This document shows, in pieces, positions 1-64,000 of a stretch of DNA of 64,000 nt. The stretch's first letter is position 1; each line of letters opens with the position of its first letter. Source of the DNA: Bacteroidota bacterium. Its GTDB lineage: Bacteria; Bacteroidota; Bacteroidia; Chitinophagales; Chitinophagaceae. The notes beneath the pieces were generated by a model. The model was not told where the DNA came from. It did not search any database and saw only the letters and a program-made list of their open reading frames with translations. The translations under genes and the position numbers were made by a program. The stretch covers positions 1 to 64,000 of the forward strand of contig JABDBG010000001.1 in assembly GCA_013288745.1 (NCBI GenBank), in the 5' to 3' direction.

Positions 1-17
1 GTAGTTTTTTAGAACTG

Positions 18-47
18 CAAAGATAATTGAAATATTGAAAATTCAAA
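18..47 (-). promoter_or_regulatory. Leftward Bacteroidota-type promoter for a gene outside the window
   Basis: On the minus strand a TTTG box (44-47) lies 18 nt before a TATCTTTG box (18-25). This fits the -33 TTTG / -7 TAnnTTTG promoter of the phylum's primary sigma factor. It fires off the left edge, so a divergent gene probably begins just outside the window. Confidence 0.55.
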
Positions 48-113
48 ATCAATATTAGAAAAGTTGAAAATATCCTTATCTTACTTTTTCAAGCCGGATT
101 GCGGTGATTATCA

Positions 114-1277
114 ATGAAAAAAATCAAATATTTAGAAGGATTGCGCGGGATCGCAGCTTTTGCTGTTTTCATGGGTCATTTAGGAGTAGCTTTTTTTATC
201 CCCACGCACGAAATATCTCTTTTCGCTGCCATTAATAATCTTGCTTTTTTGCCGTATTTTTTAAAAACGCTTATCATTCATATAATAATCCTGTTTACCA
301 ATGGCGAGCTTGCAGTATGGATATTCTGGCTTTTAAGTTCTTATGTGATCTCCATTGCCTTTTTCAAAAAAGATAACCCCTACAAGATCCTGATCAGCTA
401 TACTTCCAAACGATATATACGTTTGTTTATTCCTGTATTTTTTTCTATTCTTTTTGCCTACTTGTTATTGAAGTTTGGGTTGATGTATAACCACAAAGTC
501 GCTTTAACCTTTACTCCACCTAACACAACGCTTGATGGATTGTATAATTTCAAACCCGATATTCTGGAAGTATTCAGATCCGGTTTTTTTACAACATTTT
601 TTAATTTTCAGGAAGAGCAGTCTTACAATTCAGTGCTATGGACAATTCAACCAGAATTTTTAGGATCACTTTTTATATTCGGAATGTTTGGGATCATACG
701 TCACAATACGAAACGGTATATTTTTTATGGAATTATTGCGATCGTACTGATCGCGCTCAACATGCTGCCCTTACTGGCTTTTGTTATTGGGTATGTTTTG
801 TGTGACTATGATTTTTCAGAAACAGAAAGCACGGTCATCTTATCAATAAAAAAAATAGAAACTAACATACATCAATATAATTTACCCCTTTTTATTCTTA
901 GCTTCATCTTGTTGCTTTTTGGCAGAGGAATAATGAATTTTATTAAAGTTCCTCCTGCTCCCGGTATGTTGATCGTAGCTGTTTTTATTATTTATTTCTG
1001 TTTGAGGAATGCGTACTATAAAAAAATATTGTCGGCAAAAACACCTTACTGGCTGGGTGAAATATCTTTTAGTTTATACCTGATACATATCCCTGTTATT
1101 TGTTCGCTGGGATGTTTTATTGTTTTTGGCCATAACAATTTAGAAGGCGAGATCATTGCATCTGTAATAACAATAATCATTACCATACCCTTATCTTTTT
1201 TGTATACCAGGTATATTGATAAAAAAGCTGTTGCGCTTTCAAATAAGGTAGGTGATTATTTCAAAAAATATTCTTGA
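114..1277 (+). CDS. Acyltransferase 3 family membrane protein
   Basis: Polytopic membrane protein of 387 aa in the acyltransferase-3 (OafA/YrhL-like) family, which transfers acyl groups to extracytoplasmic sugars of surface polysaccharides or glycolipids. The N-terminus has the family pattern, with Arg11 in LRGIAA and His22 in FMGH as the usual catalytic pair. About ten hydrophobic segments follow, and GEISFSLYLIHIP near residue 320 is the conserved late motif. It is followed 24 nt later by ribE in the same direction. A second member of the family lies at 1933. The acyl donor and acceptor cannot be read from the sequence. Confidence 0.85.
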   Translation: MKKIKYLEGLRGIAAFAVFMGHLGVAFFIPTHEISLFAAINNLAFLPYFLKTLIIHIIILFTNGELAVWIFWLLSSYVISIAFFKKDNPYKILISYTSKRYIRLFIPVFFSILFAYLLLKFGLMYNHKVALTFTPPNTTLDGLYNFKPDILEVFRSGFFTTFFNFQEEQSYNSVLWTIQPEFLGSLFIFGMFGIIRHNTKRYIFYGIIAIVLIALNMLPLLAFVIGYVLCDYDFSETESTVILSIKKIETNIHQYNLPLFILSFILLLFGRGIMNFIKVPPAPGMLIVAVFIIYFCLRNAYYKKILSAKTPYWLGEISFSLYLIHIPVICSLGCFIVFGHNNLEGEIIASVITIIITIPLSFLYTRYIDKKAVALSNKVGDYFKKYS

Positions 1278-1301
1278 TGATAAAAAAAGTAAATTTGCCA
1301 T

Positions 1302-1889
1302 ATGTTTACAGGCATAATTGAAACAATGGGTACCATCGAGACGGTTATTTCCGCAGGAACTAACCGTACTTTTTGGATCACATCCCCTATATCTGCTGAG
1401 TTTTCTATCGATCAAAGCGTATCGCACAATGGCGTTTGTCTTACCGTTGAGGAAATCAAAAATGGTCAGCATCGTGTTACCGCCATCGACGAAACATTGA
1501 CTATAACCAACCTTAAAAGCTGGGAAAAGGGCATGTTGGTAAATATTGAAAGATGTTTACAGATGAATGGCAGGCTGGATGGCCATATTGTGCAGGGACA
1601 TGTTGATACAACGGCAACCTGCAGCCACGTAATAACAAAACAAGGTAGTTGGGAATATACTTTTCAGTTTGATAAAAAATTTGCTACGCTGATCATTGAA
1701 AAAGGGTCTATTACTATTAACGGGACAAGCCTTACGCTTTTTAATGTAACCAATGATTCTTTTTCTGTTGCTATCATTCCATATACTTACGAGCACACCA
1801 ACATGCAGTTTTTACAAAAAGGGGATGAAGTAAATATCGAATTTGATATGATCGGTAAATACGTGAATCGTTTTATGCAATTCAGGTAA
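1302..1889 (+). CDS. ribE: Riboflavin synthase, alpha subunit
   Basis: Riboflavin synthase (195 aa) dismutates two 6,7-dimethyl-8-ribityllumazine molecules into riboflavin and a pyrimidine. The near-universal N-terminus MFTGIIE is present. The two lumazine-binding barrels are visible as halves of about 95 residues, the second opening with GHIVQGHVDT. Length is normal for the family. A TAAATTTG -7-like box at 1290-1297 sits only 4 nt before the ATG, so a very short or absent 5' leader is possible. No FMN riboswitch fits in the 24 nt upstream. Its place between two surface-acylation genes looks like chance, and the other rib genes are not here. Confidence 0.95.
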   Translation: MFTGIIETMGTIETVISAGTNRTFWITSPISAEFSIDQSVSHNGVCLTVEEIKNGQHRVTAIDETLTITNLKSWEKGMLVNIERCLQMNGRLDGHIVQGHVDTTATCSHVITKQGSWEYTFQFDKKFATLIIEKGSITINGTSLTLFNVTNDSFSVAIIPYTYEHTNMQFLQKGDEVNIEFDMIGKYVNRFMQFR

Positions 1890-1932
1890 TAGCCATTTTC
1901 TTTATAATCGTCCGACAAACAAAGCATCATTA

Positions 1933-3045
1933 ATGAATGAAAAGAAAATAATACCCGCATTAACAGGCATACGTGCTATTTGCGTTTATTTAATTTTCTT
2001 TTATCATTTGAATTTTTTCTCTCCGGTTTTACAACCAGTATTATATTCGATCCTGAATGAATTTTATTGCTTTCTTAGTTTCTTTTTTGTGTTAAGCGGT
2101 TTTTTGATCTATTACAAATACAGTGAGATAAGCAGTTTTAATAAAACAACTTTATATAATTATTTTGTCAACAGAATGGCCAGAGTATATCCTATCCTGT
2201 TGATACTGATCAGTGCTACATTCTTTATCGGCTTCTACCATCATTATTATTCGGGCAGAGAAACGATCAAGCTATACCTTTTAAATGTCACATTGTTAAA
2301 AGGTTTTTCTGCTAAATATTGGTTAACGGGCATTGGACCAAGCTGGAGCATGTCTGTTGAAGAACTATTTTATTTATTATCTCCATTGATTTTTTTATGC
2401 GCGAAAAATATAGGCTCACTTATCAAAACCGTTTTGATATTTTATGGTATTGGTTTGCTACTCACGTTATTTTTTCATTTTTTCCCCTTTGAGAATTTTT
2501 TTGGCAGCTTTCTTTTTACCGCTTATTCAACTTTTTTTGGAAGAGCTTTTGAATTTGCCTGTGGTATATTTTTAGGGATGATTGTAAAGGGTGAGATCAA
2601 AAATATTTTTTTTGAATGGCTGGGCAATAAGGCTTTGTATCTGGGCTTATCCATCATCATACTATCGGTCGCTTTTCTTTATTTCATAGCTGCTCATTAT
2701 GCAATCCCCCATGCCACTGACTCTTGGCCGGGTATAATTGTAAATAATATTTTGTTACCTGTAGGGATTACAATTTTTTTTTATAGCCTTATTTATTATG
2801 AAAGCTTTATACACCAGTTTCTTTCTTCCAAAGTAATGGTACAACTGGGTAACTCAACTTATTCATTTTATTTATTGCACACTACTTTTGTGCTATCTTA
2901 TATTTTTAAATTTATCAGTACCAATATATTTATCGCTTTCATTTGCATGATACTTATTTCATTCATTTTTCATAAACTGGTAGAACAACCATTAGCTGTA
3001 TTAGTTAGAAAAAGATTTCATAAAAAACAAACTATACTATTATAA
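1933..3045 (+). CDS. Acyltransferase 3 family membrane protein
   Basis: Second acyltransferase-3 family protein (370 aa, about ten membrane segments). The N-terminal ALTGIRAI carries the conserved Arg14, and His25 (FFYH) is the expected catalytic His. FFVLSGFLI follows near residue 55. GPSWSMSVEELFYLLSP near 138 and GNSTYSFYLLHT near 310 are family signatures. It differs clearly from the protein at 114, so this is not a recent duplication. The next gene starts 5 nt after its stop, suggesting co-translation with the GT-C-like protein. Likely role: O-acylation of an exported glycan. Confidence 0.85.
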   Translation: MNEKKIIPALTGIRAICVYLIFFYHLNFFSPVLQPVLYSILNEFYCFLSFFFVLSGFLIYYKYSEISSFNKTTLYNYFVNRMARVYPILLILISATFFIGFYHHYYSGRETIKLYLLNVTLLKGFSAKYWLTGIGPSWSMSVEELFYLLSPLIFLCAKNIGSLIKTVLIFYGIGLLLTLFFHFFPFENFFGSFLFTAYSTFFGRAFEFACGIFLGMIVKGEIKNIFFEWLGNKALYLGLSIIILSVAFLYFIAAHYAIPHATDSWPGIIVNNILLPVGITIFFYSLIYYESFIHQFLSSKVMVQLGNSTYSFYLLHTTFVLSYIFKFISTNIFIAFICMILISFIFHKLVEQPLAVLVRKRFHKKQTILL

Positions 3046-3050
3046 TTGCA

Positions 3051-4190
3051 TTGAAGCCATCAACGACCATATCATTATTGGATAAATACGGTGCATATAT
3101 CATTGCGCTGTGCTGGTTTTTATCAGTAATAACCTACTACAATTTGTTTGGTCTATTTACACGGCTGGAGGCTGAAAAATATATCTACGAAGCCGATTAT
3201 TTTATCCGGTATGGAAGCATGTCTGCTTCCAGGTATTGGTTTTATGCAGTTACTATTTTCATTATTGCTTTTGCCACAAAGATCAAGATCGGTTTGGTAG
3301 GTGCTTTTGTTATCCAGGCTTGTCTTAATCTTTTTGCTTATTTATTTTTTTACAAAGCGTTAAAAACGATCTTCCATAATATTACAGCCATACTAATTAT
3401 CCTGTACCTGATTGCTTTTTTGCCTTATCAAAGCTGGGTAGTTTTTTTATATACCGAATCTGTTTTTTATAGTTCGATCCTATTATTATTATCGGTGCTG
3501 ATCCTTTATAAGCCTGACAATATCAGAAACGTTGCTATCATTTCTATCGCGTTATTACTAACTATCATATCGCGACCATTGGGTATTTTATTTACGATAA
3601 GCACTTATTTGTATCTTTTTTATTCGGCCAATAAAAAGTGGAAGATTATTTTATTTTGCAGCTCTATTGTTTTAGTAACTGCATTTTATATTATCGTAAA
3701 TACCATTTTCTCTTCTATTGAAGATTGGACAATAACGAAACCTTTTGAAGAGGAAAATATAATTTGCGATTTGCCGTCCACCATTCACACAACAACGCTT
3801 TATTTAGATAAAACTGCAGGGCCTATTTATCAACTATTATATTATATCTGTCATAATTTTGGCCATTTTATTCATTATGCATGGATAAAATTGTGCTATT
3901 TCTTTTTGATGAAAAGAGATTATTATAGCAATAGGCACAACGCGTATCTTCTAATAAACATCCTGCCAATGTATGTTTTTGCGTTTGGTAGTTTATTCGT
4001 AAAAAATATAAAATTCAGAGAGGAAATCAGCGTATTCCTTATTAGTAGTATTCTTTTATATACGCTTACGATAGTGTTGCAGTGTGATGATTATCACAAT
4101 CGATTCGTGCTTTCTATTTACCCGTTCTTTGTTATTCTTGCAGCAAAAACTATAGAGCATTTTGTAATTAAATCAAAGAAAACCGAATAA
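3051..4190 (+). CDS. Polytopic membrane protein, possibly GT-C glycosyltransferase-like
   Basis: 379-aa protein with roughly nine or ten hydrophobic helices. The acidic first periplasmic loop (RLEAEKYIYEADYF) resembles the metal/donor loop of GT-C enzymes such as PIG-V-like mannosyltransferases. No canonical catalytic motif is certain. The start used is TTG at 3051, 5 nt after the preceding stop; no in-frame ATG gives an equally complete first helix. Tight coupling to an acyltransferase suggests cell-surface glycan assembly. It converges with hscA, 27 nt between stops. Function is inferred from topology and context only. Confidence 0.6.
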   Translation: MKPSTTISLLDKYGAYIIALCWFLSVITYYNLFGLFTRLEAEKYIYEADYFIRYGSMSASRYWFYAVTIFIIAFATKIKIGLVGAFVIQACLNLFAYLFFYKALKTIFHNITAILIILYLIAFLPYQSWVVFLYTESVFYSSILLLLSVLILYKPDNIRNVAIISIALLLTIISRPLGILFTISTYLYLFYSANKKWKIILFCSSIVLVTAFYIIVNTIFSSIEDWTITKPFEEENIICDLPSTIHTTTLYLDKTAGPIYQLLYYICHNFGHFIHYAWIKLCYFFLMKRDYYSNRHNAYLLINILPMYVFAFGSLFVKNIKFREEISVFLISSILLYTLTIVLQCDDYHNRFVLSIYPFFVILAAKTIEHFVIKSKKTE

Positions 4191-4217
4191 ACATATTTTT
4201 ACCGGTAAGGCAAAAAT

Positions 4218-6074
4218 TTAAATTGCTTTCCCTTTCATAGCTAAAGAAACAGCCTGGTCCATGATACGCTCTGCATATGGCCTTGAAATATCATTCAGTT
4301 CTTCAACTTTTGTATGTATTAGGTCCTTATCTTCCATGGTGATAGAAAGTTGTAAAGCCTGCATTGCTGCTGCCGTTTCCATCAATTCTTGTTTTGATAA
4401 TAATGCGGCATTTTTCTGAATAAATTTTTCTGTTGTTTCCAACAATTGCTCAGCTTCTGTTCTTGCTTCAACCAATGCTCTTGTTGCAATATCATCTTTT
4501 GCATGTGTGATAGAATCTAACAACATTTTTTCTACATCTTCATCGCTTAAAGAGAATTGAGATTTCACTTCGATACTCTGCTCTACCCCACTTCTTAATT
4601 CTTTTGCTTTTACAACCAGGATACCATCGGCATTAATTAAAAAACTTACTTCCACTTTTGGCATGCCAGCCGGCATTCCGGGAATACCTGTCAAATTAAA
4701 TTCAGCCAATTTTCTGTTGTCCTTTATCATGTCGCGCTCGCCCTGGTAGACTGCTATCTTCATGCCGCCTTGCCCGTCTTTATAAGTAGTATATTGTCTT
4801 GCTGCCTTATTAGGTATTTTAGAATTGCGTGGAATAAGCACATCCATTAAACCTCCCATTGTTTCAATGCCTAAAGAAAGCGGTGTGATATCCAGCAATA
4901 AAAAATCTTTATTGTTACCGGCCAAAATATCAGCCTGTATCGCTGCGCCTAATGCAACCACTTCATCCGGATTGACCGTATCATTTACAGGCTTTCCAAA
5001 AAAATGCCCAATGCTTTCTTTTACTAAAGGAACCCTTGTAGATCCGCCTACCATCACCACGACATCAATATCTTTTACTTTTAATGATGCGTCTTTCAAT
5101 GCATTGCTGCAACAAGTAACCGTTTTATCAACCAGGGGTTGTATCAGTGTATTGAACTGTTCTTTTGTGATCGTTAATTTATCGCCATTCAATTCTCCTT
5201 CAAAACTATTATTCCCTGATAAATAAATTTTTGCTTCCTCCGCTTTTAAGCGAATGGCTTGTGTTAATTCTTTATTGGCTCTTAAATCTTCTTCATTGAT
5301 CCCTGATTGCTGTATCCAGAATTTTACAATCGCATTGTCAATATCATCACCCCCTAAATAAGTATCGCCATTCGTAGATAACACTTCAAATATGCCATTG
5401 CTGATTTTTAATATGGAGATATCAAAAGTTCCACCGCCAAGATCATATACAGCGATCGTCTTTTCATCCTCTTTATGTAATCCTAGTCCATAAGCAAGAC
5501 TTGCTGCTGTTGGTTCATTTACGATACGCAATACATCAAGGCCCGCTAATTTTCCCGCATCTCTTGTTGCCTGTCTTTGTGCATCATTAAAATACGCAGG
5601 CACCGTTATTACGGCTTTATTGACAGGTGTTTTTAAAATATGTTCTGCTCGCTGTTTTAATTCTTTTAAAATAAAAGACGAAAGATCTACCGGAGAATAA
5701 AATTTGTTACCTACCTGAACTTTTACCAGGCTTTCTGTATTATCATCAATTACTTTGTAAGAGAAAAAAGAAGCGTTCTGTTTAATATCGTTATACGATT
5801 TCCCCATCAAACGTTTCGCAGAAAAAATAGTATTCTGTGGCTCACTGATCAATTTCTTTTTTGCTTCTTCGCCCACAGTTATATTACCTGCTTCATCAAA
5901 ATGAATAACGGATGGTACCAATGAACTGGTATTGTGTTCTTTCAACGCAACTGGTTGTTTTGTATCGGGATGAATGATCGCTACTAAGCTATTTGTTGTG
6001 CCCAGGTCGATCCCTACAATTATCTCTTCTTGCTGCAGACTCCCTGTTGCTATATTGATACCGATCTTTGCCAT
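4218..6074 (-). CDS. hscA: Hsp70-family Fe-S assembly chaperone HscA
   Basis: Hsp70 chaperone of 618 aa. The ATPase domain spans about 1-395 ([14 protein letters not shown] near 19, [14 protein letters not shown] near 210). The peptide-binding domain follows (about 400-510), then a short helical lid. The length matches HscA (about 616 aa), and the C-terminus lacks the Gly/Pro-rich EEVD-like tail of DnaK. HscA drives transfer of Fe-S clusters from IscU with HscB; neither gene is in the window, so context does not help. The N-terminus carries about 17 residues before the ATPase domain, as in HscA. DnaK is the alternative but fits length and tail less well. Confidence 0.8.
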
Positions 6075-6106
6075 AATATTTGAATGCTATTATTAATGTC
6101 AGACTG

Positions 6107-6114
6107 CAAAAGTA
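6107..6114 (-). promoter_or_regulatory. Putative -7 box upstream of hscA
   Basis: TACTTTTG on the minus strand matches TAnnTTTG, 33 nt before the hscA ATG. No TTTG lies at the expected 18-20 nt upstream, so only half of the promoter is supported. Confidence 0.35.
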
Positions 6115-6179
6115 ACAAATAAACCATCGTCTGTTTTATACAATCTGTTTTACTGATTTCGAAATAAGAAATATTCAAT

Positions 6180-6203
6180 AAAAAAGCCCCTTTTTATAGG
6201 GGC
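6180..6203 (-). terminator. Intrinsic terminator of the L,D-transpeptidase gene
   Basis: On the minus strand a 6-bp GC-rich stem GCCCCT/AGGGGC with a 6-nt loop is followed by six T, 24 nt after the stop codon at 6227. It separates this gene from hscA. Confidence 0.85.
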
Positions 6204-6226
6204 CGTTATCGAATATCTTTATCAGT

Positions 6227-7930
6227 CTATTTATTAGCGAAGTATTTTTCTTTTAATATTTTATCCCTGTCGTAAATATCATCGTAAAAAACAAGTTTAC
6301 CGTCTTGCCCTTCACAGGTAAAGTAAAGCAGGTATACCGGGATCCTATTTCTAACGGGCAATAATCTTTTTACTTTATTGGCCAATAAATTCTCTACAGT
6401 ATCTGTATTATACCACGGTTTTTGTCCGGGTTTCAAAGCAAGGCTATCGTTCCTGATAATATACAAAGCCAGTTTTTCCCATTGCTGTACACGAACACAA
6501 CCATGGCTCAGATCCCTGGTATCATTTTTAAATAAATAACGCTGATTGGTATCATGCAAATAAATAGCGAAAGGATTATTAAAATTGAATTTCATTACAC
6601 CCAGTGAATTATCATCGCCACTACCTTGTACAACATTATATGGAATACCTGCAGTGTATTTTTTAAAATTGAGTGTCAATGGATCAATAACATTTCCAGT
6701 CTTATCTATCAGATGAAGTCCGAGTTTATTTAAATAAGTAGGATCTGTTTTTAATTTAGGCAGGTACTGCTTAACGATGATACTATTAGGCACTGTCCAT
6801 GTTGGATAAGTGATCATGTTTGTAATATTGCCAGTTAACAGCGGCGTTGGCGTTGACGGCTTACCGCAGATCACTTTAGATTCGAAGACAAGTGTATCAT
6901 GATCCCAAACATGTAGTTTAAAACTTGGAAGGTTTACCCAGATGTATTTTAGAGGTATGCTATCCGGCATATGCTTATAACGGTCAAGCGTAATAGCGAT
7001 GCTTTTAAAACGATCCACATCGTTGGCATTCATCGCACTTATTAAAGAACCGGATATGATACCATCAGGCTTTAACCCTTTCTTTATCTGAAACTGTTTT
7101 ATAGAAGTATCTAATTGAGAAAAAGTAGGAAGAGAATCTATAAAAGGAATACAATGGCTCTCGTACAATCTTTTTTGGAGCACTTTTACAAAATTGATAG
7201 AATCAGTTTTTATTTTTACATTGTATGGATAAGGCACAACGGTATATATGTGCAGGTCCATACTATCAAGAAAACCTCTTATACCATTTTTAATTTCCCA
7301 ATAACCTCTGTACTTAGGTTCGTAAGAATTGAATAAAGCTGTGAGCTGGTTTTTGGCTAAAAGCTCATTTAAGGAAGCAGCATAAAAACTATCCGTGATC
7401 ACAGAATCTGCGCTTTTAGCAAATACACTATCAACCGGTATACGACCTAATTTCAGGTCTTTAACGATATGCATGTATGCATCTGTTAGTAACAGATCTG
7501 CATTCGTCCATAACATCGCGTCCTTTTTAATGGCCGAATTTTTAATTAATGTATCTCTTAGATCAGTAAGCTCTTTATAATGATAATCTTTACGAAAAAG
7601 GCCATACAAAGCCGCATTCTGGATAAAACAATAGAGCGAGTCTGCTGTAGGATCCCACTGCTCTTTATGACTCCAGACAGATTGATATTTATTAGCCGTG
7701 TAAAAACTATTTACAGGGTGAATATAGGCCAACTCAAGACTATCATCAGTTCTACCGCCATTATCCATAGCTATCTCCAATTCATCCTGGATGTTATCTT
7801 CAACTGTTTCATCCATTTTTTCAGGACTTGAAACAATTTGTTTGGAAGTTTTTTTATGATGACATGAAAAAAGGAATACACACAACAATAAAGATGTAGA
7901 AAGTAGGATTATATGCTTATAACGATTCAT
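6227..7930 (-). CDS. L,D-transpeptidase, YcbB/YkuD family lipoprotein
   Basis: Cell-wall enzyme (567 aa) forming 3-3 cross-links or attaching proteins to peptidoglycan. The N-terminus is a lipoprotein signal with lipobox LFSC, Cys23 being the lipidation site. A scaffold region follows. A peptidoglycan-binding-like segment lies at about 250-310 (IKQFQIKKGLKPDG), then the YkuD catalytic domain from about 325. The active-site motif SHGCVR has the nucleophile Cys478 and an upstream His in the HDTNQRYLF block. The architecture matches the large YcbB-type enzymes. Monocistronic, with its own terminator. The 245 bp upstream show no clear promoter or other gene. Confidence 0.9.
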   Translation of the reverse strand: MNRYKHIILLSTSLLLCVFLFSCHHKKTSKQIVSSPEKMDETVEDNIQDELEIAMDNGGRTDDSLELAYIHPVNSFYTANKYQSVWSHKEQWDPTADSLYCFIQNAALYGLFRKDYHYKELTDLRDTLIKNSAIKKDAMLWTNADLLLTDAYMHIVKDLKLGRIPVDSVFAKSADSVITDSFYAASLNELLAKNQLTALFNSYEPKYRGYWEIKNGIRGFLDSMDLHIYTVVPYPYNVKIKTDSINFVKVLQKRLYESHCIPFIDSLPTFSQLDTSIKQFQIKKGLKPDGIISGSLISAMNANDVDRFKSIAITLDRYKHMPDSIPLKYIWVNLPSFKLHVWDHDTLVFESKVICGKPSTPTPLLTGNITNMITYPTWTVPNSIIVKQYLPKLKTDPTYLNKLGLHLIDKTGNVIDPLTLNFKKYTAGIPYNVVQGSGDDNSLGVMKFNFNNPFAIYLHDTNQRYLFKNDTRDLSHGCVRVQQWEKLALYIIRNDSLALKPGQKPWYNTDTVENLLANKVKRLLPVRNRIPVYLLYFTCEGQDGKLVFYDDIYDRDKILKEKYFANK

Positions 7931-8175
7931 AAATAACAGGGTAAATTTTACTTCAATAATTTGTCTTTAAATACTTTGAAAAAATGAAGCCCTATTAACA
8001 AGTTAATGAAATGCGTCCATTAAAAAAATATCCGTATAATATTTTTTTATTATTTTAATATAGTAAGCAGAAGTTATATTGACCAGGTTGTGATCAATAG
8101 ATTTGATTAATTTTTTCAGATCAGGGTTTCGGATCAGCTTAATACAATATAGCGAATTAAAACGACATATTTTTA

Positions 8176-9168
8176 CTAAATAACTCTATGAACACGCTGC
8201 TCTAACATCATCATATCTGCCAAAACAAAAGCAGTTACTGCTTCTAATACAACAGGCACCCTTAAAGCAATGCATAGATCATGGCGGCCTTTTACGGAAA
8301 AATCTTCCACCTTCCCCGTTTCAACATTTAAAGTTTGTTGTTCTTTAGGTGTTGATGAGGTTGGTTTGATAGCTATTCTAAAAACCAATTCATTGCTATT
8401 GGTTATTCCGCCAACGATACCACCTGCATGATTTGTTTTTGTTTTACCTGATGGATCAATGATCGCATCGTTGTGATCGATACCATACATCTTCGCTGCT
8501 GCGAATCCTGTTCCAAATTCTATGCCACGCACTGCAGGTATTGCAAATACGGCATGACTGATCAAAGACTCTGCAGAATCAAAAAATGGTTCGCCTAATC
8601 CGATTGGCAATCCGTTTACTTTACATTCTACAATACCACCAATGCTGTCTTTATGATCGATCGCATTTTGTAATCCTTTTTCAAGGTCCTTTTCGTTACC
8701 TATTTCTAAAATAGTAGATTCCACTTTAATGCCTGAGCCTAATACTTTTTTTGCAATTACACCCGCTGCTACTAAACAAACAGTCAGCCTTCCGCTGAAA
8801 TGCCCGCCACCCCTGTAATCTTCAAAGCCTCCGAATTTTTTAGTGGCTACAAAATCAGCATGTCCAGGTCTTGGTACTGCTCTTTGTTTTTCATAATCGC
8901 CGCTACGTGTATTGGCATTATCAAATAAAATAGTAATAGGAAAACCGGTTGTTTTACCATCAAAAACACCGTTCATTATTTTGGGAATATCAGCTTCTTT
9001 GCGTGGCGTGGTCCCCTTCGCTCCTGCTTTTCTTCTTTCGATATCGGTTGTAAAATCCTCTACACTTAAAGGCAGTCCGGCAGGACAGCCATCGATATTT
9101 ACACCCACACATTCACCATGTGATTCACCAAAGATGCTTACTCTAAATACTCTGCCGAAACTATTCAC
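8176..9168 (-). CDS. aroC: Chorismate synthase
   Basis: Converts 5-enolpyruvylshikimate-3-phosphate (EPSP) to chorismate using reduced FMN; last shikimate-pathway step. Visible motifs are GESHG (14-18), RPGHADFVATKKFG, and the C-terminal GRHDLCIALRVPVVLEA block. Its 330 aa is slightly shorter than the usual 350-360, but the core looks complete. It is the last gene of the leftward aromatic operon, 23 nt after aroA, so it directly follows the enzyme that makes its substrate. No convincing terminator is seen after its stop before 7931. Confidence 0.95.
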   Translation of the reverse strand: MNSFGRVFRVSIFGESHGECVGVNIDGCPAGLPLSVEDFTTDIERRKAGAKGTTPRKEADIPKIMNGVFDGKTTGFPITILFDNANTRSGDYEKQRAVPRPGHADFVATKKFGGFEDYRGGGHFSGRLTVCLVAAGVIAKKVLGSGIKVESTILEIGNEKDLEKGLQNAIDHKDSIGGIVECKVNGLPIGLGEPFFDSAESLISHAVFAIPAVRGIEFGTGFAAAKMYGIDHNDAIIDPSGKTKTNHAGGIVGGITNSNELVFRIAIKPTSSTPKEQQTLNVETGKVEDFSVKGRHDLCIALRVPVVLEAVTAFVLADMMMLEQRVHRVI

Positions 9169-9191
9169 TTCTTAAATGGTTTAATTTTTTA

Positions 9192-10469
9192 TTAGTTTAA
9201 TTGTTTTGCCGGCGCGGAAACAGATGCCCCTAACAATTTCAAATGCTCGTAAAAATCAGGATATGATTTATTGATCGCTTCTGCTTCTTCAATAATGGTA
9301 TCACCTATTGCTTTTAATCCTGCTACCGCACAAGCCATTGCAATACGATGATCGTGATGAGAATGAACTGTTGCACCTTTAACGCCTTGTCCACCTTCTA
9401 TCAACATCAGGTCATCCTGTAATTTTATTGTAACGCCCATCTTACCAAATTCTTCCTGCAAAGTTAGTCCGCGGTTGCTTTCTTTGTGTTCTAATCTTTT
9501 TACGCCTTCTATCACTGTTGTTCCTTCGCAATAAGATGCCAATGCAACTAATGGCGGGAACAGATCAGGGCATTCAGTTGCATCAAAATGGAATGCCTGC
9601 AATTTACCCGGACCGACAACTATTTGTTTTTCTTCAATAGATAATTTTGCTTTTGACATATTCAATGCCTGCAATATTGCTTTATCTGCCTGTGTTGAAA
9701 ATACATCTAATCCTTTGATCGTAATTTCTCCTGCAACAGCACCCATTACTAATAAGAAGGCTGCTCCGCTCCAGTCACCTTCTACCGTATAGTGGATCGG
9801 GTTAGTGTTTAGAGGTCTAGGATTGATCAGGAATGATTCGTAATTATTATTAACAACATCATACCCAAAATGTTTCATCACCTGTAAGGTAAGATCGATA
9901 TAAGGTTTGCTTTTTAAATTATTCACTGTGATTGTAACAGGCGACGTTGCAGATTTGCCATAAGCAAATAGTAACCCTGTTAAAAATTGTGAGCTAAGAG
10001 AACCATCGATCGTAATATTTTTCGGTTGTAACGGTCCTTGTATTTTTATCGGAAGCTTGCCACCGTTCGATTGAATTTTGATTCCCAACTGAGGAAATAT
10101 CTCATCAAAGAAATTCATCGGGCGCGTTAATAAACTGCCTGTTCCGTTAATGGTAATTTCATTTTTATTCAATGCTGCAATTGGTGCAAACATTCTTATG
10201 CCTAATCCAGCTTCGCCACAATTCATTTCATTTCCAACAGCTTTCACATCATTCTTAATTCTTAATTCTTCATTCTTCATTTCAATAGAAGCTCCTAGTT
10301 TTTGGATCACATCTATCGCCGCCAGGTCATCATTGCTTTTACCCGGATTTGAGATAAACGTTTCCGCATCTGCCAGCAATGCAGCTGCACAAGCACGTTG
10401 CATAGAACTTTTAGAAGTAGGCGCCTGAATGGTTCCTGAAATATTCGAAGGATGTACTGTTACGATCAT
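9192..10469 (-). CDS. aroA: 3-phosphoshikimate 1-carboxyvinyltransferase (EPSP synthase)
   Basis: Transfers enolpyruvate from PEP to shikimate-3-phosphate. The substrate-binding SKSSMQRACAAALLA is at about 20-34. The GEAGLGIRMFAP block replaces the NAGTAMRPL of the E. coli enzyme; LFPPLVALA and HDHRIAMACA follow. At 425 aa it is of normal size. Its ATG abuts the aroB stop codon with no gap, suggesting translational coupling. About ten residues near 62-72 (KNEELRIKND) are encoded by a dispersed AT-rich repeat also found between aroB and the DAHP synthase gene. The catalytic residues are not touched, so the enzyme is probably active. Confidence 0.95.
   Translation of the reverse strand: MIVTVHPSNISGTIQAPTSKSSMQRACAAALLADAETFISNPGKSNDDLAAIDVIQKLGASIEMKNEELRIKNDVKAVGNEMNCGEAGLGIRMFAPIAALNKNEITINGTGSLLTRPMNFFDEIFPQLGIKIQSNGGKLPIKIQGPLQPKNITIDGSLSSQFLTGLLFAYGKSATSPVTITVNNLKSKPYIDLTLQVMKHFGYDVVNNNYESFLINPRPLNTNPIHYTVEGDWSGAAFLLVMGAVAGEITIKGLDVFSTQADKAILQALNMSKAKLSIEEKQIVVGPGKLQAFHFDATECPDLFPPLVALASYCEGTTVIEGVKRLEHKESNRGLTLQEEFGKMGVTIKLQDDLMLIEGGQGVKGATVHSHHDHRIAMACAVAGLKAIGDTIIEEAEAINKSYPDFYEHLKLLGASVSAPAKQLN
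10251..10281. repeat. Dispersed ATTCTTAATT repeat inside aroA
   Basis: A run of 10-bp-type units sits in frame within aroA. Seventeen bases (10251-10267) are identical to 11623-11639 in the aroB/DAHP-synthase gap. On the coding strand it reads as a charged helix-like peptide (NEELRIKN). Confidence 0.75.
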
Positions 10470-11498
10470 TTATAAACTCTGGTTAATTATAGTTTCTAAT
10501 TCAGTTAACGGAATTGGTTTTACAACCGCCTCGCCTATTTTATTTAATAAGATAAAGTTCATGCTGTTGCTAACTCTTTTCTTATCCATCTTCAACACTT
10601 CCCAGATCTTTGCTTTATCAAAATGCAATTGTATGGGAAGATGGTATTGATGTAATAATTTTTCAATTCTATGTTTTTCTTCGCGCGGAAAATGATTGAT
10701 CTTTTCTGACAATATGCTTGCTGCCACCATTCCAATACTTATCGCATGTCCGTGCAACAAAGCGTAGATATTTTCTATTGCATGTCCGATGGTATGTCCG
10801 AAATTCAACAACTTTCTATCGCCCGTTTCAAACTCATCATTTACAACTACGGTTGTTTTAATAGCAACATTGCGTTGTATCAATTCATCCAGTAACTTTT
10901 TATCCGATTGAAACGATTCTAAGGATCTGCTTTCTAAGAAGGAGAACAATTCAGCATCTTTTATGCAGGCATGTTTAATGATCTCTGCAAAACCATTTAC
11001 CCATTGTTCCTTTGGTAAAGTATCTAAAAAAGAATAATCAAATAGTAAAAAGGCGGGTTGTTTAATGAGTCCTGCAAGGTTTTTATAAACCCCTACGTCA
11101 ACACCGTTCTTACCTCCGATCGCAGCATCAACACTTGCTAAAATGGTTGTTGGGATAAATCCGAATTTTAATCCGCGCATATAGATCGAAGCGGCATAGC
11201 CTGTAATATCAGTAACTACACCTCCGCCAACGCCAACAATAAATGTTTTTCTATCCGCTTCAAAAGCTATCAGCTGTTGAATGATCTCATCTACTGCAGC
11301 TTGTTGCTTATGTTCTTCTCCGGCCTTTAATACGATGATCTTCCAGCCTGCAAATTTTGCATGGTGCTGGTGGTAAACATGTTCATCTGTAACAATGATG
11401 GTACTTTCTTTCTGCACCAGTTCTTCCAAATAAGAAAAGCTTGCATCAAAATAATAAGACACTTTGCTATTTCCGATCTGAATGTTACTTTCTTTCAT
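10470..11498 (-). CDS. aroB: 3-dehydroquinate synthase
   Basis: NAD- and Zn-dependent cyclisation of DAHP to 3-dehydroquinate (342 aa). Seen: the NAD-binding GVGGGVVTDITGYAAS, the following FIPTTILASVDAAIGGKNGVD, and the metal-site regions LLNFGHTIGHAIE and LLHGHAISIGM. The length is typical. Its stop codon touches the aroA start. Upstream, a 134-bp inverted-repeat block separates it from the DAHP synthase/chorismate mutase gene. aroD, aroE and aroK are not in the window. Confidence 0.95.
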   Translation of the reverse strand: MKESNIQIGNSKVSYYFDASFSYLEELVQKESTIIVTDEHVYHQHHAKFAGWKIIVLKAGEEHKQQAAVDEIIQQLIAFEADRKTFIVGVGGGVVTDITGYAASIYMRGLKFGFIPTTILASVDAAIGGKNGVDVGVYKNLAGLIKQPAFLLFDYSFLDTLPKEQWVNGFAEIIKHACIKDAELFSFLESRSLESFQSDKKLLDELIQRNVAIKTTVVVNDEFETGDRKLLNFGHTIGHAIENIYALLHGHAISIGMVAASILSEKINHFPREEKHRIEKLLHQYHLPIQLHFDKAKIWEVLKMDKKRVSNSMNFILLNKIGEAVVKPIPLTELETIINQSL

Positions 11499-11632
11499 AA
11501 TTAAGAATTAATAATTAAGAATTAATAATTCCATCAAATTAAAGAGTAGCCTTTTTCCTGATAGTGAGAAAATTTATCCAAAAGATCAAACAAGTTTGAT
11601 CTGAAAAAATTCTTAATTATTAATTCTTAATT
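11499..11632. repeat. 25-bp perfect inverted repeat with internal hairpin between aroB and DAHP synthase gene
   Basis: 11499-11523 is the exact reverse complement of 11608-11632. Between the arms, 11583-11591 and 11594-11602 form a 9-bp stem with a 2-nt loop, followed on the minus strand by TTTT. The block is AT-rich, lies within the operon, and could act as a weak internal terminator or a transcript-stability element. Confidence 0.85.
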
Positions 11633-11645
11633 CTTAATTAAAATT

Positions 11646-12734
11646 CTAGGAGTTCATTATTTTATTCTGGTGATTGATCGATTCTAAGTGAACGGCATCG
11701 TAATATTTTTCTACGAACTCTTTACTTAGACCTAATCCTTCACCTTTTTTGAAAGCTCTTTCTAACAATTCGTTCCAACGATTTGTTTGCAAGATGGTAA
11801 TGTTATTATCTTTTTTGTATTGACCGATCTTATCAGCGATTTTCATACGGTTGCTCAATAATAAAAGTAATTCATCATCAACATGGTTGATCTGCTCTCT
11901 TAGTGTAGCCAATGCCGTTAGGAACTCTTGCTTATCGGTTGTTTCAGAACGCCATGTTAGTGCATCCAATATTTCAGCCAAACGCTCAGGAGTAATTTGT
12001 TGTTTAGCATCGCTCCATGCATTATCCGGATCAATATGACTTTCGATCATGATACCATCAAATCCAAGATCGATACTTTTTTGAGAAACCGATTGTAAGA
12101 TATCTCTGCGGCCGCTGATATGAGATGGATCACAGATCAATAACATTTCAGGGAACCTGCGTTTCATTTCAATTGGCAAATGCCACATTGGAGCATTACG
12201 GTATTCTGTATTACCATAGTTAGAGAATCCACGGTGGATCATACCAACTTGTTTTAAACCTGCTTTTTGTAAACGCTCGATACCACCACTCCATAATTCA
12301 AGATCAGGATTGATAGGATTTTTGATCAACACAGGCACATCAACACCACGCAATGCATCAGCAACTTCCTGCACACTGAAAGGGTTAACGGTTGTTCTTG
12401 CACCAACCCAAAGCATATCTACACCAAAGCTCAACGCATCCTCTACGTGTTTCGCTGTAGCAACTTCTACTGTTATAGGTAAACCTGTAATTTTTTTAGC
12501 TTGTACTAACCAAGGCAGACCTTTTACACCGATCCCTTCAAACAATCCTGGTTTAGTGCGTGGTTTCCAGATACCGGCACGTAAAATATCGATCTTACCG
12601 GTCTTTGCTAAACGTGTAGCTGTTTCAATCACTTGTTCTTCAGTTTCAGCACTACAAGGGCCACTGATTATCAATGGACGCTTGTTCCATTTTTCTTGTA
12701 TTAGGTCTTTCATCGGTTTTGTTTCTGTTTGCAT
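11646..12734 (-). CDS. Bifunctional DAHP synthase / chorismate mutase
   Basis: Fusion of 362 aa. The N-terminal 1-260 is a type I beta DAHP synthase (PEP + erythrose-4-phosphate to DAHP), with ISGPCSAET near 20, LRAGIWKPRTKPG, GMIHRGFSNYG and LICDPSHISGRR. The C-terminal ~95 residues are an AroQ-class chorismate mutase helix bundle (LREQINHVDDELLLLLSNRMKIADKIGQYK). One polypeptide thus opens the shikimate pathway and commits chorismate to prephenate, used by the neighbouring tyrA and pheA products. The fused mutase often allosterically controls the synthase in such enzymes. It is the fourth structural gene of the operon. Confidence 0.93.
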   Translation of the reverse strand: MQTETKPMKDLIQEKWNKRPLIISGPCSAETEEQVIETATRLAKTGKIDILRAGIWKPRTKPGLFEGIGVKGLPWLVQAKKITGLPITVEVATAKHVEDALSFGVDMLWVGARTTVNPFSVQEVADALRGVDVPVLIKNPINPDLELWSGGIERLQKAGLKQVGMIHRGFSNYGNTEYRNAPMWHLPIEMKRRFPEMLLICDPSHISGRRDILQSVSQKSIDLGFDGIMIESHIDPDNAWSDAKQQITPERLAEILDALTWRSETTDKQEFLTALATLREQINHVDDELLLLLSNRMKIADKIGQYKKDNNITILQTNRWNELLERAFKKGEGLGLSKEFVEKYYDAVHLESINHQNKIMNS

Positions 12735-12821
12735 TGTAAAATTAGTTTTATATTAGCAATCTTTCATTTATTTAATGTATTGATTTTTATATACTTATAA
12801 TAAAAATACAATATTTTGTTT

Positions 12822-13676
12822 CTATTTTTCTCTGTCCAATACCTTCTTGATCTTATTGGCATTTTCCATTAGTTCCGCAAGGTACTCATAATTCTCCTTT
12901 TCTAAGCAAGATTTGAATTTTCTTAGCTGTGCGATATGTTCGTTTAAAACATCTAATACATTCTCTCTATTCTGCATAAATATCGGTGCCCACATAGCCG
13001 GATTGCTCCTTGCCAAACGAACCGTACTTTCAAAACCACCGCCTGCTAATTCAAAAATGGCATCTTCTTCTTTTTCTTTCTCCAATACTGTATTCGCTAA
13101 CGCGAAAGAAGTAATGTGAGAAATATGACTTACATATGCTGCATGAATATCATGATTGGCTGCATCCATGTAAATGATGTGCATGCCTAATTTTTTGTAA
13201 ATAGTTTCTACCAATTCTTCCGCAGCTTTATCACTTTTTTCTTTTTCACAAATAACACAGGCTCTCCCTTTAAATGCATTTTCTTTTACCGCTGCTTCCG
13301 GACCGCTGAATTCTGTACCCCACATCGGATGTGTTGCAACAAAACGTTTACGCATCGGATGATTTGCCAAAGCTTTACACAAAGCATTTTTTGTTGAACC
13401 TGCATCTACTACAATCTGTTTATCGGTGATCATGTTCATGATCTTTTCCATCATTGGAATAGTTGCATCAACAGGTATGGCTACATAAATAAAATCACTT
13501 TGCTTAACCGCATCTTCCAACGACATCGCTTCATCGATCAATCCTAAAGCCAAAGCTTTTTGTTCGCTCTCCTTCGTTCTGCTTACACCAATTACTTTAG
13601 TAGCAAAGCCGTGCTCTTTCATTGCTAATGCAAATGAACCGCTGATCAAACCAACACCTACTATAGTTACTGTCAT
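12822..13676 (-). CDS. tyrA: Prephenate dehydrogenase
   Basis: Oxidative decarboxylation of prephenate to 4-hydroxyphenylpyruvate for tyrosine (284 aa). The Rossmann motif VGVGLISGSFALAMKEHG lies at residues 6-23. A prephenate-binding region follows (VATHPMWGTEFSGPE near 115, with the His of THPM). A helical dimerisation half completes the protein. There is no ACT domain at the C-terminus, so feedback control by tyrosine would have to come from elsewhere. It lies 87 nt upstream of the DAHP synthase gene and 42 nt downstream of the aminotransferase gene in one transcription unit. Confidence 0.92.
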   Translation of the reverse strand: MTVTIVGVGLISGSFALAMKEHGFATKVIGVSRTKESEQKALALGLIDEAMSLEDAVKQSDFIYVAIPVDATIPMMEKIMNMITDKQIVVDAGSTKNALCKALANHPMRKRFVATHPMWGTEFSGPEAAVKENAFKGRACVICEKEKSDKAAEELVETIYKKLGMHIIYMDAANHDIHAAYVSHISHITSFALANTVLEKEKEEDAIFELAGGGFESTVRLARSNPAMWAPIFMQNRENVLDVLNEHIAQLRKFKSCLEKENYEYLAELMENANKIKKVLDREK

Positions 13677-13696
13677 AATTAATTTATTATTTTGAT

Positions 13697-13768
13697 GGAA
13701 CGCAGATTTTTATGATTATTATGATTTTATCATGATTGCATCTTGACGATCATGATGATCAGCGTTCG
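13697..13768. repeat. Palindromic GAACGC/GCGTTC element overlapping the aminotransferase 3' end
   Basis: GAACGC at 13698-13703 and GCGTTC at 13762-13767 bound a 70-bp segment of ATGAT/ATCAT units with dyad symmetry. The aminotransferase stop codon (13719) lies inside, so the last ~16 codons of that gene are repeat-derived. Confidence 0.7.
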
Positions 13769-14915
13769 ATCCTTTTATTCTTGCAATTGCGTCTTCAAAC
13801 CTTTCGATACTTCCGCACAAACTAACACGAATATATTTATCGCCTGCATTTCCGAATATGCCACCGGGTGTGATAAATACATTTGCATTGTACAATACTT
13901 CATCAGCCAATTCATATCCGTCTTTATACTTCGCAGGTATCTTTGCCCACATGAACATCCCTACCTGGTCTTTTGAATAAGTGCAGTTCAACAGATCTAA
14001 CAGCTCATATACTTTTTCTCTTCTTGAATTGTATACTTTGTTCACACTATCGTGCCAGTCTTTTCCTAAGCTCAACGCCTTTGCTGAAGCCAGTTGTAAC
14101 GGTAAAAACATTCCGCTATCCATATTACTTTTAAAGCGTAATACTTCATCAATCCTATCTTTAGCGCCTACTAACATACCTATTCTCCAGCCGGCCATAT
14201 TATGTGATTTGCTTAAAGAATTCAATTCGATCACAATATCTTTTGCACCTTCAACGCTTAACAAACTCAATGGTTCTTCATTCAAAATAAAACTGTATGG
14301 ATTATCATGAACGATCAAAATATTATGTCTTTTACCGAAGGCAACGATCCTTTCGAATAATTTTCTGTTGCCGTTTTGTCCGGTTGGCATTTGCGGATAA
14401 TTCACAAACATCAATTTTACTTTGCTTAGATCTTTTCTTTCTAATTCAGCAAAATTCGGTTCGTAATGATTTTCTTCTTTCAGGTCATAATCAACACAAG
14501 TACCATTGGCTATTTTAACCGCGCTTCTGTAGGTTGGATAGCCGGGATTTGGTACCAATGCTTCATCACCTTCATTCAAATACGTCATACAGATATGCAT
14601 GATACCTTCTTTACTACCGATCAATGGTAAAATTTCTGTATCAACATTCAGCTCAACATTGTACCATTTTTTATACCAGTCGCTAATTGCTTTGCGCAAG
14701 ATCGGCGAGCCTTTGTAATTCTGATACGCATGTACATTCGGCTTTACGCTTTCTTCACTTAACACTTTGATCACATCGGGATGCGGCGGCAGATCAGGAC
14801 TACCGATACCCAGATTGATTACCTGTTTGCCGGCTTTATTCATTTCATCTATCTCTCTTAATTTAGTAGAGAAATAATATTCGCCGATGCCTTCTAATCT
14901 TTTTGCTGTTTTCAT
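13719..14915 (-). CDS. PLP-dependent class I/II aminotransferase, probably aromatic
   Basis: Fold-type I aminotransferase (398 aa). The PLP lysine is in LNSLSKSHNMAGWRIG, FVNYPQMPTGQ corresponds to the NYPxNPTG block, and the C-terminal arginine region is IRVSLCGSIERFEDAI. It resembles LL-diaminopimelate aminotransferase-like proteins. However, it sits between pheA and tyrA, so the likely job is transamination of phenylpyruvate and hydroxyphenylpyruvate, the last step to Phe and Tyr. The C-terminal tail after RIKG (SNADHHDRQDAIMIKS) is encoded by a palindromic repeat and is probably not ancestral. Substrate assignment rests on operon context. Confidence 0.85.
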   Translation of the reverse strand: MKTAKRLEGIGEYYFSTKLREIDEMNKAGKQVINLGIGSPDLPPHPDVIKVLSEESVKPNVHAYQNYKGSPILRKAISDWYKKWYNVELNVDTEILPLIGSKEGIMHICMTYLNEGDEALVPNPGYPTYRSAVKIANGTCVDYDLKEENHYEPNFAELERKDLSKVKLMFVNYPQMPTGQNGNRKLFERIVAFGKRHNILIVHDNPYSFILNEEPLSLLSVEGAKDIVIELNSLSKSHNMAGWRIGMLVGAKDRIDEVLRFKSNMDSGMFLPLQLASAKALSLGKDWHDSVNKVYNSRREKVYELLDLLNCTYSKDQVGMFMWAKIPAKYKDGYELADEVLYNANVFITPGGIFGNAGDKYIRVSLCGSIERFEDAIARIKGSNADHHDRQDAIMIKS

Positions 14916-14957
14916 TTATGTTTTTATTACACGAATTTTATTCACTAATTACACTAA
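14916..14957. repeat. AT-rich repeat-like linker between pheA and the aminotransferase gene
   Basis: The 42-bp gap is almost wholly made of CACGAATTTTATTCACTAATTACACTAATTA-type units, including ACTAATTACACTAATTA, which repeats itself. It looks like another dispersed intergenic repeat; no terminator stem is formed. Confidence 0.45.
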
Positions 14958-15833
14958 TTATTTTGGAGCGTTACCATTTTTATACACTCCATATACTTTC
15001 AGATCTTCTGTTAAAGCTTTCATGCTTTTGACTACTTTATTAAATTGTTTCAGGTCATCAAACTCAACATCTGCATGAAAAGAATATTTCCAATCACTAC
15101 CCGGTATTGGGAAAGATTGCAGCTTGCTTAAGTTCACTCCTTCATCCGCAATTTTTGTCAAAACCTTTGCCAGACTACCTTTTGAATGATCTGTATGAAA
15201 ATTAATCGAGGCTTTATTAGCATTTTCAATTTCATTTGCTACTTCTTCTCTCTGCAAGATTAAAAACCTTGTATAATTATGCTTGAGTGTTTGAATACCA
15301 GGAGCAATAATATCAAGATCATACAATTCAGCAGCTAACTTACTCGCTATCGCAGCAATATGTTTGCTTTTGTGTTGTTGAATATGTTTTGCACTCAACG
15401 CTGTATCTTCCGATTCTATTAATTTCCAATTGTATTTATCCAAAAAACCAAAGCATTGCTGAATGGCCATTGGATGAGAATGTACTTCTTTGATATCTTC
15501 TAAACTAACACCTTTGTTTACCAATAGATTTTGTTTGATCTGCAGGTAAACTTCTCCAACGATCTTCAGGTTGCTCTTTTGCAACAGATTGTAATTAGGC
15601 AAAATGCTTCCGGCAATTGAATTTTCTATTGCCATTACACCTCCATCGCTTTCTTTTTTGTTAGCAGCAATTTTAACCACTTCACGAAAAGTTGAGCAAC
15701 AAATAACTTCTACCTCTTTTCCAAAGAACTGTCTTGATGCTTCCTGATGAAAACTGCCCTCAAAACCCTGTATAGAAACCTTCACCTTCGAAGAGGCCGG
15801 TGTAGGATTGATTGATTTATTTATTTTATTCAT
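14958..15833 (-). CDS. pheA: Prephenate dehydratase
   Basis: Converts prephenate to phenylpyruvate. It is monofunctional (291 aa), since the chorismate mutase is fused to DAHP synthase instead. The dehydratase domain spans about 15-200: FEGSFHQEAS, AIENSIAGSILPNY, and the diagnostic TRFLIL block. A C-terminal ACT domain starts near 209, with KLQSFPIPGSDWKYSFHADVE in place of the ESRP Phe-binding motif, so allosteric inhibition by phenylalanine is likely. It is the first structural gene of the operon and follows the attenuator at 15863-16042. Confidence 0.94.
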   Translation of the reverse strand: MNKINKSINPTPASSKVKVSIQGFEGSFHQEASRQFFGKEVEVICCSTFREVVKIAANKKESDGGVMAIENSIAGSILPNYNLLQKSNLKIVGEVYLQIKQNLLVNKGVSLEDIKEVHSHPMAIQQCFGFLDKYNWKLIESEDTALSAKHIQQHKSKHIAAIASKLAAELYDLDIIAPGIQTLKHNYTRFLILQREEVANEIENANKASINFHTDHSKGSLAKVLTKIADEGVNLSKLQSFPIPGSDWKYSFHADVEFDDLKQFNKVVKSMKALTEDLKVYGVYKNGNAPK

Positions 15834-15862
15834 TTAGTTCGCTTGACCGTTAGGACTTTAGG

Positions 15863-15899
15863 TAAACAAAGAATCCCAGCTATTTAGCCGGGATTCTTT
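15863..15899 (-). terminator. Attenuator terminator of the aromatic operon
   Basis: On the minus strand, 15899-15868 folds into a 14-bp stem (AAAGAATCCCGGCT with its partner, one G-T pair) around a 4-nt loop, ending in TTTGTTT. It lies 31 nt after the leader-peptide stop and about 35 nt before the pheA ATG. Transcription must pass it to reach pheA. Confidence 0.85.
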
Positions 15900-15930
15900 T
15901 ATGTTAATTAGTTATTTCTATTTTTCATTC

Positions 15931-16002
15931 TTAACAAAAGACTCCCGTACTATTTCTAAAATAGTAGCTAAAATAAAATCGAGTATTTGTTGTTAGTGCC
16001 AT
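15931..16002 (-). CDS. Phe/Tyr attenuation leader peptide (23 aa)
   Basis: Short ORF (ATG 16002, TAA 15931) encoding 23 residues. The core is RFYFSYYF: three Phe and three Tyr within eight codons, with another Phe near the end (GVFC). This fits a ribosome-stalling control peptide sensing charged tRNA-Phe and tRNA-Tyr. The last codons contain CGGGAGTCTTT, which can pair with the 5' arm of the downstream terminator (AAAGAATCCCG, 10 of 11 bp) and form an antiterminator. A ribosome stalled at the aromatic codons leaves this arm free; one reaching the stop codon masks it. The ATG is only 9 nt after the -7 box, so the message is nearly leaderless. Confidence 0.85.
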   Translation of the reverse strand: MALTTNTRFYFSYYFRNSTGVFC

Positions 16003-16011
16003 AATGAGTTG

Positions 16012-16042
16012 CAAAAATAAGTAAGGTAAATGTAATTGCAAA
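16012..16042 (-). promoter_or_regulatory. Promoter of the aromatic amino acid operon
   Basis: Minus strand: TTTG (16042-16039), exactly 19 nt, then TATTTTTG (16019-16012). This is a full match to the Bacteroidota -33/-7 consensus, placing the transcription start within a few bases of the leader-peptide ATG. Confidence 0.85.
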
Positions 16043-16043
16043 A

Positions 16044-16078
16044 TAAATAAAACTAAAACGCCCCTAGGAATAGGGGCG
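16044..16078 (-). terminator. Terminator after the first mini-lipoprotein gene
   Basis: On the minus strand an 8-bp stem CGCCCCTA/TAGGGGCG with a TTCC tetraloop is followed by TTTTAGTTTTATTT. It ends the lipoprotein gene at 16154 and lies directly before the aromatic-operon promoter. Confidence 0.85.
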
Positions 16079-16153
16079 ACTTTAACGATTGCTTGCCATA
16101 TGAAAATCTTTAAACCGGATACTTCCAACAAACAATCTTTTTCCGGTCACTAA

Positions 16154-16366
16154 TTATTTCTTAGTAGTGTCAGCCATCATTTTAGTGGTGTCTTTTACCA
16201 TTTTAGATGAATCCATCTTAGTGGTGTCAGTTGCCATTTTAGTTGTATCAACAATTTTAGTTGAATCAACTTTAGTTGAATCAGTTGTTGCAGTTGCAGT
16301 TGTTGAACCACCGCCACAAGCAGTTAGAGCCGTAGCTACTACGATTACGAAAAGTACTTTTTTCAT
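16154..16366 (-). CDS. Mini-lipoprotein with Thr/Asp/Lys repeats (copy 1)
   Basis: 70-aa predicted lipoprotein. The signal peptide ends in lipobox LTAC (Cys17) followed by GGG. The mature part is a low-complexity series of D-[ST]-[ST]-K units separated by one to four residues, with no globular domain. It is a paralogue of the genes at 16525 and 16866, with nearly identical signal peptides. An ATTAAG...TATATATAA motif lies upstream at 16398-16421. The function is unknown; a flexible surface or periplasmic polymer is one possibility. Confidence 0.75.
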   Translation of the reverse strand: MKKVLFVIVVATALTACGGGSTTATATTDSTKVDSTKIVDTTKMATDTTKMDSSKMVKDTTKMMADTTKK

Positions 16367-16430
16367 GCGTTAAGTTTTTAATTGTTAAGAGAGAGATTTA
16401 TATATATAATATACTTAATACTACAAATTT

Positions 16431-16484
16431 AAAAAGGTAACCCAGCATTTGAAAGAATTTTCAGTGCAGGATTACCTTTTTTTT
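16431..16484. terminator. Long hairpin between mini-lipoprotein copies 1 and 2
   Basis: AAAAAGGTAA (16431-16440) pairs with TTACCTTTTT, with a partly paired inner region and A/T runs on both sides, so it could terminate transcription either way. It follows copy 2 and precedes copy 1. Confidence 0.7.
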
Positions 16485-16524
16485 AAATTTCGACCTGATT
16501 ATTATCAAATAATCGCAGTTTTAA

Positions 16525-16737
16525 TTATTTTTTAGTTGTATCAGCTACAACTTTAGTAGAATCTTTCTTAGTAGAATCAACAACAATTTTAGTTGTGTCA
16601 GTAGCTAATTTAGAAGAATCAACGATTTTAGTTGAATCAACTTTAGTTGAATCAGTTGTTGCAGTTGCAGTTGATGCACCACCACCACAAGCTGTTAGAG
16701 CAGCAGCAGTAACGAAAACGAAAAGTACTTTTTTCAT
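16525..16737 (-). CDS. Mini-lipoprotein with Thr/Asp/Lys repeats (copy 2)
   Basis: 70-aa paralogue of the flanking genes. The signal peptide has lipobox LTAC (Cys17), followed by GGG and a mature chain of TDSTK / VDSTK-type units. Signal-peptide and early mature residues match copy 1 almost throughout, while the repeat tails have diverged in unit number and order. The upstream element at 16761-16781 (CTTAATAC with TTATATATA on the plus strand) matches those of the other copies. Tandem duplication is evident; no function can be assigned. Confidence 0.75.
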   Translation of the reverse strand: MKKVLFVFVTAAALTACGGGASTATATTDSTKVDSTKIVDSSKLATDTTKIVVDSTKKDSTKVVADTTKK

Positions 16738-16789
16738 GTTTTTGGTTTTGAGTGTTAAAATTATATATAGCCCCTTAATACTAAGAACT

Positions 16790-16847
16790 AAAAAAGGTAA
16801 CCCGGCATTTTGAAAATATTTTCAAATGCCCGATTACCTTTTTTTAT
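16790..16847. terminator. Long hairpin between mini-lipoprotein copies 2 and 3
   Basis: AAAAAAGGTAA (16790-16800) pairs with TTACCTTTTTT, and the inner CGGCATTTTGAAAA also pairs with TTTTCAAATGCCCG. It is the strongest of the three related hairpins, with T runs in both directions. Confidence 0.8.
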
Positions 16848-16865
16848 AAAGCTTTACCTGGTCTA

Positions 16866-17072
16866 CTATTTTTTAGTAGTATCAGCTACAGCAGTAGTTG
16901 AATCTTTCTTAGTTGAATCTACTGTTACTTTAGAAGCAGTCGAGTCAACTGTTACAATTTTAGTAGAATCTACTACTACTTTAGTTGAATCAGTTGTTGT
17001 TGAAGTTGAAGTTGATCCACCACAAGCTGTAAGTGCAGCAGCAGTAACGATAACGAAAAGTACTTTTTTCAT
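16866..17072 (-). CDS. Mini-lipoprotein with Thr/Asp/Lys repeats (copy 3)
   Basis: 68-aa third paralogue: signal peptide with lipobox LTAC (Cys17), then GGSTSTSTT and VDSTK repeats. It is the copy nearest to the divergent sigma-factor gene at 17214. The upstream element at 17097-17119 matches those of copies 1 and 2. No structured domain is visible. Co-regulation with the sigma factor is an inference from position and motif sharing. Confidence 0.72.
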   Translation of the reverse strand: MKKVLFVIVTAAALTACGGSTSTSTTTDSTKVVVDSTKIVTVDSTASKVTVDSTKKDSTTAVADTTKK

Positions 17073-17134
17073 GTTTTTGGTTTTAGAAAGTGTAAATTAT
17101 ATATATAATACACTTAATGTCAATTGTTAAAAAA

Positions 17135-17181
17135 AGTAACCCTGTTTTTTTAATTATTATTTTTCGTTAGTTTGGGTTACT
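17135..17181. other. Hairpin between mini-lipoprotein copy 3 and the sigma-factor gene
   Basis: AGTAACCC (17135-17142) pairs with GGGTTACT (17174-17181) around a T-rich 31-nt loop. It shares the GTAACCC core with the hairpins at 16431 and 16790 but lies between divergent genes, so it is not an ordinary terminator of either. Confidence 0.55.
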
Positions 17182-17213
17182 ATTATATATCAAACAGTAT
17201 TAATTAAAGAAGA

Positions 17214-17777
17214 GTGAGTACAACAGAACAAGAAAAGCAATTACTGGTAGGGCTTGCAGGGAATGATAAAAAAGCTATAGAAGCAATTTATCGGGAAAAT
17301 TACACTGTTATTCAGGGTTTTGTACTAAATAACAATGGCTCAGTAGATGATGCAAGGGATATTTTTCAGGAAGCTATGATCGTTTTATACGAAAAGGCAC
17401 TTTCGGGAACTTTTGAATTGCATTGTCAGATCAAAACATACATGTATTCTGTCTGCAGAAGATTATGGCTCAAAAGACTGCAACATGATCAAAAATTCAC
17501 TACAAAAGTGGAGAATCTGCTGGAAACAGTTCATGTAGAAGAAGAATTAGAGGATCATGAAAAAAAGAATACCGATTTTTTGATAATGGAATCAGCCATG
17601 AATAAGATCGGGGAACCTTGTAAAAGCTTACTAGACGCCTACTACCTGCAAAAGAAAAGTATGCAGGACATAGCGACTGAGTTTGGTTATACTAACGCAG
17701 ATAATGCAAAAACACAAAAATATAAATGCCTGGTAAGGCTTAAAAAAATATTCTTCGTATCTTATAAAAACGCTTAA
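17214..17777 (+). CDS. ECF-type RNA polymerase sigma factor
   Basis: 187-aa sigma-70 family protein with only regions 2 and 4. Region 2 is around DARDIFQEAMIVLYEKA (45-61); region 4 is the C-terminal helix-turn-helix (SMQDIATEFGYTNADNAKTQKYKCLVRLKK). The GTG start at 17214 is chosen because no earlier ATG is in frame. It lies 11 nt before the membrane protease gene, which has an anti-sigma-like N-terminus, as expected for an ECF/anti-sigma pair. The divergent mini-lipoprotein genes share an unusual upstream motif and are candidate targets. Confidence 0.88.
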   Translation: MSTTEQEKQLLVGLAGNDKKAIEAIYRENYTVIQGFVLNNNGSVDDARDIFQEAMIVLYEKALSGTFELHCQIKTYMYSVCRRLWLKRLQHDQKFTTKVENLLETVHVEEELEDHEKKNTDFLIMESAMNKIGEPCKSLLDAYYLQKKSMQDIATEFGYTNADNAKTQKYKCLVRLKKIFFVSYKNA

Positions 17778-17788
17778 CAACAAAAAAA

Positions 17789-18892
17789 ATGGAAGACTTA
17801 TTAATATTAGAAAATCTTGAACGGTACGTAAGCGGAGAAATGTCGCAGCAGGAAAAGATCGCCTTTGAAGATTTGCGTAGAAACGATCCTCATGTTGATC
17901 AATTGGCTGTTGAACATTCTTACTTTTTACATGAACTGGATAGATATAGCGCTTTAAAAAACTACAGGCACTCTTTACATGAAGTAGAAAATAAACTGGC
18001 GGATGAAGGACTGATCACGCAACCACAAATAAAAGGTGCAGAAAAAGTTGTTTATTTATGGAAACGCTACAGGCGCTACATTGCTGTTGCAGCTTGTATT
18101 GCAGCATTGATATCTTTTGTTAGCACAGGCATCGTTGTAAATTATGCAAAAACATCCGGCAACGAAAATTACGAATTGTTGGTAAACAAGATCAACCAGA
18201 CAAATAACGAGATCTCGAAATTAAAAAGATCAACACAATTAAATAATGCACCTGCAAGAAAAGAACCTACTATCGATTACAGAGGTACCGGTTTTTTAAT
18301 TGATGGAAAAGGTTACCTGGTTACAAATGCACACGTTGTTGAGACAATGAAGAGCGTATATGTACAGGATGATAAAGGAAACTACTATTCAGCAGCTACG
18401 ATCTATTTAGATAAAAACTCTGATCTCGCAGTCCTTAAAATAAAAGACTCTGCGTTTAAAGCCTGTACCTCTTTACCCTACACGATTAAGAAAACAACTT
18501 CTGATCTGGGTGAACAAATATTCATTTTAGGCTTTCCTAAAAACGAAGTTGTTTATGGCGAAGGTTATTTAAGCGCTAATAGTGGTAATGATGGCGACTC
18601 TTCTGCATATCAGTTATCAATACCTGCTAATCCGGGTAATAGTGGCGGGCCGGTTATTAATAGCAATGGTGAGATCATCGGTATTATTACAGGTAAAGAC
18701 ACAAAAGCTGACGGTGTTGTGTATGCGATCAAATCAAAGAACATTTTTAATTTGATAGATGAAGCTAAGCAGGCCGATAGTACCAATAGCCTAAAGATAA
18801 AAATGCCTAACGGATACGGCCTAAGAGGAATGAACAGGGTTCAACAAGTGAAGAAAATGGAAGACTACGTATTTATGGTTGTAGGTAACTAA
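17789..18892 (+). CDS. Anti-sigma-like membrane protein fused to an HtrA-type serine protease domain
   Basis: 367-aa single-pass protein. Residues 1-90 are cytoplasmic and look like the head of a Bacteroidota anti-sigma factor (ERYVSGEMSQQEKIAFEDLRRNDP). One membrane helix follows at about 91-113. A short coiled-coil-like linker (ELLVNKINQTNNEISKLKR) leads to a trypsin-fold domain with an intact triad: His182 (TNAHVV), Asp212 (NSDLAVL), Ser285 (PGNSGGPV). No PDZ domain is seen. The layout suggests that an envelope protease domain and the sigma-binding domain are joined through the membrane. Function is inferred. Confidence 0.85.
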   Translation: MEDLLILENLERYVSGEMSQQEKIAFEDLRRNDPHVDQLAVEHSYFLHELDRYSALKNYRHSLHEVENKLADEGLITQPQIKGAEKVVYLWKRYRRYIAVAACIAALISFVSTGIVVNYAKTSGNENYELLVNKINQTNNEISKLKRSTQLNNAPARKEPTIDYRGTGFLIDGKGYLVTNAHVVETMKSVYVQDDKGNYYSAATIYLDKNSDLAVLKIKDSAFKACTSLPYTIKKTTSDLGEQIFILGFPKNEVVYGEGYLSANSGNDGDSSAYQLSIPANPGNSGGPVINSNGEIIGIITGKDTKADGVVYAIKSKNIFNLIDEAKQADSTNSLKIKMPNGYGLRGMNRVQQVKKMEDYVFMVVGN

Positions 18893-18915
18893 GCTAATGC
18901 TGAAAACATACCAAT

Positions 18916-18950
18916 AAAAAAGAGGTGAAAAATTAATTTCACCTCTTTTT
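18916..18950. terminator. Bidirectional terminator between the protease gene and fabI
   Basis: AAAAAGAGGTGAAA pairs with TTTCACCTCTTTTT around a short AATTAA loop, with A and T runs on the two sides. It serves the plus-strand protease gene and the minus-strand fabI. Confidence 0.9.
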
Positions 18951-18986
18951 ATTTTATTATAATTGTTTGCCCAATCCTAATAATTT

Positions 18987-19799
18987 TTATTTTTCCATTG
19001 ATTCAATTACTTCTGCAGTAACACCTGTAAAAGAGAATCCTCCGTCATGGAAAAGGTTTTGCATTGTTACCATTTTAGTCATATCGCTAAACATAGTAAC
19101 GCAATAATTAGCACAATCTTCAGCGCTTGCATTACCAAGCGGACTCATTTTTTCTGCATAGTTGATAAAGCCATCAAAGCCCTTAACACCGGATCCTGCT
19201 TTAGTACGTGTTGGAGATTGAGAGATCGTATTTACACGAACTTTTTTTCTTGTACCATAATAGTAACCAAAATTACGTGCAATACTTTCTAACATAGATT
19301 TTGCATCAGCCATATCATTGTAGTCAGGGAACACGCGTTGCGCAGCAATATAAGTAAGCGCTACAACAGAACCCCATTCGTTAATAGCATCCAGTTTCAA
19401 AGCGGTCTGCAATACCCTGTGCAAGCTGATCGCTGATATATCTAAACCTTTATGTGTAAAGTCATAATTATTTTCAGGATAAGATATCCCTTTACGAACA
19501 TTGATGCTCATTCCGATAGAATGAAGTATAAAATCAACGCCCCCACCAAAATGTTCCATTGATTTTGTCAATAGGTTCAATACATCTTCATCACTGCTAA
19601 CATCACAAGGTATCACCGGAGCATTTACAGCCTCAGCAAGCTTATTAATTTCACCAAGGCGCATTGCAATGGGTGCATTGGTTAATATTATCTGAGCGCC
19701 TTCTGCATGACAACGCAAAGCTGTTTTCCAGGCAATGGAGTTTTCATCCAGTGCGCCGAATATGATCCCTTTCTTACCTTTCAATAAATTGTATGACAT
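18987..19799 (-). CDS. fabI: Enoyl-[acyl-carrier-protein] reductase (NADH)
   Basis: Last reductive step of fatty acid elongation (270 aa, short-chain dehydrogenase fold). The nucleotide-binding start is KGIIFGALDENSIAW, the FabI variant of GxxxGxG. The catalytic Tyr and Lys are in PDYNDMADAKSMLE (Y-x6-K), with a second FabI Tyr in ALTYIAA. ISQSPTRTKAGSGVKGF matches the flexible substrate-binding loop. Monocistronic between terminators. A TATTTTTG box lies 22 nt upstream of the start. Confidence 0.93.
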   Translation of the reverse strand: MSYNLLKGKKGIIFGALDENSIAWKTALRCHAEGAQIILTNAPIAMRLGEINKLAEAVNAPVIPCDVSSDEDVLNLLTKSMEHFGGGVDFILHSIGMSINVRKGISYPENNYDFTHKGLDISAISLHRVLQTALKLDAINEWGSVVALTYIAAQRVFPDYNDMADAKSMLESIARNFGYYYGTRKKVRVNTISQSPTRTKAGSGVKGFDGFINYAEKMSPLGNASAEDCANYCVTMFSDMTKMVTMQNLFHDGGFSFTGVTAEVIESMEK

Positions 19800-19820
19800 T
19801 GGTTAAATCGTTTTGAGCGG

Positions 19821-19828
19821 CAAAAATA
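19821..19828 (-). promoter_or_regulatory. Putative -7 box of fabI
   Basis: TATTTTTG on the minus strand, 21 nt before the fabI ATG. No good TTTG at -33. Confidence 0.4.
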
Positions 19829-19937
19829 GCATTCTAATTCTTTAAAGAAAAACTCTTTTTGATATTGATAATGATAAATATATATGAAAATGAAGTTTTT
19901 ATAGCTGTAACATTTCTATTTTTGGCTAAATCCCTCT

Positions 19938-19945
19938 ATCTTTGC
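19938..19945 (+). promoter_or_regulatory. Putative -7 box of tRNA-Met
   Basis: TATCTTTG, 11 nt before the tRNA 5' end. The upstream TTTG is too close (12 nt), so the -33 element is unclear. Confidence 0.45.
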
Positions 19946-19956
19946 CGTCCGAAAAT

Positions 19957-20030
19957 GTCGAGGTAGCTCAGCTGGTTAGAGCATCGGATTCATAACCCGA
20001 AGGTCGGCAGTTCAAGTCTGCTTCTCGATA
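19957..20030 (+). tRNA. tRNA-Met (CAT), elongator type
   Basis: 74-nt cloverleaf: acceptor GTCGAGG with TCTCGAT (two G-U pairs), D arm GCTC...GAGC, anticodon loop TTCATAA giving CAT, and T arm GGCAG-TTCAAGT-CTGCT. CCA is not encoded. The anticodon arm resembles elongator Met tRNAs; initiator and Ile2 forms were not excluded by search. A strong hairpin terminator follows. Confidence 0.9.
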
Positions 20031-20033
20031 CAC

Positions 20034-20068
20034 AAAAAAGGCAACAGATATAATCTGTTGCCTTTTTT
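20034..20068. terminator. Bidirectional terminator after tRNA-Met
   Basis: A 16-bp perfect stem (AAAAAAGGCAACAGAT with its complement) and 3-nt loop ends in six T. It also ends the minus-strand gene at 20076. Confidence 0.92.
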
Positions 20069-20075
20069 ATTTTAA

Positions 20076-21533
20076 TCAGGGAATAGCTGTACACGTAGTT
20101 GGTGTTGATGCTGTAAAGCTTCCTGTACCTATTGGCGTTACTATCATTACAACTACATCTCCAGGACTTACATTTACTGTAAATGAAGATGCTGTTGTTG
20201 ATGCTGTATTGACTGCACCTGCATTTATTGTATAACTTATTGAATAGTTAGTTGCTCCTGTTACTGGTGACCATGTAAATTGGTAAGAACTACTAGTAGT
20301 TATTCCACAACTAACAATTATAGAGGCTGAAGTAACTGTGATTGTACCAGTGGCTGTTGCTGCACCAGCGCCAGTAGTAGTTACTGTATAAGTAAATACA
20401 CCCGATGCTGTTGGTGTACCAGAAATTGTAAAAACACCGCCTGCAAAAGAACCCGTTATACCCGAAGGTGCACCTGTTAAAACAGCCCCGGTTGCTGAAC
20501 CTCCTATTGCATATACTATAGGAGTAATTGCCGTACTATTACTTACCGTTTGTGATGCACTTCCTGAAGTTAATACTATTGTTGGTAGAGGATTTACTGT
20601 GATTGTACCAGTGGCTGTTACTGCACCAGCGCCAGTAGTAGTTACTGTATAAGTAAATACACCCGATGCTGTTGGTGTACCAGAAATTGTAAAAACACCG
20701 CCTGCAAAAGAACCCGTTATACCCGAAGGTGCACCTGTTAAAACAGCCCCGGTTGCTGAACCTCCTATTGCATATACTATAGGAGTAATTGCCGTACTAT
20801 TACTTACCGTTTGTGATGCACTTCCTGAAGTTAATACTATTGTTGATAGAGGATTTACTGCTATTGTACCTTTTGCAGTTGCTGTACAGGAACCTCCAGT
20901 AGTTGTAACGGTATAAGTGTATGGGCTACCTGCCGAACTTGTTGGTGTACCTGATATAGTTAATACACTACCTACAAGAGTTCCCGTAACTCCTGCAGGC
21001 ATTCCAATTACAGACTCGCCAGTAGCTCCTCCTCCAAGTGTATAAGTAATTGGAGTAATTGCACTATTAATAGCAACCGTTTGCGATGTTGTAGCAGTAG
21101 CTGAACTTAAGGTAATATTTGAACAATTAGTTACTGTAATTGAACCTGTAATAGTCGTATTACTGCATCTATTTCCTGTAGTTGTAACAGTGTATGTAAA
21201 AGGACTTCCTACTGAAGTAGAAGGTGTTCCTGATATAGTAAATACCCCTCCTGAAAAAGTTCCTGTAACACCTGGCGGCAATGTGCCTAACACACTAACG
21301 CTGAGCGTATCAATTGCAGTAGTATCGCCTGTTATACTACCAGTTACTACATAACTAATAGGTGTAATGGGTGTATTTACAGCTACTGTATCAGTTGTTG
21401 TACCTGCTGCTGAACTTAAAGCAATCTGAATACAGGATGAAGCAGGTACAGGAACAGATTGCCTTGTACAAGAAAATATAATTGTTGCTATAGCTCCAAT
21501 GAGTATAGCAAATAAAGTAATAGATTTTTTCAT
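20076..21533 (-). CDS. Lipoprotein with tandem putative-Ig (He_PIG-like) repeats
   Basis: 485-aa predicted surface lipoprotein (lipobox IFSC, Cys22). The rest consists of four ~85-90-residue repeats with the pattern TGxxxGxFxxGxFTISGTPTxxGxFTYTVTTTG, typical of bacterial Ig-like domains related to He_PIG, plus a C-terminal fibronectin-like segment (SYQFTWSPVTGATNYSISY). Repeats 3 and 4 are almost identical at DNA level (261-bp period). There is no T9SS sorting domain. A surface or adhesion role is likely but not shown. Confidence 0.8.
   Translation of the reverse strand: MKKSITLFAILIGAIATIIFSCTRQSVPVPASSCIQIALSSAAGTTTDTVAVNTPITPISYVVTGSITGDTTAIDTLSVSVLGTLPPGVTGTFSGGVFTISGTPSTSVGSPFTYTVTTTGNRCSNTTITGSITVTNCSNITLSSATATTSQTVAINSAITPITYTLGGGATGESVIGMPAGVTGTLVGSVLTISGTPTSSAGSPYTYTVTTTGGSCTATAKGTIAVNPLSTIVLTSGSASQTVSNSTAITPIVYAIGGSATGAVLTGAPSGITGSFAGGVFTISGTPTASGVFTYTVTTTGAGAVTATGTITVNPLPTIVLTSGSASQTVSNSTAITPIVYAIGGSATGAVLTGAPSGITGSFAGGVFTISGTPTASGVFTYTVTTTGAGAATATGTITVTSASIIVSCGITTSSSYQFTWSPVTGATNYSISYTINAGAVNTASTTASSFTVNVSPGDVVVMIVTPIGTGSFTASTPTTCTAIP
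20340..20861. repeat. Tandem 261-bp direct repeat
   Basis: 20340-20600 and 20601-20861 differ at only a few positions (for example GTTGCTGC / GTTACTGC). Each unit encodes one 87-aa Ig-like domain. Near identity implies very recent duplication or gene conversion. Confidence 0.9.
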
Positions 21534-21683
21534 ATAGCGTAGTTTAGTTCAGGGTTTAGCAGTATCTCTATTACAATATATGCTTTTTTATAACAAGGTT
21601 GGTAATAATATGTTTTAAGTGTTTATAAAGAGTTGGATATTCAATATTGAACTTATCCTCTTTTCAGATATGTACTAAACTTA

Positions 21684-21783
21684 TAAATGGCTATCAAATC
21701 AGTCACAAACTGGTTAGATTGACATATTACCCGATACCAAGGTCAAATTCTTTCTAGTAAAGGACTTGAGCTTTTTTAGTTTA
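21684..21783. repeat. Imperfect ~100-bp direct repeat, copy A
   Basis: Matches 22396-22495 in the same orientation; the best block runs TCAAATCAG.CACAAA.TGGT.AGAT then TTGACATATTA.CCGATAC, and both end near GAGCTTTT. It lies in the 21534-21860 gap, which otherwise shows no gene. Confidence 0.75.
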
Positions 21784-21860
21784 TAGTGTATTGGGTTATA
21801 GCAACGAACGCAATGTCATCTTCAAGAGACGTTGTTGAAGAAGCATAAAAGATAATTAGT

Positions 21861-22271
21861 TCAAAATTGCGAACATAAAACTCCTGTAGTGTCCTGTTGA
21901 GATATATTAAATTTATAGTAGTCACCAGAATTTTCTATAAGAGCATTAACATATGGATCGGATTTTAGTACAACCACTAAAATTTTATTTACTCCATTTT
22001 CATAATTGCTAACAGTTGATAATGCACAATTATTACCCTTACTTCCGATCTTTTTTTTGTTGTAAATAAAACTGTAATTAATAATAGTTCGACCACCTCT
22101 TCCTTCGCCCTCATATTTAGCAAACGAAATTGTTGCACATAATACGATATGATTTTTATTCAGCTTTTCAATACTGGTTTTATTAATCCAAATATTATGG
22201 CCTAAATAACAAATACAAATACCCAAAATACTATAAAGCAATATCTGTACTATCCATTTATAATTTCTCAT
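21861..22271 (-). CDS. Small membrane-anchored protein of unknown function
   Basis: 136 aa with one N-terminal membrane helix at about 8-27 (IVQILLYSILGICICYLG). A predicted extracytoplasmic domain follows, with three Cys, a Gly-rich turn (EGEGRGGR) and beta-rich segments. I do not recognise a family. It stands alone between two copies of an imperfect 100-bp direct repeat (21684 and 22396), which suggests it moved or duplicated as a cassette. No promoter of the TAnnTTTG type is clear upstream. Confidence 0.65.
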   Translation of the reverse strand: MRNYKWIVQILLYSILGICICYLGHNIWINKTSIEKLNKNHIVLCATISFAKYEGEGRGGRTIINYSFIYNKKKIGSKGNNCALSTVSNYENGVNKILVVVLKSDPYVNALIENSGDYYKFNISQQDTTGVLCSQF

Positions 22272-22395
22272 TTAAATAATTTTCAATAATCTGATTCTTT
22301 AAAATGCAAATTTAAACCCAAAACGAAGGCGCTAGGATATGAAAGAGGGTCTATAAATTCAAATAATTTCCCTTTTTCGATACGATCAAAAATTG

Positions 22396-22495
22396 TAAAT
22401 AGCTAATCAAATCAGCCACAAATTGGTCAGATATTGACATATTATCCGATACTAAACCCCAATGCTTTTAATAAGGGTCTGAGCTTTTAGTTTTA
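22396..22495. repeat. Imperfect ~100-bp direct repeat, copy B
   Basis: Partner of 21684-21783. The rest of the gap 22272-22736 is AT-rich and shows no convincing gene or RNA. Confidence 0.75.
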
Positions 22496-22736
22496 GACTT
22501 ATTCAGAGCAAGTAAGTAATATGCTTATTAGCTAAAACTAAGTATCAAATGCGTTAAATCTTCAATAAGGAAGTTCGAATTTGGGAGATTTGACCCAAAA
22601 ATTTGTATTTCTTTTTTTATTGTGTCGACTCCCTTGTAGTTATCCACATTTTTTTAACATTTACTCAATTGTAGTATAAATTCTATTTTTTACGAATACA
22701 TTTGCTTTTTTAAAAATAAAAATTGCAAAAAACAAG

Positions 22737-23135
22737 ATGAAAAAAATATTAACGGTTGTAATAGCCGCAATTATTACTCAGTCTTTAACAGCGCAAGTCA
22801 CGAGAATTAAAGTATCTCATGATACTACTAATGAAACACAATATAACACCGTACCTGTAACACAAGTGCCTGTAAAACAAGATGATACGCATTCTTGTTC
22901 AAAATTCAAAATACAAATAACGAATGATGACCGTTGTCTGCTTGGGTCAAAAACACGTTGGATCCTTGGTTATGTAACTACTGGAAATGGTACCCGGTAT
23001 TGGGATTATTGGGGTACAGAGATTGATAAAAACAAGGTGGTATCTTATGCTAAATTACCAAAATACAACAGATCATTGCTTAGTGGTAACAAAAAACCCT
23101 CGGCAAGTACTTATGATGTTGCAAAAAACAACTAA
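22737..23135 (+). CDS. Small secreted protein of unknown function
   Basis: 132 aa with a clear Sec signal peptide (MKKILTVVIAAIITQSLTAQ, cleavage after TAQ). The mature protein is polar and Thr/Gln-rich at first, with two Cys (CSKF and DRCLLG) and an aromatic patch (GTRYWDYWG). No family is recognised. It has its own terminator 36 nt downstream. Two Cys could form a disulfide in the periplasm. Confidence 0.65.
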   Translation: MKKILTVVIAAIITQSLTAQVTRIKVSHDTTNETQYNTVPVTQVPVKQDDTHSCSKFKIQITNDDRCLLGSKTRWILGYVTTGNGTRYWDYWGTEIDKNKVVSYAKLPKYNRSLLSGNKKPSASTYDVAKNN

Positions 23136-23170
23136 AAATATTTCTTTACTATTTTATTCAACGAATTATA

Positions 23171-23205
23171 AAAATGCTCCTTTCCAAAAAGGGGCATTTT
23201 TATTT
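23171..23205 (+). terminator. Terminator after the small secreted protein gene
   Basis: 13-bp stem AAAATGCTCCTTT / AAAGGGGCATTTT (one G-U pair) with a 4-nt loop, then TTTTTATTT. Confidence 0.85.
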
Positions 23206-23240
23206 GTATTAAAAAATTACACTAGAGTCAGGCTATAAAT

Positions 23241-23834
23241 ATGAATTCTTCATTGCGTACAGGGAAATTTTTAGAATATGTTACATTGGGATGGAATGCT
23301 ATTGGTGTTATAATACTTATAATTGCAGCTCAGGGCATTCATTCTATTGCTCTAATAGGTTTTGGGTTTGATACCTTACTTGAAATAGGCGCATCGATCA
23401 TTGTTATCTGGGAACTTAACGGAACAGGTGATAAAAGACAAACACTTGGTTTAAAATTATTAAGCATTGCTTTTTTTGCCTTAGGCATTTATATTTTTAT
23501 TCAGAGCATATTAAATCTACTATATCATACTCTTCCCGGAAAATCTTTACTTGGAACAATATGGCTTCTCCTAACCATTGTTGTGATGATAATATTAGCT
23601 TTAAAAAAGTTTCAAATTGGCAAATTGTTAAACAATCCTGTTTTACTTACAGAAGGCAGGGTAACATTAGTTGATGCAGCTTTGGCAGGCATAGTGTTAC
23701 TCAGTATGTTATTTACCTCATTATTAGGATGGTGGTGGCTTGACAGTATAGGCGGCCTTATTTTAATGGGTTATTGCTTTTGGGAATCGATACATATTTT
23801 CCGCGACCTGAACACCAAGAGTAACAAAAAGTAA
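23241..23834 (+). CDS. Cation-diffusion-facilitator-like membrane protein
   Basis: 197 aa with five or six membrane helices. It resembles the transmembrane part of CDF cation transporters: FGFDTLLEIGASIIVIWEL near 45 matches the acidic TM2 motif, and TLVDAALAGIVLLSML plus GWWWLDSIGGLIL (Asp in TM5-like position) match the second metal-site helix pair. The usual C-terminal cytoplasmic metal-sensing domain is absent, as is common in short Bacteroidota members. The substrate is unknown; Zn, Co or Cd are typical for the family. Confidence 0.75.
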   Translation: MNSSLRTGKFLEYVTLGWNAIGVIILIIAAQGIHSIALIGFGFDTLLEIGASIIVIWELNGTGDKRQTLGLKLLSIAFFALGIYIFIQSILNLLYHTLPGKSLLGTIWLLLTIVVMIILALKKFQIGKLLNNPVLLTEGRVTLVDAALAGIVLLSMLFTSLLGWWWLDSIGGLILMGYCFWESIHIFRDLNTKSNKK

Positions 23835-23839
23835 AATAC

Positions 23840-24070
23840 TTACACCATAAATTTCATCAGCGCTTTTTTGTATGCCTCGCGACCTACCGCCATTTTATCT
23901 TTTGTAAACTTTACAACAATATTATTTGCAGTAGGATATTCTGCCTTGTAATACCTTTCGATAGGTTTTTTATTTAGATCTGCTGTGCGCTCAGATATAC
24001 TCCCTATGCTTCCTGTAAAGATCATATCATCATCTATTATAACAGTGTATTGTATAACGTAATAGTTCAT
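23840..24070 (-). CDS. Small conserved-looking protein, unknown function
   Basis: 76 aa from the ATG at 24070; an upstream in-frame TTG would add three residues but is less likely. Soluble, mixed alpha/beta, with a Lys/Tyr-rich C-terminus (KDKMAVGREAYKKALMKFMV). No motif or family is recognised. It is convergent with the CDF-like gene, 5 nt between stops. Reading frame and amino-acid mix look like real coding sequence. Confidence 0.5.
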   Translation of the reverse strand: MNYYVIQYTVIIDDDMIFTGSIGSISERTADLNKKPIERYYKAEYPTANNIVVKFTKDKMAVGREAYKKALMKFMV

Positions 24071-24327
24071 AGTTTTCAATTAATTATTTAATATATAAAA
24101 TTAGTTAGGCGAAGAAAGGGATGTGAAAACATCCCTCGTTTAATTCTAACTAGATTTTACTTATAGTTTTATAAAACAAAAAAAATGCCAAAGAAAAATA
24201 GTGTGGAAGAAATAGGACATATCTATTGCTTTTTCTATGTGTATTATTAATGTATTAATAGTGCAGCCAAAACATGGTTTAATACAACTCCTCACTTACT
24301 TTCGCAGCAAATTCAAAACCTATTTTC

Positions 24328-25818
24328 ATGAAAAAGTATTTACTATTTATTATTCTTTTTATTTCTTCTATTATATCTGTCAATTTTTGTTACGCACAAG
24401 GTGTAGCAGTTAATACAGATGGCAGTACTGCTGATCCATCAGCAATGCTGGACGTTAAATCAAGTAATCAAGGAATATTAATACCTCGTGTAGCTTCTAC
24501 TGCAAGTATTACATCTCCTGTTACAGGATTATTGATCTTTCAAACAACTGCACCTGTGGGGTTCTATTATTACGATGGAGCTACCTGGGATTATCTGCAA
24601 AACAGTGCGAATGCCAATGTTACATTGCAAGGAAATAGTTTTAATGCTGCAAACAACTTATTGAAGTTAGATGCTTCGGGTAAAGTACCTCTAGCCAATT
24701 TAGGAACTTCAGGTACCCCTTCTGCTGGCACCTACCTCAATGGTAATGATGCATGGGTACCAGTTCCTGCAGGACTGACAAATGGAACATCAGCGGGACA
24801 AATTTATATAACAGGAGGCTCTCCTTTTGCACCCCAAGCTCCACAAACTGTAACAGGAGATGTATCTTTAACTTCTACTGCTGTAACCAGCTACAATAAT
24901 GTTGTACCTGCCAATAAAGGTGGCGCTGGAGCTATTAATGGGATATTATCTGCCAACGGCTCAGGAACGGTAAGTGCAGCAAGTACTACAGGAAGTGGTA
25001 GTATAGTTTTAGCTACCTCACCAACCCTGGTAACACCTAATTTAGGTACAATAGCTTCAGGAAATGGCGCGGCGTTAACAGGATTGCAAAATATTGCAAA
25101 CAATTCAACTGCGGGTAATTCCATCGTAACTGCTTTAGGCTCTGCAACCTTTGGTACCACAGGGAGTGGTAACATTGTACTGGCTAGCTCACCAACTTTG
25201 GTAGCGCCTTCTTTAGGCACACCAAGCGCATTGGTGGGTACTAATATCAGTGGTACAGCAGCTAATCTTACTGCGGGCAATGTGACTACTGATGCAAATT
25301 TAACTGGGGATGTTACAAGCGTTGGTAATACTACTAGTATCAATACTACAGCAGCCGCTGGTAATCACATAGTAACAGCAATTAATGCAGGCACAGGTAT
25401 AATTGCCGCATCCCGTTTAGGAACAGGAGCTACTCCTACCAATTTTTTAAGAGGCGATGGAACTTTTGCTACACCTGCGGGCGCGGGCAGCGGCATTACT
25501 TATGGTGGCACGCTCACTAACGGCAATACAATTTCTGTGACCACTCCTACTTTTTATCTGGTTACAGATGGAGCTTCCATAACCCTTCCCGCGGCTACCA
25601 CCGCCGGGCAGATGTTGTACCTGGTAAACACAAATATCAGTACAACCAACGTTGGTTTTACAGTAAACAGACAAGGTGGGAACACAATTTACAACGCGCA
25701 GCTATCCACCCCTGTCGTAACCCACAGTCCAGCCTCAGGAAGTTCGTATGTACTCTATGATTCGGCTACCCTTATCTCTGATGGTGCGGGTAATTGGTAT
25801 ATACTTGTAAATAATTAA
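24328..25818 (+). CDS. Secreted Gly/Thr-rich repetitive structural protein
   Basis: 496 aa with a Sec signal peptide (cleavage near CYAQ). The N-terminal GVAVNTDGSTADPSAMLDVKS...GILIPRV block is widespread in secreted Bacteroidota proteins resembling phage-tail or adhesin stalk modules. The remainder has repeats of SPTLV-x-P-x-LGT and AGN-type turns, suggesting a beta-helical fibre. It is followed 61 nt later by a T9SS cargo gene, probably an operon. There is no T9SS sorting domain in this protein. Confidence 0.75.
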   Translation: MKKYLLFIILFISSIISVNFCYAQGVAVNTDGSTADPSAMLDVKSSNQGILIPRVASTASITSPVTGLLIFQTTAPVGFYYYDGATWDYLQNSANANVTLQGNSFNAANNLLKLDASGKVPLANLGTSGTPSAGTYLNGNDAWVPVPAGLTNGTSAGQIYITGGSPFAPQAPQTVTGDVSLTSTAVTSYNNVVPANKGGAGAINGILSANGSGTVSAASTTGSGSIVLATSPTLVTPNLGTIASGNGAALTGLQNIANNSTAGNSIVTALGSATFGTTGSGNIVLASSPTLVAPSLGTPSALVGTNISGTAANLTAGNVTTDANLTGDVTSVGNTTSINTTAAAGNHIVTAINAGTGIIAASRLGTGATPTNFLRGDGTFATPAGAGSGITYGGTLTNGNTISVTTPTFYLVTDGASITLPAATTAGQMLYLVNTNISTTNVGFTVNRQGGNTIYNAQLSTPVVTHSPASGSSYVLYDSATLISDGAGNWYILVNN

Positions 25819-25879
25819 CAATAACATTCTTAACGGCACAAGTATGGCTCAATAATAATTATTAATTATTGGAAAAATT

Positions 25880-27235
25880 ATGAAAAAAATAATTTCACTC
25901 TTTATAGCAATTAACTGCACGGCACAACTTTTTGCGCAAGGCACATTCAACGTGTCGTCTGGCACATTTATTAACCCAGGCAATGGCACTGATATTGTTT
26001 TCAACAATGTAAACTTTGTTAACGATGGTACACTTTTACAGGCGCCAGGTGCTACTTTTAAATTTGCAGGATCCGGAACAGAATCTATTTCAGGATCTGG
26101 TGCAGATACGATCGATCATTTATTATTAGCAAAAAGTGCAGGCATAGATCTCGCATTGCAATCAAATATCGTTGTTACCAGTGAAGTGAATTTTACTTCT
26201 GGATTATTGGATGTAGGAAATAATAATGTTGATCTTGGAACAACTGCTATTCTTAATAATGAATCTGAAACCAGCAGGGCACACAGTACAGGAACTACAG
26301 GATACATACAAAGCACCGGAACATTGAATGCACCATCATCTGTAAACCTTGGTAATCTTGGAGCTATCATTACTTCACCTGCTAATTTAGGTGCTACTGT
26401 TATCAAAAGAACTTTTATTACTTATGCCCCGCTTAGCAATAGCAATATCTTCCGTGATTATATTATTACACCTACTACTGATGCAGGTTTAAATGCAACA
26501 TTTCGGTTTACCTATTTTGATGCTGAACTAAATGGAGATAATGAGAATGTACTTGATTTAGTGCAAAGTCCGGATAACGGAACAACCTGGAACGACGTAG
26601 GGTTTACGACAAGAGATGCCGTAAACAATTATGTAGAGAAAACAGGCATTGATTCTTTTTCAACCTGGACATTAACACCACCTTTTACTATTTTAGCTAC
26701 TACGATGGGGCCTTTGAATGCTTATAAAGAGAACAACAGCATTGACGTTAACTGGCAAATATATTCAGAAGATAATGTAAAAGCCTATGAAATCCAAAGA
26801 AGTACCGATGGTAAAAACTTTGTTACAATAGGTGAGCTTCCTGCAAATAATTCGGGTGACTATACTTATCCTGATAATAGTCCTGCATCGGGGAATAATT
26901 TTTATCGCTTACTTATTGTTGATGAAGATGGATCAACAAAATATAGTAACATAGATATGGTAAATGAAAACAGTTCATTGGCAACTATCAGCTTCTACCC
27001 TAATCCTGTTGTTGATCGCGAAGTAACATTACAATTAGCCAACGTTGCCAAAGGCAATTACCAATTAGTAGTGTTTGACAATACAGGTAAACAATTATAT
27101 GCTTCGGTTATAAATTATGCAGGAGGCTCTTCTGTACAAACTATTTATTTACCGGAAAATATTAGCAGTGGTGTTTACAAAGTGCAATTAAAAAATGAAG
27201 GAACAATATTCAATCAATCATTGTTAGTAAAATAA
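25880..27235 (+). CDS. T9SS type A sorting-domain cargo protein
   Basis: 451-aa secreted protein. The signal peptide ends near FAQ. A beta-rich region follows (SGTFINPGNGTDIVFNNVNF...), then a fibronectin-III-like segment (VDVNWQIYSEDNVKAYEIQRSTDGKNF). The C-terminal ~75 residues are a type IX secretion type A sorting domain (SFYPNPVVDREVTLQL ... GVYKVQLKNEGTIFNQSLLVK). It should be exported by the T9SS and attached to the surface or released. Terminator at 27279. Confidence 0.88.
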   Translation: MKKIISLFIAINCTAQLFAQGTFNVSSGTFINPGNGTDIVFNNVNFVNDGTLLQAPGATFKFAGSGTESISGSGADTIDHLLLAKSAGIDLALQSNIVVTSEVNFTSGLLDVGNNNVDLGTTAILNNESETSRAHSTGTTGYIQSTGTLNAPSSVNLGNLGAIITSPANLGATVIKRTFITYAPLSNSNIFRDYIITPTTDAGLNATFRFTYFDAELNGDNENVLDLVQSPDNGTTWNDVGFTTRDAVNNYVEKTGIDSFSTWTLTPPFTILATTMGPLNAYKENNSIDVNWQIYSEDNVKAYEIQRSTDGKNFVTIGELPANNSGDYTYPDNSPASGNNFYRLLIVDEDGSTKYSNIDMVNENSSLATISFYPNPVVDREVTLQLANVAKGNYQLVVFDNTGKQLYASVINYAGGSSVQTIYLPENISSGVYKVQLKNEGTIFNQSLLVK

Positions 27236-27250
27236 ATTGTCTCATTTATA

Positions 27251-27274
27251 GGTCGGCAATTCAAGTTTGCCTCA
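27251..27274 (+). pseudogene. tRNA 3'-end (T-arm) remnant
   Basis: GGTCGGCAATTCAAGTTTGC closely matches the variable loop and T arm of the tRNA-Met at 19957, and the T stem still pairs (GGCAA/TTGCC). No anticodon or D arm is present upstream. Confidence 0.6.
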
Positions 27275-27278
27275 TATT

Positions 27279-27315
27279 AAAAAAAGGCACCGGATCAACT
27301 CTGGTGCCTTTTTTT
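27279..27315. terminator. Terminator after the T9SS cargo gene
   Basis: 13-bp stem AAAAAAAGGCACC / GGTGCCTTTTTTT with an 11-nt loop; A and T runs on both sides. Confidence 0.9.
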
Positions 27316-27351
27316 ATTAATCATTATCAAATTACACCATTCAATAAAGAG

Positions 27352-27380
27352 AAAAGCAACAGATGAATCTGTTGCCTTTA
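27352..27380 (-). terminator. Terminator after the DoxX gene
   Basis: 9-bp stem GCAACAGAT / ATCTGTTGC with a 2-nt loop, then TTTTC on the minus strand. The stem sequence is the same as in the tRNA-Met terminator at 20041. Confidence 0.75.
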
Positions 27381-27415
27381 CATTCTACCAAACTAACAAA
27401 ACTTATTTAATCATA

Positions 27416-27916
27416 TTATTTATCACCCATGCTGTATACCTGTTTAGAAGTTGCCCGTATAAAATCAAGCGACCTTCTTCCCGCTCCTTCGATTACAAGA
27501 AAAACACAAGTGAGTATTTGTGCATAGTCGGAACGTATCTCATGCAACACTGCCCATATACCCACTTTAGGTGGTGCAGGCGGCAATGGTAAAGGGCTTG
27601 TTCCCAGGTATAGATCGATCTTTGTACTTAGTACAGCAACGATCATCTGAATAACAAAATAGAAAGCTGTGATCCGCGTAAACAACCCAAAAATTAAAAG
27701 TAATCCTCCGATGATCTCGCCTACTGCTACAAAATGTGCTGTAGTTTCGGGAAAAGGGAAACCTAATTTAGTAAATCTTCCTACTCCCTGATTGGTGTAT
27801 ACAAATTTTAAAATACCTTCCCAAAAAAACACGGTCCCGGCCATTAGGCGAATGATCAAAATAGTTGACTGACCTGTTACCGGTGGATTAAGAAACCAAT
27901 TAATAATTTTTTTCAT
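27416..27916 (-). CDS. DoxX family membrane protein
   Basis: 166 aa from the ATG at 27916 (a TTG ten codons upstream is possible but gives an unlikely N-terminus). Four membrane helices in the DoxX pattern: LIIRLMAGTVFFWEGILKF, FVAVGEIIGGLLLIFGLFTRITAF, IQMIVAVLSTKI, and a last helix ILTCVFLVIEGAGRRSLDF. The family is often linked to quinone or redox chemistry and sulfur metabolism; the exact role here is unknown. Divergent from the sensor kinase at 28086. Confidence 0.85.
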   Translation of the reverse strand: MKKIINWFLNPPVTGQSTILIIRLMAGTVFFWEGILKFVYTNQGVGRFTKLGFPFPETTAHFVAVGEIIGGLLLIFGLFTRITAFYFVIQMIVAVLSTKIDLYLGTSPLPLPPAPPKVGIWAVLHEIRSDYAQILTCVFLVIEGAGRRSLDFIRATSKQVYSMGDK

Positions 27917-28085
27917 TGTTTTTATTTTAGATAAATAATACCACAAACTTCAGCTCTAAGTAATAATGTAAAAAGCTTTTTACATTATCTATCGCTTTTT
28001 CTTGATTAAGTAATCGTTTATCAAGGATATGCATTACATGATGTAATAAAATTTAAATAAGCGACAGCAATCGTAATTTTGAAGA

Positions 28086-29105
28086 ATGTTGAAAGGAAGA
28101 ACATTTATATATCATTTTGCTTTTTGGGCAGTACTCTACCTGCTGTGGATCGTTATTTTTCGTAGCTACTCCTTTTCGCTTACCAAGACAATGACGATCG
28201 AGTTTTGCTATTTAATTTTCATCACTATTGATTATTATGTTATCAGTGATTTTATAATTCCGCATTTTTTATTTAGAAAAAAATATGGTCTTCTTATTGT
28301 CACCACTATACTAACCATTGGAATTTCGGCATGGCTAAGGGCTTTGGTCGCAGAACAAATGACTATTCATTTCTTTCACAGTACCATCCTACCCGATTTT
28401 AACTCGCTGTATTTAAATTCAGTAACTAATATTTCTCTTTGGGTACTAGCTGTTATTATTGGCAAGATGATCATCGAAAGCAATCAAACACAGCAACAAG
28501 TAGCGCTGTTAGAAAAAGAAAGAATAAAAAATGAGTTGGATTATTTAAAAGCGCAGATCAACCCCCATGCACTTTTCAATTCGTTAAATACTATTTATGG
28601 CCATATTGATAAGAATAATCAAATGGCAAGAAATACACTCTTACAGTTTTCAGAATTATTACGGTATCAATTATATGATTGTGGGGCGGAGAAAGTAAAT
28701 CTGGAAAAGGAAATAGCATACATACAAAATTATATCGTCTTTCAACAATTAAGGAAAGACGAGCAATTAAAAGTATTGGTAGATATTAAGATTATTGAGT
28801 CAGATTTAAAGATAGCACCCCTGCTGTTAGTGGTACTTATTGAAAACGCTTTTAAATTTGTCAGTACGTTTTCTGAGAAAGAAAATAGAATAAGCATACA
28901 GATATATACAAAAGATAATTTTTTATATAGTTCATTCATCAATACGAAAGAATTACAGGAACAACCTGCTGAAAAGGATTCTGGAGGAATAGGCATTACC
29001 AACCTAAAGCGCAGGCTTGAATTATTATATAATAACAAGTATCAGTTCACAACGAATGATAGCGGTAACCTTTACGAAACAAGTTTAATTATCAATTTAG
29101 TATGA
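28086..29105 (+). CDS. LytS-type sensor histidine kinase
   Basis: 339 aa. Four membrane helices occupy roughly 1-135, then a short coiled coil and the His_kinase domain (AQINPHALFNSLNTIYG, phospho-His161), then an HATPase segment (LLLVVLIENAFKFV; SGGIGITNLKRRLELLY). The family consensus here is NPHFLFN; Ala replaces the first Phe. It overlaps the response-regulator gene by 4 nt (ATGA), a standard two-component pair. A TAATTTTG box lies directly upstream (28074-28081). The signal is unknown. Confidence 0.9.
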   Translation: MLKGRTFIYHFAFWAVLYLLWIVIFRSYSFSLTKTMTIEFCYLIFITIDYYVISDFIIPHFLFRKKYGLLIVTTILTIGISAWLRALVAEQMTIHFFHSTILPDFNSLYLNSVTNISLWVLAVIIGKMIIESNQTQQQVALLEKERIKNELDYLKAQINPHALFNSLNTIYGHIDKNNQMARNTLLQFSELLRYQLYDCGAEKVNLEKEIAYIQNYIVFQQLRKDEQLKVLVDIKIIESDLKIAPLLLVVLIENAFKFVSTFSEKENRISIQIYTKDNFLYSSFINTKELQEQPAEKDSGGIGITNLKRRLELLYNNKYQFTTNDSGNLYETSLIINLV

Positions 29106-29809
29106 AATTAAAATGTATCATTATAGATGATGAGCCTATTGCAAGAAAAGTGCTGCAGGAATTTATTGAAGAGATTGATTACCTGGAATTAATAGGTGAA
29201 GCTGAAAACCCGCTAAAGGCGATGGCTTTAATAAATCAAAATACTATTGATATCATCTTTCTGGATATTAATATGCCAAAGATCAATGGGATCGATTTTA
29301 TAAAAAGTTCGAAAATAAATGCACATATCATTATGACGACAGCTTATACTGAACATGCAGTAGAAGCATACGGTTTAGATGTGTTGGATTATTTAGTAAA
29401 ACCGATCGCTTTTGATCGTTTTTTAAAAGCATGCAATAAAGCAAAAGACACTACAACGCTACAACCGGATCCCGCAAAGCTCCATGACCATTTTTTTATA
29501 AAGTGCGATAACCAAATTGAAAAGATATTTTTCAATGACCTGCTATATGCAGAAGCGATGTTGAATTATGTGATGCTTTATACCAATTCAAAAAAAATGA
29601 TGGTCTATATTACCATCAAAAGCTTAGAAGAGCAATTACCCTCAGCTATATTTATTAAAGTACATAAATCCTTTATTGTAAACATAACAAAGGTAGATAG
29701 CATTGAAGGCAATATATTAAATATAGGAAACGAAAAGATCGCCATCAGCCAGAATTTGCGCGAAAAAGTAATTGCCGATATCATTAAGGATAAGATGATC
29801 AAACGCTGA
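29102..29809 (+). CDS. LytTR family response regulator
   Basis: 235 aa: receiver domain about 1-120 (phospho-acceptor Asp55 in IIFLDINMPK; acidic pair IIDDEP; Lys in YLVKPI) and a C-terminal LytTR DNA-binding domain about 135-235 (DLLYAEAMLNYVMLYT, FIKVHKSFIVN). It works with the kinase it overlaps. LytTR regulators bind direct repeats upstream of envelope or secretion genes; the targets cannot be read here. It converges with the gene at 29811, leaving 1 nt between the two. Confidence 0.92.
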   Translation: MKLKCIIIDDEPIARKVLQEFIEEIDYLELIGEAENPLKAMALINQNTIDIIFLDINMPKINGIDFIKSSKINAHIIMTTAYTEHAVEAYGLDVLDYLVKPIAFDRFLKACNKAKDTTTLQPDPAKLHDHFFIKCDNQIEKIFFNDLLYAEAMLNYVMLYTNSKKMMVYITIKSLEEQLPSAIFIKVHKSFIVNITKVDSIEGNILNIGNEKIAISQNLREKVIADIIKDKMIKR

Positions 29810-29810
29810 T

Positions 29811-30149
29811 CTAAATAAAGAACTTCGTTGTAGGGATCATAATGGGGCGCATATTGATCAGTTTATCTAAATGCTCAGTTTCTCTGTGATCTTTAAAAGA
29901 CCTTATTATTTTTTCACCATTTACCTCAACCAGTTTCACTTCTACTCCATCGATCCATTTACCACTTTCATAACTCCAGGTTAGCGTTAACATAGTTTTT
30001 GAATCAAGCAATTTAATTACTTCTTTCTCACTTTTTATTTCGCCTTTTTTGAAACCGCCTTCCATATTTATATGCAAAAAATAATGCGTAATCTTATTCT
30101 CTTTTGATTTCCATATCCCTGAAATAAAATAATCTGTTTTAACTGGCAT
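29811..30149 (-). CDS. Small protein, DUF3892-like
   Basis: 112 aa, soluble, with a beta-rich pattern: DYFISGIWKSKENKITHYFLH, a KGEIKSEKEVIKLLD segment, LTWSYESGKWIDGVEV, and a C-terminal helix ending ETEHLDKLINM. This order resembles DUF3892 proteins as I recall them; it has not been checked. No catalytic motif. It precedes the 3-methyladenine glycosylase gene on the map but transcription runs from that gene toward it, 40 nt apart, so both could be cotranscribed. Confidence 0.55.
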   Translation of the reverse strand: MPVKTDYFISGIWKSKENKITHYFLHINMEGGFKKGEIKSEKEVIKLLDSKTMLTLTWSYESGKWIDGVEVKLVEVNGEKIIRSFKDHRETEHLDKLINMRPIMIPTTKFFI

Positions 30150-30189
30150 GCTATAAATTATTTTTAATTATTTAAATTGATTAAATATA

Positions 30190-30744
30190 TTACTTTTTCT
30201 TTTGGTTCCAGGCGGGTTTTGCTTTTAATACTTTAGCATATATCTTACAATCGGGTGTATGAGCGCCGGGTAAATAACCGGTACTCATTAAAAACTCGTT
30301 CACAATTTCTCCCCCTGTAAATTTGAAGGTTTTTTTAAAAAGCTTCATCCATTCTTCTTTTGTTTTGGGATGGTTGGCATCCAGCCATTTTTTGAATGAT
30401 CCATATTCTTTTTGTAAATGCAGAATAACTTTTGCATTTTCTATTGCTGCATTTACTTTTAAACGGTTCCTGATAATACCTGCATCATTCAATAATCTTT
30501 CCCGGTCTTTTTCTTTGTATGCAGCAACTTTGGCTATATCAAAATTGTGGTATGCTTTCCTGAAGGTTTGTTGTTTTTGTAAGATGATATTCCAGCTTAA
30601 TCCGGCCTGGTTAATTTCTAATATCAAACGGCAAAAAAGCTCATTGTCGTCAAGGATTGGAAAACCATAATGTTTATCGTGGTATTCTTTATGAATATTT
30701 TTATCAGCTTTTTCAAAACTGCTCACGTAAGTACAATAGCTCAT
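30190..30744 (-). CDS. tag: DNA-3-methyladenine glycosylase I
   Basis: Base-excision repair enzyme removing 3-methyladenine (184 aa). The ATG at 30744 is preferred over an upstream TTG because it gives the family N-terminus MSYCTYV with the zinc-ligand Cys4. The other ligands appear as the His in EYHDKHYGFP and the GAHTPDC pair (His-x3-Cys) near the C-terminus. NQAGLSWNIILQKQQTFRKAY is the conserved lesion-recognition block. Length matches the E. coli enzyme (187 aa). Confidence 0.93.
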   Translation of the reverse strand: MSYCTYVSSFEKADKNIHKEYHDKHYGFPILDDNELFCRLILEINQAGLSWNIILQKQQTFRKAYHNFDIAKVAAYKEKDRERLLNDAGIIRNRLKVNAAIENAKVILHLQKEYGSFKKWLDANHPKTKEEWMKLFKKTFKFTGGEIVNEFLMSTGYLPGAHTPDCKIYAKVLKAKPAWNQKKK

Positions 30745-30829
30745 GCCTGAAATATTTATTTCAAACAAAAATACTAAAGATGAAACGGGAAACTACTATT
30801 GCTGCGATAAAATATGGCCGGAGGAGATA

Positions 30830-32275
30830 TTAATTTTTATCTAATTTCAAATTACTTACAATCTGGCCAGCACGCAAAACCTGCACCATATAAAGGCCCG
30901 ACGGGTAATTACTGATATCTACCTGTTTTGCATCATCTGTTGCCGATGCAGAAGTTATTGGTCTGCCAACCATATCTATCAATGTTATCTGATCATTTGG
31001 TTCAAGTCCGCGTATAACCACAACATCTTTTGCGGGGTTTGGATATAATGATATGTGAGCAGTAGGAACATCTGTTGTTTCGAGCTTAACGATATTGCTA
31101 TATTTAAAGCTGCCATCGTCATCTATAATTTTTAATCTGTAGTAACCAACACCTTTTGGTGCATCATATAAAGCACTGTATGTATCTCCAAATGAACTAC
31201 CGCTTGCAGCTACTGTATCTACAGGTTTAAAATGGCTACCATCGTTATCAGGAGAATATTGCAATTGAAATTCTTTGAAATTTAACTCTTCTGACGTTTG
31301 CCATGTCAATATAGATGTGTATCCACTCATCACACCGGCAAAGGAAATTAACTGAACAGGTAACAAAGTAGTAATATTACAACGTGCGCCATCACTTTGT
31401 GCAGGGCTTTTTACCGTAGTTGTAATAAAAGTTGCAAAAGGTGAAGTGGTGGTTGCTGTAGAATTGATCTGGTATATTTTACCCGTAGTATTGCTCTGTA
31501 TAAATATATTACCTGAAGCATCAAAGTACATAGCGCCATAACTATCGCCTGGAGCAAGACCGGCAACATTACCAACATTTGTTTCTGCACCGGTAATAGG
31601 GTTGATCCTGATTAACTGGTGTGTTGCGCCACCATTTGTTACCGTATATAAATTGCTATCAATAGAATTGAAAGAATAATCTGAAATATTCATTGGAATA
31701 ACCGGTAACGCACCTAAATAAGTAAGATAAGTAGGTGAAGAAGGATTTACATCTACTTCCTGTATGGCACTGCCACCGGTGTTATACAAGTATAATATCC
31801 CGTTATAGCTAATATCACCACTATTGTAAGATGCGGGTGGCAATCCTGTGATAGGATAAGTAGCAAAAGTAATTGAACTACTTGGCCCTCTGAAAACAAA
31901 TACAGAAGAATCTGAAGCTGAACCCCATAAATTACCATCGATAGGATTAAAGCCCATAGCATCTAAAAGTTTCCCCGGAAGGTTTTCATTATCAACGATC
32001 TCACTAACGCCTGAAGCGATATCGATCTGAACAAGGTATTGTTTTGTGGGAGTTCCTGAATTTTCAACAAGGTAACCGAAACCATCGCAGCCTATAGATT
32101 GTGCTTTTGAAGACAAGCCGAAGAATAAAAAAACACACGGAAGTAGTATAAGCCCTTTGTGGAGCTTGCGCAGTAAATCCAGCAAATTTGTACGTAGCGT
32201 TACAAGAGTAACACCTAATACAAAGCTAATTGTACAGAGCACGTGTAAATTTTTATAGGTTTCGAAATGACTCAT
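30830..32275 (-). CDS. T9SS type A sorting-domain protein with beta-propeller-like region
   Basis: 481 aa. The N-terminus has two hydrophobic stretches; the second (LILLPCVFLFFGLSSKAQ) is a normal signal peptide, so an internal start may be the true one. The central part repeats sensor-like blades (AMGFNPIDGNLWGS, SFNSIDSNLYTV, AMYFDASGNIFI), similar to DUF6923-type secreted proteins. A linker typical of T9SS cargo follows (LLPVQLISFAGVM...LTWQTSEELNFKEFQLQYS), then the sorting domain (ISLYPNPAKDVVVIRG...GLYMVQVL). Cell-surface or secreted. Confidence 0.85.
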   Translation of the reverse strand: MSHFETYKNLHVLCTISFVLGVTLVTLRTNLLDLLRKLHKGLILLPCVFLFFGLSSKAQSIGCDGFGYLVENSGTPTKQYLVQIDIASGVSEIVDNENLPGKLLDAMGFNPIDGNLWGSASDSSVFVFRGPSSSITFATYPITGLPPASYNSGDISYNGILYLYNTGGSAIQEVDVNPSSPTYLTYLGALPVIPMNISDYSFNSIDSNLYTVTNGGATHQLIRINPITGAETNVGNVAGLAPGDSYGAMYFDASGNIFIQSNTTGKIYQINSTATTTSPFATFITTTVKSPAQSDGARCNITTLLPVQLISFAGVMSGYTSILTWQTSEELNFKEFQLQYSPDNDGSHFKPVDTVAASGSSFGDTYSALYDAPKGVGYYRLKIIDDDGSFKYSNIVKLETTDVPTAHISLYPNPAKDVVVIRGLEPNDQITLIDMVGRPITSASATDDAKQVDISNYPSGLYMVQVLRAGQIVSNLKLDKN

Positions 32276-32497
32276 GTTTTGTTATTTAGGATTAATTAAT
32301 CAAATCACAAAAACATAGACTATTATACTTCTATAACGGTGGGATAAACGCAATTATTGCGTAGATTTTTTTTTATTTATAAGATATTACGTAAGTAGAA
32401 CTATTACTACTGCAATACACTTTAAAATAAGGATATATATATCAATAATTATCGGTGATTTAACATAGAAAACTACAAAATCAGACAATTATTCAAA

Positions 32498-32530
32498 GGT
32501 TAAAACACCATTTTTTACGGTGTTTTAACC
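32498..32530. repeat. 12-bp perfect hairpin in the 32276-32615 gap
   Basis: GGTTAAAACACC (32498-32509) pairs with GGTGTTTTAACC (32519-32530) around a 9-nt loop. There is no T tract next to it, so it may be an operator-like palindrome or a transcript stabiliser after the aquaporin gene. Nothing else is seen in this 340-bp gap. Confidence 0.7.
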
Positions 32531-32615
32531 AAATAGCAAAAATACTATTAGCCGTAATGGTTAGTTGAAGGAAAACGTGGAGAATATTTTTTTAGTATAG
32601 AAATCTTGCAGAAAA

Positions 32616-33386
32616 TTATATTTGTTTTTTCGGGCTTTTTTGCTTATATAATGTAAAGTCCGATAAGTGCATTGTGTGATTGGTACAGTAAATAAAAAAC
32701 TCTGTAGCTAAAAGCATTCCTGCTATTGGCGCTACTACGTACACCCAAAAGTCTGTCCAGATATGTGCCGGTAAAGCGCTGGCGAATGTTCTTGCCGGAT
32801 TCATTCCAAAGCCGCTAACAGGTCCCGCAATAATTACATATATGCAAACGAAACAACCTGCAAAGATCCTGGTATATTTTTTTAGTTTGGCAGTAGCAGA
32901 CGTAAACAGGATCATCGTTATCATACAAAAAGCTATTAAAAATTCTGTTGATCCAGCCACTGCGGTACTTATTCCTTTACCCGGAACCGTTACTGCTGAA
33001 TTTACAGGAGGGTCGACCAACATTCCTCCCATTAATAACTGCATTATATACACTGTTACCGTACCGCCAATGAATTGAAAAATGATATAAAAGAATGCAT
33101 CCGTTTTAGTGATCGCACCCAATCGTAAAAAACTTAAAGTAACGGCAGGGTTTATTTGTGCACCGGAAGGACTTGTCCAGGGAGAATAAAAAATTATCAA
33201 TGCGGTGATACCCATAGCAACCCCCATGATCAACAGGCGAACAAATGCGCCAGGAATGATTGTGATAATGCAAGATGTTTTTGCATTCAGTATTGCGCTA
33301 AAAAAACACGCAGAGATCATAAAAATAGATAGGCCGAACGCTTCCATTGCATATAATTTCCATCGTAGTTCTTTGTGTGAAGACAT
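32616..33386 (-). CDS. Aquaporin / MIP family channel
   Basis: 256 aa with six membrane helices and two half-helix NPA motifs: NPAVTL (79-84) and NPAR (196-199), the latter with the selectivity-filter Arg. It conducts water or small neutral solutes such as glycerol; I cannot tell which from sequence. A His-rich C-terminal tail is cytoplasmic. Transcribed alone, leftward, from a gap after the terminator at 33442. Confidence 0.92.
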   Translation of the reverse strand: MSSHKELRWKLYAMEAFGLSIFMISACFFSAILNAKTSCIITIIPGAFVRLLIMGVAMGITALIIFYSPWTSPSGAQINPAVTLSFLRLGAITKTDAFFYIIFQFIGGTVTVYIMQLLMGGMLVDPPVNSAVTVPGKGISTAVAGSTEFLIAFCMITMILFTSATAKLKKYTRIFAGCFVCIYVIIAGPVSGFGMNPARTFASALPAHIWTDFWVYVVAPIAGMLLATEFFIYCTNHTMHLSDFTLYKQKSPKKQI

Positions 33387-33441
33387 GTATCAATCTTTCT
33401 TGTGCAGCAATTTACAATACGATTATCATTTATATTTAAAA

Positions 33442-33472
33442 TAAAAAGTCCCAACTTTTGGGTTGGGACTTT
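33442..33472 (-). terminator. Terminator of the GT5-like gene
   Basis: 11-bp stem AAAGTCCCAAC / GTTGGGACTTT with a 6-nt loop, then TTATTTTAAA on the minus strand. Confidence 0.9.
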
Positions 33473-33489
33473 CAAAGATATTTGGCTGC

Positions 33490-34302
33490 TTATTTAGCCA
33501 GATCTGTATACAATTGTAAGTAGTCTGTTAAATCGCTATCAGGATTGAATGGTAATGTTTTTTTGCCTTTCACCTTACTGAATTCTTCTACTAATTTTTT
33601 ATCAACTTTTTCAGCGCCAAAGGTTACAGCATCTGCAAATGCGGCACCGCCTCTGAACATACCTATGTTATTGTTATCTTTAAAGAACTCCAATTCTTTT
33701 TTGGTAACATTATCATTGATGGCAGCCAGCTTTAAAAAATCAGGACCAAGCTTTTCCTTAAAAGTTGTTTGTCCGATCGTATAAATAACTTTACAATGAT
33801 TAAAAACCGGTTCTTTTTTATAGGCCGCTTTAATGAACATTGGTATTAAACCTGTCATCCAGCCACTACAATGAATAATGTCCGGAGGCCAACCGAATTT
33901 TTTCACCGTTTCTAATGCGCCTTTGCAAAATAGTACTGTTCTTAAGCCATTATCATCGTGCCATTTTTCTTTTTCATCATGAAAAATTGATTTTCTCTTG
34001 AAAAAGTCTTCATTATCTAAAAAGTAAACCTGTAATCTTGCATTAGGAAGAGAAGCCACTTTAATGATCAAGGGGTAATCATCGCCGCCAACCGTAACAT
34101 TTATCCCCGATAACCTAACGACCTCGTGTAAACGATGCCTTCTTTCGTTTATCACGCCAAAACGCGGCATGATGCACCTAACTTCCATACCAGTATCATT
34201 TGCCTTCACAGCCAGCTTATTAATGATCTCTGCAAACTCTGTCAACTCCAAATAAGGTGACATTTCATTCGCGATAAATAAGATTCTTTTTTTTGTTGAC
34301 AT
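33490..34302 (-). CDS. Glycogen/starch synthase-like protein (GT5 N-terminal domain only)
   Basis: 270 aa matching the N-terminal Rossmann half of GT5 glycogen synthases: ILFIANEMSPYLELTEFAEIINKLA (the KTGGL-type substrate loop is altered to ELTEF), RCIMPRFGVI, FLDNEDFF, PPDIIHCSGWMTGLIPMFI (the catalytic-His helix). The C-terminal ADP-glucose-binding half of the ~480-aa enzyme is missing, and the protein ends cleanly with its own terminator. Activity as a synthase is therefore doubtful; a regulatory or truncated role is inferred. It is divergent from panC. Confidence 0.75.
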   Translation of the reverse strand: MSTKKRILFIANEMSPYLELTEFAEIINKLAVKANDTGMEVRCIMPRFGVINERRHRLHEVVRLSGINVTVGGDDYPLIIKVASLPNARLQVYFLDNEDFFKRKSIFHDEKEKWHDDNGLRTVLFCKGALETVKKFGWPPDIIHCSGWMTGLIPMFIKAAYKKEPVFNHCKVIYTIGQTTFKEKLGPDFLKLAAINDNVTKKELEFFKDNNNIGMFRGGAAFADAVTFGAEKVDKKLVEEFSKVKGKKTLPFNPDSDLTDYLQLYTDLAK

Positions 34303-34345
34303 TTGTACTTGGTTATTATTTATGTTTGGTACTTTTAAAGGAGTG

Positions 34346-34353
34346 CAAAAATA
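34346..34353 (-). promoter_or_regulatory. Putative -7 box of the GT5-like gene
   Basis: TATTTTTG on the minus strand, 43 nt before the start codon; -33 box unclear. Confidence 0.4.
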
Positions 34354-34409
34354 CGTGTTTTTTCGGGAAAATCAGCATACAACTGCATTTGCATCATATT
34401 ATATAAAAA

Positions 34410-35249
34410 ATGATACTATTTAAAAAGACTGCGGAACTAATTGAATACCTTACAATTCAGCGCAAAAAAGGATTAAAAACGGGTTTTGTCCCAACAATGG
34501 GTGCTTTACATAATGGGCATATTTCGCTAATAGATGACTCTAAAAAGCAAAATGACCTGACTATTTGCAGCATTTTCGTTAATCCCACTCAATTTAACGA
34601 CCCTGCCGATTTTAAGAAATACCCAAAAACCATCGAAAATGATGTATACTTATTAGAAAAAGAAGGCTGTGATATTATATTTCTTCCTCCGGTCGAAGAG
34701 ATATACCCCCCAGGAACTTCTACTATTCACTATGAGCTTGGTGTTTTAGAAACTGTTTTGGAAGGAAAATTCCGGCCGGGGCATTTTCAAGGGGTTTGCC
34801 AGGTGGTACATCGCTTACTGGATATTGTTAAGCCCGATAAATTGTATTTAGGACAAAAGGACTACCAGCAATGCATGGTGATAAGGAAATTAATAGCGCT
34901 GACCAACACGCCTACCCAACCGATCATTTGTGCTACACAGCGCGAAGCAAGCGGACTTGCCATGAGCAGTAGAAATATGAGACTAAGCGATAATGAAAGA
35001 AAAACCGCTACTGCCATTTATGAGACATTACAGGCTATACAAAAAGATATACAACCCGGTAATTTGCAAAAGCTCAAGGAAAAAGCAGCGCTAACGCTAA
35101 CTGCAAAAGGTTTCACAGTAGATTATGTTGAGATTGCTGATGCGACAACACTTGAATTGATCGATAACTGGAACGGCTCAACGCCATTAGTTACTTTAGC
35201 AGCAGCCTTTTTAAATAATGTGCGGTTGATCGATAACATCATATTATAA
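34410..35249 (+). CDS. panC: Pantothenate synthetase (pantoate-beta-alanine ligase)
   Basis: ATP-dependent joining of pantoate and beta-alanine to pantothenate for CoA synthesis (279 aa). Class-I nucleotidyl-transferase motifs: VPTMGALHNGH (28-37, HxGH signature), FVNPTQFNDPADFKKYP, FRPGHFQGVCQVV, YLGQKDYQQC, and the KMSKS equivalent SSRNMRLS. Complete and normal in length. panB and panD are not next to it. Confidence 0.96.
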   Translation: MILFKKTAELIEYLTIQRKKGLKTGFVPTMGALHNGHISLIDDSKKQNDLTICSIFVNPTQFNDPADFKKYPKTIENDVYLLEKEGCDIIFLPPVEEIYPPGTSTIHYELGVLETVLEGKFRPGHFQGVCQVVHRLLDIVKPDKLYLGQKDYQQCMVIRKLIALTNTPTQPIICATQREASGLAMSSRNMRLSDNERKTATAIYETLQAIQKDIQPGNLQKLKEKAALTLTAKGFTVDYVEIADATTLELIDNWNGSTPLVTLAAAFLNNVRLIDNIIL

Positions 35250-35320
35250 AATCCAAAAAAACAAGAATTCAAATTCCAAATATCGAGTTTTATTTTTTGG
35301 GATTTATTCTTTGGAATTTG
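35250..35320. repeat. Inverted-repeat block downstream of panC
   Basis: CAAATTCCAAA (35270-35280) is complementary to TTTGGAATTTG (35310-35320). ATCCAAAAAA (35251-35260) pairs imperfectly with TTTTTTGGGAT further in. It may fold into a terminator-like structure after panC and looks like a dispersed AT-rich repeat. Confidence 0.6.
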
Positions 35321-35368
35321 TTTTCATCATTTATGATATGAAAACTGTAATTTGTACCGGCTAATTAT

Positions 35369-36391
35369 ATGAAAAAACAACTTTCTTCAATAGTTCAATA
35401 CATCTTTTTTTTCGGCGGAGGAATAGCGCTTGTGTGGTGGCAGTTTCATTCAATGACGCCTGCTCAATTGCAACAATTCCTTTTTGCTCTATCTACTGCA
35501 CATTACTGGATATTAGTTCCTGTTACGCTCGTGGCTTTGGCAGGTTATATAAGCCGCTCACTTCGCTGGCAATTATTGATAGAACATTTAGGCTACAAAA
35601 CATCTTTGTCTACTGTATTTGGTTCTTTAATGATCGGCTACCTTATTAATTCTTTTGTACCACGTTTAGGAGAAATTGTAAAATGTACATTGCTGGGGAA
35701 GTATGAAAAAATTGCTCCTCAAAAATTAATAGGAACGATCGTTGCCGAAAGAATTTTTGATGTGCTCTGCTATATCACTTTTATTATCATCACTGTTTTT
35801 ATACAATATAAACTGGTGGGAGGTTTTGTAGAAAGATCGCTTCATGAAATGTTCAGTAATCAAACAGGATTACCGGTTTGGGCAAAAGCGATGGTATGTG
35901 GCTTGTGTATTACTGCAATTGTATTTATATGCAGACTGCTTTTTAAACACTATGCACACAGTGGACTTGTTGTAAAATTAAAAAACTTTTTTAACGGTTT
36001 ATCAGAAGGCATTGCTACGATAAAGAATCTTGAAAGAAAAAAGGCTTTTTTGTTACACACCGCATTTATATGGACTACATACGTCCTGGAAATATACATC
36101 GCCTTCTTTTCTATTAAAGAAGTATCTCATTTAGGCATCGGTGCAGCCTGCTCTGTACTAACATTAGCAACGCTCGCAATGATCATTACACCGGGAGGTA
36201 TCGGCACTTTTCCTACTGCCATATTTTTAATATTGCAATTATATAAAATTGAAGGAAGTATTGGAGAAGCTTTTGGCTGGTTAATGTGGGGCGCTACTAC
36301 ATTTATCATTTTGACATTGGGGACGATAAGCTTGGCGGTGTTGTTCAATAAAAATAACGTAAAAGAAAATCAGGTAAAAGTTAGAATATAG
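35369..36391 (+). CDS. Lysylphosphatidylglycerol synthase/flippase-type membrane protein (UPF0104-like)
   Basis: 340 aa with eight or nine membrane helices of the LPG_synthase_TM family: LAGYISRSLRWQLLIEHLGY near 60, GYLINSFVPRLGEIVKCTLLGKYEKI (the conserved Arg/Glu block) near 90, IVAERIFDVLCY, and ITPGGIGTFPTAIFLILQLY near 272. The MprF aminoacyl-transferase domain is absent, so a lipid transport or flippase role is more likely than synthesis. It stands alone. Confidence 0.82.
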   Translation: MKKQLSSIVQYIFFFGGGIALVWWQFHSMTPAQLQQFLFALSTAHYWILVPVTLVALAGYISRSLRWQLLIEHLGYKTSLSTVFGSLMIGYLINSFVPRLGEIVKCTLLGKYEKIAPQKLIGTIVAERIFDVLCYITFIIITVFIQYKLVGGFVERSLHEMFSNQTGLPVWAKAMVCGLCITAIVFICRLLFKHYAHSGLVVKLKNFFNGLSEGIATIKNLERKKAFLLHTAFIWTTYVLEIYIAFFSIKEVSHLGIGAACSVLTLATLAMIITPGGIGTFPTAIFLILQLYKIEGSIGEAFGWLMWGATTFIILTLGTISLAVLFNKNNVKENQVKVRI

Positions 36392-36433
36392 TCGTAGTTT
36401 TAATAGGTGCTGCCTAAATAAAAACGATGTTAT

Positions 36434-37024
36434 ATGAGAAAAATAATTTTTATAGTCATTTTTCTGCCTCTGTTGTTTGCTTGCAGAAAAAACAATACAC
36501 ATCCAAAAAGTAATGACAATCCTAGTGATTCGAATTTATTTCCTATAATTTGTCCAAATCCGTTAGCCCCTGCGATAGATTACAACAGCTTCGCTGATTC
36601 TGTTACATTCGATCTTGATGGAGTACATTCCGTTTTTCAAAGTGATATTACTAGTCGAATATTACCAATCCCAAATGCGGGCTATTCAGAGTTTCAGGTA
36701 GGTCAAACACTCTTTTATTCAGATTCTGATTATATAGCACTAAGCTTTTTTTCACCCTGTTATGACGATCTAGAGGTAGGAACTTATGGTAATTTACCTG
36801 CAGACAGTTCAAGTCATGCATTTTTTACATTTCATCCAAAAAATGATTCTCAAGACTTTGAAAGTGTACAAAACCAAGCTACCGCATTTCCTTTTACAAT
36901 TACTATTACATCAGTGACCGATTCTGCAGTAACAGGAACTTTTCAGGGTCCTATTTTTCTAGAAGGACAACCAAGTTCTCCTGTAAAACAAGTTACTAAT
37001 GGTAAATTTTATGTTCGTAAGTAA
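36434..37024 (+). CDS. Lipoprotein of unknown function
   Basis: 196-aa predicted lipoprotein: signal peptide MRKIIFIVIFLPLLFAC with lipobox LFAC (Cys17). The mature part is beta-rich and acidic, with segments such as FDLDGVHSVF and a TITSVTDSAVTGTFQGPIFL ending that resembles small secreted beta-sandwich proteins of this phylum. No family assigned. Its stop is 6 nt from the convergent membrane-protein gene. Confidence 0.7.
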   Translation: MRKIIFIVIFLPLLFACRKNNTHPKSNDNPSDSNLFPIICPNPLAPAIDYNSFADSVTFDLDGVHSVFQSDITSRILPIPNAGYSEFQVGQTLFYSDSDYIALSFFSPCYDDLEVGTYGNLPADSSSHAFFTFHPKNDSQDFESVQNQATAFPFTITITSVTDSAVTGTFQGPIFLEGQPSSPVKQVTNGKFYVRK

Positions 37025-37030
37025 TAAGGG

Positions 37031-38146
37031 TTATTTAGCTGCTGCTACCCCAGGGTTAAATCCACTCTTAGAAATACTGCTTAGCTCTTTCCCTATCCCC
37101 GCCATTGAAGTAAAATTGAGCGGAAACTCAAGCAACACATGGCAAAAGCTCAGGAAGAACAACCATTCCAAACCTCTTGCATAATCAACCGCGTAGATCG
37201 CGAGCGATACTACCCATAATATGATCACTACCACAAAACGGGCTTTAGGAACTTTGTGCCAGCGGATAATTTCAGTTTTACTAAACCAGTTAAGGTAATG
37301 ATAGGTATACGCAAATGCAATAAAACGCATTAGTAAAATGCCGAGCTTAGAATTAAATAAAATATCAGACATATCTGCTGCTTTGGGCACTTCGTATCCA
37401 TTGGCATTGGTTGTTGTAGGAAAGCTTACATGAAAGAATTTTTGTAGTATCTCCTGATTCAGACTGGCGAAGCCATTTCCGCCACCGATATAAGCATCTC
37501 TTCCGTAATTGGTAACGTGTACAAAACTTTCATCTCTAAATAAATAAAACAACAGCAACGGACATAATATAAATACAACAAAAGAAAGCAATCCTGATTG
37601 GCTCCTGCTTTTTAATGCACCGTATAAAATAAAAATACCTGTGAATACATACACGTGCACGAGCGTTGGTAACAAGGCTGCTAAAAAGAAGGTTAGATTA
37701 TCTTCGCTGTTAGGTAAAAATATAGCGTTAGCAATAATTAAAATAAGCAATAAGCCAACAACTTTAATGATGCGATTCTGTATGAACGCCATTAATATTG
37801 CGCCAAAAAAAGCGACGAACATTATTTTATTATAAAAATCATTTCTAAAAATTGCCGGCACTTCGTCCAGATCATATTCTTTTATAAGATGCTCCACAAA
37901 ACCTGTTTGATAAGCTAAAGATTGTAATGTTATCAATACCCCAATGATCAATAATACCAAAAAATCATATTTGCCTGTGGCGAAATATTTTCTATCGTGG
38001 AGCCAGCTTATTTCTGTGAGGTAGTGTAAAGGCCCCATTACGGCGTAGGCAAATAAAAAAACCTCAAAAGGCATAATGAAGGCTGCAATACAGCTTACCA
38101 ACATCAATCCTATATTCAGTACATTAATACGGTTGTCTTTTGTCAT
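37031..38146 (-). CDS. Polytopic membrane protein of unknown function
   Basis: 371 aa, about nine helices. Notable conserved-looking motifs are GPLHYLTEISWLHDRKYF near 38, AYTYHYLNWFSKTEIIRWH near 281 and FCHVLLEFPLN near 341: histidines placed at helix ends, which could bind metal. The pattern is vaguely like Brp/Blh carotene dioxygenases, but I cannot confirm this. Monocistronic; 207 bp of AT-rich sequence without other features separates it from ppk1. Confidence 0.6.
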   Translation of the reverse strand: MTKDNRINVLNIGLMLVSCIAAFIMPFEVFLFAYAVMGPLHYLTEISWLHDRKYFATGKYDFLVLLIIGVLITLQSLAYQTGFVEHLIKEYDLDEVPAIFRNDFYNKIMFVAFFGAILMAFIQNRIIKVVGLLLILIIANAIFLPNSEDNLTFFLAALLPTLVHVYVFTGIFILYGALKSRSQSGLLSFVVFILCPLLLFYLFRDESFVHVTNYGRDAYIGGGNGFASLNQEILQKFFHVSFPTTTNANGYEVPKAADMSDILFNSKLGILLMRFIAFAYTYHYLNWFSKTEIIRWHKVPKARFVVVIILWVVSLAIYAVDYARGLEWLFFLSFCHVLLEFPLNFTSMAGIGKELSSISKSGFNPGVAAAK

Positions 38147-38353
38147 CTCTTACAATATCATTTATTGCGAGTGCAAGTTATACCTTATAATCGTTTTGAA
38201 AAAAAGCAAAAAAAGTCCTTATTTTTTTATTAAAATAAATAAATTTATCCGGCGTTTTTATAATGGAGTGTTAATACGCCTTAACTATAAATTAATATTG
38301 GTATACTTGTAATTGATGCAATTTGCAGCCATTACAGATTTATAATAAAACCG

Positions 38354-40420
38354 ATGCAAAAACGCAAGACCATTGCCAGAGATATAAGCTGGCTTTCCTT
38401 TAACAGCAGGGTATTACAAGAAGCCGCTGATGACACAGTCCCATTAATTGAACGGATCAAATTCTTAGGCATTTTTTCTAATAATCTTGATGAGTTTTTT
38501 CGTGTGCGGGTTGCCACATTGAAACGCATGATAGAAGTTGGTGGCAAGATCAATATGCACCTTGAAGCTTCGCCGGGAAAAATATTGACAGAGATACAGG
38601 GCAAACTAATTCAACAACAAAAAGAGTTTGATATTATCTGGACAGAAATATTAAAGGAATTAAAAAAGCAAAAAATATTTCTGATCAATGATGTCCAGTT
38701 AAATAAAACGCAACAAAAATTTGTTACCGATTATTTTGACGAAGAAGTACGCGGTAATATTGTTCCGTTGATGATAGAAAGTATCCAGGCCTTTCCTAAC
38801 CTAAGCGATAAATCAATTTATTTAGCCTGTACTTTATCAAGAAAAGATAAATCCATTGCCGATAAGTTTGCATTGGTATCTGTGCCTGCAAGGCGTTTAC
38901 CGAGATTTATAATTTTACCCTCGGCACAAAATGAAAAAAATATTATTCTACTGGAAGATATCATCCGATTTTGTTTACCACAGATATTTTCTTTCTTTGG
39001 TTATGATGAATTCTCTGCGCATATCATCAAAGTAACACGTGATGCCGAAATTGATATTGATAGCGATGTATCCACTTCCCTTATCCAAAAAATTGAAAAA
39101 GGAATTACAAACCGTAAAAAGGGAAAGCCTGTTCGTTTGGTGTATGACAGAGAAATAGATGGAGCGCTACTAACTTACCTCGTTAAAAGATTGGGCCTTT
39201 CACAAAAAGACAATTTAATACCTGGAGGCAGGATACATAATTTTAAAGATTTCATGGGCTTTCCGGAGTCTGTTTTTGAAAAGAAAAGTTCACGTAAAAA
39301 ACCATTCGTGCATCCTGCATTAAAAAATGTAACCAGCGTTACGGATGTTATTTTGAAGAAAGATGTATTGTTGAACCAGCCCTATCATTCTTTTGATAGC
39401 GTGATCGACCTGGTACGTGAGGCTGCGATTGATCCGGATGTTGTGAGTATCAAGATCACTTGTTACAGACTGGCCAACCGTTCAAAAATTGTAAATGCCT
39501 TAACCAATGCGGTTCGCAATGGCAAACAGGTTACAGCCGTTCTAGAATTAAGGGCAAGGTTCGATGAAGAAGCAAATATCGAATGGAAAAAAGAATTTGA
39601 AGAAGCAGGCGTACAAGTATTACTGGGCGTACCTGATATGAAAGTGCATTCCAAATTATGCCTGATAAAAAAGAAGATCAAGAACCGCATTGTACATTAT
39701 GGCTTTGTAAGCACCGGAAATATTAATGAAAAAACAGCTAAGCTTTACAGCGACCATACCCTATTGACTGCAAACAAGAATATCATGGACGATGTACATC
39801 GCATCTTCCACTTTTTAGAACAGCCTAAAACAAGAATGCATGTTTTAGATGAATGCAAAACTTTGTTAGTGAGTCCTGTTAGTATGCGCAGTACTATCAA
39901 TACATTGATCACAAAAGAAATTAAGCATGCTAAAGAAGGTAAAGCCGCTTCTATCATTATAAAACTTAATTCTATCAGTGATGAATTATTGATCGATAAA
40001 TTATATGAAGCTGCAAAAGCAGGTGTAGAAATTAAAATGGTGATTCGCGGTATTAGTTGCATGCTGACCGAAAACAAAAAATTCAAAGCGCCGGTACAAG
40101 CCATTAGTATTATTGATGAGTACCTCGAACATGCAAGGGTGATGATCTTCCATAATAATGGTAAAGAAAGAATATATATATCATCGGCAGATTGGATGGT
40201 ACGTAACCTTGATCACCGCATAGAAGCCGCCTGCCCGATCTATGTGAAAGAAATTCAACAAGAGCTAAAAGATATTCTGCAGATACAGTTATCAGATAAT
40301 GTAAAAGCAAGGATATTGGATAACAACCTTACTAATCAATACATAAATCCGCGTAACAAGAAAAAAGTCCGCTCACAGGTAGAGATATACAATTACCTGT
40401 TTCGCAAATTATCCACATAA
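38354..40420 (+). CDS. ppk1: Polyphosphate kinase 1
   Basis: Reversible synthesis of inorganic polyphosphate from ATP (688 aa). Domains: N-terminal helical part (ISWLSFNSRVLQEA), head domain, and two PLD-like catalytic domains. The phospho-accepting His432 is in MKVHSKLCLI; FVSTGNINEKTAKLYSDHTLL follows. The second-site His600 is in MIFHNNGKERIYISSADWM, corresponding to H435 and H592 in E. coli. It is followed 61 nt later by an exopolyphosphatase gene, giving synthesis and breakdown of polyP in one locus. Confidence 0.95.
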   Translation: MQKRKTIARDISWLSFNSRVLQEAADDTVPLIERIKFLGIFSNNLDEFFRVRVATLKRMIEVGGKINMHLEASPGKILTEIQGKLIQQQKEFDIIWTEILKELKKQKIFLINDVQLNKTQQKFVTDYFDEEVRGNIVPLMIESIQAFPNLSDKSIYLACTLSRKDKSIADKFALVSVPARRLPRFIILPSAQNEKNIILLEDIIRFCLPQIFSFFGYDEFSAHIIKVTRDAEIDIDSDVSTSLIQKIEKGITNRKKGKPVRLVYDREIDGALLTYLVKRLGLSQKDNLIPGGRIHNFKDFMGFPESVFEKKSSRKKPFVHPALKNVTSVTDVILKKDVLLNQPYHSFDSVIDLVREAAIDPDVVSIKITCYRLANRSKIVNALTNAVRNGKQVTAVLELRARFDEEANIEWKKEFEEAGVQVLLGVPDMKVHSKLCLIKKKIKNRIVHYGFVSTGNINEKTAKLYSDHTLLTANKNIMDDVHRIFHFLEQPKTRMHVLDECKTLLVSPVSMRSTINTLITKEIKHAKEGKAASIIIKLNSISDELLIDKLYEAAKAGVEIKMVIRGISCMLTENKKFKAPVQAISIIDEYLEHARVMIFHNNGKERIYISSADWMVRNLDHRIEAACPIYVKEIQQELKDILQIQLSDNVKARILDNNLTNQYINPRNKKKVRSQVEIYNYLFRKLST

Positions 40421-40457
40421 GAGGATATTTAAAACAAGCAAGCTGGCTACTGACAGT

Positions 40458-40465
40458 TATTTTTG
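40458..40465 (+). promoter_or_regulatory. Putative -7 box before the exopolyphosphatase gene
   Basis: TATTTTTG 16 nt before the TTG start codon; no TTTG at the right distance. It could allow ppx expression apart from ppk1. Confidence 0.4.
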
Positions 40466-40481
40466 CCCAAATTAAGTTGTA

Positions 40482-41375
40482 TTGAGATTAGCCGCAATAG
40501 ATATAGGCAGTAACGCTGCGAGATTGTTGATCACTGAAGTTTCGAAAGATAGTAAGGGTGTAGTACAATTTAATAAATTAAACCTGCTGCGTGTTCCACT
40601 CCGTTTGGGATTTGACGTATTTGAATCGGGTACTATCTCTAAAGAAAGAATTGGCATGTTTATCCAGACCATGAAAGCGTATAAGCACCTGATGAATGCT
40701 TATGGTGTTTCTCATATAAAAGCATGCGCTACCAGCGCCATGAGGGATGCAAAAAATTCCGCAGACATTATCCGCAAAATAAGATTGGAAACAGATATAC
40801 AAATTGAAGTGATCAGTGGTGATCTTGAAGCTAGTCTTGTTTATGAGAACCATATTGCCGAAGCACTTGATAAGAATAATAGTTACTTATATATAGATGT
40901 TGGTGGCGGAAGTACCGAGCTTTCTTTTTTCAGTAATGGCATTCTATCCTTTAAAAAATCGTTCAATATAGGAACTATCCGTTTGTTAAAGAACCTGGTG
41001 CAGGAAAAAGAATGGGATGAAATGAAGGATACGATCCGTGCGCTTACAAAAGGACCTAAAAAAGTAGTAGCGATCGGTAGTGGCGGAAATATCAATAAAG
41101 TGTTTTCATTGAGTAAAAAGAAAGATGGCAAACCTCTGCCACTTGAATTACTGAGAGATTACTACAAAGAATTAAGTAGTGTTACATTGGAACAAAGAAT
41201 TAATTCCTATAATTTAAGAGAAGACCGTGCAGATGTAATCTTGCCTGCATTACAGATCTATATCAATACGATGCGCTGGTCGAATGCTGATGAAATTTAT
41301 GTGCCTAAGATCGGTTTGGCAGATGGTTTAATAAGGCACTTATGGTCAGAAGTTAAGAATACTGCCAAATTTTAA
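40482..41375 (+). CDS. Ppx/GppA-type exopolyphosphatase
   Basis: 297-aa phosphatase of the actin-like ATPase superfamily that trims terminal phosphates from polyP or hydrolyses pppGpp. Phosphate-loop motifs: LAAIDIGSNAARLLI (3-17), YLYIDVGGGSTELSFF near 131 and VVAIGSGGNINKVF near 197. It ends after the two actin-like domains, so the C-terminal HD-like domain of long Ppx proteins is absent. The start is TTG at 40482; the motif begins three codons later, so no shorter start works. Neighbour of ppk1. Confidence 0.92.
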   Translation: MRLAAIDIGSNAARLLITEVSKDSKGVVQFNKLNLLRVPLRLGFDVFESGTISKERIGMFIQTMKAYKHLMNAYGVSHIKACATSAMRDAKNSADIIRKIRLETDIQIEVISGDLEASLVYENHIAEALDKNNSYLYIDVGGGSTELSFFSNGILSFKKSFNIGTIRLLKNLVQEKEWDEMKDTIRALTKGPKKVVAIGSGGNINKVFSLSKKKDGKPLPLELLRDYYKELSSVTLEQRINSYNLREDRADVILPALQIYINTMRWSNADEIYVPKIGLADGLIRHLWSEVKNTAKF

Positions 41376-41406
41376 AATCACTTTACAGAAGGTCGGATAA
41401 AAAAAG

Positions 41407-41430
41407 GAGCCATAGTGGAAACTACGGCTC
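41407..41430 (+). terminator. Hairpin after the ppk1-ppx pair
   Basis: GAGCC-A-TAGT / ACTA-C-GGCTC with a GGAA tetraloop, 31 nt after the ppx stop. Only a weak T run follows, so termination is probable but not certain. Confidence 0.5.
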
Positions 41431-41520
41431 GGTAAATCTTTATAATAATCCCTAACTAACTCTAACACTGAGTCGGGAAATAAAAACAAACAGCGTGCCT
41501 TAATTATTTATAGTAAAATA

Positions 41521-41582
41521 TGGGGAATTGGGGAATTTCTGGGGGCTTAAATTCCCCAATAACGGGGTTTTAATTCCCCAAT
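41521..41582. repeat. Nested GGGGAATT / AATTCCCC inverted repeats
   Basis: ATTGGGGAATTT (41527-41538) and AAATTCCCCAAT (41549-41560) form a perfect 12-bp stem. An outer TGGGGAATT (41521-41529) matches a second AATTCCCCA (41572-41580). It lies in the 552-bp gap 41376-41927, whose remainder shows no gene. Confidence 0.8.
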
Positions 41583-41927
41583 CTGGAGCTTTTTATCGAT
41601 TTTTAGCTCATTTATGGCCAAATATAACTTTGGGAACTAAAAAGCCTTACTAAATCAAGGAATGGGAATTAGGTTCTGCAACCCTTTCTCGAGACTTAAT
41701 ACCTTCGAGGATTTCAATATTTTTATAATTTAAGTAGCCGATAAGGCGATCTCACTTATTAAAAATTCCCTTACCTCTGGGGAAGAGCCTCTCATTTTTG
41801 TTTGGAAATACATTATTAGAATTAGCTACTTGTAAACTAATTTAAGCAGCAAAATCGTTATTACAGTAGTCTTATTAATAATACACTTGTATGTTTTACA
41901 TAGATTATTTACCTAAATAATAATATT

Positions 41928-42110
41928 ATGAATCACATATTTTTAGGCATGAATAATTCATTTGGATTATTCATATTGTTTAGTATCGTCATTTTAACTT
42001 CTTTGGGTATTTGCTTCATAATTGGGTACTTAGCTTGGTCATCGGTTCTCTGTTCAATAGAATCCATAGAAAATAAACTATCCAAAACGTTCACACACAC
42101 TCGGTACTAA
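41928..42110 (+). CDS. Small single-pass membrane protein
   Basis: 60-aa ORF with one strong hydrophobic helix (GLFILFSIVILTSLGICFIIGYLA) and a polar C-terminus (SIENKLSKTFTH). A good terminator hairpin follows 23 nt after the stop, which supports real expression. No family recognised; no clear promoter box upstream. Confidence 0.5.
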   Translation: MNHIFLGMNNSFGLFILFSIVILTSLGICFIIGYLAWSSVLCSIESIENKLSKTFTHTRY

Positions 42111-42133
42111 TCTTTATAATAATTTAATCTATT

Positions 42134-42155
42134 GAACTGTTTTTACAGTTCTTTT
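42134..42155 (+). terminator. Terminator after the small membrane protein ORF
   Basis: GAACTG / CAGTTC stem with a 6-nt TTTTTA loop, followed by TTTT. Confidence 0.65.
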
Positions 42156-42237
42156 GTGGGATTAAAATGCGCTTTTATTTTTTAGTTTACTCAACCTATG
42201 AAACCCTTCTATACTGTAGGATCTCTTTTTGCAAGCT

Positions 42238-42281
42238 AAAGTTGACAATTAATCAGTACTGAGGCGGTAATTGTCAACTTT
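42238..42281. repeat. 14-bp perfect inverted repeat
   Basis: AAAGTTGACAATTA (42238-42251) and TAATTGTCAACTTT (42268-42281), separated by 16 nt. No T tract follows; no gene is adjacent. It may be a binding site or the remnant of a mobile element. Confidence 0.75.
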
Positions 42282-42363
42282 CGTTACCTATTTTACCCCA
42301 AAACAAGAATAAATAACATCGATTTACCCTACAGATAAGGGTTTAGAAGAAAGGTGGAAATGT

Positions 42364-42390
42364 AAAAAGCCCTCTTATGAAGGGCTTTTA
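42364..42390 (-). terminator. Terminator of tRNA-Ser
   Basis: AAAAGCCCT / AGGGCTTTT stem with a 7-nt loop and T run on the minus strand, immediately after the tRNA 3' end. Confidence 0.85.
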
Positions 42391-42391
42391 G

Positions 42392-42476
42392 CGGAGAGTT
42401 AGGGATTCGAACCCCAGGACCTGTTACAGTCAACAGTTTTCAAGACTGCCGCAATCGACCGCTCTGCCAACTCTCC
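42392..42476 (-). tRNA. tRNA-Ser (TGA)
   Basis: 85-nt class II tRNA: acceptor GGAGAGT / ACTCTCC, discriminator G73, anticodon loop CTTGAAA giving TGA, a long variable arm, and T arm GGGGTTCGAATCCC. CCA is not encoded. Confidence 0.95.
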
Positions 42477-42577
42477 GGCGCGAAAATACGTGTCGGACAG
42501 TTTAAAAAAAAATTCTTATTGATCTTTTATTTTATTATGCTGATTTTTCTTGCGACAGCAAGATGAAAATGTAGTAT

Positions 42578-44041
42578 CTATTGCAGATGAAACTCCATCC
42601 CCTTCAATAATTCAGGGTCGGGATGAACAAGGATATAATATTTATCTACCATCAGAAGATTATCAGGTTCCATATCTAACAGGTCATTGGTTGGATCAAC
42701 AACAGCCGTTTTTCCAGGATCTTGTTTATATGCTTCATTTACAGAATCAATATACCTGGGTATCCGGTCTCTTACATCATCGCCACGACAGATCACCGAC
42801 TCTTTTGAATAAAATATAAGCTGCCACTGTGTTGGCACGTCATCTGCAAATACATATTTGATGTGTTGCTTGTTTAACCAGGTGATGCAAGACATCAATT
42901 GTTTTTCTGATGTAGCATTAAACACAAAATCTTTAAAAGTAATCAGACAAACTGCACCTAAGACTATAAATGGAATGGCGACTTTCTTTATTAGTTGGTG
43001 GTTATTTATTTTATTTAATAAGATAGTGAGCGCGATTAAAGTAAAGCCCGTCAGCGGTAACAAATAACGCGGCGCATGGTCCATCAAAAAAATACAATAG
43101 CCTAAAGTGAAAGCCACGGATGTTGCTGCACAGATGAATAAAAAGTTACCCATAAAATCGGTGAACACATATTTAACAGCAAGCACTAAAATGGTAAGGA
43201 TCAGAATAATAAAGAAAACAGCATATATTTTCACGATAACAGGTGAAGCGTATACATCCGTGAGGTAATAATAAGCATTCAAATGATCGAACAATAAAGA
43301 AGGAAGGTCAAATAAACCCGGCACATGAATATCAAATACTTTCGGGCTCCAGTAATTGGCTGCATGGCGCTGTAACAAAGTAAATATCAATATGCAGGAA
43401 AGATTGCCGACCGTAAATGCTTTAAAAGAATCAAGTTTATGCCCTTCGTGGTACCAGCAGTAAAATAAAAAAGGCAATAAACCCGGTAACCATAACGGCT
43501 GGCTATAAGCGATAACCCCTAACAAAACACCGGTGAGACTGTAACCCCAAAAAGATTTTTTATAATCACTTAGCAAATACCATAACAATATGGCGCTTAA
43601 AGGAAATGCTGTAAGATAACCTCCCCTGGCTTTCATTGACCAAACTGCCCACGCGGGCAAAAAGATAAATAACAGGGTCATTAACCATGCTGCAAATTTA
43701 TTATTGGGAAGCAGTATCTCTTTACAGGTTTTATAAAAGAAGATAATGCCGATCGTCCAAAGTGATAGCATAGCCAGCTTAACACTGTGATCATTCAACC
43801 CATTAAAAAAAGAAAATAATGCGATCATTGCTGATTCGACCAATGTGAAACCGTATGATTGTCCGTAGAAAAAAACAGCCACATGGCCCTCCATTAAATG
43901 TTTTGCCATTAAACCTACCACGCACTCATCCTCATCCATGATCAGGTGCGGACTTAAAAGCTGTGGCAATCGCGTTACAAAACAAAGAATGATAATGATC
44001 AGATATGGAGCAGCAGCAAGAAAAGATTTTCTAAATTTCAT
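42578..44041 (-). CDS. GT-C family membrane glycosyltransferase-like protein
   Basis: 487 aa with ten to twelve helices and a C-terminal soluble tail. The first periplasmic loop has the acidic GT-C motif (HLIMDEDECVVGLMAKHL near 33), as in ArnT/PMT-type enzymes that use polyprenyl-phosphate sugars. MKARGGYLTAFPLSAILLW is typical of the family's later loop. Donor and acceptor unknown. Its 5' leader is nearly the same as that of the neighbouring aminotransferase gene at 44098, 56 nt upstream. Confidence 0.75.
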   Translation of the reverse strand: MKFRKSFLAAAPYLIIIILCFVTRLPQLLSPHLIMDEDECVVGLMAKHLMEGHVAVFFYGQSYGFTLVESAMIALFSFFNGLNDHSVKLAMLSLWTIGIIFFYKTCKEILLPNNKFAAWLMTLLFIFLPAWAVWSMKARGGYLTAFPLSAILLWYLLSDYKKSFWGYSLTGVLLGVIAYSQPLWLPGLLPFLFYCWYHEGHKLDSFKAFTVGNLSCILIFTLLQRHAANYWSPKVFDIHVPGLFDLPSLLFDHLNAYYYLTDVYASPVIVKIYAVFFIILILTILVLAVKYVFTDFMGNFLFICAATSVAFTLGYCIFLMDHAPRYLLPLTGFTLIALTILLNKINNHQLIKKVAIPFIVLGAVCLITFKDFVFNATSEKQLMSCITWLNKQHIKYVFADDVPTQWQLIFYSKESVICRGDDVRDRIPRYIDSVNEAYKQDPGKTAVVDPTNDLLDMEPDNLLMVDKYYILVHPDPELLKGMEFHLQ

Positions 44042-44088
44042 CGATTAATTAAGACAATTAGTTCACGTTCACTCCAAAAATAGGAAAA
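44042..44088 (-). promoter_or_regulatory. Duplicated promoter/5' leader, copy A
   Basis: About 45 bp directly upstream of the GT-C gene matches 45241-45287 with few changes. Both hold a TATTTTTG box (44075-44082 here), 33 nt before the ATG, and AATTAAGACA.TTAGTT near the start codon. Confidence 0.65.
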
Positions 44089-44097
44089 ACTACTGAT

Positions 44098-45240
44098 TTA
44101 TACTTTCATCAATCTTTCGGCCGCCAGTTTTAAGGTATCGGCAGTTTTAGAAAAACAAAAACGCAGCACTTTATTTTCTTTGCCATCTTTATAAAAAGCC
44201 GAGGTTGGAATCGTTGCTACACCATACCATTTGATCAAACGAATAGCGAAATCCATTTCTGTTTCTTCACTAATATCTTCGAAACTATAGAGTTGAAAAT
44301 AACTTCCGTAAGATGGCAAAGGTTTAAATTTTGTTGGCTGCATGAGGGTTTTAAAAAGATCTCTTTTTTGTTGAACAAGATTGCCGAGCTGCAAATAATT
44401 TTCTTTTTGCCGGATAAATTCTGCCAGTGCATGTTGCACAGGCGTGTTACAACTAAAGGCATTGAACTGGTGGATCTTTCTAAATGCTTTCATCAATTCG
44501 GGTGGTGCAACACAGTACCCCATTTTCCAGCCTGTACAATCGTATACTTTCCCGAACGAAAAACAAACAAAGCTTCTTTCATACAGATCAGGATAACGTA
44601 GAATACTTTCATGTTTTTTTCCATCAAATATCAAATGCTCGTATACTTCATCACTTAAAATAAAAATATTAGTATCTTTTACGATAGCACGTAATTGCTC
44701 CATATCATTTTTACTCAACACCGCTCCTGTTGGATTATGTGGTGTATTCAACATGATCATCTTTGTTTTGGTTGTTATTTTTTGTTTCACCAAATTCCAA
44801 TCGATCGCATAATCAGGATAATGAAGCGGGATCAAAACCGGTACGGCTCCATTGACTTCGATCGTTGGTATATAACTATCGTAAGCAGGTTCAAAAACTA
44901 TCACTTCATCGCCGGGTTGCAATACTGTTGTTAATGCTGTGTAGATCGCATATGTACCGCCGGGAGTTATAGTTATTTCTGTTTCGGAATCAATAATTGT
45001 TGAATAGAGATATTGTATTTTTTCGGCTATGCGTTCACGTAATACGGGCAAGCCACTCATAGGTGCGTATTGATTATATCCGCTTTTCATTGCTTTGTTT
45101 ACCAGTTCTATTAACGCAGCATTCATCGGATAATCAGGAAATCCCTGTCCAAGATTGATCGCCTTGTACTCTGTTGCCAGCAAGCTCATTGTTGTAAAGA
45201 TCGTAGTGCCGGCATTGGGTAATTTGTCATGAATTTTCAT
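44098..45240 (-). CDS. Methionine aminotransferase-like PLP enzyme
   Basis: Class I/II aminotransferase (380 aa) of the YbdL/kynurenine aminotransferase group, which uses methionine or aromatic amino acids and acts in methionine salvage. Seen: INLGQGFPDYP near 29, NQYAPMSGLPVLRERIA, LNTPHNPTGAVL near 164, and the PLP Lys in SFGKVYDCTGWKMGY near 230. Complete and of normal length. Substrate inferred from family likeness. Confidence 0.88.
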   Translation of the reverse strand: MKIHDKLPNAGTTIFTTMSLLATEYKAINLGQGFPDYPMNAALIELVNKAMKSGYNQYAPMSGLPVLRERIAEKIQYLYSTIIDSETEITITPGGTYAIYTALTTVLQPGDEVIVFEPAYDSYIPTIEVNGAVPVLIPLHYPDYAIDWNLVKQKITTKTKMIMLNTPHNPTGAVLSKNDMEQLRAIVKDTNIFILSDEVYEHLIFDGKKHESILRYPDLYERSFVCFSFGKVYDCTGWKMGYCVAPPELMKAFRKIHQFNAFSCNTPVQHALAEFIRQKENYLQLGNLVQQKRDLFKTLMQPTKFKPLPSYGSYFQLYSFEDISEETEMDFAIRLIKWYGVATIPTSAFYKDGKENKVLRFCFSKTADTLKLAAERLMKV

Positions 45241-45287
45241 TGATCAATTAAGACAGTTAGTTACGTCCATTCCAAAAATAGGGAAAT
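45241..45287 (-). promoter_or_regulatory. Duplicated promoter/5' leader, copy B
   Basis: Partner of 44042-44088, directly upstream of the methionine aminotransferase-like gene. The TATTTTTG box is at 45273-45280. No TTTG is seen at -33 in either copy. Confidence 0.65.
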
Positions 45288-45308
45288 CTAGAATAATCTA
45301 TGACTTGC

Positions 45309-47015
45309 TTAATCTTTTATCAAAGTTGTATTTATTATTCTGCCATTACTTTCGACAATATTTATAAAATAAGTACCAGTTAATAAACTATGTATATCAG
45401 TAGTTGATATGGCAGAATATAACCTTTCTGTTTTTACTAAACTCCCTACTGAATTATAAATTGCTACCGTTGCTTTATCAGTATCGGGTAAAGTAATTAC
45501 AATATTATCGGCTGCAGGATTAGGTGAAATGATGACGTAATCGTCATTAGTAACAGTTATCATTACAATATTGCTATATGTAAAGCTGCCATCGTTATTA
45601 ACCATTTTTATTCGATAATAATTATTCCCTAAAACAGGATCATCATGTAAATAGCTGTAATAATTATTACTTAGATTTTGTGCATGTGTTACATCCAGGG
45701 TGTAGGAATAATTTATGCCATCAGTGCTATATTGTAACTCGTATTTGCTTACATCTTGTTCATCTGCAGTTTGCCATTGTAATGAAACAGCATTATTATT
45801 TTGTAACCTACCTGTAAAATTCAATAGCTTTAAAGGCAGTGTAACTGGTAGATTTGGATTCTGAACAATGATACGATTGTTTAAATTATCAACGATAAAC
45901 AGTTGCATATTACTAAAAAAAACAGTTATTGGATATTTAAGTGCGGTGGCACTGGTGCCTGCATCGTGACTACTAAAATCAGATTGTCCTAAAACGTAAT
46001 CAGCAGAATCACCATTAGCTTTTTGGGCTGCATTTTCAAAAATAAGTACTCTACTATTAGTCTGATCTGCAACATAAATAGTACCGTTATTATCTCCATA
46101 TACACCGCTTACTACAGCTGAGAAGGTAGATTGATTTGTTGTTCCTAAATTATTACTAGTAAAATCAGGCTGACCTAATATACCATCTGCACTACCACCG
46201 TTAGTTTTTTGTCCAGCATTATTGAAACGTAAAATCCGGCCATTGTATTGATCTGCTACCCATAATGAACCTGCGGCATCAACATATATTTGCATGGGGG
46301 TTTGAAACGTTGTAGCAGTAGTACCAATACCATTACTTGTAAAATCAATTTGCCCTAATACAGCGTCGGCCTTTGCGTTAAATGCGGGTTTGGCACTAAT
46401 ATTATCATACCTTAAAACCCGGTTATTACCGGCATCGCTTAACCATAAAGTATCATCATGTATAAAAATACTTCTTGGGTTTGTTAAACTGGAATCTGAT
46501 GTGCCGTTCTTAGCTGAAGTAAATTTATTTTGACCTATTACCATATTTGCAGCCTCTCCTGATACAAAAGTGGTAGCATTTGGAAATCGTAATACTCTTG
46601 AATTTGACTGATCTACAACCCACAAATTTCCCGAAAGATCCAAAGACAATCCTGTAGGATAACTGAGTTGCCTTGCTGAAGTACCAGAACTGTAGCCTGT
46701 TAAATTTTCTTGTCCTAAAACTGCTTCAGCATCCATATTATTTATCGCAGCTGCTACAGAGGAAAATCGTAAAACCCGGTTATTACCATAATCTGCTATA
46801 AAAACTTTACCGGTAATGGAATCAACAATTATCATTTGCGGTCCCGCAAGTGAAGCCCCATTCGAAGGATGAGTATTACCCCTGTTTATCGAACCGGAAA
46901 TAAAATCACGCTGGCCAATAACTCCATAAGCGGCTTGGCCATTTGTCCATTTTTGGGCTTTTACTGAAATTGTAATTATTATAATATGTATAAATAATAG
47001 AAATATATGCTTCAT
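45309..47015 (-). CDS. NHL-repeat beta-propeller protein with T9SS sorting domain
   Basis: 568-aa secreted protein: signal peptide ending near VKAQ, then about six NHL-like repeats (ADYGNNRVLRF, VDQSNSRVLRF, SDAGNNRVLRY, ADQYNGRILRF, ADQTNSRVLIF, VDNLNNRIIV) each paired with a VLGQxDFTS strand, forming a propeller. A cargo linker (LPLKLLNFTGRLQNNNAVSLQWQ) and a type A sorting domain follow (VIISPNPAADNIVITL...GTYFINIVESNGRI). Exported by T9SS; ligand unknown. The gap 47016-47210 holds no clear feature. Confidence 0.9.
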   Translation of the reverse strand: MKHIFLLFIHIIIITISVKAQKWTNGQAAYGVIGQRDFISGSINRGNTHPSNGASLAGPQMIIVDSITGKVFIADYGNNRVLRFSSVAAAINNMDAEAVLGQENLTGYSSGTSARQLSYPTGLSLDLSGNLWVVDQSNSRVLRFPNATTFVSGEAANMVIGQNKFTSAKNGTSDSSLTNPRSIFIHDDTLWLSDAGNNRVLRYDNISAKPAFNAKADAVLGQIDFTSNGIGTTATTFQTPMQIYVDAAGSLWVADQYNGRILRFNNAGQKTNGGSADGILGQPDFTSNNLGTTNQSTFSAVVSGVYGDNNGTIYVADQTNSRVLIFENAAQKANGDSADYVLGQSDFSSHDAGTSATALKYPITVFFSNMQLFIVDNLNNRIIVQNPNLPVTLPLKLLNFTGRLQNNNAVSLQWQTADEQDVSKYELQYSTDGINYSYTLDVTHAQNLSNNYYSYLHDDPVLGNNYYRIKMVNNDGSFTYSNIVMITVTNDDYVIISPNPAADNIVITLPDTDKATVAIYNSVGSLVKTERLYSAISTTDIHSLLTGTYFINIVESNGRIINTTLIKD

Positions 47016-47210
47016 AAAACGTATTTGTAGTAAAACTTATTAATTTTATAAGTATTAGACAAATAAGCTGCCAGCATTATTGAGCTATAAATAGGCGGAT
47101 TTGAGGAAAATAATGAAGTAAATAGTGTATAAAATTATACAATTAGGTTATTTTATGGTAATAATATAACTATTTAGCACAATTGTATAATAATGAGAAT
47201 ATAATAAATC

Positions 47211-49319
47211 TTAGGTTTCGCTTATCTTTTCAATTACGGCTACAAGATCAGCTAATTCAACGGTCATCGGCATCAATCCCAACTGTACCACGGCTTTTTT
47301 CCCTCTTATTTCTTTTACGATCGCTACCTGCCTGTTCTTTTTCATTTTCACTTTAGCGCCCACAACGATCTCTCCTCCTACTTCTCTAAATTTTTCATCC
47401 AGTTTCTTTTGTTGTTTGTTCACAACAAGTTTTTCTTTTTGGTTGAATAATAACGCGTGGATCATTTGCACTACTTTGCCTTTATCTTCTGCCTTGCGCC
47501 ATTCGATCACCATTGATTTTAAACGGCGTTCCATATCTTTTAAATAAGACAATTTATCTTCCGATATTTTATTCTGATGGCGTAGCCTTTCTATCTCTTG
47601 TAAATGTTTTTCCTTGTTGAGCACCTGCTGCATTTCTTTTTTCAATCGCTCATTTTCTTTGATGAGCTTTTGCAGTTCGATCTTATCCTTATTAATTATT
47701 TGCAGATCCTGCTCGGTACGGTTCAGTAATTTATCCAGACTAAAATGATCGTCGTCTACTAATTTTCTTGCTTTCTCTATCAGTCGTTTTTCCAGTCCAA
47801 TTCTTTCTGCAATAGAAAAAGTATAAGAGCTTCCCGGCTTTCCGATGATAAGTTTATATAAAGGCAATAAATTATTTTCATCAAACTGCATGGCACCGTT
47901 GATAATGCCCGGCACTTTGTTGGCCATTACTTTTAAATTAAGGTAATGCGTTGTTACAATACCGAAAGCATGTTTGTGCGCTAGCTCTTCCATAATAACT
48001 TCTGCAAAAGCGCCGCCTAAATTAGGATCGCTACCGCTACCCAGTTCATCAATGAAGAACAATGTTTTACCATTGGCGTTCTCCATAAAGTATTTCATGT
48101 TTTTCAGGTGAGAAGAATAAGTACTTAATTCAAATTCTAAACTTTGCGTATCACCGATATGGATCATGATCTGTTTAAAGATACCCATCTCGCTATTCGG
48201 ATGAACGGGCACTAATAAGCCACTCTGTAACATCAATTGCAACAGGCCAACTGTTTTAAGTGTAACTGTTTTACCACCGGCATTTGGTCCGCTGATAACA
48301 AGTATCCTGTTCTTATCGTCCAAGGTGATATCAACTGGGATCGTAGGCTTGCTATTATTTTGATTGTACAACAATAATAAAGGATGATAAGCCTGTATCA
48401 AATTCACATGTGCTTTATCGTATAGCTGCGGATAGTTACCACCCATATCAACCGCCAGCTTTGCCTTCGCTATCACAAAATCAAATTCGCCGGCGATATC
48501 ATGGTAAGTTTTTAATAGTGATGCGTATACGCTAAGCTTTTGTGTTAATACACGCAAGATGCGATACACTTCTTTCCGCTCATCATTTTCTAAAGAAAAA
48601 ATATCATTGTTTAATCCTGTTGTTTCTTCAGGTTCAATAAAAGTAGTTTTTCTGCTATCGCTTTCGCCATGCAAAATTCCTTTTATCGTGCGCTTTTGTT
48701 CAGCAAAGACAGCCAATACCCTTCTGCCATTCATAAAGCTTTCTTCAATATCCGCTAAATGCCCCAGCTTATTTAATTTACTTACAATCCGATCAAAGAC
48801 CCTGCGCAATTCATTTCTCTTTCTGTACAAGTTCATCCTAATATCACTCAACTCAACACTTGCGCTGTCTTTTACATTGCCTGTTTCATCCAGTATCTCA
48901 TCTATCAGTTCTATAATTACTTTTTCGTAATAAGTATGTTCTATAACTTTTACTAACGCAGGATAAGCGACTCTTTTATCATTATCGAACCAACGAAAAA
49001 TATCGCCGGTATTATGCGCGAGCTTTCTGATATGCAGAAATTGCTCGCCCGTTAAAACAGCTCCCGGAATAGCTATCAGTTTTAGGTCCTTATGCAAATT
49101 CAATATAAAATCATTCGGAAAATACTGAGCATTTTGCATTAGCAATTTAAACTCATGGCTCTGCTGCAGCTCAGTTTCTATATATTCTTTTTTTGTATGT
49201 ACACGTAGGTTGGTAGCTTTCTCTTTGGCAAATTCGGTACGGCAATACACTGCCAGTAAAGCTTTCACTTTTTCGTATTCTAATTGCACCAATGTTGATT
49301 CGGGAAAAAACTTTATCAC
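47211..49319 (-). CDS. mutS2: MutS2-family ATPase lacking the Smr domain
   Basis: 702 aa. The N-terminal helical core/clamp is followed by the ABC-type ATPase: Walker A SGPNAGGKT near 344 and Walker B LFFIDELGSGSDPNLGG near 425. A long coiled coil (about 520-625) and a short beta domain (VGGEIVVGAKVKMKKNRQVAIVKEIRG) follow. Typical MutS2 is ~780 aa and ends with an Smr nuclease domain; here the protein stops before it and no Smr sequence lies downstream in any frame. It probably keeps ATP-driven DNA or ribosome binding but not nicking. Confidence 0.88.
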   Translation of the reverse strand: MIKFFPESTLVQLEYEKVKALLAVYCRTEFAKEKATNLRVHTKKEYIETELQQSHEFKLLMQNAQYFPNDFILNLHKDLKLIAIPGAVLTGEQFLHIRKLAHNTGDIFRWFDNDKRVAYPALVKVIEHTYYEKVIIELIDEILDETGNVKDSASVELSDIRMNLYRKRNELRRVFDRIVSKLNKLGHLADIEESFMNGRRVLAVFAEQKRTIKGILHGESDSRKTTFIEPEETTGLNNDIFSLENDERKEVYRILRVLTQKLSVYASLLKTYHDIAGEFDFVIAKAKLAVDMGGNYPQLYDKAHVNLIQAYHPLLLLYNQNNSKPTIPVDITLDDKNRILVISGPNAGGKTVTLKTVGLLQLMLQSGLLVPVHPNSEMGIFKQIMIHIGDTQSLEFELSTYSSHLKNMKYFMENANGKTLFFIDELGSGSDPNLGGAFAEVIMEELAHKHAFGIVTTHYLNLKVMANKVPGIINGAMQFDENNLLPLYKLIIGKPGSSYTFSIAERIGLEKRLIEKARKLVDDDHFSLDKLLNRTEQDLQIINKDKIELQKLIKENERLKKEMQQVLNKEKHLQEIERLRHQNKISEDKLSYLKDMERRLKSMVIEWRKAEDKGKVVQMIHALLFNQKEKLVVNKQQKKLDEKFREVGGEIVVGAKVKMKKNRQVAIVKEIRGKKAVVQLGLMPMTVELADLVAVIEKISET

Positions 49320-49352
49320 AGTTCCTGGTAATTTTTACTTTTTATTTGCCGA

Positions 49353-49360
49353 CAAAGGTA
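49353..49360 (-). promoter_or_regulatory. Putative -7 box of mutS2
   Basis: TACCTTTG on the minus strand, 34 nt before the ATG; -33 box not found. Confidence 0.4.
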
Positions 49361-49409
49361 CTGGGAAATTACGATGGAAAATATCGAAATTCCCAATGGC
49401 ATCTGCTTA

Positions 49410-49440
49410 TTTGACAGCTAATTGATTGGCAATATTTTTG
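49410..49440 (+). promoter_or_regulatory. Consensus promoter of the msrA pair
   Basis: TTTG (49410-49413), exactly 19 nt, then TATTTTTG (49433-49440), the same spacing as the aromatic-operon promoter. It predicts a ~55-nt 5' leader for the first msrA. Confidence 0.8.
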
Positions 49441-49500
49441 CATATTGGATGCAAACAAGCGCGCCGGATCGCGTAACTTTATTTAATAATAACTACTATC

Positions 49501-50058
49501 ATGGATAACAATAATAATACGTCTATAGCAACTTTAGGCAATGGTTGTTTTTGGTGCACCGAAGCGATCTTTCAAAATTTAGAAGGTGTTATAAAAGTAG
49601 TAAGTGGCTATAGTGGCGGACAAGTAGAAAATCCTACTTATAAACAGGTATGTACCGGTACTACCGGCCATGCAGAATGTCTGGAAATTACTTACGACAC
49701 ATCTAAAATAAGTTTTGAAGAATTATTAGAAGTATTTTGGAAAACACATGACCCCACAACATTGAACCGCCAGGGGAATGATATCGGTACACAATACCGC
49801 AGTGTGATATTTTATCAGAATCCCGAACAAAAAGAAATAGCCCAGAAATATATTCACCAGTTAACTAAAAACAAAACCTTTAGCAGTCCGATCGTCACTA
49901 CGCTGGAACCTTTTGTAAAATTTTATCCTGCAGAAGACTATCACCAAAATTATTTTAATGAGAATAGCGAACAATCTTACTGCCATTATGTAGTATGGCC
50001 GAAGGTAGAAAAGTTTGAAAAAATGTTTAGCGGAAAATTAAAAAAGAAAGCTTCTTAA
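49501..50058 (+). CDS. msrA: Peptide methionine sulfoxide reductase MsrA, cytoplasmic
   Basis: Reduces methionine-S-sulfoxide in proteins (185 aa). The active-site motif GCFWCTEA contains nucleophile Cys18; the family form is usually GCFWGxE, and the extra Cys here may resolve the sulfenic acid. GYSGGQVENPTYKQVCTGTTGHAECLEI and GTQYRSVIFY are conserved blocks, and the C-terminal YCHYVVWPKVEKF is near the end. No signal peptide. The next gene encodes an exported homologue. Confidence 0.94.
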   Translation: MDNNNNTSIATLGNGCFWCTEAIFQNLEGVIKVVSGYSGGQVENPTYKQVCTGTTGHAECLEITYDTSKISFEELLEVFWKTHDPTTLNRQGNDIGTQYRSVIFYQNPEQKEIAQKYIHQLTKNKTFSSPIVTTLEPFVKFYPAEDYHQNYFNENSEQSYCHYVVWPKVEKFEKMFSGKLKKKAS

Positions 50059-50140
50059 ATTCCAAAGCTGTTAAAGTTTGGTTAGCGATACTTATTCCTG
50101 CATCCATCATTATCCCATTTTGCGTATTTGAAATAAAACA

Positions 50141-50791
50141 ATGATCAGATCACTACTTTTATCAGCAGCCATTTTATTGAGCCTTTCATTGCAGGCTGGT
50201 TCTATCCAATCAAAAAATACCGCGACGACTGATTCAGCTTATCCACATACTTTGGTCGCCACATTTGGCACGGGTTGTTTTTGGTGCACGGAAGCAATTT
50301 TTGAAGAATTGGAAGGCGTGGTAAAAGTTACTGCGGGATACAGCGGAGGGCATGTAGCCAACCCTACTTACAAAGAAGTATGTACAGGAACAACAGGACA
50401 CGCGGAATGTTTAAATATTGAATATGATCCAACAAAGATCAGTTTTGATGAATTGCTGGAAGTATTCTGGCAAACACATGATCCCACATCATTGAATAAG
50501 CAAGGGAATGATACGGGTACGCAATACCGAAGTGTTATTTTTTATCATAACAACCAACAAAAAAAGACCGTAGAAAAATATATCAAAGAATTAAATAAAA
50601 GCGGCGCCTGGAAAAAACCTATTGTAACTTCTTTAGAACCATTTGTAATATTCTATCCTGCAGAAGCATATCACCAGGAGTATTATTTAAAGAATGGTCA
50701 ACAATCTTATTGTCATTTCGTAATAAGGCCGGAAGTCGAAAAATTCGAAAAAGTATTTAGTAGTAAACTGAAGAAGAATGCAAAAAAATAA
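50141..50791 (+). CDS. msrA: Peptide methionine sulfoxide reductase MsrA, exported
   Basis: 216-aa paralogue of the preceding MsrA with an added signal peptide (SLLLSAAILLSLSLQAGS), so it repairs envelope proteins. Catalytic GCFWCTEA with the same double Cys, GYSGGHVANPTYKEVCTGTTGHAECL and GTQYRSVIFY. The two proteins are very similar across the core, implying a tandem duplication followed by a change of location. No MsrB is next to it. The following esterase ATG directly abuts its stop. Confidence 0.93.
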   Translation: MIRSLLLSAAILLSLSLQAGSIQSKNTATTDSAYPHTLVATFGTGCFWCTEAIFEELEGVVKVTAGYSGGHVANPTYKEVCTGTTGHAECLNIEYDPTKISFDELLEVFWQTHDPTSLNKQGNDTGTQYRSVIFYHNNQQKKTVEKYIKELNKSGAWKKPIVTSLEPFVIFYPAEAYHQEYYLKNGQQSYCHFVIRPEVEKFEKVFSSKLKKNAKK

Positions 50792-51694
50792 ATGCTAACT
50801 AAAAAGGATGTTATGAATTTTGTCAGATCAAACAAAGGATTTTTTTTATTGTTGGCTATTATTTACGGCACTGCATGCAATAAGCAAAAAACGGTAACAG
50901 CGGTACTTCCAACCAGTGATAATATAACAATGCTAAACGTAGCATATGGCACAGACCCTCAGCAAATAATGGATATTTATCTTCCTGCGGGAAGAACCGC
51001 AGATACAACCAAAGTAGTACTGCTGATTCATGGCGGCGGATGGATAGAAGGCGATAAGACGGATTATGATATTCCCGGCTTTAGATCATTGTTTCCAACC
51101 TACGCTATCTTCAATATAAATTATCGATTAGGAAATGAAACAACAAAGGTAAATCCGTTTCCTGCACAAGAGCAGGATATAAAAGCAGCTGTACAATTTA
51201 TTTATGACCACAGGGCAGCTTATAGCATTTCTGAAAACTGGTGCTATTTAGGAGGTAGTGCAGGTGGCCATTTAGCCTTACTGCAAGCGTATAAATATAC
51301 AACGCCGATAAGGCCAAAGATTGTGGTTGATTATTATGGCCCTACCGACCTGGTTGATCTTTATAATTATAATGCTACCAGCGCTTTTTTTCAGCCACTG
51401 ATTTATTTTATGCTGGGCGGTACACCGGCAAGCAATCCATCTATGTATACAAGTTCAAGTCCTATGACGTATGTTAATGCATCCTGTCCCAAAACAATCA
51501 TACTTCAGGGAGCACTGGATAGCACTGTACCGTATATGGAGTCTCAAAGATTACATGATACACTGACTACCTTGGGCGTTACAAATAAATATGTATTATA
51601 TCCTAACCAGGGCCATGGATTTACAGGTGCAGATGCATTGGATTCTTATTATCAGATCGATACATTTATGATGGCGAACATGCCCAATCATTAA
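50792..51694 (+). CDS. Alpha/beta-hydrolase lipoprotein (BD-FAE/esterase-like)
   Basis: 300 aa. Lipoprotein signal with lipobox GTAC (Cys29); a start at Met8 is also possible. Alpha/beta-hydrolase fold with oxyanion HGGGW near 80, nucleophile Ser in GGSAGGH near 154, Asp in LQGALDSTVP and His in GHGFTG. Resembles carbohydrate esterases/feruloyl esterase-like enzymes, substrate unknown. Its ATG touches the stop codon of the exported msrA, so it is likely in the same operon. It converges with the peptide-binding protein gene with a 4-nt overlap. Confidence 0.85.
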   Translation: MLTKKDVMNFVRSNKGFFLLLAIIYGTACNKQKTVTAVLPTSDNITMLNVAYGTDPQQIMDIYLPAGRTADTTKVVLLIHGGGWIEGDKTDYDIPGFRSLFPTYAIFNINYRLGNETTKVNPFPAQEQDIKAAVQFIYDHRAAYSISENWCYLGGSAGGHLALLQAYKYTTPIRPKIVVDYYGPTDLVDLYNYNATSAFFQPLIYFMLGGTPASNPSMYTSSSPMTYVNASCPKTIILQGALDSTVPYMESQRLHDTLTTLGVTNKYVLYPNQGHGFTGADALDSYYQIDTFMMANMPNH

Positions 51695-53370
51695 TACTTT
51701 TTCACTTTCCGCAGTTCCAGCAAATTCAAACTATTTGCTTCGAAGCCCGCAATATTCGGGTGTACAAGATGTATTGCCATATCATACCAGAGCGGCACTA
51801 TCGGTACATCGTTCATTATTAACTGATCCATTTGCCGGTATAACTGATAACGTATTGCAGTATCTTTTTCAGCAATAGCTTTTTCATACAAAATATCGAA
51901 GGCGGGATTATTATACCGCGTGTAATTCGGTGGTGCAGGATTTTTTCCGTAAAATACACTTAAGTAATTTTCCGCATCGGGGTAATCAGCTATCCAGCTG
52001 CCGCGATAAAATAATGCTTTTGATTTTGCCGTCTGCTCCAGCAATAAACTTTTCTGTACTGTTTCCACCTCAATGTTAATTCCGATCTGTTGCAGTTCGT
52101 TGGCAATATAACTTGCAAGATCTGCATACACAGGGACCGTTAATAATTTTATGGTAGGCAACCCTTTGCCATCAGGATAACCCGCCTCTCTCAATAATTG
52201 TTTTGCCCTGGCTACATCATACTTATATCCTTTCACCACTGTTGTATCGAATGATGGTAATCCCATTGGTACAAAACCGCTTTCTGCAGGAGTGCCGATA
52301 GAGTTACGGAGATACAGCATCATCTTCCTTTTATCAAAGCCACAATTAATTGCTTGTCTTATTTTCTGAAAACGTAATGGAGATGCTTTTACTAGGTCGT
52401 TATCGGGATCAACCAAAATACCTAAAAACTCTGTGTTTAGGTATGGATGGGTGTTTAAAATGATCTTACCCTCCCACTCTTTTTTCAGGTGGCCTGTTTT
52501 AGTAAGTACCTCATCTTTAAAAGATGGATCGATATCATTGATAAAATCTAAGCGGTCTTGCTGAAATTCTAAGAACTCTGTCGCCTTACTATCGTAGAAA
52601 GAAACTTTTATCCCATCTAAATACGGTAACGTATAGCCGCTGCTATCTTTTTCAAAATAATGATCATTCTTTTTCAAGATGAGCGCCTGTCCTTCTTCCC
52701 AGGCAACAAACTGAAAGGGACCGGTACCAACAGGATGGCTTCTAAAATCATTGCCATATTTATCCACGGCTTCTTTGGGAACGATGGAACAATACTGCAT
52801 ACTTAAAATACCGAGTATCGGCTGAAACGGTCGGACCAGTTTTAATTGAAAAGTAGAATCATTGATAGCAGTAAAAGCATTTGAAGAATCAACCCGATCA
52901 TTAAATATCCACGCACCCGGACTTGCCGTGTTTTTATCAACGATCCTTTCAAAACTATACACAACATCTTGTGCGGTCAGTTTTCTTCCTGCTCCGTTTG
53001 GAAAAGCTGCATCATTATGAAAGAAAACATCGGTGCGTAAATGAAAAGTAAATGTGAGGTTATCAGCAGATATATCCCAGCTCTTTGCCAGTGATGGAGA
53101 CAGCTGCATCCGGTTATCCACTTCTATTAATGTGTTATACAATTGATGTACGGCCCACATAACAGACTGGTTCTTGGCAAATGCAGGATCTAAAGAAGCA
53201 ATGCCACTGCTTTCGTTATAATGAAATATTTTTTTACCGGGATGAACGTGCGTTGCACAAGATGCTAAACAAATAAGGAATAAGGAATAAGAAATAAGGA
53301 ACATAAAAGTTTTGTACCTTTTTTGTGCAGGTACTTTTACAATTGATCTTAAAAAATTATCTCTTAACAT
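51691..53370 (-). CDS. Peptide/oligopeptide ABC-transporter substrate-binding lipoprotein (SBP family 5)
   Basis: 559 aa. Lipobox LASC with Cys38; the true start may be Met23, giving a normal 16-aa signal. Family-5 features: AKSWDISADNLTFTFHLRTDVFFHND near 95, YSFERIVD, HPVGTGPFQFVAWEEGQALILKKNDHYFE near 215, and WYDMAIHLVHPNIAGF near the C-terminus. It binds peptides or related solutes; no permease or ATPase genes are adjacent. The signal-peptide region is encoded by an AATAAGGAATAAG-type dispersed repeat. Confidence 0.88.
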   Translation of the reverse strand: MLRDNFLRSIVKVPAQKRYKTFMFLISYSLFLICLASCATHVHPGKKIFHYNESSGIASLDPAFAKNQSVMWAVHQLYNTLIEVDNRMQLSPSLAKSWDISADNLTFTFHLRTDVFFHNDAAFPNGAGRKLTAQDVVYSFERIVDKNTASPGAWIFNDRVDSSNAFTAINDSTFQLKLVRPFQPILGILSMQYCSIVPKEAVDKYGNDFRSHPVGTGPFQFVAWEEGQALILKKNDHYFEKDSSGYTLPYLDGIKVSFYDSKATEFLEFQQDRLDFINDIDPSFKDEVLTKTGHLKKEWEGKIILNTHPYLNTEFLGILVDPDNDLVKASPLRFQKIRQAINCGFDKRKMMLYLRNSIGTPAESGFVPMGLPSFDTTVVKGYKYDVARAKQLLREAGYPDGKGLPTIKLLTVPVYADLASYIANELQQIGINIEVETVQKSLLLEQTAKSKALFYRGSWIADYPDAENYLSVFYGKNPAPPNYTRYNNPAFDILYEKAIAEKDTAIRYQLYRQMDQLIMNDVPIVPLWYDMAIHLVHPNIAGFEANSLNLLELRKVKKY

Positions 53371-53456
53371 TACTTTTTTATAACAAAAACTAATAAAACA
53401 GGCAGAATCATTATTTTACTTTCTTATTTTTTGTTTCTTATTTCTTATTCCTTATT
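53279..53456. repeat. 20-bp inverted repeat pair spanning the SBP signal-peptide region and intergenic DNA
   Basis: 53279-53298 is the exact reverse complement of 53437-53456. A separate 20-bp direct repeat occurs at 53418-53437 and 53510-53529, the latter in the M1 peptidase signal peptide. All are TTATT/CTTATT simple units. Confidence 0.8.
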
Positions 53457-53493
53457 TCACCTACCGTGTGCAATAAAAAACTAAATTTAGCAA

Positions 53494-55167
53494 ATGAAAT
53501 TTGTTCGGCACTTTCTTATTTTTTGTTTCGTATTCTTTGTTTCTTATTCGTCACTGGCACAGCCCTTTTCTCATGCTGATACTTTGCGCGGAAGCAATGG
53601 TCCTGAACGGAATTTTTGGGATGTACTGCATTATGACATAACAGTAAAACCAGACTTTAGTAGCAAAACAATTACAGGTATTACTACTATTAGATTTAGG
53701 AGTATAGCTGCTGGCAATATGTTGCAAATAGATTTACAAGATCCATTGATCATTGACAGCATGTATTCTAACTTTCATTTTCAGTCAGATACAGCATGGT
53801 CCAAATTACACGATAGCTATATATACAAAGAAGGAAATACCTACCATGTTATATTTACGGGGTATGCACCTTATCCTAATTATGTATACCTTTTAACCAT
53901 CTACTACCACGGCAAACCCCGCGAAGCAGTAAAACCACCCTGGGATGGAGGCGTAATTTGGTCAAAAGATGAAAACAATAATCCCTGGATAAGTACAGCC
54001 TGTCAGGATCTCGGTGCCAGTGCCTGGTTTCCATGCAAAGATATTCAAAGTGATGAACCCGATAGCGGCACCACGATACACATCATTGTTCCTGATAGTT
54101 TGATCGGCGTTAGTAATGGAAGATCAACAGAAATCAAACCATTGGGTAATGGTACAACATCCTACACCTGGAATGTAAAAGCCCCTATCAATAATTACGA
54201 TATCGTTCCATACATAGGTAAGTATGTACATTTTGGTGAAGTATACAAAGGTGAAAAAGGTGATCTCGATATGGATTACTGGGTATTGGATTATAACCTG
54301 GATAAAGCAAAAAAACAATTCAAAGATGCTGCGCGGATGATGAAGGCATTTGAATATTGGTTTGGCCCTTATCCTTTTTATGAAGATGGCTATAAATTAG
54401 TAGATGCCCCGTATTTAGGTATGGAAAACCAAAGTGGTATTGCATATGGAAACGATTATGTAAATGGGTATTTGGGCAAGGACCTGAGCAAAAGTGGCCG
54501 GGGATTGAAATGGGATTTCATTATTGTGCATGAAAGCGCACATGAATGGTTTGGCAATAGTATTACATCCAATGATATTGCCGATATGTGGATACATGAA
54601 GCATTTGCAAGTTATGCGGAAACATTATTCACAGAATATTATTATGGCAAAGAAGCGGCTGACGATTATGAAATTGGTGTGAGAAAACTGATCGAGAATA
54701 AAAAACCAATGATCTCACACTATGGTGTTAATGAAGAACCTCCTGAAGATATTTACTTCAAAGGAAGCAATATGATCCACACTATCCGCCAGGTAATTAA
54801 TAATGACAGTCTGTTCAGAAAAATTTTGTGTGGATTAAATACTGAATTCTATCACCAGACAGTAACTACAAAAAAAATTGAAAGCTATATCAGTGATCAA
54901 TCGCATATCGATCTGTCAAAAGTATTTGATCAGTATTTAAGAACGACACAGATACCTACATTGGAATATAAGATCGATGGTTATACCTTGAGTTATCGTT
55001 GGACGAATTGTATAAAAGGATTCAATATGCCCATTACCGTTAATTTTAAAGGCAACTGGCCAATTAAACCAACAGAGCAATGGAAATCGATCAGTATGTA
55101 TCCTGAAGGTGATGTAAATTTTTCTATCAACAGAAATTTCTACATCAATACAAAAAAGGTAAAGTAA
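53494..55167 (+). CDS. M1 family metallopeptidase (aminopeptidase)
   Basis: Secreted zinc aminopeptidase (557 aa). Signal peptide to about residue 22 (FVSYSSLAQ). The N-terminal beta-domain has YDITVKPDFSSKTITGITTIRF. The exopeptidase motif, GAMEN in the family, reads LGMENQSG here. Zinc site HESAH (346-350) with the second-helix Glu in WIHEAFASYAE. The C-terminal part is shorter than in long M1 enzymes. The signal-peptide region shares a 20-bp repeat with the intergenic DNA upstream. Twenty nucleotides before the flippase gene. Confidence 0.93.
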   Translation: MKFVRHFLIFCFVFFVSYSSLAQPFSHADTLRGSNGPERNFWDVLHYDITVKPDFSSKTITGITTIRFRSIAAGNMLQIDLQDPLIIDSMYSNFHFQSDTAWSKLHDSYIYKEGNTYHVIFTGYAPYPNYVYLLTIYYHGKPREAVKPPWDGGVIWSKDENNNPWISTACQDLGASAWFPCKDIQSDEPDSGTTIHIIVPDSLIGVSNGRSTEIKPLGNGTTSYTWNVKAPINNYDIVPYIGKYVHFGEVYKGEKGDLDMDYWVLDYNLDKAKKQFKDAARMMKAFEYWFGPYPFYEDGYKLVDAPYLGMENQSGIAYGNDYVNGYLGKDLSKSGRGLKWDFIIVHESAHEWFGNSITSNDIADMWIHEAFASYAETLFTEYYYGKEAADDYEIGVRKLIENKKPMISHYGVNEEPPEDIYFKGSNMIHTIRQVINNDSLFRKILCGLNTEFYHQTVTTKKIESYISDQSHIDLSKVFDQYLRTTQIPTLEYKIDGYTLSYRWTNCIKGFNMPITVNFKGNWPIKPTEQWKSISMYPEGDVNFSINRNFYINTKKVK

Positions 55168-55186
55168 TTTAGCAGCAAATCTATTT

Positions 55187-56698
55187 ATGTCGCAGATAAG
55201 AAGGCAAAGCATTATTTCTTCCGTGGTGGTGTATATCGGCTTTGGACTTGGCTTCATCAATACTTACCTGTTTACAAGACAAGGTGGTTTTACAAAAGAA
55301 GAATACGGTTTAACGGGCATTTTTATGGCAGTGGCTACTTTAATGTATTCATTCGCCAATCTGGGTATGCCTTCCTACGTGTATAAATTTTATCCGTATT
55401 ACAACGATAACCTGGACAAAAAGAAAAGTGATATTTTTTCCTGGGCGATCTTACTTACGATGATCGGCTTTTGCTTTGTCACCATTGCGGGTATCTGTCT
55501 TAAAGATGTTGTGATCCGGAAATTCGGACAAAACTCTCCCGATTTTGTAAAATATTATAACTGGGTATTTCCTTTTGGGTTAGGACTTACGCTGTTTTCC
55601 ATTATAGAAGCGTATGCCTGGCAGTTAAAAAAATCTGTATTTACCAATTACCTGCGCGAAGTACAGTTCCGCATGTTCACTACTATTTTAATTGTGCTGA
55701 CCTTTGTTGGCGTGCTGGCGAAGTTTGATATGTTCATCAAACTGTATGCTTTTGAATACCTGGCAGTCGCTATTATTCTATTAGTTTATCTTTTAGTAAA
55801 AGGCGAGGTCCATTTTAATTTTACAGTAAGCATTGTAACAAAAAAATTCTTCAAAAAAATACTTGTTTTGATATCCTTTATATATGGTGGAACACTGGTA
55901 TATTTTGTCGCAAGTATTTTTGACCAGGTACTGATCGCTTCTGTTTTAAAAGATGGCTTATCACAATTGGCAGTTTTTACATTTGCATTATATATCGCAA
56001 GTATTATGCAGGCGCCACAGCGCAGTATTATATCTGCATCCATCGGGCCGCTATCCCAGGCGTGGAAAGATAAGGATCTGGCAAAGATCGAAAAGATCTA
56101 CAGGCAATCCTGTATTAACCAATTGATATTTGCGGTTGGCGCATTTGCATTGATATGGCTGAATTTTACAGACGCCATTTTTGCTTTTCATATGCAAAGC
56201 GGTTATGCGGACGCAAAATGGATCTTCTTTTTTATTGGCTTGATGCGCATCGTAGATATGGGCACTGGCGTTAACGCACAGGTCATAGGAACATCTACTT
56301 CCTGGAGATTTGATTTTTTTACGGGCATTATATTACTAGCGATTACTATCCCGCTTAATTACATTCTTACTAAATATTATTACGGTGTACTTGGACCGGC
56401 GATCGCCAATCTCTTTTCATTCACCGTTTACAATGCGATCCGTTTTGTATTTCTGAAGAAAAAATTCAACCTGCAACCTTTCAGCATACAAACATTGTAT
56501 ACCATTTTGTTGGGCATTGCCTGTTACTATTGCTGCTATTTCTTATTTAAAAACTACCACGGTTTTTGGATATTGATGATAAGAAGTATTGTCTTTATAG
56601 CGTTGTACATGGCAGGCACGCTATCGCTAAAACTATCGAGCGATGTTTTACCCGTTTGGTGGACACTTCAAAAGAAATTGGGAATCAAGAAAGCTTAG
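55187..56698 (+). CDS. Polysaccharide flippase-like membrane protein (Wzx/MATE superfamily)
   Basis: 503 aa with about fourteen helices, MOP exporter superfamily. N-terminal SVVVYIGFGLGFINTYLFTRQGGFTKEEYGLTGIF is typical of Wzx-like polysaccharide biosynthesis proteins. No glycosyltransferases are adjacent, so the lipid-linked substrate is unknown. It directly follows the M1 peptidase gene and overlaps the convergent NlpC/P60 gene by 4 nt. Confidence 0.88.
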   Translation: MSQIRRQSIISSVVVYIGFGLGFINTYLFTRQGGFTKEEYGLTGIFMAVATLMYSFANLGMPSYVYKFYPYYNDNLDKKKSDIFSWAILLTMIGFCFVTIAGICLKDVVIRKFGQNSPDFVKYYNWVFPFGLGLTLFSIIEAYAWQLKKSVFTNYLREVQFRMFTTILIVLTFVGVLAKFDMFIKLYAFEYLAVAIILLVYLLVKGEVHFNFTVSIVTKKFFKKILVLISFIYGGTLVYFVASIFDQVLIASVLKDGLSQLAVFTFALYIASIMQAPQRSIISASIGPLSQAWKDKDLAKIEKIYRQSCINQLIFAVGAFALIWLNFTDAIFAFHMQSGYADAKWIFFFIGLMRIVDMGTGVNAQVIGTSTSWRFDFFTGIILLAITIPLNYILTKYYYGVLGPAIANLFSFTVYNAIRFVFLKKKFNLQPFSIQTLYTILLGIACYYCCYFLFKNYHGFWILMIRSIVFIALYMAGTLSLKLSSDVLPVWWTLQKKLGIKKA

Positions 56699-57471
56699 TT
56701 CAATCTTCCGCCGGATACGAACCTGGCACTGAAATAATCTTCATCCAAATTACTGATCATAACACCGCTGCTGGTTGAGCTGTGTACAAAATAATCATTA
56801 CCGATATACACACCAACATGGCTAACACCACGCCGGCTTCCCTGAGTTTTAAAAAAAACCAGGTCGCCTTCACGCAGGTCATTTTTATGCACCCTTACAC
56901 AGGCATCATATTGTTCTTTTGCGGTACGAGGTACCGATAAATTAAATATCGCCTGCAGTAATGTAGAAGTAAAAGAACTGCAATCGATACCATCTTTTGT
57001 ACTGCCGCCATACATATAAGGTGTGCCCATCCAGCTATCAATAAAAGAATAAAGTGCCGTATCCTTTACCAACTCAACGTCCTGATCAGTAAGTATCGCA
57101 TATTTAAATTGCAGGGAGGAGCAGTTCTCTAAATAAGTTTCTTCAGCCATTCCGCTCATCGAAGAGGTTTTGCTTATGCTTTTATCTTTATGTGTCTTAC
57201 TAATTACTGTTTCATCGGCCTTCTCAGCACTCACGGTTTTAATATCAACCTTTTTCGCAGGCATTACTACGGACTCGCTGCCGTTATAATCATTTCCATC
57301 GGTTGAAGCCTGGGGAGTAAGCTCAATATTATCAATAAACTTGGGTGATTTTTTTGGCTTGCTTGTATTGGCAGATAGATCGGTTGAGGTACTATCCTGC
57401 GCTTTGGCACATACGGGTGCCAGGGCAAAAAAGGTTACAGAGATCGTAATAAAAAATAAGTCTTTCATCAA
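56695..57471 (-). CDS. NlpC/P60 (C40) peptidoglycan endopeptidase
   Basis: 258 aa. Signal peptide to about residue 24 (APVCAKAQ). A Ser/Thr/Lys-rich linker occupies about 25-125. The NlpC/P60 domain runs from about 140: catalytic Cys in DGIDCSSFTS, His in SHVGVYIG, third polar residue in FVHSSTSSG. It cleaves D-Glu/DAP-type stem-peptide bonds or similar. The IS1595-family element inserted 33 bp upstream of the start, so its native promoter may be displaced. Confidence 0.9.
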   Translation of the reverse strand: MMKDLFFITISVTFFALAPVCAKAQDSTSTDLSANTSKPKKSPKFIDNIELTPQASTDGNDYNGSESVVMPAKKVDIKTVSAEKADETVISKTHKDKSISKTSSMSGMAEETYLENCSSLQFKYAILTDQDVELVKDTALYSFIDSWMGTPYMYGGSTKDGIDCSSFTSTLLQAIFNLSVPRTAKEQYDACVRVHKNDLREGDLVFFKTQGSRRGVSHVGVYIGNDYFVHSSTSSGVMISNLDEDYFSARFVSGGRLN

Positions 57472-57503
57472 TATTATTTGATCTGCACGCTACTACAGTT
57501 ATA

Positions 57504-57511
57504 AATATATT
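57504..57511. repeat. 8-bp target-site duplication, left copy
   Basis: AATATATT directly outside the left inverted repeat, identical to 60123-60130. Confidence 0.85.
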
Positions 57512-57605
57512 GGCACTTATATAGTTGTTTAACCAGCCAATAAGTGCAAATTTAGTGTTAAAATCCTGTTCCTTTTCTCTACTTTTGTTAAAAATAATAC
57601 ACCCC

Positions 57606-57869
57606 ATGTCTGACTTTCTCCATACCCGTGTTTTTCTCGATCAAGGCGAGATCGCTGTTTTAGACTGTGATACTCAATGCAATTTCATTTTACTTGATGA
57701 CCACAATTTTCAAATTTATAAAAATAGAGGTCAGTTTACGTATTATGGTCAATATTTCACATATTTCCCTGCTAGAATTGCAGCTCCCTTTTCTGGTTAT
57801 TGGAATACTGTTATTTATACAGATGGACCTGCCACTATTAAACATAGCTTAACCTTCATTACCAGATAA
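57606..57869 (+). CDS. DUF1883-like small protein (transposon passenger)
   Basis: 87 aa from ATG 57606 (a longer frame upstream lacks family similarity). Pattern: FLHTRVFLDQGEIAVLDCDTQCNFILLDDHNFQIYKNRG...FPARIAAPFSGYWNTVIY, matching DUF1883, a small beta-sandwich found alone or joined to TIR domains in other proteins. No TIR partner here. The role is unknown; in other contexts DUF1883 with TIR suggests defence or signalling, but nothing here proves that. It lies inside the IS1595-family element and overlaps the next small gene at its 3' end. Confidence 0.75.
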   Translation: MSDFLHTRVFLDQGEIAVLDCDTQCNFILLDDHNFQIYKNRGQFTYYGQYFTYFPARIAAPFSGYWNTVIYTDGPATIKHSLTFITR

Positions 57870-58028
57870 GCCCAATTGCCCTTTAGTCTGTTCCAAAGCA
57901 TCTTCTAATACCTTAACTACATTTTGTAAAAAAGACTTATCCTTTTTACTTATTCCTCTGGATTGGTTTCCCTCTCTGGTAAATTCCCAATCTTCATCGT
58001 TGATTGATACTGTTACTTTGGTAATCAT
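57849..58028 (-). CDS. 59-aa small protein overlapping the DUF1883-like gene
   Basis: ATG at 58028, TAA at 57849; 59 codons. Soluble and charged, with a likely amphipathic helix (KDKSFLQNVVKVLEDALEQTKG). It overlaps the convergent DUF1883-like gene by 21 bp at the 3' ends. It is an uninterrupted frame in an otherwise gene-free stretch with protein-like composition. No family recognised; a partner or antagonist of the DUF1883-like protein is possible but speculative. Confidence 0.5.
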   Translation of the reverse strand: MITKVTVSINDEDWEFTREGNQSRGISKKDKSFLQNVVKVLEDALEQTKGQLGLSGNEG

Positions 58029-58142
58029 TTTCTACATTTATTACCTAAACTTCCTAACAAATTATATCTTTAGCTGAAAACTTAGTGCCTATGGTTATAT
58101 AAAAAGAATTCGATACATATCTGTATTAAGGACATAAGGTTG

Positions 58143-58250
58143 GCATTCTAAATTACCACGTTTCCAATATCACCCACTTTATGACATCAATACGCTACAT
58201 AATGGCGTAGTTGTGTCTTTGGGTGATAGGCTGTGGTAAGCCTTGAATGC
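58143..58250 (+). ncRNA. Long imperfect hairpin within the transposon (possible structured RNA)
   Basis: Successive pairs: GCATTC/GAATGC, ACCAC/GTGGT, TATCACCCA/TGGGTGATA and TACGC/GCGTA, nested over 108 nt. It lies 56 nt before the secreted-protein ATG. It could be a 5' UTR structure, a recombination site or a separate RNA. Confidence 0.45.
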
Positions 58251-58305
58251 TAAAAGAATGTCAACTGCGCCTATTTATTTTCTTAACATTCTAAATTACC
58301 ACACA

Positions 58306-58800
58306 ATGAGAAAACCATCATTGTACACCTATGCACTCTCGCTATTACTGTTGTTGTCTTTTAAAGCGTATTCTCAAAGACCAACACTAAATGAAATAGC
58401 AACATTATTTAATAAAACTCCTTCACCCATTTCCGTCAAAACATTCTTATTATCAAAAGGCTTTACCTATCAAGGTAAGGATGATGAATTTTATAACTAT
58501 GAACTTCCTGAATATGGTAATGTCTGTGATATTCAGATTGGTTATCAAAAAGGAAGATTAAATGTATTTTCTACTCAACAATCGATTATGTATTTTCAAC
58601 AATACTTATCAATTCTTTATCAAAATGGTTTTATCTTGGGGAAGCACTTTCCACCAGAAAATGTAGTCGATGGGAGACCTATTCCACAGGATGGAGCTTC
58701 CTTTCAATTTACTAACAAAGCTCTACATTTAAGTTGTGTAATGATATTTCCTGTAGAAAATAACAATGGGTTTCTACTGAACTACTGTAGATATCCGTAA
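58306..58800 (+). CDS. Secreted protein of unknown function (transposon passenger)
   Basis: 164 aa from ATG 58306, which opens a signal peptide (YTYALSLLLLLSFKAYSQ); an upstream TTG frame is unlikely. Mature part is mixed alpha/beta with two Cys, including GNVCDIQIGYQKGRLNVFS and a C-terminal LSCVMIFP...LLNYCRYP. No family recognised. A terminator follows before the transposase, which runs in the opposite direction. Confidence 0.65.
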   Translation: MRKPSLYTYALSLLLLLSFKAYSQRPTLNEIATLFNKTPSPISVKTFLLSKGFTYQGKDDEFYNYELPEYGNVCDIQIGYQKGRLNVFSTQQSIMYFQQYLSILYQNGFILGKHFPPENVVDGRPIPQDGASFQFTNKALHLSCVMIFPVENNNGFLLNYCRYP

Positions 58801-58812
58801 TTGATTTTTTAT

Positions 58813-58840
58813 AAAGCAGCAGTAACATGCTGCTTTTCTT
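58813..58840 (+). terminator. Terminator after the passenger secreted-protein gene
   Basis: AAAGCAGCA / TGCTGCTTT stem with a 6-nt loop, then TCTTTCTTT. Confidence 0.8.
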
Positions 58841-58843
58841 TCT

Positions 58844-59782
58844 TTATCGGAATTGCAAACTGTCTCTAGTCAAGTCTTGATGCCTTAACCGGCATTCAAC
58901 ATGAGATAAGGCTAACTTAAATCTTTCGCTATCAGTTAGTAACCGTGTATTGAATCTAAAGGCAAACTCATCACAATACCTTTGTAAGTATTTACGACTC
59001 ACCTTATGGTATACACCTATTATCATTCTCTTTAAATGGCTCCATGCTCCTTCAAGTGGATTAGTTGTAAACCCTTGATCGTTTACATATTGAGATCTAC
59101 CATGATCTACTACAAAGTGTGTATAGTCTTTATCTAATCCCTTGTATGCCTTCCATTCATCTGTTACTATGATACTATTAGTTTCTATTGTTTTGTAGAC
59201 TAATGGCTTCAATACTTCAGCTCTCGTGTTCGGTATTACTATAGTTTTTATGTTACCATTTTCATCTAGCATACCTAATACTGGTGTCTTGTCCTTAAAG
59301 CTTCTTCCTTTGTTATATTTCACCTTTTTGTGGAAAGGTCTGTTTCTGTTTTTCCCACCTACGAATGTTTCGTCTATTTGTATTAACCCTTTCAGCTTCA
59401 CTTTCGTTATCCTGCTTCTTAACATAAATCTTATCCTTTGTAACATAAACCATGCTGTTGGCTGTGTTACAGTTATATTCCTAGATAGCTGTGTGGAACT
59501 GATTCCTTTCTTATCACATAGCATTAAGTAGATGGCTACGAACCATTTCTGTAAGGTAATAGGACTATTCTCGAATATTGTTCCTTTAATTACAGAGAAT
59601 TGCTTTAAACACTTTGCGCACTTATATCTTTTGTTCTTACCTGTTAGATTATATACTTTGTTATGTTTACAAAATGTACACATAATTCCTTCACTCCATC
59701 TCAACCTTACCAGCAGATCAATACACCTCTGATTGTCGGAGAAGTATTCAAATATTTGGATTAGGTTGTTGTTTTGGTTCAT
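58844..59782 (-). CDS. IS1595-family (ISXO2-like) DDE transposase
   Basis: 312 aa. N-terminal zinc ribbon (CTFC near 35, CAKC near 54) and helix-turn-helix (STQLSRNITVTQPTAWFMLQR), then the ISXO2-like DDE domain: IDETFVGG near 136, TDEWKAY, and NPLEGAWSHLKRM as the third acidic region. Uninterrupted and of normal length, so probably functional. It lies near the right end of the 2.6-kb element. Confidence 0.92.
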   Translation of the reverse strand: MNQNNNLIQIFEYFSDNQRCIDLLVRLRWSEGIMCTFCKHNKVYNLTGKNKRYKCAKCLKQFSVIKGTIFENSPITLQKWFVAIYLMLCDKKGISSTQLSRNITVTQPTAWFMLQRIRFMLRSRITKVKLKGLIQIDETFVGGKNRNRPFHKKVKYNKGRSFKDKTPVLGMLDENGNIKTIVIPNTRAEVLKPLVYKTIETNSIIVTDEWKAYKGLDKDYTHFVVDHGRSQYVNDQGFTTNPLEGAWSHLKRMIIGVYHKVSRKYLQRYCDEFAFRFNTRLLTDSERFKLALSHVECRLRHQDLTRDSLQFR

Positions 59783-60122
59783 TCAGAACATAAAACTACT
59801 ATTCCCTACATTTGTTAGCTAAAAAGTACTGTTGCACTATTAAAATACTGCTCTGCGCATTTTGCAGTTTCGAAAATTTGTTCTATATTAGGTATAGAAA
59901 AAACCACTACTATCAATAGTGGTTCTTAAAAACCTAATATGAGAATTACTAAAGATCCGTGAAAGGGAGGAAAATTAACAAAATCTCAAATACAAGCTAA
60001 ATTATCAGGCCTCACTGTGAAGTGGGGCCTTCAACTTTTATAAACTTACATTTTATTACCTTTGCGTAGATGATTTCTTCTGGCCTTGTATCTTTATTTG
60101 GTTAAAGTACTATATAAGTGCC
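59783..60122. other. Right end region of the transposon
   Basis: Holds a 7-bp hairpin (59903-59923), a short plus-strand ORF broken by one TGA (59939-60043) and a 9-bp hairpin (60007-60030). No complete gene. Confidence 0.5.
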
Positions 60123-60130
60123 AATATATT
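60123..60130. repeat. 8-bp target-site duplication, right copy
   Basis: AATATATT directly outside the right inverted repeat. Confidence 0.85.
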
Positions 60131-60291
60131 TTAATACAAACGCAAAGGTAAACCCATTTTTTGCAAAAATTTGTAGTAGAAATGCTAACAGATGTGTAAA
60201 ACTGCTTCTAATTGGGTACCAATAACTGCACATATGTGTAAAACCCTATTAGAAAAAAAGGCGATTTGTAACGATATTTGTAAGAGACATT

Positions 60292-63200
60292 ATGAAGTTT
60301 TCCCATTTACACGTTCACACGCAATTTTCGCTATTAGATGGAGCCGCATCCATCAAAAACCTGTATAAAAAGGCGATCAGCGACGGTATGCCCGCCCTCG
60401 CCATCAGCGATCATGGTAATATGTTCGGTGCCTTTGAATTTGTAAAAGAAGCTTACAACCATAAAAATGATGATGGCACGCTAAAAGTAAAGCCAATTGT
60501 AGGTTGTGAATTCTATATCACAACAGATAGGACCAGGAAAACTTTCAGTAAAGATGAAAAAGACCCCCGCAACCATCAGATACTACTAGCCAAGAATGAA
60601 ATTGGTTATAAGAATTTAGTAAAGCTTACTTCACTCGGTTATATCGAAGGAATGTACTCTAAATATCCGCGCATCGATAAAGCGCTGATCAATAAATACC
60701 ACGAAGGATTAATTGCCACCACGTGTTGCCTCGGTGCATTGGTGCCACAAACCATTTTAAAGAAAGGCGAAGAAGAAGGCGAAAATGAATTTAAATGGTG
60801 GCTGAATATTTTCCAGGAAGATTATTATGTAGAGCTGCAGCGCCACGGCATTCCCGAACAGGAAAAAGTGAATGAAGTGCTGTTGAAGTTCGCTAAAAAA
60901 TACAATGTAAAAGTTATTGCGTCGAATGATTCGCATTACGTGGATCAGAAAGATTTTAATGCGCATGATATTTTGTTATGCATCAACACCGGCGAAAAGC
61001 AATCTACGCCCGCCATGCGCGAGTTCAGCGATGATGATGTAATGACGAAGAACAAACGCTTCGCATTTCCTAACGATCAGTTCTATTTGAAGAGCACAGC
61101 AGAAATGACCAAACTCTTTGGTGATATCCCTCAAGCGATCGACAATACCAACGAGATCGTTGATAAGGTGGAACTGTTGAATTTAAAGCGCGATATCTTA
61201 TTACCATTCTTCGAAGTGCCCGCCAATTTTAAATCACAGGATGAATACCTGGAGCATTTGACCTGGACAGGCGCTAAAGAACGCTACAAAATACTAACAC
61301 CCGAAAGCGAAGAGCGTTTACAGTTCGAGCTACGCATCATTCGAGAAATGGGTTTTGCAGGTTACTTCTTAATTGTAAGTGATTTTATTAAGGCCGGCAG
61401 AGATATGGGCGTATTCATCGGCCCGGGCCGTGGATCCGCTGCAGGCAGTGCCGTGGCCTATTGCATCGGCATCACCAATATTGATCCTATCAAATACAAC
61501 TTACTATTCGAAAGGTTTTTGAACCCTGAACGTAAGTCCATGCCCGATATTGACACGGATTTTGATGATGAGGGCCGTCAAAAAGTAATTGATTACGTAG
61601 TTAAAAAATACGGCAAAGAACAGGTAGCACAGATCATCACTTATGGTACAATGGCTGCCAAATCAAGTATCGCCGATGTATCAAGGGTTATGGATCTGCC
61701 GTTGGCAGAAAGCAGGGCTATTTCTAAATTGGTCCCTGAGCGACCGGGCATTAATCTGAAAAGATTATTGCATGCGCCGATGACCAACAAAGAAGCCAAA
61801 GAAACCAAAAGCACCGAAAAATCTTTAGAAGAAAAAGAAGGTTTGCAAGGTGATGATGCGGAAAATGTAAAGAAGCTGCGTGAGATTTACAATGGTACCG
61901 ATCTCAATAGCAAGATCCTCCACGAAGCAGAAATTCTGGAAGGCTCGGTGCGAAATACCGGTATCCATGCTTCGGCTATTATCATTGCGCCAAAAGACCT
62001 GACCGATCTTTTACCGGTGGCAACATCCAAAGAATCTGAGCTTTGGTTAACACAGATCGAGGGCAATACCATCGAAGAAGCAGGCGTAATTAAAATGGAC
62101 TTCCTGGGTTTAAAAACCCTTAGTATCATGAAGACTGCTTTGCGCTTAATAAAAGAAAATCATGGAGTTACAATAGATATTGATTATATTCCTTTAGATG
62201 ACGAGAAGACCTATAAACTCTATCAGCAAGGCGATACAAACGGTACATTTCAGTTTGAAAGTCCGGGTATGCAAAAGTACCTGCGCGAGCTGAAGCCTGA
62301 TAAATTTGATGACTTGATTGCGATGAATGCCTTGTATCGCCCGGGGCCAATGTCGTATATCCCCGACTTTATCGACCGCAAGCATGGCAAGAAACAAGTT
62401 GTCTACGATCTGGCAGATATGGAAGAATACCTCAAGGAAACGAACGGTATTACTGTCTACCAGGAACAGGTAATGTTACTCTCTCAAAAGCTCGCCGGTT
62501 TTAGTAAAGGCGATGCCGATGTGTTGCGTAAAGCGATGGGTAAAAAGCAAAAAGCGGTACTGGATAAAATGAAAGTACAGTTTGTTGAAGGTGCTACCGC
62601 GAAAGGCCATGACAAAGACATTCTAGAAAAAGTATGGACGGATTGGGAAGCATTTGCCCAATACGCTTTCAATAAATCTCACTCCACTTGCTATGCTTTT
62701 GTGGCTTATCAAACGGCCTATTTAAAAGCGCATTATCCGAGTGAATACATGGCCGCGGTGTTGAACCATGCCGGCAGCATTGACAAGATCACTTTCTTTA
62801 TGGAAGAATGCAAACGCATGGGATTGAAAGTACTCGGTCCGGACATCAATGAATCACAAAATGGTTTTGCGGTGAACATGAAGGGCGAGATACGTTTTGG
62901 TTTCAGCGGTTTAAAAGGCGTAGGCGAAAATGCCATTGAAAATATTATCCTGGAAAGAACCAAACACGGCCCGTTCGTATCGATCTACGATATGGCAAAA
63001 AGGATCAACCAGCGGGCAGCCAATAAAAAATCTCTTGAGTCACTCGCCTACTCCGGTGCCTTTGATTGTTTTAAAGATATCATCCGGGCACAATATTTTT
63101 ATGCGGCTCCGGGCGATGTACAGGGATTGGATAAGATATTGAAATTCGGCAGCGTGTTTCAGTCGCAGGCTTCCAGTTCTGCCAACACCTTATTCGGTGA

Positions 63201-63921
63201 TATGCAGATGCCGGAAATTACACCGCCCAAATTGTCTATCTGCGAACCATGGCCTTTATCAGTACAGCTCGATTATGAAAAAGATGTAACGGGCATGTAC
63301 ATGAGCGGACACCCATTAGACAATTTCAAATTCGAGATGAAGCATTACAGCATTACGCCCTTGGCGGAATATGTTGAGTTTAAAAATGCAGTGAACTTAC
63401 ATCCCAACCCATCAAGGCAGTTCCGCGTAGCAGGTTTGGTGGTAGACGCGCAACACAGGCTAACAAAAACAGGCAAGAACTTCGGGATATTAACAATAGA
63501 AGATTACAGTGGCAAAGCAGAGTTCATGCTATGGAGCGAAGACTATGTGAAATACACCAACTACCTCGAAAAAGGAATGATCGTTTTGGTAGAAGGCGGA
63601 TTTAAGACAAGGTACAACAGTGATCAATACGAATTCAAACTATCGAAGATACATTTGCTGGAAACAGTAAAGCCTACCCTAACCAAACAGGTATCGATAG
63701 AAATTCAGCCGCAGTTCATTAAAGAAGAATTCGTAACTTTTATAGAAAAGAACATCAAAGAAAACCCCGGCAAAACATCTATCAAATTCAATATCGTAGA
63801 TACGCGCCACAATTATAAATTCGGCATGTACACCTTAGAAAAAGGTTTCACCATGAACGATGATATGGCAGTATTTTTGAACGAGAACCCGGATATTGAG
63901 GTGAGTGTTTTAACGAATTGA
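60292..63921 (+). CDS. dnaE: DNA polymerase III alpha subunit
   Basis: Main replicative polymerase (1209 aa). PHP domain at the N-terminus (FSHLHVHTQFSLLDGAAS), C-family catalytic palm with the metal-binding aspartates D419 and D421 in MPDIDTDFDDEGR, GPGRGSAAGSAVAY nearby, fingers/tau-binding region, and an OB domain near 1060 (RQFRVAGLVVDAQHRL). Complete, DnaE1-type. More GC-rich than its neighbours. The transposon inserted 160 bp upstream; no full TTTG/TAnnTTTG promoter is visible between it and the ATG. Confidence 0.97.
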   Translation: MKFSHLHVHTQFSLLDGAASIKNLYKKAISDGMPALAISDHGNMFGAFEFVKEAYNHKNDDGTLKVKPIVGCEFYITTDRTRKTFSKDEKDPRNHQILLAKNEIGYKNLVKLTSLGYIEGMYSKYPRIDKALINKYHEGLIATTCCLGALVPQTILKKGEEEGENEFKWWLNIFQEDYYVELQRHGIPEQEKVNEVLLKFAKKYNVKVIASNDSHYVDQKDFNAHDILLCINTGEKQSTPAMREFSDDDVMTKNKRFAFPNDQFYLKSTAEMTKLFGDIPQAIDNTNEIVDKVELLNLKRDILLPFFEVPANFKSQDEYLEHLTWTGAKERYKILTPESEERLQFELRIIREMGFAGYFLIVSDFIKAGRDMGVFIGPGRGSAAGSAVAYCIGITNIDPIKYNLLFERFLNPERKSMPDIDTDFDDEGRQKVIDYVVKKYGKEQVAQIITYGTMAAKSSIADVSRVMDLPLAESRAISKLVPERPGINLKRLLHAPMTNKEAKETKSTEKSLEEKEGLQGDDAENVKKLREIYNGTDLNSKILHEAEILEGSVRNTGIHASAIIIAPKDLTDLLPVATSKESELWLTQIEGNTIEEAGVIKMDFLGLKTLSIMKTALRLIKENHGVTIDIDYIPLDDEKTYKLYQQGDTNGTFQFESPGMQKYLRELKPDKFDDLIAMNALYRPGPMSYIPDFIDRKHGKKQVVYDLADMEEYLKETNGITVYQEQVMLLSQKLAGFSKGDADVLRKAMGKKQKAVLDKMKVQFVEGATAKGHDKDILEKVWTDWEAFAQYAFNKSHSTCYAFVAYQTAYLKAHYPSEYMAAVLNHAGSIDKITFFMEECKRMGLKVLGPDINESQNGFAVNMKGEIRFGFSGLKGVGENAIENIILERTKHGPFVSIYDMAKRINQRAANKKSLESLAYSGAFDCFKDIIRAQYFYAAPGDVQGLDKILKFGSVFQSQASSSANTLFGDMQMPEITPPKLSICEPWPLSVQLDYEKDVTGMYMSGHPLDNFKFEMKHYSITPLAEYVEFKNAVNLHPNPSRQFRVAGLVVDAQHRLTKTGKNFGILTIEDYSGKAEFMLWSEDYVKYTNYLEKGMIVLVEGGFKTRYNSDQYEFKLSKIHLLETVKPTLTKQVSIEIQPQFIKEEFVTFIEKNIKENPGKTSIKFNIVDTRHNYKFGMYTLEKGFTMNDDMAVFLNENPDIEVSVLTN

Positions 63922-64000
63922 TTTGGTGATGTGATGATTTGAAAATGTGATGATGATTTGCAAGGCAATTTTTCTACAATATGCATGACAGTATGCTGAC
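63922..64000. other. Simple-repeat-like tail after dnaE
   Basis: Runs of GATGTGATGATTTG and GAAAATGTGATGATGATTTG; no gene start or terminator is visible before the window ends. Confidence 0.35.

What the first reader, a model, noticed from the sequence alone, without database searches (positions are those of the whole stretch)
57504..60130. Intact IS1595-family transposon with three passenger genes, defined ends and target duplication
24-bp inverted repeats (22 matching) and an 8-bp AATATATT duplication delimit 2611 bp. Passengers are a DUF1883-like protein, a 59-aa overlapping gene and a secreted protein. IS1595 elements are known to carry passengers, but this cargo set is not one I know. 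The duplication is palindromic, which may reflect target preference.
Basis: partly seen in the sequence, partly recalled or inferred. Interest (0 to 1): 0.75.

Follow-up and report, generated by a model that had tools for sequence, protein, structure and literature searches.

The report
Transposon cargo gene with RNA switch
An intact jumping gene of a known family carries, in a stretch that looked empty, a previously uncatalogued folded RNA directly upstream of one cargo gene; the same RNA recurs upstream of mostly exported-protein genes on unrelated mobile elements across the Bacteroidota, and looks like a shared on/off switch for mobile cargo.

Summary
An intact IS1595-family transposon lies at 57512-60122 (24-bp ends, 22/24 matching; 8-bp duplication; transposase far above the family cut-off). 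Seven congeners have the same neighbours without it. The cargo set itself is ordinary.

The gap 58138-58281 is a structured RNA. A covariance model finds 61 credible copies in 299 genomes of the family and rarer copies across the phylum; Rfam 15 has no match. The helices covary strongly. The hairpin loop pairs with an upstream hexamer, which often also recurs 0-5 nt before the next start codon and changes in step with it. A second stem competes with an intrinsic-terminator-like stem. A promoter box and a 1-5-codon mini-ORF usually precede the RNA.

27 of 61 copies lie beside IS1595 transposases, 24 of them inside elements with matching ends and duplication. Others lie in islands with tyrosine or serine recombinases. 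The next gene looks exported in 39 of 49 copies.

Best reading: a transcription attenuator plus start-site switch controlling mobile cargo. Structure and location rest on comparative evidence. Switching and its trigger are inferred; nothing was tested at the bench.

The parts
57504..57511 (.). left copy of the 8-bp target duplication AATATATT
   Evidence: identical to 60123-60130
57512..57535 (+). left terminal inverted repeat, 24 bp
   Evidence: 22/24 match to the right end
57606..57869 (+). passenger 1, DUF1883 protein, 87 aa
   Evidence: Pfam PF08980 E 7e-18; weak match to solved structure 2b1y, E 0.007
57849..58028 (-). passenger 2, 59-aa ORF, 3' end overlapping passenger 1
   Evidence: ORF; similar-looking 69-aa ORF in the element L030 (by eye)
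58065..58073 (+). promoter-like TAnnTTTG-type -7 box (TATCTTTAG) of the RNA-led gene
   Evidence: such a box in 49/62 copies, 13.9 +- 2.9 in shuffles; coordinates
58085..58102 (+). mini-ORF GTG CCT ATG GTT ATA TAA
   Evidence: mini-ORF at this place in 39/49 copies against 17.9 +- 3.1
58123..58135 (+). P0a, possible partner of 58181-58193
   Evidence: P0 z 6.0, the weakest helix
58138..58281 (+). structured leader RNA (core, covariance models R1 and R2)
   Evidence: covariation; 61 credible copies in the family; helix tests; fold z -5.1
58142..58159 (+). A1 (58142-58148) and A2 TTACCAC (58153-58159): pair with 58245-58250 (P1) and with the loop of hairpin H
   Evidence: P1 z 18.6, A2-loop z 14.7
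58168..58228 (+). P3 (58168-58176 with 58220-58228) and P2 (58191-58195 with 58204-58208)
   Evidence: P3 z 24.2, P2 z 7.6; coordinates
58229..58242 (+). hairpin H, GGC[TGTGGTAA]GCC; its loop pairs with A2 or D
   Evidence: H z 8.8; coordinates
58204..58281 (+). terminator-like stem T (58204-58213 with 58262-58271) and T-rich run 58272-58281; excludes P2
   Evidence: T z 11.6; fold of this part alone
58287..58304 (+). D region: second copy of the 16-nt repeat CATTCTAAATTACCAC (58287-58302), ending 3 nt before the start codon
   Evidence: direct repeat D2; D test
58306..58800 (+). passenger 3, RNA-led gene, 164-aa exported-looking protein
   Evidence: ORF; no Pfam hit; no relative at E<=1e-4 in 299 genomes
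58844..59782 (-). IS1595-family transposase, 312 aa
   Evidence: PF12762 E 6e-47; NF033547 206 bits, cut-off 75; D137, D208, E244 at least 92% conserved in 27 transposases
60099..60122 (-). right terminal inverted repeat, 24 bp
60123..60130 (.). right copy of the 8-bp target duplication

Best explanation
57512-60122 is an intact IS1595-family transposon whose third passenger gene is preceded by a structured leader RNA, one member of an uncatalogued RNA class carried mainly by Bacteroidota mobile elements. Shown by sequence comparison: a promoter-like box, a 1-5-codon mini-ORF, a pseudoknotted RNA (P1; A2 paired with the loop of hairpin H; P3; P2), an intrinsic-terminator-like stem T that shares a strand with P2, and in most family copies a copy of A2 (D) directly before the start codon. 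Inferred: the RNA is a two-state switch. In the ON fold (P1, A2-loop, P3, P2) the terminator cannot form and the start site is free. In the OFF fold T forms and stops transcription; in transcripts that read through, the H loop, released from A2, pairs with D and hides the ribosome-binding region. The trigger is unknown; the mini-ORF makes sensing of translation my first guess, a small ligand the second. The terminated leader could also act in trans as a small RNA.
For: Helices pair far better within copies than between copies, 0/2000 permutations for every helix; covariation on the first 11 copies; about a dozen Watson-Crick versions of A2-loop. A2 hexamer recurs downstream in 38/61 copies against 10.4 +- 2.3 permuted, 18/35 against 3.0 +- 1.5 without the commonest one, nearly always 0-5 nt before ATG. 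ORF start about 160-180 nt after the RNA start in most copies. Promoter box and mini-ORF enriched. 24 copies inside elements with ends and duplication together with the transposase; others with tyrosine or serine recombinases. RNA-led products exported-like in 39/49 against 21%. T-rich run after stem T in nearly all copies, also distant ones.
Against: No expression data; termination, read-through and switching were not observed. The predicted lowest-energy fold of the leader is the ON fold in 57/61 copies, so OFF needs a trigger or kinetics. D is missing in 23 of 61 family copies and in most distant ones. In the window the T-rich run is interrupted (TATTTATTTT). The permutation test does not remove relatedness of copies. 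21 of 61 family copies have no recombinase in the stretch held, so carriage on mobile elements is not shown for all.
Confidence: 0.66

Rival explanations
1. The RNA is a metabolite-binding riboswitch that travels with cargo genes; the mini-ORF is of no importance and D is a minor addition.
For: Compact pseudoknotted core with conserved unpaired stretches between P3 and P2 and a terminator platform; D absent from many copies.
Against: RNA-led genes share no pathway: mostly unrelated small exported proteins. The mini-ORF is enriched and well placed.
Confidence: 0.2
2. The conserved product is the terminated leader itself, a small RNA acting in trans, for example on D sites of the same or other mRNAs, and the gene behind it is only one target.
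For: T-rich run after a strong stem in nearly all copies; loop complementary to a start-site segment. A terminated riboswitch acting as a small RNA is described for SAM-II in Sinorhizobium (abstract of PMC9373788).
Against: The RNA is fixed just upstream of an ORF on the same strand in most family copies, which a purely trans-acting RNA would not need.
Confidence: 0.1
3. The RNA guides transposition, as omega RNAs of IS200/IS605 relatives or bridge RNAs of IS110 do.
For: An RNA inside a transposon with a variable loop.
Against: The hexamer or its complement is in the ends or flanks of 0/24 elements, 0.66 expected; the RNA lies with three unrelated recombinase types; many IS1595 transposase genes in the same genomes have no RNA nearby.
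Confidence: 0.02
4. The two 16-nt repeats are a duplication left by a nested insertion or a recombination site, not an RNA feature.
For: Perfect direct repeats, start to start 143 nt.
Against: The stretch between covaries as RNA, the repeats change together with the internal complementary segment across copies, and the second lies 0-5 nt before ATG in most copies that have it.
Confidence: 0.02

Closest known systems
IS1595 family of transposable elements (PF12762, NF033547)
   Same: Zinc-ribbon plus DDE transposase, GG-type ends, 8-bp duplication, passenger genes.
   Different: A structured leader RNA before one passenger gene; I know of no such report, and the 2009 family paper was not available here.
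Translational attenuation of tetQ in the Bacteroides element CTnDOT
   Same: Leader RNA on a Bacteroidota mobile element with a very short leader peptide controlling a cargo gene (tetQ attenuation listed in PMC5418344; peptide length from memory).
   Different: Sequence and structure were not compared here; tetQ is described as a translational attenuator of a resistance gene, whereas these leaders also have a terminator-like stem and precede exported proteins.
Riboswitches and transcription attenuators with alternative terminator/antiterminator stems
   Same: Two stems sharing one strand, T-rich run, leader position.
   Different: No match to any of the 4227 Rfam 15 families in the loci scanned; hairpin loop with two alternative partners, one at the start site; unknown trigger; mobile-element distribution.
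omega RNA (IS200/IS605 group) and bridge RNA (IS110)
   Same: Structured RNA inside a mobile element.
   Different: Other recombinases, RNA not always present, no match to element ends.

Membership tests
IS1595 family | Transposase of the family above curated cut-offs | tested here: met
   PF12762 159.8 bits (cut-off 27), PF12760 zinc ribbon 33.2 (25.4); NF033547 206 bits (75)
IS1595 family | Catalytic acidic residues intact | tested here: met
   D137, D208, E244 at least 92% conserved in an alignment of 27 transposases; assignment as catalytic by position, from knowledge
IS1595 family | Terminal inverted repeats and 8-bp target duplication | tested here: met
   same in 23 relatives
IS1595 family | Evidence of insertion (empty site) | tested here: met
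   seven congeners without insert
Riboswitch | Conserved structured leader with alternative terminator/antiterminator stems | tested here: met
Riboswitch | Binding of a specific ligand changes expression | not testable with these tools
   needs probing and transcription assays
Leader-peptide attenuator | Short ORF upstream of alternative stems | tested here: met
   mini-ORF in 39/49 copies against 17.9 +- 3.1
Leader-peptide attenuator | Translation of the short ORF sets the outcome | not testable with these tools
   needs reporter assays
tetQ leader of CTnDOT | Homologous leader sequence and structure | not tested
   no tetQ leader was fetched
Any Rfam 15 family | Covariance-model match | tested here: not met
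   no relevant match in the window, 3 family loci or 9 distant loci; U6atac at E 0.05 lies on the other strand outside the RNA
Transposition guide RNA (omega or bridge RNA) | Guide segment complementary to element ends or target | tested here: not met
   hexamer in ends or flanks of 0/24 elements, 0.66 +- 0.67 permuted

The most novel reading that the evidence does not exclude
A phylum-wide RNA class acts as a shared translation-sensing switch for exported cargo on unrelated mobile elements (transposons, tyrosine- and serine-recombinase islands): one hairpin loop chooses between an upstream hexamer and a copy of it at the start site, with a mini-ORF as sensor, so that mobile cargo is expressed only in a particular physiological state of the host.
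Probability: 0.3. Interest if true: 0.88.

Novelty: new variant of a known kind. Interest (0 to 1): 0.74.

Why it matters
If right, mobile elements with three unrelated kinds of recombinase share one RNA control device, which makes the open question of when mobile cargo is expressed directly testable. The three-way agreement of loop, upstream hexamer and start-site copy names exact bases for mutation tests. The covariance model is also a marker for finding mobile cargo genes, many of them unannotated exported proteins. The transposon by itself is ordinary.

Tried and rejected
(1) Guide RNA for transposition: hexamer absent from element ends. (2) Barcode idea (copies in one genome avoiding each other's hexamer): same hexamer in 7 of 33 same-genome pairs, about as expected; counted by hand from the list. 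(3) Palindromic target preference: 2/24 palindromes, 90% A/T. (4) Known RNA: no Rfam match. (5) Phage or plasmid origin: leader DNA has no match in the phage or plasmid collections; one IMG/VR contig, L205. (6) L126, a weak model hit inside an integrase ORF, set aside as a likely false positive. (7) Function of the 164-aa protein: no relatives at E<=1e-4 in 299 genomes, so no structure job was run. (9) Nine literature searches gave no report of such an RNA or of IS1595 leaders; subscription papers were not available. (10) Searches were wasted on wrong coordinates.

Full report
WHAT WAS CLAIMED AND CHECKED. The window holds an intact IS1595-family transposon at 57512-60122. The ends match at 22 of 24 bases, AATATATT flanks both sides, and the transposase exceeds the curated cut-offs of Pfam and NCBIfam. 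Only this full-length copy and this pair of exact ends were found in the held genome, which is 72% complete; two more IS1595 transposase genes lie on other contigs. Relatives settle mobility: in seven congeners the C40-peptidase gene and dnaE are adjacent without any insert, and in G335 the gap is 205 nt against about 201 nt in the window once the element and one duplication are left out.

HOW THE RNA WAS FOUND. A DNA comparison of the element with 200 genomes of the same family returned, besides transposases, a non-coding stretch (window about 58199-58314) in about ten genomes. It contains one of two perfect 16-nt repeats (58144-58159 and 58287-58302). Eleven copies align with uniform length, and the proposed helices covary: 94% of cells paired against 87% in shuffles, 10 pairs with changes on both sides, covariation score 0.33 against 0.20, with no shuffle or slide reaching the score.

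DISTRIBUTION. A covariance model from these finds 62 matches in 40 of 299 genomes of the family, in 22 of 104 genera, one to four per genome. One weak match (L126) overlaps an integrase ORF and is set aside. A second model finds the RNA in other families of the order and in other classes of the phylum at low frequency; the E-values of these models are rough. One IMG/VR contig carries what looks like two tandem copies. Named records include Taibaiella and Flavipsychrobacter MAGs. No relevant Rfam match was found, and the leader DNA has no match in the phage or plasmid collections.

STRUCTURE. On 61 copies, each helix was compared with helices formed with partners from other copies (2000 permutations, none reaching the observed mean): P1 z 18.6, A2-loop pseudoknot 14.7, H 8.8, P3 24.2, P2 7.6, terminator stem T 11.6, P0 6.0. 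P3 has nearly free sequence, 6-16 bp long in most copies, yet is complementary. The A2-loop pair occurs in about a dozen Watson-Crick versions, such as TACCAC/GTGGTA, CTCCAA/TTGGAG, GTCGAA/TTCGAC and CGCCAG/CTGGCG. The test does not remove relatedness of the copies, so the z values overstate independence; the variety of compensating versions is the stronger argument.

THE START-SITE COPY. The copy's own A2 hexamer recurs downstream in 38 of 61 copies (10.4 +- 2.3 permuted, maximum 19), in 36 of them 0-5 nt before an ATG; without the commonest hexamer in 18 of 35 (3.0 +- 1.5). It is present in 21 of 27 IS1595-linked copies and 17 of 34 others. Versions with loops TTCGAC, TTCCAG and TTCGAG lack it, and so do most distant copies. 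So D is a feature of part of the class, while P1, the pseudoknot, P2 and the terminator-like stem are general.

UPSTREAM. A TAnnTTTG-type box precedes 49 of 62 copies (13.9 +- 2.9 in shuffles). A mini-ORF of 1-5 codons follows it in 39 of 49 (17.9 +- 3.1), most starting about 20-32 nt after the start of the box. In the window it is GTG CCT ATG GTT ATA TAA, 58085-58102.

WHERE IT SITS. 27 of 61 copies have an IS1595 transposase within about 5 kb, and 24 of these lie with it between matching ends and an 8-bp duplication (one, L116, is offset by a base). The transposases are 30-66% identical to that of the window, so this is not one recent lineage. Of the other 34 copies, 13 lie with tyrosine integrases, excisionase-like proteins or serine recombinases and 21 have none in the stretch held, nine of these with 2.1 kb or less on one side. 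In 26 RNA-positive genomes, 23 of 54 IS1595 transposase hits have the RNA nearby, counted by hand; these genomes were chosen for holding the RNA, so the fraction is not a general one. Related RNA-led genes occur both in IS1595 elements and elsewhere, which suggests that RNA plus gene moves between elements.

WHAT IT CONTROLS. In the 24 bordered elements one gene each begins about 160-185 nt after the RNA start (the window's own ATG, 58306, is 168 nt after). Of 49 RNA-led ORFs of at least 80 aa, 39 have an exported-like N-terminus by a simple hydrophobicity rule and 18 are lipobox-like, against 21% and 4% of neighbouring ORFs. The window's 164-aa product has no relative at E<=1e-4 in 299 genomes.

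MECHANISM (INFERRED). P2 and T exclude each other; A2 and D compete for one loop. The consistent grouping is ON = P1 + A2-loop + P3 + P2, OFF = T, with loop-D in read-through transcripts. The predicted lowest-energy fold of the leader is the ON fold in 57 of 61 copies (window z -5.1), and the 3' part alone folds as T. Hence a trigger or folding kinetics must favour OFF, or the default is ON and something turns it off. Translation of the mini-ORF is my first candidate, a ligand the second. P0, which would compete with P2, is the least certain helix.

VERDICT. The transposon is a new member of a known family and of low interest alone. The RNA is real by comparative evidence and not matched in Rfam 15. 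Its role as a switch is likely; its trigger is unknown.

Noticed in passing
window 59860-60045: Non-coding stretch at the right end of the element with two hairpins (59908-59926 region AACCACTACTATCAATAGTGGTT and a GGCC-rich one near 60010-60035); no Rfam match and not seen in relatives.
   Followed up: partly
window 57849-58028 and the closest element in L030: The 59-aa passenger looks similar by eye to a 69-aa ORF in the closest element; a tblastn search at E<=1e-3 did not report it.
   Followed up: partly
G000:C3:32401-32850 and G000:C55:9-434: Two further IS1595 transposase genes in the same genome, without an RNA copy found by the model.
   Followed up: no
L205:1000-1340 (IMG/VR contig): What looks like two RNA copies in tandem, the first followed by a 7-codon ORF, both with the CGCCAG version of hexamer and start-site copy.
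   Followed up: partly
L206 (CAILLK010000142.1): Two matches to the RNA pattern about 2.1 kb apart on one contig; possible element with two RNA-led genes.
   Followed up: no
L177, L178, L181, L182, L185, L189, L122: A recurrent protein family of unknown function is encoded downstream of distant RNA copies, some near a serine recombinase.
   Followed up: no
window 58755-58876, minus: Weak U6atac match, E 0.05, below the gathering score; chance.
   Followed up: yes
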